Source of the DNA: Deltaproteobacteria bacterium
Lineage (GTDB): Bacteria > Myxococcota > B64-G9
Length of the DNA stretch: 36,717 bases
Direction of reading: 5' to 3'
NCBI GenBank assembly: GCA_016935365.1
Contig: JAFGRB010000194.1
Span: 1 to 36,717 of the forward strand
Under the pieces are notes generated by a model, which did not search any database, had not been told where the DNA came from, and saw only the letters and a program-made list of their open reading frames with translations. The position numbers were made by a program, and so were the translations under genes. This document shows, piece after piece, positions 1-36,717 of the stretch. Positions within the stretch are counted from its first letter, which is position 1, and each line of letters opens with the position of its first letter.

Positions 1-77
1 AGGCCCCAGCGGGGCCTTCCAGACGTGCAAGCCCCCTTTGGAGGGGGCTTCCTAATACCTCGCCCTCTGGGCGAGGT
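1..77. terminator. Three back-to-back perfect hairpins
   Basis: Three stem-loops lie end to end: arms 1-7/11-17 (loop AGC), arms 29-37/42-50 (loop TTGG), and arms 57-65/69-77 (loop TCT). The stems have unrelated sequences of 7-9 bp with no mismatches. They lie upstream of the first gene, so the simplest reading is one or more terminators of a gene outside the window. No long T run follows any of them, so intrinsic termination is not certain. Confidence 0.45.
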
Positions 78-83
78 TGATTA

Positions 84-113
84 TTCGCAAGGCCAAGATC
101 ACCATCGTATTAT
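84..113 (+). promoter_or_regulatory. Possible sigma70-like promoter of the response-regulator operon
   Basis: TTCGCA at 84-89 and TATTAT at 108-113 are separated by 18 bp, in the only AT-rich stretch before the first gene. The -35 match is partial (4 of 6). It would leave a leader of about 60 nt before the start at 183. Confidence 0.3.
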
Positions 114-182
114 AGGCTATCACATTGCCACGCCGAGGCCCGCGGAGTAGACTCGGCAGCAGCTTGTTGTAGGGAGAGGCGC

Positions 183-1547
183 ATGCCGGGCAAGGTGCTC
201 CTGGTCGACGATCAACCCGAGGTCCGCGAGCTGCTCGCCGAGCTGCTGGCGGGGCGCGGGTGGGAGGCGGTCGGCTTCGCCGACGGCGACCGGGCCCTGG
301 CCGCCCTGGGCGAGGGAGACGGCGAAGTCGATCTGGTCGTGCTGGATCTCGATCTGGGACCCGGCGCCCGCGACGGGCTGAGCGTGCTCGGCGATCTGAA
401 GGCGCGCTTCGCGGATCTGCCGGTCGTCATCCTCACGGGCAAGGGCACGGTCGACGACGCGGTGCGGGCCATGCGACTGGGGGCGACCGACTTCATCGCC
501 AAGGACCCGCGGCTGGGCGAGCGCTTCGGGCTGCAGATGGACAAGCTCGATCGCATGCTGGCCGTGCTGGACGACAATGAGCGCCTGCGGGAGCAGAATC
601 GCTTGCTGCGGCAGCGGGCCGGCCTGGACGCCGAGCTCGTGGGCGCCGAGGCGGGCCTGCGGGCGGTGATGGATCAGGTCCGGGCGCTGGCCGACATCCC
701 GCGCCCGGTGCTGATCCTGGGCGAGCGCGGCACGGGCAAGGAGCTGGTGGCGGGCGCCCTGCACCGGCTGAGCCGGCGCGCCGAGGGGCCCTTCGTGACG
801 CTGAACTGCGCGGCGCTCACGGCCAGCCTGGCCGAAGCCGAGCTCTTCGGCCGCGAGAAGGGCGCCTACACGGACGCCCGCGAGGCGAGGCCCGGCAAGT
901 TCGAGCTGGCGGACGGCGGCACGCTCTTCCTCGACGAGGTGGGCAACATGCCCCCCGAGCTCCAGCAGAAGATCCTGCGCACCATCGAGTACCAGCGCTT
1001 CGAGCGGGTCGGGGGAAGCCGGTCGCTGCAGGTCGATGTGCGGCTGGTGGCCGCCACCAACGCGGACCTCCAGGCCGAGATGGAGGCGGGTCGTTTCCGG
1101 CGCGACCTGTACGACAGGCTGGCCTTCGACACGATCGTCGTGCCGCCCTTGCGCCTGCGACGCGAGGACATCCCGGCGCTGTGCCGGGCCTTCATCGAGC
1201 GCTTCCGGCACGAGGTCTCGGGCGTGCGCTGCCGGGAGATCTCGGACGCGGCCCTGGCGCGGATTTCGGCGCTGGAGCTGCCCGGCAACGTCCGCGAGCT
1301 CCGCAACTTGGTCGAGCGGGCGGCCTACCGCTGCCGCGGCGAGCGGATCGAGGTCGAGGATCTGAACCTGTCGGAGCCGCGCCCGCACGAGCAGAGCGCG
1401 GACTTCCACTCGGCCGTTGCGGCGTACGAGCAGCGGCTGCTCGTGTCGGCGCTCGAGGGCCGCAGCCTGGCGGATGCGGCCAGGGCGCTGGGGCTCGGCT
1501 ACGATCAGCTGCGCAGGCTGGTCAAGAAGCACGGGATCGCGAGATGA
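183..1547 (+). CDS. Sigma54-dependent response regulator (NtrC family)
   Basis: Phosphorylation-controlled transcription activator that remodels sigma54 RNA polymerase. The receiver domain covers residues 1-115, with phospho-acceptor Asp55 and Lys107. A helical linker leads to an AAA+ domain (about 150-385) with Walker A GERGTGKE at 180-187 and Walker B ending Asp251-Glu252. A Fis-like helix-turn-helix lies near 424-450. Length (454) is normal for the family. The sigma54-contacting loop, normally GAFTGA, reads GAYTDA at 227-232: Tyr for Phe is conservative, Asp for Gly is unusual, and the key Thr230 is kept. SD GGGAGAGG precedes the ATG. The stop overlaps the next gene, so the activator and the cyclase are translationally coupled. 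No histidine kinase is present in the window. The candidate sigma54 promoter of pspA, 1.6 kb downstream, is a possible target (inference). Confidence 0.93.
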   Translation: MPGKVLLVDDQPEVRELLAELLAGRGWEAVGFADGDRALAALGEGDGEVDLVVLDLDLGPGARDGLSVLGDLKARFADLPVVILTGKGTVDDAVRAMRLGATDFIAKDPRLGERFGLQMDKLDRMLAVLDDNERLREQNRLLRQRAGLDAELVGAEAGLRAVMDQVRALADIPRPVLILGERGTGKELVAGALHRLSRRAEGPFVTLNCAALTASLAEAELFGREKGAYTDAREARPGKFELADGGTLFLDEVGNMPPELQQKILRTIEYQRFERVGGSRSLQVDVRLVAATNADLQAEMEAGRFRRDLYDRLAFDTIVVPPLRLRREDIPALCRAFIERFRHEVSGVRCREISDAALARISALELPGNVRELRNLVERAAYRCRGERIEVEDLNLSEPRPHEQSADFHSAVAAYEQRLLVSALEGRSLADAARALGLGYDQLRRLVKKHGIAR

Positions 1548-2605
1548 GCACGGTCGGCCACATCCACATCGTCGATGGCGACGAGTTCTCCCGCAACCTG
1601 ACGGCCGAGCTGCTCGCCTCCAACGGGCACGAGGTGAGCTGTTGGCCGGACGGCGTGAGCGCGGTATCGGCCGCGGAGGCCACGCCGCCCGATCTGATCC
1701 TGCTGGACCTGGAGGTCCCCAACATGGACGGCTTCCAGGTCTTGCAGGTGCTGCGCCAGAGCCAGAGCTGCGCTCCGGTGCCCGTGCTGGTCTTGAGCGG
1801 CCTGCGGGGCGAGGAGATCCTGCTGCGCTGCCTGCGGCTGGGCGCCGACAACGTCCTCTTCAAGCCCGTGTCCCACGAGGAGCTGCTGGCGTGGATCGAG
1901 AACCTGCTCGTGCGCAAGCGGCGCTACGATCGGCTGGCCAACGTGATCCGCCGGCACCTGGACCCCAGCGTGGCCTACCAGATCATGAAGAGCCCCGATC
2001 AATCGCTGGACATGTGCCGGGTCCACCTGGCGGTGCTGTTCTCGGACCTGCGCGGCTTCACCCGGGTGGCCGAGTCGCTCGAGCCCGAGCAGACCGCCTT
2101 GCTGCTCAACAGCCTGTTCGAGGAGCTGGTCGGCTGCGTGGTGCGCTACGGCGGCACCCTGGACAAGTTCCTGGGCGACGGGCTCATGGCGCTGTTCGGC
2201 GCGCCGATCAACTACCCGGACAACGAGAACCGGGCGGTCTGCGCCGCGCTGGACATGCTGCAGGCCATCAAGAAGCTCGACCAGAGCTTCGTGCCCCTGA
2301 CGGGCGAGCCGGTGCACATGGGCATCGGCATCAGCGCCGGCGAGGCGGTCGTGGGACCGCTGGGCTCGACGGCCCGCCGGAACTACACGGCCATCGGCGA
2401 CACGGTCAACGTGGCGGCTCGCCTGACCGCCCTGGCCCTCGGCCGGGAGATCATCATCAGCCACTCGGTCCAGGAGCGCCTCGACGCGCAGTTCCGGGTC
2501 AAGGCGCTCGAGCCGACGCTGCTCAAGGGCAAGAGCCAGCCGCTGGCCATCTACCGCGTGCTGCCCGAGCAGACCGTCCAGGTGGTGCTGCGCCGGAAGA
2601 TCTAG
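1544..2605 (+). CDS. Response-regulator adenylate cyclase (REC-CHD, class III)
   Basis: 353-residue fusion of a receiver domain (1-120; Asp55, Lys107) to a class III nucleotide cyclase domain (about 160-345). The catalytic set is complete: metal-binding Asp168 (FSDLRGF) and Asp212 (LGDG), adenine-selecting Lys208 and Asp286, and transition-state Asn289 and Arg293 in GDTVNVAAR. The Lys/Asp pair predicts ATP rather than GTP as substrate, so cAMP is the expected product. The start is taken at the ATG inside ATGA shared with the upstream stop; the frame is open further upstream but the receiver begins exactly here. Both genes of this operon carry receivers, so one unseen kinase may drive both transcription and cAMP output (inference). 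Confidence 0.93.
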   Translation: MSTVGHIHIVDGDEFSRNLTAELLASNGHEVSCWPDGVSAVSAAEATPPDLILLDLEVPNMDGFQVLQVLRQSQSCAPVPVLVLSGLRGEEILLRCLRLGADNVLFKPVSHEELLAWIENLLVRKRRYDRLANVIRRHLDPSVAYQIMKSPDQSLDMCRVHLAVLFSDLRGFTRVAESLEPEQTALLLNSLFEELVGCVVRYGGTLDKFLGDGLMALFGAPINYPDNENRAVCAALDMLQAIKKLDQSFVPLTGEPVHMGIGISAGEAVVGPLGSTARRNYTAIGDTVNVAARLTALALGREIIISHSVQERLDAQFRVKALEPTLLKGKSQPLAIYRVLPEQTVQVVLRRKI

Positions 2606-2687
2606 TATTACAGCCAGGTGCAGATTCGCCAGAAAGCCCCGAAGGAGCGGAATATAATAGCCCAGGGCGAAGACCTGAGCCGTATAC

Positions 2688-2957
2688 ACATCTTCTCCGT
2701 CGCAAGGTTTTCCGCTGCGAAGCGGCGGGGGGATAAAGCCTGGGGCTTCAGCCCTGAGCCTCATACATCTTCTCCGTCGCCGTTCTCCGCTGCGAAGCAG
2801 CGGGGGGATAAAGCCTGGGGCTTCAGCCCTGAGCCTCATACATCTTCTCCGTCGCCGTTCTCCGCTGCGAAGCAGCGGGGGATAAAGCCTGGGTCTTCAG
2901 CCCTGAGCCTCATACATCTTCTCCGTCGCCGTTCTCCGCTGCTTCGCAGCGAAAACC
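2688..2957. repeat. Array of ~75-bp tandem repeats with palindromic cores
   Basis: Three and a half direct copies begin at 2688, 2765, 2840 and 2914 (periods 77, 75 and 74 bp). Each copy contains a 7-bp-stem hairpin CCGCTGC-GAA-GCAGCGG; copy 1 has AGCGGCGG in the right arm. The last copy carries the same hairpin with the loop in the opposite orientation (TTC) and runs into GAAAACC. That end mirrors GGTTTTCC of the first copy, so the array is bounded by an inverted repeat (2706-2723 against 2941-2957, one-base indel). Copies 2 and 3 are almost identical. It lies in a 650-bp gene-free interval (2606-3258) between the cyclase and pspA. The 25-codon period keeps frames open on both strands, but there is no protein-like content. 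Confidence 0.85.
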
Positions 2958-2960
2958 CGG

Positions 2961-3004
2961 ATCTCGGAGCTTGCCAAACCCATTCTTTCCTTGCGCTCCG
3001 AGAT
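2961..3004. other. 10-bp inverted repeat with 24-nt loop
   Basis: ATCTCGGAGC at 2961-2970 is the exact reverse complement of GCTCCGAGAT at 2995-3004. It directly follows the tandem repeats and lies about 190-230 bp upstream of the -24 element of pspA. It could be a regulator site or a structured end of the repeat array. The remaining 3005-3089 shows nothing recognisable. Confidence 0.4.
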
Positions 3005-3089
3005 GTGTGACAAGCGATTCAGAGCTGCTCGCGATTGCTGATCTTCTTTCCCAGGGCTTGAACGCTTGCGCGCGCATGGCGGGCCAATC

Positions 3090-3102
3090 GGCGGATTCCG
3101 CC
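3090..3102. promoter_or_regulatory. Palindrome GGCGGA-T-TCCGCC, candidate upstream activator site
   Basis: A 13-bp perfect palindrome centred about 95 bp upstream of the pspA -24 element, a distance typical of enhancer-binding-protein sites. Assignment to any regulator is speculative. Two tandem GGCGCC palindromes follow at 3104-3115. Confidence 0.25.
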
Positions 3103-3189
3103 TGGCGCCGGCGCCGGGCGCCGATCGATTCATCGGGTTCAACCGGCCCAAGCCCTCTCGCCAGCAGCCGTTTCCCGAGGAAGGCCCGC

Positions 3190-3205
3190 CGGCATGCCCC
3201 TTGCT
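3190..3205 (+). promoter_or_regulatory. Sigma54 (-24/-12) promoter of pspA
   Basis: CGGCATGCCCCTTGCT matches the consensus TGGCAC-N5-TTGCW with exact spacing: GG at 3191-3192 and GC at 3203-3204, 10 bp between. Transcription would start near 3215, leaving a leader of roughly 44 nt that contains the AAAGGAG ribosome site. pspA of enterobacteria is the textbook sigma54-dependent stress gene, and a sigma54 activator is encoded 1.6 kb upstream here. No transcript data are available. Confidence 0.6.
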
Positions 3206-3258
3206 TGGATCCGGGCTGGAAGCGACGAGACGACGATCGAGAGCAAAGGAGTATCGAC

Positions 3259-3969
3259 ATGGGAATCCTCGGACGGATCAACGACATCATCCGCTCCAAC
3301 CTCAACCTGCTCATCTCCAAGGCCGAGAACCCGGAGAAGCTGCTCCGGCAGGCGATCCTGGACATGGAGGATCACCTGCGCAAGGCGCGCAAGCAGGTCA
3401 TGGGCACCCTGGCCGCGGAGAAGCAGCTGGAGAAGAGGCGCGAGTCCGTCCAGCGCGATGCGCAGCGCTGGGAGAAGCGGGCGGAGCTCGCGCTGGAGGC
3501 CGGCGATGAGGACCTGGCGCGGCAGGCGCTGGCGCGCAAGGGCGAGCTCGATCAGCGGGCCGAGGGGATGGAGGAGCGGATCCGGATCCAGCGCGAGTAC
3601 GTCGGCGCGCTCAAGCAGAGCCTCGCCTCGCTGGAGGAACGCCTGCGCGAGGCCCGCGCGCGCAAGGACGCGCTCGTCGAGCGGGCCCGCTCGGCCGCCG
3701 AGCGCCGCAAGAACGCCGAGCTGCTCGATCCGCTCGAGGAGACGAGCCCGATCAAGGAGGCCGGCGGTCCCGCGGGCACGCTGGAGCGCATGGAGGACCG
3801 GGTGCGCGAGCTGGAGAGCAAGGTCGAGGCCTACGCCGAGATGGCCGATCCGGGCCAGCTGGACGAGCCCGATCCGGCGCTGGATGCGCACTTCAGCTCC
3901 CTGGAGCAGAGCCAGGAGGTCGAGGGACAGCTCGAGGCCCTCAAGGAGCGCCTGGCCAAAAAGGACTGA
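3259..3969 (+). CDS. pspA: PspA/IM30 phage-shock protein A
   Basis: 236-residue, almost wholly helical PspA/Vipp1 (ESCRT-III-like) family protein. The N-terminal amphipathic helix (MGILGRINDIIRSNLN), used for membrane binding, is followed by long charged coiled-coil helices to about residue 215. Length is close to the usual 220-230. Family members polymerise on stressed inner membranes and block proton leakage. The start is the ATG 8 nt after AAAGGAG; upstream in-frame ATGs would add non-homologous sequence. It has its own sigma54-type promoter and is separated by 125 bp from a second pspA paralog. Confidence 0.92.
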   Translation: MGILGRINDIIRSNLNLLISKAENPEKLLRQAILDMEDHLRKARKQVMGTLAAEKQLEKRRESVQRDAQRWEKRAELALEAGDEDLARQALARKGELDQRAEGMEERIRIQREYVGALKQSLASLEERLREARARKDALVERARSAAERRKNAELLDPLEETSPIKEAGGPAGTLERMEDRVRELESKVEAYAEMADPGQLDEPDPALDAHFSSLEQSQEVEGQLEALKERLAKKD

Positions 3970-3993
3970 GGGCCTGGGACGATCCAGGTGCGC

Positions 3994-4050
3994 GGCCGGT
4001 GCATCCGGCCGAACGCGCCTGTTGACTTGATGCGGTTCAGGCCATATCGT
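3994..4050 (+). promoter_or_regulatory. Hairpin and sigma70-like promoter of the second pspA operon
   Basis: A GGCCGG-TGCAT-CCGGCC hairpin (3994-4010) follows the first pspA. Then TTGACT (4022-4027) and TATCGT (4045-4050) are spaced by exactly 17 bp, matching sigma70 hexamers at 5/6 and 4/6. The start site would be near 4057, about 38 nt before the second pspA. The hairpin lacks a T tract, so read-through from pspA is likely too. Confidence 0.5.
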
Positions 4051-4094
4051 CGGCTCATTCGGGACTTCGGGCCCGGGGAGTCCAGGAGCACGCC

Positions 4095-4778
4095 ATGGGC
4101 ATCCTCGAACGCACACGGCACGTCATTCGGGCCGATCTGAACGATCTGGTCAGGAAAGCCAGGAACCCGGAGGAGGTCCTGGCCGCCTACCTGGAAGACC
4201 TCGAGGCGGTGCGCGCCGAGGCGAGCAGCCTCCGGGCGGCCGAGTCGGCCGAGCGGGACGCCTTCGAGTCTCGGCTCCGAGATCTGCAATCCGCCCAGGA
4301 CAACTGGGTCGCGAAGGCCCGCAGCGCGGTCCGGCAGGGCGAGGAGGCTCTGGCCCGCGCGGCGCTGGACAAGAAGCTGGACCTCCAGGACGAGATCGAC
4401 GCGGCCCGCGACGAGCTCGAGCAGCGCCGGGCTTCGCTGGAGGTGCTGGAGGACAGCCTGGAGTCGCTGCGCTTGCGTATCTCGGAGGTCGGCCGCAAGC
4501 GCCGGGAGCTGAGGATGCGGCGCCAGGTGATCCAGGCCCGATCCGAGCTCCAGCAGGCCATGAACCGGCTGGAGGCGGACCGGGACGCGCCCTTGATCGA
4601 GGAGGCCGAGCAGGGGCTGAGCGAGATCGAGAGCAGCCTCGAGGCCTCGGAGGCCCTGGACGCGGAAGGTGTGGAGCGCAGGATGCTCAAGCTGGAGGCG
4701 GATGCGCGCAAGCGGCGCCGCGAGCAGGTCATCGCGGACGAGCTCGACGCGATCAAGGCGGAGCTGAAGAAAGGCTGA
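4095..4778 (+). CDS. Second PspA/IM30-family paralog
   Basis: 227 residues, starting with the same MGILxR N-terminal amphipathic helix and continuing in long heptad-like helices. It is clearly diverged from the first pspA: shared N-terminal pattern (IRxxLNxLxxKAxNPExxL) but a different C-terminal region rich in Glu/Arg. A strong SD (AGGAG) lies 8 nt before the ATG. It is the first gene of the run leading to NfeD and flotillin; PspA-type proteins linked to NfeD/flotillin genes are known elsewhere (for example LiaH or YdjF contexts in Bacillus). It probably acts as a membrane scaffold specialised for the flotillin module (inference). Confidence 0.88.
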   Translation: MGILERTRHVIRADLNDLVRKARNPEEVLAAYLEDLEAVRAEASSLRAAESAERDAFESRLRDLQSAQDNWVAKARSAVRQGEEALARAALDKKLDLQDEIDAARDELEQRRASLEVLEDSLESLRLRISEVGRKRRELRMRRQVIQARSELQQAMNRLEADRDAPLIEEAEQGLSEIESSLEASEALDAEGVERRMLKLEADARKRRREQVIADELDAIKAELKKG

Positions 4779-4815
4779 ACGGGCGGCCGTCGGTGGCCGC
4801 GAGGTGAGTCGGCGG

Positions 4816-5565
4816 ATGCTGGACCTGGTACGAGAAGAGGAGTGGGTGGCCCACCTGACCGGGCTGGGCTTCGAGGAGCTGCTGAGCATCCTCGATGACG
4901 AGAGCCCGGCCGACCTCTGCGAGCGCTATGCCGAGGTGGCCGACCGCTACCTGGTCCTCAGCGGCAAGGGACACCGGAGCGATGCCGAGGAGCTGGAGCT
5001 CGACGTGCTCGACTCGGCCCTGCGGGTCCTGCTGGGCGAGACCAGCTTGCTCGTGCTGGCCGGCCGCCTGCTCACGGTGCTCAAGGTGGCCTGGACCTCG
5101 GCGGTCGTCTTTCGCCTGCCGGCGCCGCCGAGCGATCTGCTGCTGAGGACCCGGCTGGATCTGGGCCGGCTGGGGCGGATCGCCGAGATGGGGCTCAAGG
5201 GGCCTGTCCCGGTGGAGACGGGCTGGATCGCCGAGCGGGCCAGGCGCGCATCGGAGGCCGCAGCCGCGCTGAGCGAGCTCGAGGCGGGGCGCGGGACCTG
5301 GGGCTGGCTCAGCCGCAAGCTCGTGGCGCGCCGCGGCCTGAGCAAGCTGCTGGACGGGCTGACGGCCGCAGGCGCACCCGAGGAGGCCTGGGAGGCTGCC
5401 CGGGGACTGTTCAGCCCGGATCGCAACTCGTCGGCCGAGCTGGTCCAGCGCTTGATGATCTGCCACCAGGCCGTGGGGCTCGTCGACTGCATGGCGATCG
5501 CCCAGAAAGCCAGCCGCTGGGTGCGCGACCTGGCTGCCCTGGTGCGCGAGGGCCTCGGGGCCTGA
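4816..5565 (+). CDS. Unrecognised helical protein of the PspA-flotillin operon
   Basis: About 249 residues, no family recognised. It is soluble and helix-rich with no signal peptide or convincing membrane span; the hydrophobic stretch LLVLAGRLLTVLKVAW (near 80-95) could be a buried helix. It is acidic in the N-terminal half and basic or mixed in the C-terminal half. The ATG at 4816 is preferred because GAGGTGA at 4801-4807 is a good ribosome site 8 nt before it; a GTG at 4804 would add four residues but overlap that site. It lies 37 bp after the pspA paralog and 56 bp before the NfeD-like gene, so it is co-transcribed. A role as adaptor between PspA and flotillin is a guess from position only. 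Confidence 0.75.
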   Translation: MLDLVREEEWVAHLTGLGFEELLSILDDESPADLCERYAEVADRYLVLSGKGHRSDAEELELDVLDSALRVLLGETSLLVLAGRLLTVLKVAWTSAVVFRLPAPPSDLLLRTRLDLGRLGRIAEMGLKGPVPVETGWIAERARRASEAAAALSELEAGRGTWGWLSRKLVARRGLSKLLDGLTAAGAPEEAWEAARGLFSPDRNSSAELVQRLMICHQAVGLVDCMAIAQKASRWVRDLAALVREGLGA

Positions 5566-5621
5566 GGAGCTGGGCGGCGGGAAGTGAAGGCCGCCCGAAA
5601 ACGCGAAAGGAGTCGTTGGCC

Positions 5622-6287
5622 ATGATGACCTTGTACCTCATCTGCTTGCTGGTCGGACTGGTCTTCGCCGTGCTGTCGTTCATCTTCTCCGGCGGGTTCG
5701 AGGCCTCGGTGGACACGGCCGGCGACGTGGGCGTGGACGCGCACGTGGACGTCGGCGCGGACGGCGACATCGTCGGCGGCGATCACGGCGTGGGCGACGT
5801 GCACTTCCCGCTCTTCAGCCCGGTGGTGCTGGCCTCCTTCGTGGCCGCTTTCGGCGGCGGCGGAATCATCGGGCTCAAGCTCCACCTGGGCTCGCTGAGC
5901 GTCCTGGTCGGCCTGGGCGGCGGAGCCGGCCTGGGCCTGCTGATGGGGTACATCGTCATGAAGCTCTACAAGCACCTGGAGACGAACGCGCTGACCACGG
6001 TCAGCAGCATCATCGGCCAGATCGGCGAGGTGACCGAGGCCATCCCCGCCGAGGGCGTCGGCCAGATCTCGTTTTCGGGCAAGAGCCAGCGCATCAGCGG
6101 GCCGGCCCGCGCCGAGGAGAAGAAGGACATCAAGCGCCACGCCATGGTCACCATCACCCGGGTCGTGGGCGGGCTGTACTTCGTGCGCGAGCACGTCGAT
6201 GAGAAGCTCAGGGACCTCGCGGCCGAGGAGAGGGAAAAGGCCGAGAAAGCCGAGAAAGCCGAGAAAGCAGAAGAAAAGACCGAATGA
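5622..6287 (+). CDS. NfeD/YuaF-like membrane protein
   Basis: 221 residues. N-terminal membrane helix (about 4-24), a Gly/Asp/Val-rich loop, two further membrane helices (about 65-80 and 90-115), then a soluble beta-rich domain (about 130-190), the arrangement of short NfeD (YuaF/YqiJ) proteins with a C-terminal OB fold. These proteins are coded beside flotillins and needed for flotillin assemblies. The tail is an Ala-Glu-Lys run built on three exact 9-bp copies (GCCGAGAAA, 6240-6266). The start at the ATG 9 nt after AAAGGAG is preferred over an upstream TTG at 5616. The OB-fold assignment rests on context and pattern, not on alignment. Confidence 0.8.
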   Translation: MMTLYLICLLVGLVFAVLSFIFSGGFEASVDTAGDVGVDAHVDVGADGDIVGGDHGVGDVHFPLFSPVVLASFVAAFGGGGIIGLKLHLGSLSVLVGLGGGAGLGLLMGYIVMKLYKHLETNALTTVSSIIGQIGEVTEAIPAEGVGQISFSGKSQRISGPARAEEKKDIKRHAMVTITRVVGGLYFVREHVDEKLRDLAAEEREKAEKAEKAEKAEEKTE

Positions 6288-6333
6288 CCTTTCACGCTAA
6301 CGAGTAGCTAACCCGGTTCATCAGGGAGGATCC

Positions 6334-7818
6334 ATGTTCGAGAATCTCTTCGCCACCACCGCCGCCCTGCTCGAGGAGGGCATCGACATCGTGTGGGTCG
6401 GCGTGGCCATCGGCGTCGTCGTCTTCCTCATGCTGGTCGTCTTCGTCAAGCGCTACATGAAGGTCGGCCCCAACGAGGCCATGATCGTCACCGGCGCCTT
6501 CACGCGCAGCATCCCCCGCGTCGTGCACGGCGGCGGCAAGTTCGTCTGGCCCGGCCTGCAGAAGGCGGAGATCCTGAGCCTGGAGGTCATCACCATCGAC
6601 GTGCGCACGCCGGAGGTCTACACCGAGAAGGGCGTGCCGATCATCGTCGACGGGATCGCCCAGATCAAGGTCCACGCCACGGACCAGTCCATCCGGACCG
6701 CGGCCGAGCAGTTCCTCGGCCGGGGGCGCAACGAGATCATGAACGTGGCCAAGCAGACCCTGGAGGGGCACCTGCGCGCCATCCTCGGCCAGATGGAGGT
6801 CGAGGACATCTACAAGAACCGCGACATGTTCGCCCAGAAGGTCCAGGAGACCTCGGCCACCGACTTCGCCAAGATGGGCCTCGAGATCGTCTCCTTCACC
6901 CTGCGCGACATCAAGGACAACGAGGGCTACCTGGACGCGCTGGGCAAGCCGCGGCTGGCCCAGGTCAAGCGGGACGCGGTGGTCGCCCAGGCCGAGGCGG
7001 ACCGGGACGCGGTCATCAAGTCGGCCCAGGCCAAGCAGGCCGGCGAAACCGAGCGCTACAAGCAGGAGACCCAGATCGCCGAGGCCCACCGGGACTACAA
7101 CGTCAAGCTGGCCGAGTACCAGGTCACCGTCAACGAGCGCAAGGCCGAGGCGGATCTGGCCTACGACCTGTCCAAGTTCAAGAAGGCCCAGCACGTGAAG
7201 AAGGAGGAGGTCCAGGTCGAGGTCGTGGAGAAGCAGCAGCAGATCGTGGTCCAGGAGAGCGAGATCGCCCGCAAGCAGAAGGAGCTCGACGCCACGGTCA
7301 ACAAGCCGGCCGATGCCCGACGCTACGCGGTCCAGGTCCAGGCCGACGCCGAGCGATACAAGATCGAGGCCGAGGCGTCCGGCCGCGCCGAGGCGCAGAA
7401 GGTCCAGGGCTTCGCCGAGGCCGAGGTCATCAAGGCCACCGGCAACGCCGAGGCGGCTTCCACCAAGGCCCGGGGCCTTGCGCGGGCCGAGGTCATCCAG
7501 GCCCAGGGCCTGGCCGAGGCGCAGGCCATGGCCAAGAAAGCCGAGAGCTGGAAGCAGTACAACGAGGCGGCCATCACCCAGATGTTCATCGAGGTGCTGC
7601 CCGAGCTGGCCAAGAGCATCGCGGAGCCCCTGAACAAGATGGACAAGATCGTGGTGGTCAACACGGGCGGCGAGAGCGCCGGCATGAGCAAGATCACCGG
7701 CGACGTGGCCAACATCATCTCCCAGCTGCCACCGGTGGTCGAGGCGCTCTCGGGGGTCAACCTGGGCGAAATGGTCAAGCGGATCCCGGGCATCGGCGAC
7801 AGCAAGAGCAAGAAGTAG
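6334..7818 (+). CDS. floT: Flotillin (SPFH/band 7 protein, YuaG/YqiK type)
   Basis: 494 residues. One N-terminal membrane helix (about 19-38), an SPFH/band 7 domain (about 43-220), and a long Ala/Glu-rich coiled-coil flotillin domain (about 220-410, with repeated EA-rich segments) ending in a conserved-looking tail. This is the FloT/YuaG architecture: oligomeric scaffold of membrane microdomains that controls membrane fluidity and the assembly of signalling and secretion complexes. SD GGGAGGA lies just before the ATG. It follows the NfeD-like gene by 46 bp, the typical nfeD-flotillin order, and is followed within 6 bp by the pseudo-carbonic-anhydrase gene. Confidence 0.92.
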   Translation: MFENLFATTAALLEEGIDIVWVGVAIGVVVFLMLVVFVKRYMKVGPNEAMIVTGAFTRSIPRVVHGGGKFVWPGLQKAEILSLEVITIDVRTPEVYTEKGVPIIVDGIAQIKVHATDQSIRTAAEQFLGRGRNEIMNVAKQTLEGHLRAILGQMEVEDIYKNRDMFAQKVQETSATDFAKMGLEIVSFTLRDIKDNEGYLDALGKPRLAQVKRDAVVAQAEADRDAVIKSAQAKQAGETERYKQETQIAEAHRDYNVKLAEYQVTVNERKAEADLAYDLSKFKKAQHVKKEEVQVEVVEKQQQIVVQESEIARKQKELDATVNKPADARRYAVQVQADAERYKIEAEASGRAEAQKVQGFAEAEVIKATGNAEAASTKARGLARAEVIQAQGLAEAQAMAKKAESWKQYNEAAITQMFIEVLPELAKSIAEPLNKMDKIVVVNTGGESAGMSKITGDVANIISQLPPVVEALSGVNLGEMVKRIPGIGDSKSKK

Positions 7819-7824
7819 CCTGCA

Positions 7825-9264
7825 ATGGTGCTCGACGATCTCATCAAGGCCAATGCCCGCTTCGTCCAGGCGGGCGGAGCTGGCAGAGTCGACCGGCCTC
7901 GGGCAGAGCCCGACCTGCTCGTCGTGGCAGGCGCCGGCCCGGATCTCGCCGGTCTGATCCACCCCGCCCTGGGGCTCGAGCCGGGCCAGGCGGTGGTAAT
8001 CCAGCTCGGCGGCGCCTGGGGCGGCAAGGAGGGCCAGGAGCTGCTGCGCTCCGCCGTCCTCGGGGTCCACCTCCACGGCTGCCGCCAGGTGGTGGTGCTC
8101 GGCGCGAGCGGGGCAGCCGACTGCCCGCCCAGCCGCCGGGAGCTCCGGAGGCGCGCGTCGGAAGCCGGCATCCGGCCGGGCTCGTCGGAGGCCGAGCGCC
8201 TGCTCGAGCTCGCCAACGGCCCGAACAGCCCCAGCGCCGGGGTGGAGGAGACGGTGCGGCTGCTTCGGCACTCGCCCCTGCTGCCCGACGACATGCCGGT
8301 CCACGGCTGCCTGCTCGATCCGGACACGGGCCTGCTGCAGGTCATCGACCGCGACAGCCGCGGCGACGCCGCGAGGCGCGAGCAGGTCGCTCGGCAGCCG
8401 GAGCCCTCGTACGAGCAGGGCGCGCCCGATATCCCGCTGCCCGAGCTGCCCGAGATCCCCCTGCCCGAGATCCCCGAGCTGGACATCGACAGCCTGGCCG
8501 AGCCGAAGCCCCCGCCCGAGACCCGCAAGGCCAGCGAGTACGGCCAGGCGCTCTCTGACGGCCAGAAGCCGGGTCCGGTCCCGTTCTCCGCGATGGTCAA
8601 GATGGCCGCGCCCGTGTTCGAGGGTCTGGATCTCATCGAGCCTCCTCGCATGAGCGCGCCCGCGATCTCCTTCGAGGTGCCCGAGACGGCCGCCATCCAG
8701 GACACCGGTTTGGGCGAGCTCGACATGCCGGGCCAGCCTGCGCTCCTCGGCAAGCTGGAGGTGGAGGCGAGGCCCGGCGTCCAGGCCGTCGAATCGATCA
8801 GGCCAGTGGAGCCGCCGAAGCCCAGGCCCCACGTGCAGCCCCGGGTCCGCGTCCAGCCCGAGCAGCCCGAGGTCACGCCCCTGGTCCGTGGCCGGCCCAT
8901 GTCCGCCGGCCAGGCCGACACGCCCTCCGTACGGGTCGACGTCCGGGCAGGCTACTACTCCCGGGCCGGCGCCGAGCACGCCCTGGATCCCGAGCTGCAG
9001 CGCGCCCTGCTCAAGGTCGCCCGCTTCCTGGGCAGCGAGCTCACCAACGTGGATCGCAACCAGATCCTGGGCCGCATCCGGCGGGGCGCCATCTCCGGCC
9101 AGGAGACCGGAGAGCTGCTCAAGCTGCTGGTGACCCCGGTGCTCAGGCTGGGCAAGAAACGCTACGCGGTCATCAACGAGCTGCTCAAGATCAAGGAAGA
9201 CATTCCCCGGCTGGGCCGCGACGTGGCGCTGGCGCTCCTGGAGCAGACCCTCAAGGGCCTCTGA
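7825..9264 (+). CDS. Beta-carbonic-anhydrase-fold protein lacking zinc ligands, with long linker and helical tail
   Basis: 479 residues. Residues 1-178 follow the beta-carbonic anhydrase pattern of the small Rv1284 type: strand LLVVA, LGLEPGQAVVI, helix ELLRSAVLGVHLHG, strand QVVVLG, SPSAGVEETVRLLRHSP, and CLLDPDTGLLQVI. At the CxDxR site it reads G36-A-G38-P-D40, and at the H-T-D-C site A94-S-G-A97. All three zinc ligands and the Asp/Arg dyad are therefore gone and it cannot be a carbonic anhydrase by the known mechanism. Residues about 190-375 are a Pro/Glu-rich low-complexity linker (LPELPEIPLPEIPEL). Residues 385-479 form an unrecognised helical domain. It starts 6 bp after flotillin, so it is almost certainly co-expressed. 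The fold call is from remembered family patterns, not a profile search. Confidence 0.8.
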   Translation: MVLDDLIKANARFVQAGGAGRVDRPRAEPDLLVVAGAGPDLAGLIHPALGLEPGQAVVIQLGGAWGGKEGQELLRSAVLGVHLHGCRQVVVLGASGAADCPPSRRELRRRASEAGIRPGSSEAERLLELANGPNSPSAGVEETVRLLRHSPLLPDDMPVHGCLLDPDTGLLQVIDRDSRGDAARREQVARQPEPSYEQGAPDIPLPELPEIPLPEIPELDIDSLAEPKPPPETRKASEYGQALSDGQKPGPVPFSAMVKMAAPVFEGLDLIEPPRMSAPAISFEVPETAAIQDTGLGELDMPGQPALLGKLEVEARPGVQAVESIRPVEPPKPRPHVQPRVRVQPEQPEVTPLVRGRPMSAGQADTPSVRVDVRAGYYSRAGAEHALDPELQRALLKVARFLGSELTNVDRNQILGRIRRGAISGQETGELLKLLVTPVLRLGKKRYAVINELLKIKEDIPRLGRDVALALLEQTLKGL

Positions 9265-9277
9265 GCCGCTTCCGAGC

Positions 9278-9871
9278 ATGAACCGGAATCTCGTCGTCGT
9301 TCTTCTCGTCCTCGTCGCCGCGGCGGTGGTCTCTTTTTTGTACTTGCGGCCCGAGCGGGTGAGCGAGGAGCTCGCTCTCCACACGCCCGCCGGCGAGCGC
9401 GTCGCCCTGGACGATCTCTTCGGTGACAAGGGGAAGGTGCTGCTCGTCGTCCTGTTCAGGACGAAGCTGGAGAGCGAGAAGAGACTGCAGCAGGCCGTCG
9501 GCATGCTGGCCGAGCAGCACCGGCTGCACTCCGGAAGCGTGGCTTTCGTGAACCTCGCGCTGAAGACCGATCTTCGAGGCGTCAACTGGGAAGCGACCCA
9601 AAAAGAGATCCAGCAAGCGGCCTATCCCTTTCCGACCTGCGTCCTCTCGTGGGGCGAGGATGCCATGGTCGAGAGATCGCACGGGAACATCACGACCCGC
9701 ACGCGGGGAGAGGGCTTGCAGGCCTATGAGGCGTTCTACCACATCGCCTCGGGCGGCAAGCGCTGCATCCAGGATGCGGCCGCCGTGATGCTGGACCGGG
9801 ATCGCCGCGTGCTGTTCAGGCTGGACGGCGAGGCGTTCATGGAGCTGCCCGAGCGCCTGGCCGGGATGTGA
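9278..9871 (+). CDS. Membrane-anchored thioredoxin-like protein without CxxC
   Basis: 197 residues. One N-terminal membrane anchor (about 5-24) followed by a predicted extracytoplasmic domain. The opening AGERVALDDLFGDKGKVLLVVLF resembles TlpA/AhpC-type thioredoxin folds, but where the redox Cys pair would sit the sequence reads FRTKLESEK, so no thiol chemistry is expected there. Two lone Cys occur later (near 117 and 164). It is the last gene of the flotillin run, 13 bp after the previous stop, and converges on the next gene with a 5-bp gap and no visible terminator. The fold call is tentative; a generic lipid-facing domain is the alternative. Confidence 0.7.
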   Translation: MNRNLVVVLLVLVAAAVVSFLYLRPERVSEELALHTPAGERVALDDLFGDKGKVLLVVLFRTKLESEKRLQQAVGMLAEQHRLHSGSVAFVNLALKTDLRGVNWEATQKEIQQAAYPFPTCVLSWGEDAMVERSHGNITTRTRGEGLQAYEAFYHIASGGKRCIQDAAAVMLDRDRRVLFRLDGEAFMELPERLAGM

Positions 9872-9876
9872 GCCGA

Positions 9877-11208
9877 TCAGTACTCGACGCAGCCCAGGTT
9901 GACCCAGGTCCCGGGGCTGGCCGCGTCGATCCGCTGGAAGTACGCCTGGCACTGCGCGTCCGAGGAGCAGTACGGGCTCTCGCACAGTCCGTCGCGGCAT
10001 TCGTAGAGGTAGGGATAATCGAAGCCGCAGCGGTAGTCGCCGATGTTCTCCGGGCAGCAGTCCTGGACGCTCTCGCACGCCTGATTGTACCTGCACTGGC
10101 CATACCAGGGCTCGCCGGTGCACGGATCGTCGTGGAGCTCGCAGCCCCCGTGGACCCAGCCCTCGGCGGGCGGGAACTGCGCTTCGAACCGCCGGCAGTG
10201 GGAGGCGCTCGTACAGCCGACATTCTTGCAGAACCCGTCAGCGCAGGCGTAGACGTAGGGATAGTCCTGCATGCAGACGTACGGCGCGATCGCTTCGGCG
10301 TCCGGGCAGCAGTCGGAGGCAGCGTTGCAGGTCTGCCGGATGGCGCACCAGCGGTTGAACGGCGCGCACTCGTTGGTCTTGCAGCCCTCGTCGATCCAGT
10401 TGCCGGCGTTGCTCGCCCGGGTCTCCTGGAAATAGCGCTGGCAGTGCGCGTCCGCGCTGCAGGTCAGGGTCTGGCAGTAACCGTCCACGCACGCGTAGCG
10501 GTAGGGGTAGTCCTGATTGCAGACGTAGGGCGCGATCGCATCGGCGTCCGGGCAGCAGTCGGAGGCAGCGTTGCAGGCCAGCCCATACTGGCAGTATGCA
10601 TAGTGGGTCTGGGTGCGCTCCCGGCAGTGGCACAGGGTCTCTTTGCACTCCAGCCCGTCGGGCTCGTAGCCCTCGTCGCACAGGCACTCGGCCTGGCCGT
10701 CTTGGTCTCTACACTCGCCGTGCCCCGAGCAGCTCACGCCCTCGCAGGGATCGCGATCGGGCACGCAGGCGAGCCCCTCGGCGTGATAGCCCGCCTCGCA
10801 GCGGCACTCGGGGCTGCCGCCCGCGTCCACGCACACGCCGTGCCCGGAGCAGCTCACACCCTCGCAGGGATCGTTGGAGTCGGGCAGGCAGGCGAGCCCC
10901 TCGGCGTGAAAGCCGGCCTCGCAGCGGCACTCGGCTGTGCCCTCGTTGTCCACGCACAGGCCGTGGCCCGAGCAGTCCACCTCGAAGCACGGGCCGGTGC
11001 TCCCGTCCTCGACGCAGGCGAGGCCCTCGGCGTGGTAGCCCGGCTGGCAGTCGCAGCGGGGGCCGCCCGGCTCGATGACGCAGGTGCCGTGGCCGGAGCA
11101 GGAGATGCCCTCGCAGGGATCGCTGCCCGCATCCGAAGCGCTGCCCGGACCGGCGCCCGAGCTGCAGGCCAGGAGGAAGAGGCACAGCAGGGCGAGCAGC
11201 CGCTTCAC
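9877..11208 (-). CDS. EGF-like repeat lipoprotein
   Basis: 443-residue surface lipoprotein. The signal peptide VKRLLALLCLFLLAC ends in a lipobox (LLAC). Four EGF-like repeats follow, with pattern CEGxxCSGHGxCxxxxGxxxCxCxxGYHAEGLAC, then three copies of an ~80-residue Cys-rich unit marked by CNAASDCCPD, DYPYxYxCxDGxC, and a C-terminal WxxxGC. GTG start: GGAGG lies 8 nt before it, and its GTGA overlaps the stop of the upstream 751-residue gene by 4 bp, indicating coupling. Likely role is extracellular binding or adhesion on the cell surface (family inference). The in-frame extension upstream of the GTG has no signal-peptide character. Confidence 0.85.
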   Translation of the reverse strand: MKRLLALLCLFLLACSSGAGPGSASDAGSDPCEGISCSGHGTCVIEPGGPRCDCQPGYHAEGLACVEDGSTGPCFEVDCSGHGLCVDNEGTAECRCEAGFHAEGLACLPDSNDPCEGVSCSGHGVCVDAGGSPECRCEAGYHAEGLACVPDRDPCEGVSCSGHGECRDQDGQAECLCDEGYEPDGLECKETLCHCRERTQTHYAYCQYGLACNAASDCCPDADAIAPYVCNQDYPYRYACVDGYCQTLTCSADAHCQRYFQETRASNAGNWIDEGCKTNECAPFNRWCAIRQTCNAASDCCPDAEAIAPYVCMQDYPYVYACADGFCKNVGCTSASHCRRFEAQFPPAEGWVHGGCELHDDPCTGEPWYGQCRYNQACESVQDCCPENIGDYRCGFDYPYLYECRDGLCESPYCSSDAQCQAYFQRIDAASPGTWVNLGCVEY

Positions 11209-13460
11209 GAAGGATACCTCCGCTCGATCCACCAGAGCAGGCAAGCCAGGGCGAGCGCCAGCCCGGGCCAGCCGGCTGCCCGGCCGCCCGGCGACGCGCA
11301 TCCCGCGGCCGGCTCGGGCTCGGCCTGCGCTTGCATTGGGAGGGCCTGCCGCGAAGCGCTGGCGGGCCTTTTCGGCGGCGCGGCCTGCGTCTCGGGCAGC
11401 GCGTCATCGGCCGACGGCTCGATCGCGAACACGATCTCTACCGGCCGCTCGCCGAGCGTGCGGTAGTCGCATGCGCTTCGCGCCCGGACCTCGAGCCGGT
11501 GCTCGCAGGGCAGCGCGAGCAGGGGGCTCGCGACCCGCAGCTCGGGGCCGGGCTGGAAGACGCTCCAGCCGCCGCCGTCCAGCCGCCAGGAGAACTCGGC
11601 CTGCGGCCCGCGATCGGCCTCCACGGCCACGCTCAGCGCGCCGGATGACGGCTTGCGTCCGGCCACCGGGATCCGGTCGGCCCGGGCCCTCACCCGCCTG
11701 CCGGCCGGCGGGCCGGCCTCCAGCTCCAGATCCGCATAGACGACCAGGAAGTCGAACCAGGCCTCCCCGTCGCGGGGCACGGCCGGCTCGACGGCCAGGA
11801 CGCGCGGCACGAAGCCCTCGACCGCCGGCAGCTCGACGACGCCGAGCGAGCCGGTCAGTTCGGGCAGGGCGAGCTCGAGCAGGAGCGGCAGGAGGGATTC
11901 GATCTGCTCCGGCTCCTCGGCCAGCAGCTCGTGATCTCGGGCGCGCACGTCCTGTACGCGGATGCTGCTCTCGTCGAAGACGGGCAGCAGCCGGTTGTCG
12001 GGCAGCAGCTCCAGGCCCAGCCACAGGGAGACGTCCTGGGTCAGGGTCGCGAGCTTGATCCAGCGCTCGTCGATCCGCGCGTAGAAATCGAGCTCGGCTT
12101 CCGGCAGGTCGATGGCCAGGAGCGGCTGATCGATGACCTTGGCGCCGTGCTCGTCCACGCTGAAGGTGCCCGCGCCGATCTCGATGCTCGGGACCTGGAG
12201 GGGGCGGAGCTGCAGGCGCATGGGGGCGTCCCGGCCGCCGCTCAGCGCGTCGAGCGATGGCAAGAAGGCCGAGAGCGTGCCCGTCGACAGCAGGCCGCCG
12301 GTCGAGTCGCTGGTGAGCTCGATGCACAGCAGACCCGCTCGCCAGGCCTTGTAGAGGGCCCGGTCCAGGAAGAAGTCGGCCGCGCCGAGGGCCAGGTCGA
12401 AGGTCTGATCGCTGCCCGGCACGAGGTCGCCCGCGGGCATGGGCAAGCGCGCCGCCGCGCCCGGAGGCGGGACGAGGTCGGGCTCGGGCTCGGGCACGCA
12501 GGCGCTCGGCGCGCTGTCCACGCCGGCCAGCAGGCGCAGCTCGAGCCCGTCCCGGACGACGACCGGGTCCTCGGTCGGAGCGCGGGACTGACCGGCCGCG
12601 ATCTCCAGGTCCAGCTCGGCCTGGAGACCGGGCAGCAGCCCCCCGAGCAGGGCGCCCGCATCCACCCGGCCCACGAGCCCCAGGGGGCGGGTCCGGCAGC
12701 CCAGCGCGTCCGCGCAGAAAGCCCCGTCCGGATCGCAAGGCGCGTCCGGGGGACAGCGGGTGTAGAAGTCGCACGGCAGGCAGGTGGCGCCGCTGATGAG
12801 ATCGGCCAGCGCGCTGTCGAGCTGGTCGGCCAGCTGCTGGTTCATCTGCTCGACGAGGACTCCCTGGAATGCCTCGACGAAGCCCCCGAGCGGCCCGTAG
12901 CAGCGCAGGGAGAAGTCGTTCTCGTCCAGCTCGAGAGCCACGCCGCTCACGTCGAAGCGGAGCAGATCGTCTCGCCCGTCCAACGCGAAGACGACATCCG
13001 CCGCGACCGGCTTGTCCCGCACGTGGACGGAGATGTCGCAGTCCACTTCGCCGGTCATGAAGAGCTCGCCCGAGAGGTCTGCGCGCATGTCCAGCTGCAG
13101 CCGGTCCGGCGCCCGGGGCGTGAGCTGGGCGCTTGCGATCTCGGCCTGGAGCTTGCAGCCTTCCGGGCAGATGTCCACCTGGATGTCGAAGATCCAGGCG
13201 TCGATGAGCTGGTGCACGGGCGGCACCTCGAAGGCGAGGCCCTCGGGCAAGGCCGCGGCGAGCAGCTCCGGCAGGTGCGCCTCGACGAGGTCGATCGCGT
13301 GCGGGCTCAGGCGCAGCTGCAAGGCGTCGTAGACACGCTCGGCCGGATCGGGCGCGGCGGGCAAGGGCGCAGCGCAGTCGCAGCCCGGATCGGTGCAGGC
13401 CAGGCCCCCGGCCAGCAGGCCGAGCGCCGCGAGCAGGCGGGTCGTTCTCCAGCGTGCCAT
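11205..13460 (-). CDS. Secreted, possibly TULIP/BPI-like lipid-binding protein with MYXO-CTERM-like tail
   Basis: 751 residues. The N-terminal signal peptide ends in a lipobox-like GGLAC. The body alternates amphipathic beta segments and includes phrases such as LSPHAIDLVEAHLPELL, MNQQLADQLDSALADLI and ALYKAWRAGLL, which resemble BPI/LBP (TULIP) folds; a Cys-rich knot (about 230-255) sits between two halves. The tail has AAGCASPGG, a hydrophobic helix, and RR near the end, close to the MYXO-CTERM sorting signal (Cys before helix before Arg). Having both a lipobox and such a tail is odd. SD GGAGGG precedes the ATG. It shares with the next gene upstream (1,015 residues) the A(W/F)xxGLL motif, so they look related. 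The lipid-binding role is an inference. Confidence 0.8.
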   Translation of the reverse strand: MARWRTTRLLAALGLLAGGLACTDPGCDCAAPLPAAPDPAERVYDALQLRLSPHAIDLVEAHLPELLAAALPEGLAFEVPPVHQLIDAWIFDIQVDICPEGCKLQAEIASAQLTPRAPDRLQLDMRADLSGELFMTGEVDCDISVHVRDKPVAADVVFALDGRDDLLRFDVSGVALELDENDFSLRCYGPLGGFVEAFQGVLVEQMNQQLADQLDSALADLISGATCLPCDFYTRCPPDAPCDPDGAFCADALGCRTRPLGLVGRVDAGALLGGLLPGLQAELDLEIAAGQSRAPTEDPVVVRDGLELRLLAGVDSAPSACVPEPEPDLVPPPGAAARLPMPAGDLVPGSDQTFDLALGAADFFLDRALYKAWRAGLLCIELTSDSTGGLLSTGTLSAFLPSLDALSGGRDAPMRLQLRPLQVPSIEIGAGTFSVDEHGAKVIDQPLLAIDLPEAELDFYARIDERWIKLATLTQDVSLWLGLELLPDNRLLPVFDESSIRVQDVRARDHELLAEEPEQIESLLPLLLELALPELTGSLGVVELPAVEGFVPRVLAVEPAVPRDGEAWFDFLVVYADLELEAGPPAGRRVRARADRIPVAGRKPSSGALSVAVEADRGPQAEFSWRLDGGGWSVFQPGPELRVASPLLALPCEHRLEVRARSACDYRTLGERPVEIVFAIEPSADDALPETQAAPPKRPASASRQALPMQAQAEPEPAAGCASPGGRAAGWPGLALALACLLWWIERRYPS

Positions 13461-13484
13461 GGCGGCTCCCTCCGTCGGCCGGGC

Positions 13485-16400
13485 CTACAGGCCACCGCCG
13501 ATGATCGTGTTACCGTCGGTGCGGTAGACCCGCTGCGGATCGAGGGCGATGACCGTGCCCGGAGGCAGCTCGGGCATGGCCGCGTGCAGGTCGATGGCCG
13601 GGAGCGGGATGCTGGCCAGCTGCCCGCCGTTGAGTGCCTCCATCAGCGCATCGACCAGCAGATCATCGAAGCCGGTCCCGATGAGATCCACGAGCCCGAC
13701 CAGGTCGTCCTGGACCACCTCGAGCTCGGTGTCGATCTGCTCGAAGCCGGTCAGCACGATCGCGATCTCGCCGTCGGCCAGGGCCAGCTCGAGCCCCATC
13801 GTGGCCGTGGCCCACACGACGAGGTCGATCGGCATGCCCTGGAAGCGGAACGAGACCCCGAGGCGCAGATCGCCCAGGAAAATGCGCAGCGCTCCGTCCG
13901 CATAGCAGTCTCCGGCGGTCGGGGCCAGCATGCCGCTCAGGGCGAGCGTGAGGTCCTCGATGCCGTAGGCGGACAGGTCGATGTCTCCGAGCAGCTCGGG
14001 CGGGATCGGGAAGTCCAGCAGGCCGCCGTACCAGGCCGCGTGGAAGAGCGCGTTCAGGGTGTCGTCGGCCAGCACGAGCTCGAAGGAGTCCGCCCCCGGC
14101 ACGACCAGCACCTGGCTGCCCGCCCCGCAGCCCGAGCGCAAGGGGAAGCCCAGGTTGTCGTACGAGGGCGGGCCGCTGGCCAGGGCCGTGGCGCGCAGGC
14201 CGATGCTGCCGCCGGCCGGGTCGAAGTCGGTGAAGGCGAAGTCGGTCGAGAGCTGGATCGGGATCGTGTCTCCCGATCCGTCCAGGCGGGGAAGCTCGAA
14301 GCTCTCGTCGAAGGCCAGCGCGCTCAGGGCATCCTGCAGCATGGGCGCGAGCTGGCCCGTGAGCTGGTCGTTGAGCTCGTCCTCCAGATCGGAGACGAGC
14401 GAATCGCGGATGAAGGACTCGACGACGCTCAACAGGATGTCGGTCCACCAGTAATCGGACCAGACATCGAGCCCGCTGATGCTCGTGCTCGGGCTGGCCA
14501 CCGTCACCGCCAGGCTGTGATCCGCGTTCACCGCGAGCAGCACGTTGGCGGTCACGGTCACCGAGTTCATGCTCACGCCGCCGGTGCTGTCGCCGCCTGT
14601 CCACCAGCAATCGCAGAAGATGCCGCTGCAGGGGCAGTCGAAGACCAGATCGCCCTCGATGCCGGTGAAGGCGGCCCGCACCCGCATGCCGCCGCTGATG
14701 GCGGTCAATGACGCGGTCGCGTTCGACTTGCGGAGCGAGGTCAGGTAGATGTTGTAGCCGGCCTCCTGGGCGATCGGATCGGACGGATCGACGAAGCTGC
14801 CCAGGTCCAGGTCGTCGAGCACCATCTCGAAGATGGTGGCCAGATCGTCCGGCGGCTGCTCGCGCACCGAGTCGTCCAGGACCTCCTGGCTGAGCCAGAT
14901 GCCGATTCCGCGGGGGACCATGTCCGGAGGGGACTCCTCCGGATCGGGGCGCCGGAAGCTGTTGGAGAAGAGGAAGGCCTGGACCCGGCGGCGGGTCGAG
15001 CCGAAGCTGTCGGTCGCCTCGAGCACGAGCTCGTTGCCGCCCACCCGCGCGGAAACCGGGTGGCTGAACATGCCGATCGCGTCCGTGGATACCAGCTCGC
15101 CGTCGATGCGCAGCTCCTCGATCGGCCCGGCGCCGCTGAGCACCCGCCCGCGGACCGTGATCACGGGGTTGGATAGATCGCCCTGCAGGGTGGCGCCGCG
15201 GGGCGGGTAGACGCCCATGAAGTGGGGGAAGCAGTGATTGCGGGCCATCAGGTCGTTGCGGCAGCCGCGGACCGGGTGGCAGGAGTCGGTCGTGCAGTCG
15301 TTGCCGTCGTCGCACAGCACCGCGGTCGCGTCGAGCCCGAGACAGGTGCCGGCCGCGTCGCCCAGGCAGTGGTCGTTCTGCGTGCAGACGTCGCCGTCGT
15401 CGCAGGCGCCCGTCAGGCCCGTGCCATCATGGGTGCAGCCCGAGGCGGGATCGCAGCCGTCGGCCGTGCAGGGGTTGCCGTCGTCGCAGTCGCGCGCCTG
15501 ACCGCCGGCGCAGCTGCCCGCCTCGTCGCCCTGGCAGCGCTCGCCCTGCGTGCAGGCATCCCCGTCGTCGCAGGCGGACAGGATATCCGTGCCGTCGTGC
15601 ACGCAGCCCAGGCGGGCGTCGCAGGTGTCGACGGTGCAGACATTGCCGTCGTCGCAGGCGCGCGGGTCGTCGAAGGTGCCGGCGCAGGTGCCGGCCGCGT
15701 CGCCGCGGCAGGTGTCGTCGTGGGTGCAGACGTTGAAGTCGTCGCAGGCGATGGTCACGCCGGTGCCGTCGTGGACGCAGCCGTGGCCCGGCTGGCACGC
15801 GTCGAGCGTGCAGGGCTTGCCGTCGTCGCAGTCGGTCGGCTCCGCGCCCAGGCAGGTGCCGGCCGCGTCGCCCTGGCAGGCGTCGCCGGACGTGCACGGC
15901 TCGCCGTCGTCGCAGCCGTCCAGCACGCCCGTGCCGTCGTGGAGGCAGCCGAGCAGCGCATCGCAGGCGTCGGCCGTGCAGGGGTTGTCGTCGTCGCAGT
16001 CGGCCGAGACGTCCGTGCCCGCGCAGGTGCCAGCGCGATCTCCGAGGCAGAAGTCCTGCTCGGTGCAGGCGTCGCCGTCGTCGCAGGCCAGATGGACTCC
16101 GCGGCCGTCGTTCACGCAGCCCGTGTCTGGATCGCAGCTGTCGGCAGTACACGCGTTGCCGTCGTCGCAGTCGGCCGAGATGTCCGTGCCCGCGCAGGTG
16201 CCCAGCAGGTCGCCCTGGCAGATGTCGAGCGCGGTGCAGGCGTTGCCGTCATCGCAGTCCAGCTGCACGCCCGTGCCGTCGTGCACGCAGCCCGTGGCGG
16301 GATCGCAGCTGTCGGCGGTGCAGTCGTTGCCGTCGTCGCACTCGACCGCGGCGTCGATCTGGAAGATGCGGCAGGTCCGGTCCGGGTTGCACCGCTCCCA

Positions 16401-16532
16401 GGTGCAGGCGTTGCCGTCGTCGCAGTCGGCGTCCTGCCTGCACTCGTCATGGCCGGCGGGCGCCGAATCCCCGCAGCCGGCCAGGAACGAGAAGAGAACG
16501 ACGACCAGAGCAGACCCGGTATGTGCGCGCAT
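13485..16532 (-). CDS. Giant Cys-rich repeat lipoprotein with TULIP-like C-terminal region
   Basis: 1,015 residues. Lipoprotein signal MRAHTGSALVVVLFSFLAGC. Then about 14 Cys-rich units of 26-30 residues (roughly 28-430), alternating between type A, CDDGNxCTADxCDPxxGCxHDGTG, and type B, CDDGxxCTxxxxCxGDxAGTCxG. They match the Dictyostelium (slime-mold) repeat consensus. An Ig-like strand domain follows (about 430-515), then about 500 residues of BPI/TULIP-like sequence, including LSVVESFIRDSLVSDLEDEL and DDTLNALFHAAWYGGLL. The ATG at 16532 is preferred over a GTG at 16550 because AGGAGG lies 6 nt before it. It is 24 bp upstream of the 751-residue gene, so the three Cys-rich genes form one operon. 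Likely outer-membrane-anchored, surface-exposed. Confidence 0.83.
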   Translation of the reverse strand: MRAHTGSALVVVLFSFLAGCGDSAPAGHDECRQDADCDDGNACTWERCNPDRTCRIFQIDAAVECDDGNDCTADSCDPATGCVHDGTGVQLDCDDGNACTALDICQGDLLGTCAGTDISADCDDGNACTADSCDPDTGCVNDGRGVHLACDDGDACTEQDFCLGDRAGTCAGTDVSADCDDDNPCTADACDALLGCLHDGTGVLDGCDDGEPCTSGDACQGDAAGTCLGAEPTDCDDGKPCTLDACQPGHGCVHDGTGVTIACDDFNVCTHDDTCRGDAAGTCAGTFDDPRACDDGNVCTVDTCDARLGCVHDGTDILSACDDGDACTQGERCQGDEAGSCAGGQARDCDDGNPCTADGCDPASGCTHDGTGLTGACDDGDVCTQNDHCLGDAAGTCLGLDATAVLCDDGNDCTTDSCHPVRGCRNDLMARNHCFPHFMGVYPPRGATLQGDLSNPVITVRGRVLSGAGPIEELRIDGELVSTDAIGMFSHPVSARVGGNELVLEATDSFGSTRRRVQAFLFSNSFRRPDPEESPPDMVPRGIGIWLSQEVLDDSVREQPPDDLATIFEMVLDDLDLGSFVDPSDPIAQEAGYNIYLTSLRKSNATASLTAISGGMRVRAAFTGIEGDLVFDCPCSGIFCDCWWTGGDSTGGVSMNSVTVTANVLLAVNADHSLAVTVASPSTSISGLDVWSDYWWTDILLSVVESFIRDSLVSDLEDELNDQLTGQLAPMLQDALSALAFDESFELPRLDGSGDTIPIQLSTDFAFTDFDPAGGSIGLRATALASGPPSYDNLGFPLRSGCGAGSQVLVVPGADSFELVLADDTLNALFHAAWYGGLLDFPIPPELLGDIDLSAYGIEDLTLALSGMLAPTAGDCYADGALRIFLGDLRLGVSFRFQGMPIDLVVWATATMGLELALADGEIAIVLTGFEQIDTELEVVQDDLVGLVDLIGTGFDDLLVDALMEALNGGQLASIPLPAIDLHAAMPELPPGTVIALDPQRVYRTDGNTIIGGGL

Positions 16533-16559
16533 GGCAATCCTCCTCGGCACTCACGGTCG

Positions 16560-16565
16560 ATTCTA
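16560..16565 (-). promoter_or_regulatory. Possible -10 element for the Cys-rich lipoprotein operon
   Basis: On the minus strand TAGAAT (5 of 6 to TATAAT) lies about 28 nt before the start of the 1,015-residue gene. No good -35 hexamer is visible at 16-18 bp, so this is weak. The T-rich stretch upstream is the terminator tail of the preceding operon. Confidence 0.3.
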
Positions 16566-16580
16566 GCCTGCAAAGGCGGA

Positions 16581-16614
16581 AAATAGAAAGGCCGGGCGTC
16601 CCGGCGTCCCGGCC
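16581..16614 (-). terminator. Intrinsic terminator of the algD operon
   Basis: Read on the minus strand, a perfect 7-bp stem GGCCGGG...CCCGGCC (16614-16608 / 16596-16590, 11-nt loop) is followed directly by TTTCTATTTT. It begins 13 bp after the algD stop. This is the best intrinsic terminator in the window. Confidence 0.78.
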
Positions 16615-16626
16615 CGGAAGGTCCGC

Positions 16627-17937
16627 CTACCAGCAGAGGCCGGTGATCTCGGCCGCGAGCTCGCCGGGGTCCTGGATGGCGTGCACGAGGTCGAGCACGC
16701 GCTTGCCGGCCGGCAGCTTGCGGCACAGCTCGAGCATGTCCGCGTCCGCGTGGCTCAGGACGAAGAGCTCCGCGTCCGCCAGATCGGCCGGGTCGGCGCG
16801 CAGGTGATCCGAGAGGTGGCCGAGCCGCTGCTCGACGAAGCGTCGATTGGAGCCCACCAGCCGCTCCGGGTCGACGCCGGGATCGTAGACCTTCACCCGG
16901 ATGCCCTTGCCGAGGCAGAACTCCACCAGGGCCACCGAAGGCGAGCGGCGCAGATCGTCGGTGCCGGGCTTGAAGCTCAGGCCCAGGAAGGCCACCCGCC
17001 GGCAACCGCTCGCTGCGATCCGCTCGCAGGCCAGCTCGATCTGGCGGCGGTTCGAGCGCGGCAAGCCCTCGATCATCGGCAGATCGACGCTCCGGGTGCG
17101 GGCCAGGTGGCGCACCGCGCCCAGGTCCTTGGGCAGGCAGGAGCCGCCGAAGGCGAAGCCGGGCCTCAGGTAGGCTGCCGATACGTTCAGGCGCTCGTCG
17201 CGGACGAAGAGATCCATGATCGCGTGGGGGTCCGCGCCCAGCGCGCTGCACAGCCGGCCGACCTCGTTTCCGAAGCAGACCTTGGCCGCGTGCCAGGCGT
17301 TGCAGATCAGCTTGTAGACCTCCGCCTCGGCGATGCCGCACAGCACGAAGGGCGCCGAGACGAAGGCGTAGAGCTCGCGGATCGGCGCCGCGCTCGACGG
17401 CTCGTCGAGACCGACCAGGGTGAAGGGCGGATGCCCGAAGTCGCTCACGGCCGAGCCTTCGCGGAGGAACTCCGGATTGACCCCGACGAAGAAGCGCGTG
17501 GGGTCGCCGCAGGCGTCGGCCAGCCGACGGGCGCAGCGGGCCGCCGTGCCCGGCATGACCGTCGAGCGGATCAGCACCCCGTGGCGGCCGGTCCCCGACC
17601 CGTCTCGCAGCGCCTGTCCGATCTGCGCGCAGACCGCCTCGACGGAAGCGCAGTCCAGCGATCCGTCGTCGAGCGCCGGCGTGCCGGTGCAGATGAAGCT
17701 GAGCTGGCTGCCGGATACCGCCTCGGCCGGGTCGAGGCTGGCCCGCAGCAAGCCGGCGTCCGCGCCAGACCGGATGCGCGCGGCCAGGCCGGGCTCGCTC
17801 ACTGGGCACTGGCCTCTTCCGAGCCCCTCGACGCGATCGGCCTGGACATCGACGCCGATCACCTCGTGCCCGGCCGCGGTCAGGCAGCCGGCCATGACCG
17901 AGCCCACATAGCCCAGGCCGAAGACGCCGACTCTCAT
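16627..17937 (-). CDS. algD: GDP-mannose 6-dehydrogenase (AlgD-like)
   Basis: 436 residues, the same length as Pseudomonas AlgD. Oxidises GDP-mannose to GDP-mannuronate with 2 NAD+. Rossmann motif GLGYVGSV (7-14); SFICTGTP; STVMPGT; NPEFLREGS; CNAWHAAKV (212-220); catalytic Cys267 in GFAFGGSCLPKD; LGLSFKPGTDDLRRSP; C-terminal ITGLCW. The GFAFGGSCLPKD and CNxWHAAKV motifs resemble AlgD more than UDP-glucose dehydrogenase (Ugd), which usually reads GxGFGGSCFPKD. Second gene of an operon, overlapping the epimerase by ATGA, followed by an intrinsic terminator. No alginate polymerase is in the window, so the product (a uronic-acid exopolysaccharide or lipopolysaccharide sugar) is unknown. Ugd specificity cannot be excluded. 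Confidence 0.88.
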   Translation of the reverse strand: MRVGVFGLGYVGSVMAGCLTAAGHEVIGVDVQADRVEGLGRGQCPVSEPGLAARIRSGADAGLLRASLDPAEAVSGSQLSFICTGTPALDDGSLDCASVEAVCAQIGQALRDGSGTGRHGVLIRSTVMPGTAARCARRLADACGDPTRFFVGVNPEFLREGSAVSDFGHPPFTLVGLDEPSSAAPIRELYAFVSAPFVLCGIAEAEVYKLICNAWHAAKVCFGNEVGRLCSALGADPHAIMDLFVRDERLNVSAAYLRPGFAFGGSCLPKDLGAVRHLARTRSVDLPMIEGLPRSNRRQIELACERIAASGCRRVAFLGLSFKPGTDDLRRSPSVALVEFCLGKGIRVKVYDPGVDPERLVGSNRRFVEQRLGHLSDHLRADPADLADAELFVLSHADADMLELCRKLPAGKRVLDLVHAIQDPGELAAEITGLCW

Positions 17938-18950
17938 CCCGGATCTCCCAGCGGGCTCTCCAGCCAGGCAGCCGGCAGGTTCTTGCGGATCTCGATCGCC
18001 TCGAAGGGCGCGCTGGAGCGAACGCCCGCTTCGTTGGCCCAGGCGGCCATGCGCGCGAGGCCGTCCTCGATCGAGGTGCTCGCGGCGCCGGGAAAGACGC
18101 TCCGGAATCGGCTGTGGTCCGACCAGGCCCGGTAGACCTCGTTGCGCGCCTCGACGTGGCGCAGCTCGCCGTGCAGGCCCATGGCCTGCATGACGCGCTC
18201 GGCGAGCTCGTTGACCGAGTAGACCGCATCGGCGCCCGCGTTGAAGATCCGGTTGCGGGCTCGGTCCAGCTCCGCCGAGCGCGCCATGGCCGGGATCACG
18301 TCGTCGACGTAGGTGAAGGCGCGCTGCTGGTCACCGTCTCCGAAGATGATCAGCTCCTCGCCCCGCATCAGGCGGTTCATGAAGATGCCGACCACGTTCC
18401 GGTAGCGATCGCCCAGGTTCTGGCGCGGTCCGTAGACGTTGTGCGGCCGGAAGATCACGTAGTCCAGGCCGAACATGGCCCGGCTGGCCTCGAGCTCCTG
18501 CTCCACGGCCAGCTTGGCGATGCCGTAGGAGTCCTCGGGGCGGGGGAGCATGTCCTCGCGCATGGGCAGCTGGCCGGCGCCGTAGACGGCGATCGAGGAG
18601 GTGAAGACGAAGCAGCGCACGCCGGTGTTGACCGCGGCGTTGATGAGGTTCACCGAGCCGATCAAGTTGTTCGTGTGGTTGAATCGCTTGATGAAGTGGC
18701 TCAGGCCCTCGGCGGCGTAGGCCGCCAGGTGGTAGACGAAGTCGAAGCGCTCGGAGGCGAACAGCCTGTCGACGAGATCGTGATCGACGATCGATCCCTC
18801 GACGAGGCGGGCTTCGGGGTGCACGTTGTCGGCGAAACCGCCAGACAGGTCGTCGAGCACCACGACCTCGGCGCCCATCTCCTCGATCAAGTAATCGGCC
18901 AGGTGCGAGCCCAGGAAGCCCGCTCCCCCTGTCACCAGCGCCTTGGCCAT
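17934..18950 (-). CDS. NAD-dependent nucleotide-sugar epimerase/dehydratase (extended SDR)
   Basis: 338 residues. Extended short-chain dehydrogenase. NAD-binding GGAGFLGSH (8-16), FTSSIAVYG with the catalytic Ser/Thr, the SYGIAKL motif giving the YxxxK pair, then FRPHNVYGPRQN and RAFTYVDDV typical of the GalE/WcaG group. It probably epimerises or dehydrates a nucleotide sugar; coupled to algD, so possibly at C4 or C5 of the uronate (inference). The ATG at 18950 is chosen because AAAGGAG lies 7 nt before it; an in-frame upstream Met would put it in the divergent promoter region. It lies divergent from the MopE lipoprotein across 145 bp. Confidence 0.88.
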   Translation of the reverse strand: MAKALVTGGAGFLGSHLADYLIEEMGAEVVVLDDLSGGFADNVHPEARLVEGSIVDHDLVDRLFASERFDFVYHLAAYAAEGLSHFIKRFNHTNNLIGSVNLINAAVNTGVRCFVFTSSIAVYGAGQLPMREDMLPRPEDSYGIAKLAVEQELEASRAMFGLDYVIFRPHNVYGPRQNLGDRYRNVVGIFMNRLMRGEELIIFGDGDQQRAFTYVDDVIPAMARSAELDRARNRIFNAGADAVYSVNELAERVMQAMGLHGELRHVEARNEVYRAWSDHSRFRSVFPGAASTSIEDGLARMAAWANEAGVRSSAPFEAIEIRKNLPAAWLESPLGDPG

Positions 18951-18978
18951 GGGATCTCCTTTCGCGCCGGGCGGATGC

Positions 18979-19006
18979 ATTCTACTCGAGCTGGGGACGG
19001 ATGCAA
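18979..19006 (-). promoter_or_regulatory. Promoter of the epimerase-algD operon
   Basis: On the minus strand TTGCAT (19006-19001) and TAGAAT (18984-18979) are 16 bp apart. TAGAAT matches -10 at 5/6; the -35 is weak (3/6). Predicted leader is about 22 nt. The divergent gene's candidate -10 is TAGTAT at 19059-19064, without a clear -35. Confidence 0.42.
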
Positions 19007-19095
19007 GCCCGGCTGTCGCGGTTTGCGTTTTTGGCTTCTGTTTTTTGCCGTTCGGGGCTAGTATCGGGCGTCAAGCCGAACACAGGAGGAAGACC

Positions 19096-21018
19096 ATGCG
19101 CGGTATTCGAGTGATCCTGCACGTGATTCTGTCTCTCGGGCTCTGCCTGTTCCTCGCCTGCAGCAGCGACACCAGCGAGCCGACCTGCGACGAGGACGGG
19201 GACGGCTACGATGCGGATACCGAGGAGTGCGGGGGCGTGGACTGCGACGACGGCGACGCCAGCATCCATCCGAACGCCGACGAGATCTGCGGCGACGGCG
19301 TGGATCAGGACTGCAGCGGCTCGGACCTGCAGTGCAACTGCGAGGACGCGGACGAGGATGGCTACCTGGATGCCGACTGCGGCGGAGACGACTGCGACGA
19401 CGGCGACGCGGAGACGTACCCCGGAGCGGACGAGGTCTGTGACAGCGCCGACAACGACTGCAACGGCACGGTCGACGACATGGGCGATCAGACCTGCGGC
19501 GTGGGGGTGTGCGAGAACACCGTCGTGGTCTGCGCCAACGGACGGCTCCAGGAGTGCACGCCGCTCGAGCCGACCGAGGTGCACGAGGGCAGCTGCGACG
19601 ACGGGCTGGACAACGACTGCGACGATTTGACCGATGACGCGGATCCCGATTGCAACGGCTGCGCCGATCGGGACGGCGACGGGTACCTGGACCAGGCCTG
19701 CGGCGGCACCGACTGCGATGACACCGACGAGGACGTCAACCCGGACGCCGAGGAGATCTGCAACAACCAGACCGACGACGACTGCAATCCGGACACGCCC
19801 GACATCTTCGATGGCGATTCCGACGGCGAGGACTGCGACACGGACTGCAACGACGACAACGCGGCCATCTTCCACGACCAGACCGAGGACTGCGACAACG
19901 ACGTCGACGACGACTGCGACGACGACGTCGACTGCGACGACCTGGATTGCGAGGAAGACGACGCCTGCCTGCTGTGCGGCAACGGGGACATCGACCCGGA
20001 CGAGGAATGCGACGACGGCAACGACTGCAAGTACGACGGCTGCTCTGGCTGCAGGCTGGAGCCGTCCGCGGTCGCCATCTCGTTCCGGCTCGACGACAAC
20101 GCGGGCTACGACCTCGACAACCTCGACGGCGACAACAACATCCACACCGGCGTGGACAACGTCTTCGGCTCGAGCGGCGTCTTCAACACCTTGCTCAACA
20201 TGCAGCTCGGCGACAGCATCGACGGCGGCTACTTGATCCAGCTGATCACGATCGGGGATCTGGACAACGTGCCCTGGGACGGCACCGGCACGCCGGGCTT
20301 CGAGGAGGACGAGGAGATCGTGGTCTCGCTCTACCCCGGCGTGGACCCGGCCTGCCCGCCGCGCCGCGATCCGGTCCCCTGGGTGAACGAGGCCAATGCG
20401 CCCTGGGAGTTCTACTCCAACCTGGACTACTTCGACGGCTGCTACCCGTCGATCCTGATCACCGAGGTGGACGATCCCTTCAACGGCATCCACCCTGCGA
20501 ACAACCACCCCCGCGAGCCGGAAGCGCCCTTCGTCCATGCTCACCGGGAGGTCTTCCAGGTCGACACGGGCTATCTGGGCCTGCTGGACATCTACAACGC
20601 ATACATGCAGGCGACGGTCGAGAACAACGGCACGATCATGACCGCGCTGACGAACGGCAACATCGGCGGGAAGATACCGGTCGACTTCATCTACCGGATC
20701 GATCTGACCGACAACTTCGGAGACGACTGCCCGACGGCCCTGCACGCCGTGCTGGGTTACGTGGGCAACATGGACCAGGACCTGGAGGGCAACGGGACGG
20801 TCGACGTGATCAACTTCCAGTCCGATTCCTCGGTGCCGTGCATGTTCGGGCCGGTGATCATCGAGTCTTGCGTGGACGACGAGACGGGCACCGTCATCCA
20901 GGGCGAGGACTGCTTCCTGGATCCCAGCATCGGCGACGGCTACAGCTCGGGCTTCGAGGTCGAGGCGGTCTACGCGAGCGTCTCCGACCAGGTCTCGGGT
21001 CGATCCTACTGCCCATGA
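19096..21018 (+). CDS. MopE-repeat Cys/Asp-rich lipoprotein
   Basis: 640 residues. The lipobox signal MRGIRVILHVILSLGLCLFLAC is followed by several Asp/Cys-rich repeats (about 30-330) of the MopE / putative metal-binding type: DxDGDGYxxxxxCGGxDCDD...PxAxExCD...DNDC. Similar repeats are common in myxobacterial surface proteins, and MopE binds copper. The C-terminal 300 residues are an unrecognised beta-rich secreted domain (SFRLDDNAGYDLDN...). SD AGGAGGA lies 5 nt before the ATG. The stop overlaps the next gene by ATGA, so the two are coupled. Divergent from the epimerase gene. Confidence 0.85.
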   Translation: MRGIRVILHVILSLGLCLFLACSSDTSEPTCDEDGDGYDADTEECGGVDCDDGDASIHPNADEICGDGVDQDCSGSDLQCNCEDADEDGYLDADCGGDDCDDGDAETYPGADEVCDSADNDCNGTVDDMGDQTCGVGVCENTVVVCANGRLQECTPLEPTEVHEGSCDDGLDNDCDDLTDDADPDCNGCADRDGDGYLDQACGGTDCDDTDEDVNPDAEEICNNQTDDDCNPDTPDIFDGDSDGEDCDTDCNDDNAAIFHDQTEDCDNDVDDDCDDDVDCDDLDCEEDDACLLCGNGDIDPDEECDDGNDCKYDGCSGCRLEPSAVAISFRLDDNAGYDLDNLDGDNNIHTGVDNVFGSSGVFNTLLNMQLGDSIDGGYLIQLITIGDLDNVPWDGTGTPGFEEDEEIVVSLYPGVDPACPPRRDPVPWVNEANAPWEFYSNLDYFDGCYPSILITEVDDPFNGIHPANNHPREPEAPFVHAHREVFQVDTGYLGLLDIYNAYMQATVENNGTIMTALTNGNIGGKIPVDFIYRIDLTDNFGDDCPTALHAVLGYVGNMDQDLEGNGTVDVINFQSDSSVPCMFGPVIIESCVDDETGTVIQGEDCFLDPSIGDGYSSGFEVEAVYASVSDQVSGRSYCP

Positions 21019-22850
21019 GCTGCCTCCCGGCGCTGGTCGCGCTGGGGCTGGCCGGCCTGGCGCTGGCTGCAAGCCCACCGCCCGAACCGCCGGCCGCGGA
21101 AGAAGACGCGGAGACCGTCTTCGTCCCTCCCGAGAGGCTCCACGCCCTCGCGCCTTTCTTTCACGGCACGGCATCCGAGCGGGCCTGGCGCGCGGTCTAC
21201 CCGGGCATGCGGATCGGACGCCCACCGGTCGATGAGCCGGCGCCTCGCATCCAGGCCGTGCAGGGGCTGGGCGGTCGTTTCATCGGCCTGGACCAGAGCG
21301 GCGATCAAGCGGTGCGCGATCTCGATCCGATGGTGGCGCTGCTCGTGACCCGGGTGATCGAGGACGGCGGCGCCGTGGAGTGGGAGCCGGAGCTGGTTGT
21401 GCTGCGCGAGCGCCCGGGCGGGATCGAGGTGATCTGCCGCGAGGAAATATGCGAGATGCAGCGCTCCTATCCGGCTGGCCAGGCGGGCAGCCCGCAGGTC
21501 GAGCTGCACGCCCTGCACCTGCGGGACGAGGCCGACGGCCTGGCCGTGCTGCTGCGATCGAGGGCCTCGCCCGAGGAAGGCGGTGGGCTCTATGAGAGCT
21601 TGCACGTCTTCGCGATCCAGCTGGAACGCGATCCGCAGGGTGGTCACAGCGGCAGCCTGCACGGCCTCGGGGAGATCGAGCTCCGCTCCGCTGAGCGACG
21701 GGCGGAGCTCGGGCTCTCGAACCACAGGAGCTCGGGGCTTCGAGACTTGATCGTGAACGCGGAGCTCCATGAGCAGGGCAGCGTATCGAAGACGCGCGAG
21801 CGGCTGTGCTTCGACAACGACAGCTACCAGGAATGCGGCCTGCGGAACCTGAGCGGGCCCGACGTGGAGACCGACTCGGTTCCGGTGGGCCCGACCTGCC
21901 ACCCTCCGGGGCTGCGGGTCCTGGGTTGGCTGGACCTGCCGGGTCCGGACAGCGGCGTGGAGTACCAGCGCCTGGACGTCGAGCGCGGGAAGGCCTGGCT
22001 GTGCGCCTCGGATGGGATGCTGGTGCTCGACGTGGCTGATCCTCGCCGGATGCGGATCGCCGGCCACGCCGAGCAGTCGGAGACGGATGCGGGCGTGTAC
22101 GCGGGCAGCAGCGTCGTGCTCTTGCGCGGCGAGGACGAAGAGCATACCCGGCTCGCCTGCTTCGGGCCCCGGCAGAGGATGAAGGACGCGATCACGATCG
22201 AAGGCGCGGTGTCGGGCGCCGACGCGAGCGGCCGCTCGTTGTGGCTCAGCGGTGGCGCGATCCGGATCCTGGATGTCGGCCCGGGCTGCAGGCTGGGACG
22301 GCCGCGCGGCGTGCCCGGTGAGGGCTCGGGGATCGCCACGCGGCGAGTCCGAGCGTACGGCCATCTGGCCTACTACCTGGCCGACCTGGAGGAGCAGGAG
22401 CTGCTGGTGGTCGAGCAGACGCAGGGCGGGCCGCGCATCGTCGGCCGGGTGCAGTCCGATGGCAGTCACGAGTGGCAGGATATCGAGATCGTCGGCAGCA
22501 AGCTCGTGGTCAAGACGGATGGAGGGCTCGTGCTCTACGATCTGAGCCAGCCGCGCGCGCCGCGCCGGGTGGCGGAATTCGAGATCGCCTTCGAGCCGGA
22601 CGGATTGGCCGGCGCGGGACAGATGCTCTTCGTCTGGGGAGGGGGCGACTTCCAGATCGTGGACCTGGGCTATGGACAGCCCCGCTCGCGGTGGCCCGAG
22701 GACGAGGAAGGCGGTCTGGCCAACGAGGACGAATCGCTGATGGACGTGCTCATGTCGTTGGATGTCGTGATGGCGGACGTGGACGCGGGACGCATCTACC
22801 TCGTCCTGGAGCAGTACGGTCTGGTCGTCCTGGAACCTTGCAGGAGGTGA
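21015..22850 (+). CDS. Secreted LVIVD-repeat (beta-propeller) protein
   Basis: 611 residues. Signal peptide MSCLPALVALGLAGLALAA, then a low-complexity Pro/Glu segment and a body with LVIVD-like blades such as LVLDVADPRRMRIAGHAE, AIRILDVGPG, LVLYDLSQPRAPRRVAEF and FQIVDLG. These repeats build a propeller. The coupled start with the MopE lipoprotein and the short gap to the HHH gene suggest one cell-surface operon. The role of LVIVD propellers is mostly unknown; protein interaction is likely. Confidence 0.78.
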   Translation: MSCLPALVALGLAGLALAASPPPEPPAAEEDAETVFVPPERLHALAPFFHGTASERAWRAVYPGMRIGRPPVDEPAPRIQAVQGLGGRFIGLDQSGDQAVRDLDPMVALLVTRVIEDGGAVEWEPELVVLRERPGGIEVICREEICEMQRSYPAGQAGSPQVELHALHLRDEADGLAVLLRSRASPEEGGGLYESLHVFAIQLERDPQGGHSGSLHGLGEIELRSAERRAELGLSNHRSSGLRDLIVNAELHEQGSVSKTRERLCFDNDSYQECGLRNLSGPDVETDSVPVGPTCHPPGLRVLGWLDLPGPDSGVEYQRLDVERGKAWLCASDGMLVLDVADPRRMRIAGHAEQSETDAGVYAGSSVVLLRGEDEEHTRLACFGPRQRMKDAITIEGAVSGADASGRSLWLSGGAIRILDVGPGCRLGRPRGVPGEGSGIATRRVRAYGHLAYYLADLEEQELLVVEQTQGGPRIVGRVQSDGSHEWQDIEIVGSKLVVKTDGGLVLYDLSQPRAPRRVAEFEIAFEPDGLAGAGQMLFVWGGGDFQIVDLGYGQPRSRWPEDEEGGLANEDESLMDVLMSLDVVMADVDAGRIYLVLEQYGLVVLEPCRR

Positions 22851-22855
22851 TCTCC

Positions 22856-23239
22856 ATGAAGAGGTCCTATTTGCTGGCCGCCGGCCTGGCGGTCGTCGCA
22901 CTGATGGCGTGCACCCTGGAGCCGGCTGCGGCTGGAGACGAGGCGCGCTGCATCGACGTGGAGACGGCCATGGCCAAGCAGCTCCAGAAGCTCGACGGCG
23001 TCGGTCCGGCGCTCGCCAAGCGGATCGTCGACTACCGCAAGAAGATGCGCTCCAAGGCCACCCGCGCTGGAAAGCCGCGCTGGGAATTCCGCAACTGGAA
23101 GACGCTCATGCAGGTCAAGGGCGTGGGGGCCCAGCTCTGCAAGGACAACCTCGAGAAGGTCTGCTTCGGGGCCAAGGTCCAGAAAGCCTGCCCGCAGGTC
23201 GAGAAGAAGACGCCCGGGGTGCAGAAGAAGGCGAAGTAG
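22856..23239 (+). CDS. Small secreted helix-hairpin-helix (ComEA-like) protein
   Basis: 127 residues. Signal peptide (MKRSYLLAAGLAVVALMAC, possibly a lipobox; the alternative cleavage is after PAAAG), then two HhH motifs: LDGVGPALAKRIVDYRKK and MQVKGVGAQLCKDNLEKV. ComEA-like HhH proteins bind DNA in the periplasm, so DNA binding outside the cytoplasm is plausible. The tail is Lys-rich (about pI 10). SD AGGAGG lies 8 nt before the ATG. It follows the LVIVD gene by 5 bp and converges with the kinase with 9 bp between stops. No competence genes are near. Confidence 0.78.
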   Translation: MKRSYLLAAGLAVVALMACTLEPAAAGDEARCIDVETAMAKQLQKLDGVGPALAKRIVDYRKKMRSKATRAGKPRWEFRNWKTLMQVKGVGAQLCKDNLEKVCFGAKVQKACPQVEKKTPGVQKKAK

Positions 23240-23248
23240 GGTTCGAGC

Positions 23249-24853
23249 TCAGTCCGAGAAGGGATCGACGGTGCCGCCCCGGTCGAGGGCCGGATCGCCG
23301 CGGGCGAGCGGTGGCTTCTTGCCGGATGTCTGTTTTTTCTTTTTCTTCTTCTTGTCGACCGGGGGTCTGTGTCTGGGCATGCGGATCGACACCGACGAGC
23401 TCTCGGCCAGCGAGATCTCCCGCTGCACGCTCCGGTGGTCGGCCAGGCGCAGCTCGAAGGCCGCGGATTCGGCTCTCTGCTCGAACGACAGCGTCACGGG
23501 CGTGATCCCCAGAGGGCTGGTCTCGCCCTGCCTGTAGACCGCGGCGCCCGGTGGCCGGGACTCGAAGCGGATGTCCACCCGCGCGGCTTGCGTCTCGGCC
23601 TGCCTGTCGGCGGGATCCTCGACCGTCGCGCGGTCGGGCTTCGGCTCGGCCGCCGCTCTGTCCGGCTCGGGAGGTCGCGGATCGGCGGGCGGCGGATCCG
23701 GCGCCTGCAGAAAGAAGATACCGGCCATCAGGGCCAGGGCGAGCGCCAGCGCGAACGTCAGCAGGCCCGGCAACAGGAGAGAACGTCGCCGCTTGGCCGG
23801 CGCGGAGCTCGCCCGCGGCTCGATGATCACCGAGCCTGCGCGCCCGACGCGCCTCAACGCGAAGTTGAGCTCGGCCATGCTCGCGAAACGCGCGCTCGGA
23901 TCGCGCATCAGGCACTGCATCAGGATTTTCTCGAGCGTGTCCGGGACGCGCGATCCAGGCCCGGGCAGCTGCGAGGGTCGAAGCGGCTCCTGGCTCAGCT
24001 TGCGGGAGATGATCTCGCTGAAGTTGTCTCCATCGATGGGCAGCTGGCCGGTCAGCATCTCGAAGATCACGACGCCCAGGGAGTAGATGTCGGTGCGCGC
24101 GTCCACCGGCCGGCCCATGGCCTGCTCCGGCGACATGTAGGCGGCCGTGCCCAAGACGGTGCCGTCGACCGTCCGGTGGATGTCGTCCTCGGGTTGATCC
24201 AGGACCTTGGCCACGCCGAAGTCCAGCAGCTTGACGTAGTCCGGGTTGTCGTAGCGGTGGATCAGAAAGACGTTGCTGGGCTTGAGGTCGCGGTGGACGA
24301 TGCCCGCCTCGTGGACGGCCTGGAGGGCGTCGGCGATCTGCAGACCGATGCTCAGCGCGCGCGGAACCGGCAGCGCGCCGGTGCTGGCGAGAAGCTCCTT
24401 GAGGCTCTTGCCCTCCAGCAGCTCCATGACGTAGTAGTTGTCGCCCTCGGCTTCCTCGATGAAGTCGGTGATCTCGATGATGTGCTCGTGGTGGATGGCG
24501 TTGACCGCGCGCGCCTCGCGGAAGAAGCGCGCGATGGCGGTCCGATTGGTAGCGTACTCGGGCCGCAGCATCTTGAGGGCCACCTTGCGCCCCAGGCGGA
24601 TGTGCTCCGCCTGGAAGATGACCCCCATGCCGCCCTCGGCCAGCACCTCCTCCAGCCGGTACGGCCCCACCACGCGGTTGTCGAGATCGTAGTCCGCGGG
24701 CAGCGCCGCAGCAGCTTGATCCTCGCCGGGCTGGCTCTCGGAGCTGCGCGTATCCAGCTCCTGCAATAGGCTCCCATCCCGCGGGCAGTGGGACAGCGCG
24801 TCGGGGTAGCGCTGGTGGCACTCAGGGCAGATGCGCATCGGCAAGGAGATCAT
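23249..24853 (-). CDS. Ser/Thr protein kinase with zinc ribbon and PEGA domain
   Basis: 534 residues. N-terminal zinc-ribbon CPECHQRYPDALSHC (9-23). Kinase domain about 65-335 with Lys94, HRDLKPSN (Asp189), DFG (211-213), and MSPEQ. It looks catalytically complete; the glycine-rich loop reads AEGGMGVIF. A membrane helix (about 357-383) is followed by a Pro-rich stretch and a PEGA domain (about 425-492), then a Lys-rich tail. PEGA is expected outside, facing the envelope. This is a standard myxobacterial STK layout. The start is uncertain: Met1 and Met6 both lack a good SD, but the zinc ribbon begins just after Met6. Confidence 0.9.
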   Translation of the reverse strand: MISLPMRICPECHQRYPDALSHCPRDGSLLQELDTRSSESQPGEDQAAAALPADYDLDNRVVGPYRLEEVLAEGGMGVIFQAEHIRLGRKVALKMLRPEYATNRTAIARFFREARAVNAIHHEHIIEITDFIEEAEGDNYYVMELLEGKSLKELLASTGALPVPRALSIGLQIADALQAVHEAGIVHRDLKPSNVFLIHRYDNPDYVKLLDFGVAKVLDQPEDDIHRTVDGTVLGTAAYMSPEQAMGRPVDARTDIYSLGVVIFEMLTGQLPIDGDNFSEIISRKLSQEPLRPSQLPGPGSRVPDTLEKILMQCLMRDPSARFASMAELNFALRRVGRAGSVIIEPRASSAPAKRRRSLLLPGLLTFALALALALMAGIFFLQAPDPPPADPRPPEPDRAAAEPKPDRATVEDPADRQAETQAARVDIRFESRPPGAAVYRQGETSPLGITPVTLSFEQRAESAAFELRLADHRSVQREISLAESSSVSIRMPRHRPPVDKKKKKKKQTSGKKPPLARGDPALDRGGTVDPFSD

Positions 24854-24993
24854 AGCACGGGTCTGTGCGAGGTGCCAGTCGCAGTATACCGAGGTAGCGA
24901 GATACCGAGACTCCCGGATCCGGCTGGGCCGATTGCGCCGATGGATTGCGCGGCACGGGTTCGGGTGCTAGCTTGTTCTTGGAGGCGAGACCC

Positions 24994-26115
24994 ATGGGGC
25001 TGCAGGGCACGCTGGACACCATGGATGCAGACGAGCTCGTCTGCTGGCTCAGGGCCAAGCCGCGCAGCGGTGTGCTCACCTACCGCCACGCCGGCACCAG
25101 CAAGAGCGTCACCGTCGACGAGGGCAAGGCGGTCAATGCCTCGTCGACCGATCCGCGCGAGTACCTCGGCCAGCTGCTGATCGGCTTCGGCTGGGTCAGT
25201 GAGGATCAGCTCCAGGCGGCCTTCGACGCCCAGGAGAAGGAGAAGGCGCTGGTGGGACGGATCCTGGTCTCCCAGGGCCTGCTGAGCGAAGAGCAGGTGC
25301 TGCGGGCTTTGAAGATGAAGGTCGCCGAGACCTTCCTGGACATCTTTCTGTGGGATCACGGCATCTTCAACTTCGAGCAGGGCGTGGAGAGCCGCTGGGC
25401 GTCCGAGGTGGCCGTGGCCCTGGACCTCAAAGCGCTCCACCAGGAGGGTCTGGGGCGCAAGGCGCTCTACGGAAAGATCCGCGAGCTGATCCCGCACAAC
25501 GGCTGCCGGCTGCGGATCTCCGAGGATCTGCCGGAAGAGCTCGATCCGAAGTCCTACGAGGGCGCGATGGTCCAGTCCGTTCGCGACGGCCTGCCGGTGG
25601 CGGACATCATCCTCCGCTTTCACAAGCTCGAGTTCTGCGTGCTGCGCACCTTGCACGACATGGTGCAGCGCGGCTGGCTGGAGGTCGACAAGCGCGAGCT
25701 CGCCGACGACACCGCCCCGGACGCCGAGGCCAACCAGTCCGCGGAGCACTTCCTGAGTGCGGCCCACTCGGCCCTGCAGGGCCAGCATTATGACCGGGCG
25801 CTGTCCGTCCTGGCCCGCGGCCTGGCGAGCTTCCCCTATGACGTGCGCCTGTGCGAGATGTACGAGACGGTGGAGCGGAAGCTGGGCCAGGAGCTCAAGC
25901 GGGAGTGGCTGCACAGCAAGCGCGTCCCCATGCTGACCGAGGATGCGAGCAGCTCGACCGACACCGGGCTGGGGCCGGTCGAGCGCTACCTCTTGAGCCG
26001 GATCGACGGCAAGCGCAGCCTGCGCTCGATCGTCATGGTGAGCCCCCTGCGGGAAGTCGAGGCGCTGCGCGCCTTCCAGTACCTGGTCAAGGCCGGGCTG
26101 GTCAACTTCCGATAG
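24994..26115 (+). CDS. DUF4388-type (PatA-like) regulatory protein
   Basis: 373 residues. N-terminal DUF4388 domain (about 1-150): GLQGTLDTMDADELVCWL, RSGVLTYR, VDEGKAVNA, followed by a GspE-N-like segment LGQLLIGFGWVSEDQLQAA and LVGRILVSQGLLSEEQVLRAL. The C-terminus has two winged-helix-like units: GAMVQSVRDGLPVADIILRF and RYLLSRIDGKRSLRSIVMVS. DUF4388 proteins occur widely in deltaproteobacteria as response-regulator or kinase partners. It is divergent from the kinase gene across 140 bp. ATG chosen because GGAGG lies 8 nt before it; further upstream in-frame Met has no SD. Confidence 0.84.
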   Translation: MGLQGTLDTMDADELVCWLRAKPRSGVLTYRHAGTSKSVTVDEGKAVNASSTDPREYLGQLLIGFGWVSEDQLQAAFDAQEKEKALVGRILVSQGLLSEEQVLRALKMKVAETFLDIFLWDHGIFNFEQGVESRWASEVAVALDLKALHQEGLGRKALYGKIRELIPHNGCRLRISEDLPEELDPKSYEGAMVQSVRDGLPVADIILRFHKLEFCVLRTLHDMVQRGWLEVDKRELADDTAPDAEANQSAEHFLSAAHSALQGQHYDRALSVLARGLASFPYDVRLCEMYETVERKLGQELKREWLHSKRVPMLTEDASSSTDTGLGPVERYLLSRIDGKRSLRSIVMVSPLREVEALRAFQYLVKAGLVNFR

Positions 26116-26140
26116 GCGCATGCGGGAGCTGGAGGCGGGC

Positions 26141-28855
26141 ATGCGATCGTTTTGGCTTTCCGGTCTGGCGGTCCTCTTGCTGGCTCCGGTGGGTCGCGCG
26201 GGCGAGATATCGCCCTTGCTGCTTCATCCATCGGAGCGGGTGAAGAAGCGGATCACAGTCGGCGGCGAGCTGCGGGTGAGCGTGCGGTTTTCCTCCCCGG
26301 TCGGGCCCGAGCTGATGGCGAGGCTCGAGGCAGCGGGAGCGAAGCCGGTGCATATCGACGGTACGCTCGCCGCGGTCGGCCGTGTGCTCAGCGTGCATGT
26401 CCGGCCGGATCGGCTCGGAGCGCTGGCTGCTGTCGAGGGAGTGGAGCGACTCGAGCCGGCCGTACCGCTCGTGCGCATCGCGCCACTCGACCGGACAGCG
26501 GCCGAGATCGGAGCGCCCGAAGCCTGGTCTCCGCCTCCAGTGCTCGGCCCGGGCGTGAACGGCGAGGGCGTGCTGCTATCCGATCACGAGGGCAGCTGGG
26601 ACATCTTCCACCCCGACTTCTTCCGGCCGGACGCCGGGGTGGTGGACTTCGAGGACCGCGACCAGGACGGAGAGGCGGGCGCTGGCGACCGAATCGATCT
26701 GGACGGAGACGGCGAGTTCGAATCGACACTCGTGCTGCTCGAGGGCGTACGCAATGATGGTTACACGGGCGAGATGGACTTCGCCGAACCGGGTTACCAG
26801 CCCGACGTGGACTGGTTGTACGTCGATCTCGACGGCGATGGGAGGCGTGACTTTGGTGCGGATGAAGGGTTCGGCGACAGCGATCCGGCCTTCGGTGAGC
26901 CGATATTCGTCGGAGATGATGTGGACGGCAACGGGCGCGTGGATCTCGGCGAGCGGCTCGTGCGGCTGGGCAGCTCCAAGGTCCGCGCCGTATACATCGA
27001 GGCCAATGGCCTGCCCTTTCACGTGTACTGGCGAGGAATGGACCTGGCCAGCTACCCGGCCTGGAACGACGGTCCAGGCCACGGCACCGGCGCGATCGGC
27101 ATCGCCGCGGGAGGATGGCCGGGTCTGAGGCGATACACGGGGGTGGCGCCCGGAGCGGATCTCTTGCTGGTGCACGCCGAGGACTTGATCTCCGGGATCG
27201 CCTTCGCCCGCAACGTGGGCGCGCGTGTGAGCTTTCACGAGTATGACCTGCCCACCGATCTGCAGGACGGATCGTCCAATCTCGAGTCCGCCATCTCGGA
27301 CGCGGCATCGGACGTGGTCCAGCTGGCGGCGGTCGGCAACCTGGCCGGCTCGGATCACTGCATGGAGATCGCGCCGCTCGAGGCGGGTACGCACAGCGTG
27401 CGCCTGTCCACCGACGGGATGGGCATGTTCAGCTACGAGGTCGCATACCTGAACTTGATGTGGACCGGCGATCGCGCAGACGCGGATCTGGCCTTGACGG
27501 CCGGAGAGGAGCGGATCGAGATCGGGCAGGGCTACTTCGAGGGGAGCGGCGGGGGGTTCTTGCTCCATGCCTGGAGCGAGACCACCTCGCGGGGCCATGC
27601 GCGGGTCCTGATGGAGCTGCTGCCCGAGAGCGGGAGCAGCTTGCCCGAGACGACACTGGCACTCGAGATCCAGGCCCGCGCGGGTATGGACAGCCTGCGC
27701 GGCATTCTCTTCGACAGCGCGTCTGGCTGGGGCAAAGGTGTGTCCTGGCTCGATGCCAACACGGATCGCGGCTCGGCCCTCAACCCCGCCACGGCGGACG
27801 AGGCCATCGGCGTGGCCGCATACGGAGGCCGGCACGACCTGTCCTCCATCGGCTGGGGGGCGATCGGCGAGCGACGGGTCTACTCTGGCATGGGCCCGCG
27901 CATCGACGGCGAGCAAGTCGTGGACATCTCGGCGCCCGACGATCCGTTCACGCCAGAATCGGATGGAACCCAGCACGGCCGCTATGGGGCCTTCGGGGGC
28001 ACAAGCGGAGCCTTGCCCCACGCGGCCGGTGCGGCGGTGCTGGTGGCGGACGCCTTCGACGAAAAGCAGCCGGCGGGGATTGCACAGGCGCTGTTCGATT
28101 CGGCCGGGGCCGACTTCTTCACGGGCGCGGTGCCCAACGAGTCCTACGGCCACGGCAAGCTGCGGCCGGCTGCGGCCATTCTGGGGCAGGCGATACCCGA
28201 TGGAGAGCCCCCCGGGCTCGCGCTCAGCGCGCCTCAGCCGGCAGTGGCCGGTCGTCAGGTGCGCGTGCTGGCCGAGGTCACGGATCCGGACGGGAACGCT
28301 TCGGAGGTGCTCGTGGCCTGGGACGTGGGCTACGATCGGATCGACGACTATCCGCTCGACCCGGCGCGTGAGCTGGTCATCGACGTGCAGCGGCCCGGGC
28401 GCCTGCCCATCGTGGCCAGGGCAGTGGATCCTACCGGGCGCGCGTCACGGGCGCTCGTCGTGATCGAGGTGCTCGAGGACTGCGCCACGGCTGGTTGCGA
28501 GACGGGCTGTTGCCGCGACGATGGGCTGTGCGGGGTCTGCGACCGAGACGCGGACGGCGATCCCGACTCCAGCGACTGCGCGCCGGACGACCCCGACGTC
28601 CACCACGCAGCGGCCGAAGGACCGCCCGGTGAGGCCGCCTGCAGGGACGGGGTGGACAACGACTGCGATGGGTTGGTCGACGGCGACGACGCCGAATGCG
28701 AGGAAGGCGGCTGCAGCTGCGAAGCAGCCGGCAGGCCGGCGGCGTTTCTGTGGCTCGCGATCCTGGGTATGGCCTCGTGTTGCTTGCGGGCGAGACAGAG
28801 GCGTGACAGACTGCGGGATCGAGACGCGATCACAAGGAGGAACCGATGGCGATAA
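26141..28855 (+). CDS. S8 (subtilisin-like) protease with Ca-loop insert and MYXO-CTERM-like tail
   Basis: 904 residues. Signal peptide, then an inhibitor-like propeptide (about 40-115), then the subtilase: Asp148 in LLSDHEGSWDIFHPDF, His314 in GHGTGAIG, Asn400 in VGN, Ser622 in GGTSGALPHAAG. All triad residues are present. Between Asp and His sits an insert with Asp/Gly Ca-loop patterns (DLDGDGEFES, DLDGDGRRDF, DVDGNGRVDLG). A second beta-rich insert lies between Asn400 and Ser622. The C-terminus has MopE-like DNDCDGLVDGDD and then GCSCEAAG, a hydrophobic helix and Arg residues, like MYXO-CTERM. The ATG at 26141 gives a proper signal peptide; an ATG at 26120 is possible. The end overlaps the BI-1 gene by 10 bp. 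Confidence 0.87.
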   Translation: MRSFWLSGLAVLLLAPVGRAGEISPLLLHPSERVKKRITVGGELRVSVRFSSPVGPELMARLEAAGAKPVHIDGTLAAVGRVLSVHVRPDRLGALAAVEGVERLEPAVPLVRIAPLDRTAAEIGAPEAWSPPPVLGPGVNGEGVLLSDHEGSWDIFHPDFFRPDAGVVDFEDRDQDGEAGAGDRIDLDGDGEFESTLVLLEGVRNDGYTGEMDFAEPGYQPDVDWLYVDLDGDGRRDFGADEGFGDSDPAFGEPIFVGDDVDGNGRVDLGERLVRLGSSKVRAVYIEANGLPFHVYWRGMDLASYPAWNDGPGHGTGAIGIAAGGWPGLRRYTGVAPGADLLLVHAEDLISGIAFARNVGARVSFHEYDLPTDLQDGSSNLESAISDAASDVVQLAAVGNLAGSDHCMEIAPLEAGTHSVRLSTDGMGMFSYEVAYLNLMWTGDRADADLALTAGEERIEIGQGYFEGSGGGFLLHAWSETTSRGHARVLMELLPESGSSLPETTLALEIQARAGMDSLRGILFDSASGWGKGVSWLDANTDRGSALNPATADEAIGVAAYGGRHDLSSIGWGAIGERRVYSGMGPRIDGEQVVDISAPDDPFTPESDGTQHGRYGAFGGTSGALPHAAGAAVLVADAFDEKQPAGIAQALFDSAGADFFTGAVPNESYGHGKLRPAAAILGQAIPDGEPPGLALSAPQPAVAGRQVRVLAEVTDPDGNASEVLVAWDVGYDRIDDYPLDPARELVIDVQRPGRLPIVARAVDPTGRASRALVVIEVLEDCATAGCETGCCRDDGLCGVCDRDADGDPDSSDCAPDDPDVHHAAAEGPPGEAACRDGVDNDCDGLVDGDDAECEEGGCSCEAAGRPAAFLWLAILGMASCCLRARQRRDRLRDRDAITRRNRWR

Positions 28856-29562
28856 ACGAACTCAGCATTCCTTCCTACGCGGTGGCGCTGGCGCCCTCGG
28901 ACGCGCGAAGCGCCTTCATCCGGCGGACGTACCTGCACCTGGCCCTGGCCGTGGCCGCGTTCGCCGGGCTGGAGCTGCTGTTCTTCGGTCCGCTGGCGGA
29001 GACGACCGAGTCGCTGGTCTACTCCATGGTCGGGGGCTACAGCTGGCTCATCGTGCTGGGCCTGTTCATGGTGGTGGGCTACGTGGCCGACCGCTGGGCG
29101 CGGTCGGACCTTTCGGTGGGCCTGCAGTACCTGGGCCTGGCCGTCTACGTGGTCGCCGAGGCCGTGCTTTTCCTGCCGCTGCTCTACATCGCGGCCCACT
29201 TCACCTCGCCCGATGTGCTGCCGACCGCCATCTGGCTGACGCTGGCGCTCTTCGTGGGTCTGACCGCCACGGTCTTCATCACCCGCAAGGACTTCTCCTT
29301 CCTGCGGACCATTCTGACGGTGGGCGGCTTCGTGGCCCTGGGCATCATCGTGGTGGCCATCCTGTTCGGCTTCGATCTGGGCGTGCTGTTCTCGGCGGCC
29401 ATGATCGCGCTGGCCGCGGGCTACATCCTCTACTACACCTCTGCCGTCATGAAGCACTACCGGCCCGACCAGCACGTGGCCGCGTCGCTGGCGCTCTTCG
29501 CCGCCGTGGCGCTGATGTTCTGGTACGTGCTGCGGCTGCTCATGATTCTCAACCGCCGCTGA
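28846..29562 (+). CDS. Bax-inhibitor-1/YccA family membrane protein
   Basis: 238 residues, seven predicted membrane helices (about 26-45, 58-80, 90-115, 125-147, 151-175, 178-202, 207-233). The N-terminal FIRRTYLHLALAVAAFAGLE is the BI-1 family start; the family acts as a pH-sensitive Ca2+ leak channel or modulates FtsH. The C-terminal half shows YYTSAVMKHY and the TM7 end. SD AAGGAGG lies 8 nt before the ATG, inside the end of the protease gene, so expression is coupled. It converges with the HEAT lipoprotein gene with a 10-bp gap and no terminator. Confidence 0.9.
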   Translation: MAINELSIPSYAVALAPSDARSAFIRRTYLHLALAVAAFAGLELLFFGPLAETTESLVYSMVGGYSWLIVLGLFMVVGYVADRWARSDLSVGLQYLGLAVYVVAEAVLFLPLLYIAAHFTSPDVLPTAIWLTLALFVGLTATVFITRKDFSFLRTILTVGGFVALGIIVVAILFGFDLGVLFSAAMIALAAGYILYYTSAVMKHYRPDQHVAASLALFAAVALMFWYVLRLLMILNRR

Positions 29563-29572
29563 CGGCCGTCGG

Positions 29573-30814
29573 CTAGAGGTTCTTGTCGGCCAGGTTCTGG
29601 GCCAGCTTCTTCATCCCCTCGGTCAGCGCGTCGATGCTGCAGGCCGTGTCCACGGTGGTGGCGTTCTCGGATGTCTCCTTCTCGATGTCCATCACCACGG
29701 CCGTGATGGCGCACTTGCCCTTCATCCAGATGACCCTGGCGGTGAGCGACTTCTTGGCGGCCAGGGCGCGGCCGATCTCGAGCTGGGCCGCCTCGTCGAA
29801 GCCTTCCTTGAAGGACTCCCGCTTGAGCGATCCGAGCTTGTCGCGGATCTGATCGCGGGGCACGACCTGGAAGCCGGTCTTCTCGGCCACCTGGGCCGTG
29901 AGGTAGTCGGTCAGCTGCTCGAGCTGGCTCTTGTCGAGCTTGCCGGCCGGATCGCCGACATCCAGCACGGCCACGACCGGCTTGCCGCCCGAGAGGGTAA
30001 TGAACTTGGCCTTGCGCAGCGCCTCGGCGGCCGCCTGCTGGACGTCCTCTTCGGAGTCGCTCTTGGCCCGCTCCAGGGCGGCCACCAGGTTGGAGTCCAC
30101 CTTGCCGATGTGGGCGACCATGCGGATGGCGCAGTAGCGGACCTCCCAGCGCTCGTGGCCGATCAGCTTGACGAGGCCCGGCAGGACCTGCTCGCCGTGC
30201 TTGACGAAGAACTTCGAGAGCACCGGCACGTACTTCTCGTCGAGCTGGGATGACTGGGAGGAGAGGGAGCGCAGGGTGCTGAGCGTGCCGACGTCGATGC
30301 GCTGCAGGGCGCACAGATCGGCTTCCAGCAGATCGGCCGAGTCCGGTGTGGCCGCGTGCAGTGCCTCGAGGGCTTCGAGGAAGCACTTGCCGCCGTCGAC
30401 CATGGCCCTCAGCTCGGGGGCCATCGAGGCGATCTTGGTGCCGGACTTGGCCAGGTCGTCGAGCGCCTCGCAGCGTTCCTTCTGGCCGAAGACGAGCATA
30501 CCCTTGAGCAGCGCGGGCGAGTCCGGCGCGATGCGCCGCGCGACGCGTATGGTGGCCTGGTAGCAGTCCCCGATGGCGCCGCTCTCCATCAAGTCGGGCA
30601 GGTATTCGGCCGCCTTGGAGCGCATCCGCCCGATGGCGCCGGTGGCCTCGTCGCACCAGCCGTCCTCCAGGGCTTTCAGGATCTCGGGGATCTTGTCGGG
30701 CGAGCGGAGCTCGGCCTCCGACTCGATCCCGTAGGCCTCGTACCAGGCGCCGCGACAGCCGGGCAAGGCCAGCGCGGCGACTGCCAACAAGAGATACCAC
30801 CGACTGTGGTTCAT
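29573..30814 (-). CDS. HEAT-repeat / CsgG-like lipoprotein
   Basis: 413 residues. Lipobox signal MNHSRWYLLLAVAALALPGC. The central part is helical with HEAT-like units (LIGHERWEVRYCAIRMVAHIGK, SEEDVQQAAAEALRKAK). The C-terminal 140 residues (VVAVLDVGDPAGKLDKSQLEQL... VVPRDQIRDKL... IEKETSENATTVD) match the CsgG/LpoB-like "find the minimal-dose" fold common in myxobacterial lipoproteins. Probable outer-membrane-associated periplasmic adaptor. Start at the ATG with GGAGGAG 4 nt before it. It has its own promoter candidate and may also be transcribed from the upstream lipoprotein gene. Confidence 0.8.
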   Translation of the reverse strand: MNHSRWYLLLAVAALALPGCRGAWYEAYGIESEAELRSPDKIPEILKALEDGWCDEATGAIGRMRSKAAEYLPDLMESGAIGDCYQATIRVARRIAPDSPALLKGMLVFGQKERCEALDDLAKSGTKIASMAPELRAMVDGGKCFLEALEALHAATPDSADLLEADLCALQRIDVGTLSTLRSLSSQSSQLDEKYVPVLSKFFVKHGEQVLPGLVKLIGHERWEVRYCAIRMVAHIGKVDSNLVAALERAKSDSEEDVQQAAAEALRKAKFITLSGGKPVVAVLDVGDPAGKLDKSQLEQLTDYLTAQVAEKTGFQVVPRDQIRDKLGSLKRESFKEGFDEAAQLEIGRALAAKKSLTARVIWMKGKCAITAVVMDIEKETSENATTVDTACSIDALTEGMKKLAQNLADKNL

Positions 30815-30845
30815 GGGCTCCTCCCGCTCGGTGAAGATCGCTCCT

Positions 30846-30874
30846 CTTATCGCATGCCGGGACGATGCGATCAA
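30846..30874 (-). promoter_or_regulatory. Sigma70-like promoter of the HEAT lipoprotein gene
   Basis: On the minus strand TTGATC (30874-30869) and GATAAG (30851-30846) are separated by exactly 17 bp; each matches the consensus at 4 of 6. The leader would be about 25 nt and contains GGAGGAG. Confidence 0.42.
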
Positions 30875-30908
30875 GCCGCCCGGAGATCAAACGGTACGGC
30901 AGCGCTCC

Positions 30909-31529
30909 TCATCGGTTGTTGGGCAGCAGGGTCTCGGGTCCCCAGAGAAGCTCCTGGCCGTCCAGGGTCATGCCGCTCAGGAGGTAGGTGATCTCGTTCG
31001 AGGCGTGGACCTCGAGGCGGTAGAGCTGCTCCTCGCCGAAGGCCAGCATGACGTCTTCCCAGTTGTGGTGGGTGCTCTGCCAGATGAACTTCTCGCTGTC
31101 CTCGATCGAGACGACCCGGCCGTCGTGGCCGATGCGCGCGGCCAGCACGGTGTACGGCACGGCCATGCAGATCCAGCCTTCCGGGCAGTCGTCACGCCGG
31201 TGCAGCCAGACGCAGTCGCGGCCGTCCTCGCTGAGCAGCTGCTGGATCTCGCCTCGAAAGGAGTAGCTGAGCTCCGGGTCGAAGCCGCAGTCGACTTGCT
31301 CCGAGCAGTCGGCGTCTTGCTCCGGCGTGCAGTCGGCCGGGCAGCAACCATCGCCGTCTGCGCACTCCGAAATGGCCACGTGCTCGCACTTCCCGTCGCA
31401 GCGGTCCAGCGTGCACGGGTCTCCATCGTCGCAGTCGCCGCAAGCGTCGCCCGAGCCGCAGGCGGCGAGCGCCAGCGTGGCCAGGACCGGGATCGTCCGC
31501 AGGCAGGCGCGCAGCATGGCCGTCTTCAC
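30909..31529 (-). CDS. Small Cys-rich lipoprotein
   Basis: 206 residues. The N-terminal signal ends in a lipobox (TLALAAC). A Dictyostelium-like Cys motif ([18 protein letters not shown]) and CCPADC segment follow; the C-terminal 130 residues ([16 protein letters not shown]...) are unrecognised. The GTG start overlaps the upstream gene's stop as GTGA; an ATG at 31517, four codons in, is an alternative start with a good signal peptide. Same overlap type as the EGF lipoprotein pair. Secreted, function unknown; it belongs to the same Cys-rich surface class as the 9877-16532 proteins. Confidence 0.75.
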
Positions 31530-31738
31530 CACCAGCGCCGGCCCGACTGGACGAGCTCGGCGAAGCGCCGGAAGGAGCGATCGAAGGTCACCTCCACGTC
31601 GTCCGGGAAGCAGCAGGCGGGCAGCTCGCCGCTTCGGAGGTGGTACTTGATGCACTCGCAGCAGATGCCCTTGCGGCTGCAGGGCTCGTAGGTGCAGTTG
31701 CAGCGGGCCAGGTTCTTCTTCTGGTCGCACTCTTTCAT
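31526..31738 (-). CDS. DUF6485-like small Cys-rich protein
   Basis: 70 residues with eight Cys: [17 protein letters not shown], then [14 protein letters not shown]. The pattern CxCTYxxCxRxGxCCxCxxYH matches the small DUF6485 family as I recall it; the Cys set suggests zinc or iron-sulfur binding. No signal peptide, so cytoplasmic. A GAGGT ribosome site precedes the ATG, directly after the hairpin array. Overlaps the following lipoprotein gene by 4 bp. Confidence 0.75.
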
Positions 31739-31744
31739 GATGAC

Positions 31745-31891
31745 CTCGCAAAAAGTCGCTTCGCGACTTTGCTCGGCGGGGGAGGGACCTTCCCTCCCCC
31801 GCCACTTGAAATGAATTCAAGTGGTTCCACCCCCTCTTGGCGGCCGGCGCCTGTCAGCGCCGGCCGTTGATGGACTTTTTACGAGTCCATC
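31745..31891. repeat. Array of five perfect hairpins with inverted ends (MITE/REP-like)
   Basis: Five stem-loops stand in tandem: 31752-31759/31763-31770 (8 bp, TTC loop), 31775-31787/31791-31803 (13 bp), 31802-31810/31816-31824 (9 bp), 31841-31850/31857-31866 (10 bp), and 31869-31876/31884-31891 (8 bp). Stems have unrelated sequences and no mismatches. The outermost blocks form a 13-bp inverted repeat with one mismatch (CTCGCAAAAAGTC at 31745-31757, GACTTTTTACGAG at 31873-31885). It fills the whole 155-bp gap between the TldE-like gene and the DUF6485 gene. On the minus strand the last hairpin ends in TTTTT, so it may also terminate or attenuate. Confidence 0.85.
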
Positions 31892-31893
31892 TT

Positions 31894-33603
31894 TCATGGG
31901 GCGCAGTCCTTTTTTCGGCAGTCCCCCATGGGCGGGGCGTAGACGTGCGGCTTGTCGTCGGGCCCGGGAAAGACCGCCTCCATCTCGCCCACCAGGATCT
32001 GCCTGGGCGCGATGAGCACGGCCGGGAGCCCGCGGTGGCCGGAGGGCGTGCTCTTGGGATAGTCGGGGGCGAGGTAGGGCCGGACCTGGTCCTTGCCGGC
32101 CGCGGCGATGACGTCGCGGAGCGTCCTGCGGTCGACGTTCTGGAAATCGAGGCTGAGCACCGGCTTCTCCTTGCCCCGGGCGTCGCGCCAGACGGCCTCG
32201 GTGGGCCGCGGCAGGCTGCCGCTGCGGCCGTGCTCCAGCGCCCGGACGACCAGGTAGCGTTCGAGCTTGGCGGCTCGCAGGGCCCTCCGGATCTTCTGCT
32301 GGATGGACTTCGCGCTGTCCCGCCGGGCCGGGACGACCTTCCAGATGGACGGGCGCGCCTCCCAGCTGCCCTGTACCGGGCCGCGGGCGTGGCCGTTCGA
32401 GCGCTGGATCTCCTTGCGCGGGACGCGGGACATGAGCAGATCGCGGACGTAGCCGTCCCGGACCACGGTGACTCTCCCGCCGGCGACGCCCTCGCGGTCG
32501 AAGCGGTAGCCGCCGGCCAGGCCCTTGAGCTCGATGCCGGGATCGTCGATCACCGACCAGCCGCGCGGAAGCAGCCTGCGCCCCAGGCGGGGGCCGCTGC
32601 GGTTGAGCTCCTGGTAGGTGCGCTGCGGGCTGGGCGTGGCCGGGGTGCCGCAGATCTCGGGCGGCACCAGGTAGCGGAAGAAGTCGGCCGCGGCCCGGCC
32701 CTCGAACAGGACCGGCCCCTCGTAGTAGTCGACCGCCTCGGCCCTGGCCCGCTCGACCACCGAGCGGCCCATGGCCTCCACCTCGCTCACCACCCGATCG
32801 AGGGGCGGCAAGTCGGCCGCGCTGCGGGCGACCCACTGGCGCTGATCGCGGATCCGGACGCCGTCGTCGCGCAGCACGTCGGCCAGGGCGAAGACGACCG
32901 CGAAGCCCTCGGGCTGGATCAAGCGCGTGCCCTTCGAGCTGACCAGGTAGTAGCGGCCGCTCGAGGCCCTCACCTGCACTGCGCCCGTGCGCAGGCCGGC
33001 GACTTTCTTCAGCCGGGCCGAGGCCGTGACCGCGAAGGCGCGCAGCTTGTCGCGATCGATTTTTGCGGGCGGCTCGGGGAAGATGCGGTCGACCGGCGGC
33101 GCCGGGCTCCAGTCGGGCGGCGCGTCCTCGTCCTTGAGGTCGGCCTGGGCGGCCTTCTTGACCTGCCAGGTGGCCACGGCCGACTTGTAGGCGAAGTCCG
33201 AGGCGATCCACAGGTCGCGATCCAGGGCCAGCGGGACGTCGTCGATCACCAGCCGGGGCCTGCCGATGACGCTGCCCGGGCCCCCGGAGAACCGGCTGGA
33301 GTTGCATCGGTCGTCGCCGATCACGACCTCCAGGCGGGTGGGGCGGGAGCGGGTGCCGTACTCGGTCTGCAGGGAGCCGAAGAAGGCGTCGGCGTAGTAC
33401 TCGTCCTCGTCTGCGCAGGCATAGACCGTCCGGGACGGCCGCATGGCGCCGTGCAAGGAGAGCTGCTCCAGGGAGCGCTTGGCCCAGCGCTGGAGCGACT
33501 CCAGCAGCACCGGGCTGTGGCCGGGCGGATCGCCGGCCGGCGCGGGTGCGGCGAGGAGCAGGACCAGCGCCGCCGCGGCGCACGGGCACGCTGCGCGGTT
33601 CAT
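31894..33603 (-). CDS. Exported TldE/PmbA-like protein (no metal site)
   Basis: 569 residues with an N-terminal signal peptide (MNRAACPCAAAALVLLLAAPAPAG). The layout follows TldD/TldE (PmbA): N-terminal half, a central region where TldD has HExxxH, and a C-terminal beta region. Here the HExxxH site reads FFRYLVPPEICG, and the C-terminal Cys ligand is absent, so it lacks the metal site. Its upstream partner keeps both, matching the known TldD (active) - TldE (inactive) heterodimer. ATGA overlap with that partner predicts equal synthesis. Both are exported, unlike the cytoplasmic enterobacterial pair. Confidence 0.8.
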   Translation of the reverse strand: MNRAACPCAAAALVLLLAAPAPAGDPPGHSPVLLESLQRWAKRSLEQLSLHGAMRPSRTVYACADEDEYYADAFFGSLQTEYGTRSRPTRLEVVIGDDRCNSSRFSGGPGSVIGRPRLVIDDVPLALDRDLWIASDFAYKSAVATWQVKKAAQADLKDEDAPPDWSPAPPVDRIFPEPPAKIDRDKLRAFAVTASARLKKVAGLRTGAVQVRASSGRYYLVSSKGTRLIQPEGFAVVFALADVLRDDGVRIRDQRQWVARSAADLPPLDRVVSEVEAMGRSVVERARAEAVDYYEGPVLFEGRAAADFFRYLVPPEICGTPATPSPQRTYQELNRSGPRLGRRLLPRGWSVIDDPGIELKGLAGGYRFDREGVAGGRVTVVRDGYVRDLLMSRVPRKEIQRSNGHARGPVQGSWEARPSIWKVVPARRDSAKSIQQKIRRALRAAKLERYLVVRALEHGRSGSLPRPTEAVWRDARGKEKPVLSLDFQNVDRRTLRDVIAAAGKDQVRPYLAPDYPKSTPSGHRGLPAVLIAPRQILVGEMEAVFPGPDDKPHVYAPPMGDCRKKDCAP

Positions 33604-35297
33604 GGCGCCACCTCCTCGCTGGCGCTGCCGGGCGGGGGGAGCAGCGGCGGCATCTGCTGGCCCTTGAACTTGCGCTGGGTCTCGATCTGGCTGACCAGCA
33701 GCGCGGGCGAGACGGCCGAGACCGGCACGCTGCCGCTCTCGGCGCCGCAGAAGCCGTTGAAGATCTGGGGCTGGTCGCTGGTCGCGACGATGCGCGAGAA
33801 GGTGACCAGCGGCGTGCCGATCAGATCCACACCGCGCACCAGCTCGTCGGGCCGCCCGTCTGCAAAGACCCGGTAGCTGACGACCGCCTTGACGTCGAAT
33901 GCGTTCGGCAGGGTCCGGCCGGTGAAGGTGAAGCCGCCGTGGATCTCGTCGATGTACAGACCGTAGTCCAGCCCCTGCTTGGCGAGCTGGGCCCGGAAGG
34001 TCTTTCGCAGCTCGGCGTCGGGTACGCTGCGGGAGGCGGAGATGATCAGATTGCCCTGTCGGGTCACCGCGTCGCGGCCGTACTGCCGCCGGCCGTGACC
34101 GTTGGACCGCCCACCCTTGCGCTCGGTCGAGCGGCTCTCGAGGAAGCGCTCGAGCACGCCGTCCTTGACCAGGACCACCTTCTCGCCGGGCACGCCCTGG
34201 TTGTCGTAGCGGTAGTGGCCGAAGAGGAAGCTATCGCCGTAGCGCGCTCGGTCGGGCTCGTCGGTGACGGTCAGGAACTCCGGCAGGATGGGCTTGCCCA
34301 GCATGTCCCGGAAGGTCTGGGCGTCGGTGATCTGCTTGAGGCGATGGCCCTCCAGGCGGTGGCCGAGGATCTCGTGGAAGAAGACCGCCGCGGCCTTGCC
34401 GCTCAGGATGGCCGGCCCGGAGTAGGGCTCCTGGGGCGGGGCCGCGCGCAGGGCCTGGAGCTGCTGCTCGAGCTCGCGCACGGATCTGCACAGGGTCTCG
34501 GTGTCGGGCAGCTCGTCCTGGCTCGCGCCCTCGTAGAACCTGTGCAGGGTGAGCTTCTCGCCGTCTGCCGCCATGGTGTCGACGAAGGCGCCCAGCCGGA
34601 AGCGCGTCTCGGCGTGCCGCAGGCGGGTGCCCTCGGAGCTCACGAACCAGCGGTTGACCGTGTCAGCCATCAGCTGCACCGAGCCGTCGAAGACGATCTC
34701 GCTCTTGGCGAGCTCGGCCGAGGCCTTGCGGATCTCGTCCTCCCAGCGCGCCCGGTCCACGCCGAGCTCGGCTGCGGGGCCGATGTCCTTTGCGGGCTCG
34801 ACCTTCGCCAGGTCCTCGGCCGCGTTCTCGGCCACCAGGACCTGGCGCTCGCTCTCCACCTGGGCCCAGCGGTCCTTGGCCTTCATGTAGCGGCTCTCGA
34901 TCTCGCGCCAGATCTGCTGCCGGAGCACGAGCGGATCGTCGCCCAGCGGGATGTTGCGGCCGCCCCGCATGCCGCCCTCGAAGCCGGCCCTGAGCGCGTG
35001 GGTGGAGTCGAGCTCCGGCGAGCCGAGCCGGATGTCCACGTCCACCCAGCGGTACTTGACGGGCGAGTAGCCCTGCAGGCCGCCCTCCTCGCCGATGATG
35101 TGGATCGCCTGCGCCTCGGTGACCTCCACGGCCAGGAAGTAGGGCGGCGAGTCGGTCTTGCCGAGGGCCGACATGGCCCGGGAGACCTCGGTCTCGAGGG
35201 CCTCGAGCATCGCGTCGCTCTTCTGCTCGCCGGCCCGGACGGGGGCGGCGAGCAGGACGAGCAGTGCGGTCAGGATCAGGCTGTTTCGCGTATGCAT
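33600..35297 (-). CDS. Exported TldD-like metalloprotease
   Basis: 565 residues. Signal peptide MHTRNSLILTALLVLLAAPVRAG. Catalytic HEILGH at 308-313 (HExxxH) with downstream HRLEGHRLK, and the C-terminal CGAESGSVPVSA Cys of the TldD metal site. TldD/TldE cleave modified peptides and unfolded chains (for example microcin or antitoxin processing). The exported pair suggests work on envelope or imported peptides (inference). The start is the ATG that gives a signal peptide; AAGGAG lies 12 nt before it. Candidate promoter at 35336-35363. Confidence 0.85.
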   Translation of the reverse strand: MHTRNSLILTALLVLLAAPVRAGEQKSDAMLEALETEVSRAMSALGKTDSPPYFLAVEVTEAQAIHIIGEEGGLQGYSPVKYRWVDVDIRLGSPELDSTHALRAGFEGGMRGGRNIPLGDDPLVLRQQIWREIESRYMKAKDRWAQVESERQVLVAENAAEDLAKVEPAKDIGPAAELGVDRARWEDEIRKASAELAKSEIVFDGSVQLMADTVNRWFVSSEGTRLRHAETRFRLGAFVDTMAADGEKLTLHRFYEGASQDELPDTETLCRSVRELEQQLQALRAAPPQEPYSGPAILSGKAAAVFFHEILGHRLEGHRLKQITDAQTFRDMLGKPILPEFLTVTDEPDRARYGDSFLFGHYRYDNQGVPGEKVVLVKDGVLERFLESRSTERKGGRSNGHGRRQYGRDAVTRQGNLIISASRSVPDAELRKTFRAQLAKQGLDYGLYIDEIHGGFTFTGRTLPNAFDVKAVVSYRVFADGRPDELVRGVDLIGTPLVTFSRIVATSDQPQIFNGFCGAESGSVPVSAVSPALLVSQIETQRKFKGQQMPPLLPPPGSASEEVAP

Positions 35298-35335
35298 CTC
35301 GGGTTCAGCTCCTTGTGGGCAGTGTCGCCTCGGGG

Positions 35336-35363
35336 AGTATAACCCGGCGCTGCGGGCATCCAA
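35336..35363 (-). promoter_or_regulatory. Sigma70-like promoter of the TldD/TldE operon
   Basis: On the minus strand TTGGAT (35363-35358) and TATACT (35341-35336) are 16 bp apart. TATACT matches the -10 at 5/6; the -35 is weak. The leader would be about 32 nt. Confidence 0.45.
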
Positions 35364-35464
35364 AATGAAACCGGCTCAGGCGGGACACACCCGCGCGTGC
35401 CATGGGCCCACAGGCCCTGGCCCTCGCCTGCTCCAAGTGTCTTTCCCGGCGCTGTTTTCTTCTT

Positions 35465-35480
35465 TGGCGCGGAACTTGCT
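35465..35480 (+). promoter_or_regulatory. Sigma54-like promoter before the EEP-family gene
   Basis: TGGCGCGGAACTTGCT matches TGGCAC-N5-TTGCW with one mismatch and exact spacing (GG 35466-35467, GC 35478-35479). The start site would be near 35491, just before GGAGG and 23 nt before the ATG at 35514. It is the second such element in the window. It lies in a gene-free divergent region (35298-35513). Confidence 0.5.
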
Positions 35481-35513
35481 CCGCCTGCGATCCGGAGGTG
35501 AGCCCTGTACCAA

Positions 35514-36596
35514 ATGCGTGCTCTGCACGGTCTTGTCACCGTGCTGATCCTCGGCTCTGCTCCTGGCCGGGCCGGGCAGGTCGAACATCGATTGAATGTG
35601 ATGACCTGGAACCTCTTCGTGGGGGTCCACTTTGCAGACGCCCGCAAGGAGTACAGGTCGATCTGGACCCTGCCCCAGACCGTGGATCGGCTCTTCGCCC
35701 AGGTGGCCGAGAACGACTTCCGGGTACGGGCCCTGGCGCTGGCCCGGGAGATCGATGCCCGCAGGCCGGACGTGATCTGCCTGCAGGAGGTGGCCCTGTG
35801 GCGCCGGGCGGCCGGGCCGGCCTTCGACGCGAGAGCCCTGGGCACCTTCGTCGCGAAGCAGGACTTCCTGGCCATCCTGAAAACCGCGCTGAGAGGCCGC
35901 GGGCTCGCCTACCGGGTCGCGGCCGTGGGCGAGAACGAGGACCTCCGGGTGCCGTCCCTGCGCCGCGGCCGGATCCGGCTCACCGACCGGAACGCGATCC
36001 TGATCTCCGAGCAGATCCGGGTCGTCGAGTCCAGGTCCGGCCGCTTCGCCGCCCAGCGCGAGCTTCGCTGGAGGGGCTTTCGCTTCGCCTTTCGGCGCGG
36101 CTGGGCCGCGGCCGTGCTCGAGCGCGGCGGGCGGCGCTTCCGGGTGCTGGACGTGCACCTGGACCTGGACCCGAAGATCAAGCGGGCCCAGGTCGGAGAG
36201 CTCCTGGCCATGGTGTCGCGCGGCGACCTGCCGACCGTGGTGGCCGGCGACTTCAACCTCGACCCGGATCGCCTGGCCTGGCTGCGGCGGGCCTTTGCGA
36301 GGCACGGCCTGACCGACGCCTGGCCCGCGGCCGGCAGGGGCCCGGGCGGCACCTGCTGCCAGGCCAAGCCCCTGACCCGGCGCCGCTCCGGGCTGCGGGT
36401 CCGGGTGGATCTGATCCTGGCCTCCCGCGAGTTCTTCCAGGTGCGCGCCGCGCAGCGCCTCGGCGCCTCTCAGGCCGCCCGGGCCCGCTTTCCCGACGGC
36501 CGGAGGCGCTGGATCTCGGATCATGCCGGGGTGGCGGCCGAGCTGGTGGGTACGCCACCTCGTCGCCTCCGCTCGGCTTTCGGCACAGCTCCTTGA
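35514..36596 (+). CDS. Secreted endonuclease/exonuclease/phosphatase-family protein
   Basis: 360 residues. Signal peptide (MRALHGLVTVLILGSAPGRAG), then the EEP fold: VMTWNLFVG (first Asn), ICLQEV (metal Glu), DVHLDLD, GDFNLDPD (Asp/Asn), RVDLIL, and SDHAGVAAEL (catalytic His). All key residues are present, so it is likely an active metal-dependent phosphodiesterase: nuclease, sphingomyelinase-like or phosphatase cannot be told apart. It is alone in its transcript, divergent from the TldD operon. The start is at the ATG; GGAGG lies 15 nt upstream, a little far. Confidence 0.86.
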   Translation: MRALHGLVTVLILGSAPGRAGQVEHRLNVMTWNLFVGVHFADARKEYRSIWTLPQTVDRLFAQVAENDFRVRALALAREIDARRPDVICLQEVALWRRAAGPAFDARALGTFVAKQDFLAILKTALRGRGLAYRVAAVGENEDLRVPSLRRGRIRLTDRNAILISEQIRVVESRSGRFAAQRELRWRGFRFAFRRGWAAAVLERGGRRFRVLDVHLDLDPKIKRAQVGELLAMVSRGDLPTVVAGDFNLDPDRLAWLRRAFARHGLTDAWPAAGRGPGGTCCQAKPLTRRRSGLRVRVDLILASREFFQVRAAQRLGASQAARARFPDGRRRWISDHAGVAAELVGTPPRRLRSAFGTAP

Positions 36597-36610
36597 TTGC
36601 GAGCGAATAC

Positions 36611-36709
36611 CACGGCCTTTGGCCGTGTGACCCAAAGAGGTTCGACCGATCCAGTGGGGACCAAGATGTTGAGGCTCAGACGCGTCCCCCTCCCCCGGGC
36701 TTCGCCCGG
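36611..36709. terminator. Two hairpins after the EEP gene
   Basis: CACGGCC-TTT-GGCCGTG (36611-36627) follows the EEP stop by 14 bp and is a probable terminator without a T tail. A second hairpin CCGGGC-TTC-GCCCGG (36695-36709) sits in a C-rich stretch at the window edge, and may be part of a further hairpin cluster. No gene is seen in 36597-36717. Confidence 0.5.
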
Positions 36710-36717
36710 CCCCTCCC

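What the first reader, a model, noticed from the sequence alone, without database searches (positions are those of the whole stretch)
7825..9264. Carbonic-anhydrase fold stripped of its zinc site, fused to a Pro-rich linker and helical domain, in a flotillin operon
Residues 1-178 keep the strand and helix pattern of small beta-carbonic anhydrases, but the CxDxR site reads GAGPD (36-40) and the HxxC site reads ASGA (94-97). All metal ligands and the Asp/Arg dyad are lost. Pseudo-enzymes of this fold are rare as flotillin neighbours as far as I know. It may be a repurposed binding or oligomerisation module for a membrane microdomain complex.
Basis: partly seen in the sequence, partly recalled or inferred. 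Interest (0 to 1): 0.78.

Follow-up and report, generated by a model that had tools for sequence, protein, structure and literature searches.

The report
Dead carbonic anhydrase scaffolding flotillin complex
In a bacterial gene cluster for membrane-protecting proteins (PspA and flotillin) sits a protein whose front part is related to carbonic anhydrase and predicted to fold like it, but has all five key metal-site and catalytic residues replaced; relatives carry intact, altered, erased or missing versions, so it is likely an enzyme turned into a building block that would help assemble the membrane complex.

The parts
7825..8358 (+). beta-carbonic-anhydrase-like domain, residues 1-178, catalytically dead by sequence
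7930..7944 (+). former CxDxR site, now GAGPD (residues 36-40)
8014..8025 (+). AWGG motif (residues 64-67) that marks the pseudo-CA family; AWG at this place in 30 of 32 family members with residues there, AWGG/AWGA anywhere in 0 of 120 stand-alone CAs
8104..8115 (+). former HxxC site, now ASGA (residues 94-97)
8359..8931 (+). Pro-rich linker, residues 179-369, mostly low-confidence (predicted disordered)
   Evidence: pLDDT 38-61 by blocks of ten over 231-370; mean pairwise identity of residues 223-365 is 0.364
8434..8499 (+). linker motif PLPELPEIPLPEIPELDIDSLA (residues 204-225), possible binding peptide
   Evidence: mean pairwise identity 0.742 over residues 202-222; core pattern in 37 of 38 family proteins, none in the three fusions outside the window's family
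8932..9255 (+). C-terminal domain (three short strands plus six helices, residues 370-477), best conserved domain of the family, no known family found
6334..7818 (+). FloT-type flotillin (SPFH + Flot), stop codon 6 bases before the pseudo-CA gene
   Evidence: PF01145 1.7e-35, PF15975 1.7e-8; NF058507 4e-152
5616..6287 (+). membrane protein with weak NfeD C-terminal match (YuaF/YqiJ slot)
   Evidence: PF01957 E 0.013, below cut-off; hydrophobic segment; conserved slot
4804..5565 (+). unknown 253-aa protein conserved in the operon
   Evidence: nothing over a curated cut-off in Pfam or NCBIfam; conserved; hhalign to the same slot in L040 95.6%, L041 78.3%, L042 11.6%
4095..4778 (+). second PspA/IM30 protein
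   Evidence: PF04012 5.4e-21
3259..3969 (+). first PspA/IM30 protein (ATG at 3259)
   Evidence: PF04012 1e-40; start read

Best explanation
The protein pairs a beta-carbonic-anhydrase-related domain that has lost all three metal ligands and the Asp/Arg pair with a predicted-disordered linker and a conserved C-terminal domain, is encoded directly after a flotillin gene, and likely works as a non-enzymatic scaffold that would bring PspA, the NfeD-like protein and flotillin together at the membrane. Proposed mechanism: the CA-fold domain would self-associate as beta-CAs do and would give valency; the conserved linker motif PLPELPEIPLPEIPELDLD would bind an operon partner; and the C-terminal domain, kept even in members without the CA domain, would dock on the flotillin/NfeD/PspA assembly. 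SHOWN: domain order, residue losses, conserved operon order, relatives with intact site, Cys3His-type site, erased site or no CA domain. INFERRED: loss of activity, the direction enzyme to Cys3His to erased, dimerisation, partners, scaffold role.
For: (1) Fold by sequence and model. (2) No member has the full canonical site: 0 of 32 resolved; the other 6 of 38 are gapped there. Yet the domain stays constrained: 31 positions are at least 90% conserved across 29 members, and identity over residues 28-178 is 0.505 against 0.364 in the linker. (3) A family-specific AWG motif: 30 of 32 members; AWGG/AWGA in none of 120 stand-alone CAs. (4) Flotillin lies upstream on the same strand in all 10 loci whose contig reaches that far (window, L018, L020-L024, L040-L042): next gene in 7, with one small ORF between in 3 (L020, L021, L022). 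(5) 11 of 13 FloT genomes have the C-terminal domain, against 1 of 182 without a FloT hit, and that one (G004) is cut 431 bases upstream. (6) Fusions with intact CVDPR + HTDC/HSDC in L040 and L041. (7) The window genome has no PF00484 match or PF00194 match, so no alpha or recognisable beta enzyme was found beside it. (8) Precedents: an SPFH protein is needed to localise PspA in B. subtilis (PMC8581546, abstract and discussion read); CcmM carries a gamma-CA-like domain that lost CA motifs and organises an assembly (PMC8580825, passages).
Against: Two members (P0035, P0038) lack the CA domain, so it is dispensable there; that also fits decay. Two others (P0029, P0034) lack the C-terminal domain in the alignment; whether these are cut records was not checked. 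No complex was modelled and no interaction tested. Partners other than flotillin vary: no PspA was found in the fetched stretches of L040 or L041, and a small ORF separates flotillin from this gene in 3 of 10 loci. G011 and G020 have FloT without the C-terminal domain. The CA-domain trees disagree on whether all fusions share one origin (held-together p-AU 0.13, or 0.046 without two long rows; one side of a branch with 90/97 support when two distant rows are left out). The linker motif is absent from the three fusions outside the window's family.
Confidence: 0.6

Rival explanations
1. The domain is a passenger in decay: after the enzyme became unnecessary the fold persists by inertia and is on its way to deletion, while linker and C-terminal domain do the work.
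For: CA domain absent in P0035 and P0038; in G005, whose ORF has the P0038 sequence, only 93 bases lie between flotillin and the linker start; CA domain less conserved (0.505) than the C-terminal domain (0.635); very varied replacements at the ligand positions.
Against: Open frames in divergent members and a confident predicted fold for the window protein; 31 positions at least 90% conserved among 29 members; a conserved family-specific AWG motif. Neutral decay should not keep these.
Confidence: 0.2
2. The erased pocket was re-used: the domain is a metal-free sensor or binder of bicarbonate, a lipid head group or another small ligand that informs the membrane complex.
For: The region changed in a patterned way: AWG motif, and Asp/Glu at the old Arg position in all 11 Cys3His-type members; the operon has stress-response genes (PspA).
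Against: No shared new set of residues at the five site positions in the erased members; they differ between members. No structure with a ligand.
Confidence: 0.12
3. It is still an enzyme of another chemistry on the beta-CA fold, as COS and CS2 hydrolases are.
For: The CS2 and COS hydrolases are among the profile matches and the fold matches.
Against: None of the three ligand positions (Cys36, His94, Cys97) is kept in the window protein; of the 21 erased-site members 15 keep none, 5 keep one and 1 keeps two.
Confidence: 0.04
4. In the Cys3His clade the domain holds a structural zinc locked in a closed four-ligand state, and the window protein is a later zinc-free version.
For: 11 of 32 resolved members, and L020 and L024 among the fetched loci, have Cys at the Asp position together with Cys/His/Cys; in some beta-CAs the Asp is the fourth zinc ligand of an inactive closed site (PMC5746736, passages).
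Against: Metal binding not tested; G008 sits on a long branch, so the ancestral state is not fixed. This is compatible with the scaffold reading rather than exclusive of it.
Confidence: 0.35

Closest known systems
Cab-type beta-carbonic anhydrase (1g5c; Pfam PF00484)
   Same: Predicted fold aligns over 157 residues with rmsd 1.6 A and 26% identity
   Different: All metal ligands and the Asp/Arg pair replaced; fused to linker and C-terminal domain; the window protein is not recognised by PF00484
CcmM gamma-CA-like scaffold of beta-carboxysomes (PMC8580825, passages read)
   Same: A carbonic-anhydrase-class domain that lost CA motifs, followed by flexible linkers and binding modules
   Different: Gamma class, a different fold (recalled); carboxysome, not membrane microdomain; trimerisation and client binding shown there, not here
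PspA - band-7/flotillin - YqiJ/YuaF operons (PMC11237479, PMC9239133: passages; PMC8581546: abstract and discussion)
   Same: PspA, flotillin and NfeD/YuaF-like genes together; an SPFH protein needed to localise PspA in B. subtilis
   Different: No carbonic anhydrase is mentioned in the main texts of PMC11237479 and PMC9239133 (0 occurrences; supplements not seen); the fusion and the 253-aa partner appear to be additions
DAB2 complex, DabA2 (PMC13144422, passages)
   Same: Beta-CA-like fold working at the membrane with a membrane partner
   Different: DabA2 keeps Cys2His zinc and the Asp-Arg dyad; different partner (resembles proton-conducting subunits of Complex I)

Membership tests
Beta-carbonic anhydrase fold family | Beta-CA fold and sequence relationship | tested here: met
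Beta-carbonic anhydrase fold family | Pfam PF00484 match over the curated cut-off | tested here: not met
   No Pfam match for P0001. Of seven relatives tested, L040, L020 and L024 are over the cut-off, L041 is just under it, L042, P0035 and P0038 have none
Active beta-carbonic anhydrase | Zinc ligands Cys, His, Cys | tested here: not met
   G36, A94, A97 in the window protein
Active beta-carbonic anhydrase | Asp/Arg catalytic dyad | tested here: not met
   G38 and D40; both Asp and Arg kept in only 1 of 32 resolved family members, P0031, which lacks the Cys/His/Cys ligands
Active beta-carbonic anhydrase | Dimer or tetramer | not testable with these tools
   Single-chain prediction only
PspA-flotillin-NfeD (YuaF/YqiJ) operon | PspA/IM30 gene | tested here: met
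   PF04012 140.1 and 75.7 bits, cut-off 33.9
PspA-flotillin-NfeD (YuaF/YqiJ) operon | FloT-type flotillin | tested here: met
   PF01145 and PF15975 over cut-off; NF058507 4e-152 but 507.6 bits against a cut-off of 700
PspA-flotillin-NfeD (YuaF/YqiJ) operon | NfeD/YuaF-like membrane protein | tested here: inconclusive
   PF01957 16.2 bits, below the cut-off of 29.1; strongly hydrophobic segment
CcmM-type carbonic-anhydrase-like scaffold (works like) | CA domain without CA motifs plus flexible linker | tested here: met
   Sequence and prediction
CcmM-type carbonic-anhydrase-like scaffold (works like) | Gamma-class CA-like domain followed by SSUL modules | tested here: not met
   The first domain is beta class. 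SSUL modules were not searched for by name; the C-terminal domain of the window has no Pfam match
CcmM-type carbonic-anhydrase-like scaffold (works like) | Multivalent binding of client proteins | not tested
   No complexes were modelled

The most novel reading that the evidence does not exclude
A beta-class counterpart of CcmM: a carbonic anhydrase recruited to a flotillin/PspA membrane complex was turned, step by step and in living relatives still visible, from enzyme (CxDxR/HxxC) through a permanently closed Cys3His zinc module into a metal-free scaffold, and finally deleted, while a previously undescribed C-terminal domain kept it in the complex.
Probability: 0.4. Interest if true: 0.75.

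Novelty: new variant of a known kind. Interest (0 to 1): 0.6.

Why it matters
PspA-flotillin operons are linked to protection of bacterial membranes, but how flotillin, NfeD-like proteins and PspA are held together is largely open. This gene is a conserved partner that the main texts of two surveys of Psp systems do not mention. It gives a natural series (intact enzyme site, Cys3His-type, erased site, domain gone) for asking whether CO2/bicarbonate chemistry was once part of the membrane complex and what a CA fold does when it stops catalysing. A source names 11 of the 38 family proteins 'carbonic anhydrase', five of them with the site erased or incomplete; that label misleads.

Tried and rejected

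Single decayed copy: rejected, 21 of 32 resolved members have lost the site, with many different residues there. Chance or frame artefact: rejected by homologs, fold and synteny.

Common origin of all fusions: the CA-domain tree put the fusions outside the window's family nearer to stand-alone CAs. Holding all fusions together was not rejected (p-AU 0.13), and was borderline without two long rows (0.046). Without the two distant rows L026 and L027 all fusions fell on one side of a branch, support 90/97. Left open. The trees had 61 rows: 32 of the 38 family proteins (P0032, P0033, P0035-P0038 dropped for want of a usable CA domain), six fetched fusion loci, 20 of the 120 listed stand-alone relatives (every sixth; 163 were found, 120 listed), and L025-L027. 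The identity figures used 29 of 38 rows (P0029, P0030, P0032-P0038 dropped).

Weak C-terminal hit in G012 (E 0.007) was left out of the counts. Fisher p-values (3e-15 over 195 genomes; 3e-7 outside the family) ignore relatedness.

Trx-like reading of the downstream gene 9278-9868: nothing over a cut-off and no PDB match; not found in the other loci. Literature: no paper held all of carbonic anhydrase + flotillin + PspA + operon; 16 papers held carbonic anhydrase + flotillin + bacteri + microdomain, and the ten listed concern other subjects by title (listing only); beta-carbonic anhydrase + pseudoenzyme gave one paper, where both words stood only in its reference list. Searches found 30, 26 and 39 papers, of which 12, 8 and 10 were listed; of these only the papers cited were opened.

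Full report
1. The observation. The ORF at 7825-9264 (+) encodes 479 residues. Its start lies six bases after the stop of a flotillin gene (6334-7818), and upstream on the same strand lie two PspA/IM30 genes, an unknown 253-aa gene and an NfeD-like membrane protein. Residues 36-40 read GAGPD and 94-97 read ASGA. In HMMER alignments to solved beta-carbonic anhydrases GAGPD stands opposite CMDTR/CMDSR and ASGA at the HxxC site.

3. The family. A search of 5.8 billion proteins returned 37 homologs, and a profile search returned the same set. In the alignment 32 of 38 rows resolve the five site positions. None is canonical. Eleven read Cys, Cys, Asp/Glu, His, Cys: all three metal ligands are present, but the catalytic Asp is a Cys and the Arg is acidic. 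The other 21 have lost the site: 15 keep no ligand, five keep one and one (P0018) keeps two. One of them, P0031, keeps Asp and Arg without the Cys/His/Cys ligands. Two members, P0035 and P0038, start directly at the linker. In genome G005 the ORF has the sequence of P0038 and lies 93 bases after flotillin, too close for a CA domain; P0035 was not checked on its DNA. Conversely P0029 and P0034 lack the C-terminal domain in the alignment, perhaps cut records, not checked.

4. Relatives with the site intact. A profile of the C-terminal domain, run over 195 genomes of the phylum, found 12: 8 of 9 genomes in the window's family (the miss, G002, is about 70% complete) and G181, G182, G183 and G189 in three other families. 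A wider profile added only a weak hit in G012, left out. In G181 and G182 the fused CA domain reads CVDPR with HTDC or HSDC: all five key residues are there; L040 passes the PF00484 cut-off and L041 falls just short. In G189 the site is gone. In G183 the contig starts near the gene's C-terminal part, so its CA domain is unseen (L043). The 120 listed stand-alone relatives (of 163 found) are canonical.

5. Synteny. The order PspA, PspA, unknown 253, NfeD-like, flotillin, CA-like was found in L018, L020, L021, L022 and L024, as in the window; L023 ends after one PspA; L019 begins 431 bases before the gene and cannot tell. In L020, L021 and L022 one small ORF of 166-188 residues, lipoprotein-like by eye, lies between flotillin and the CA-like gene. 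In L040, L041 and L042 flotillin directly precedes the fusion, with an NfeD-like gene before it; L042 has a PspA upstream, while none was found in L040 or L041. Over 195 genomes, 13 have a FloT-type flotillin; 11 of these have the C-terminal domain, and only one genome has the domain without a FloT hit (G004, contig cut). G011 and G020 have FloT without it.

6. Direction of change. A tree of CA domains without the site columns keeps the window's family as one clade (98/99). On it the Cys/His/Cys set needs three changes and the three states (canonical, Cys3His, lost) four. Cys3His members occur both at the base (G008, a long branch) and in an inner clade, which fits an ancestral Cys3His state, but counts of changes do not show direction. 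Whether all fusions share one origin is open. The stepwise route is therefore inferred.

7. Constraint without catalysis. Among 29 full-length members mean pairwise identity is 0.505 in the CA domain (residues 28-178), 0.742 in the linker motif, 0.364 in the rest of the linker and 0.635 in the C-terminal domain; 31 positions of residues 1-178 are at least 90% conserved. AWG at 64-66 is in 30 of 32 members and AWGG/AWGA in none of 120 stand-alone CAs. The window's genome has no PF00484 and no PF00194 (alpha-CA) match at E 0.001. Among the nine genomes of the family only G001 has a separate, strong PF00484 match. Gamma-class enzymes were not searched, and the window's genome is about 91% complete.

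8. Mechanism. In some beta-CAs the Asp binds zinc in a closed, inactive site (PMC5746736, passages). A Cys at that place would lock a four-ligand site: a structural zinc, inferred. Losing it afterwards would leave a bare fold. CcmM shows that a dead CA-class domain can organise an assembly through linkers and binding modules (PMC8580825, passages), and an SPFH protein is needed to localise PspA in B. subtilis (PMC8581546, abstract and discussion). The two surveys of Psp systems read in passages link PspA to flotillin and YqiJ/YuaF or NfeD genes and do not mention carbonic anhydrase in their main texts (PMC11237479, PMC9239133). I therefore favour a scaffold at the flotillin complex (0.6). Decay is the main rival (0.2): the domain is absent in two members.

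9. Novelty. The operon type is known and the fold is known. I found no description of the combination, the graded site series beside flotillin or the C-terminal domain in the searches (listings) and the passages. I rate it a new variant of a known kind.

Noticed in passing
window 4804-5565: A 253-aa protein with nothing over a Pfam or NCBIfam cut-off is kept in the operons of the window's family; its first half resembles the gene in the same slot of L040 and L041.
   Followed up: partly
L020:9590-10090, L021:7587-8153, L022:9792-10298: A small ORF (166-188 residues) that looks like a lipoprotein by eye sits between flotillin and the CA-like gene in three genomes but not in the window.
   Followed up: partly
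window 9278-9871: 197-aa protein with an N-terminal hydrophobic segment and no known family follows the pseudo-CA gene by 13 bases; not found in the other loci.
   Followed up: partly
window 7957-8349 (residues 45-175): The CA-like domain also matches a phage protein family of unknown function, phrog_26042, at 1e-4.
   Followed up: no
L022 (G001) and L023 (G005), downstream of the CA-like gene: ORFs that look like macro-domain proteins (recalled motif, no profile search) lie downstream of the CA-like gene in two genomes.
   Followed up: no
L040:9147-9533: A DsrE-like gene (PF02635, 3.2e-7) directly follows the fusion with the intact CA site.
   Followed up: no
window 13485-16550 (-) and 9877-11301 (-): Large ORFs with repeated Cys-rich segments (CDDGNACT-type and EGF-like by eye) lie on the opposite strand downstream.
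   Followed up: no
homologs P0003, P0009, P0013, P0018, P0021: A source names these proteins carbonic anhydrase although the catalytic site is erased or incomplete.
   Followed up: yes
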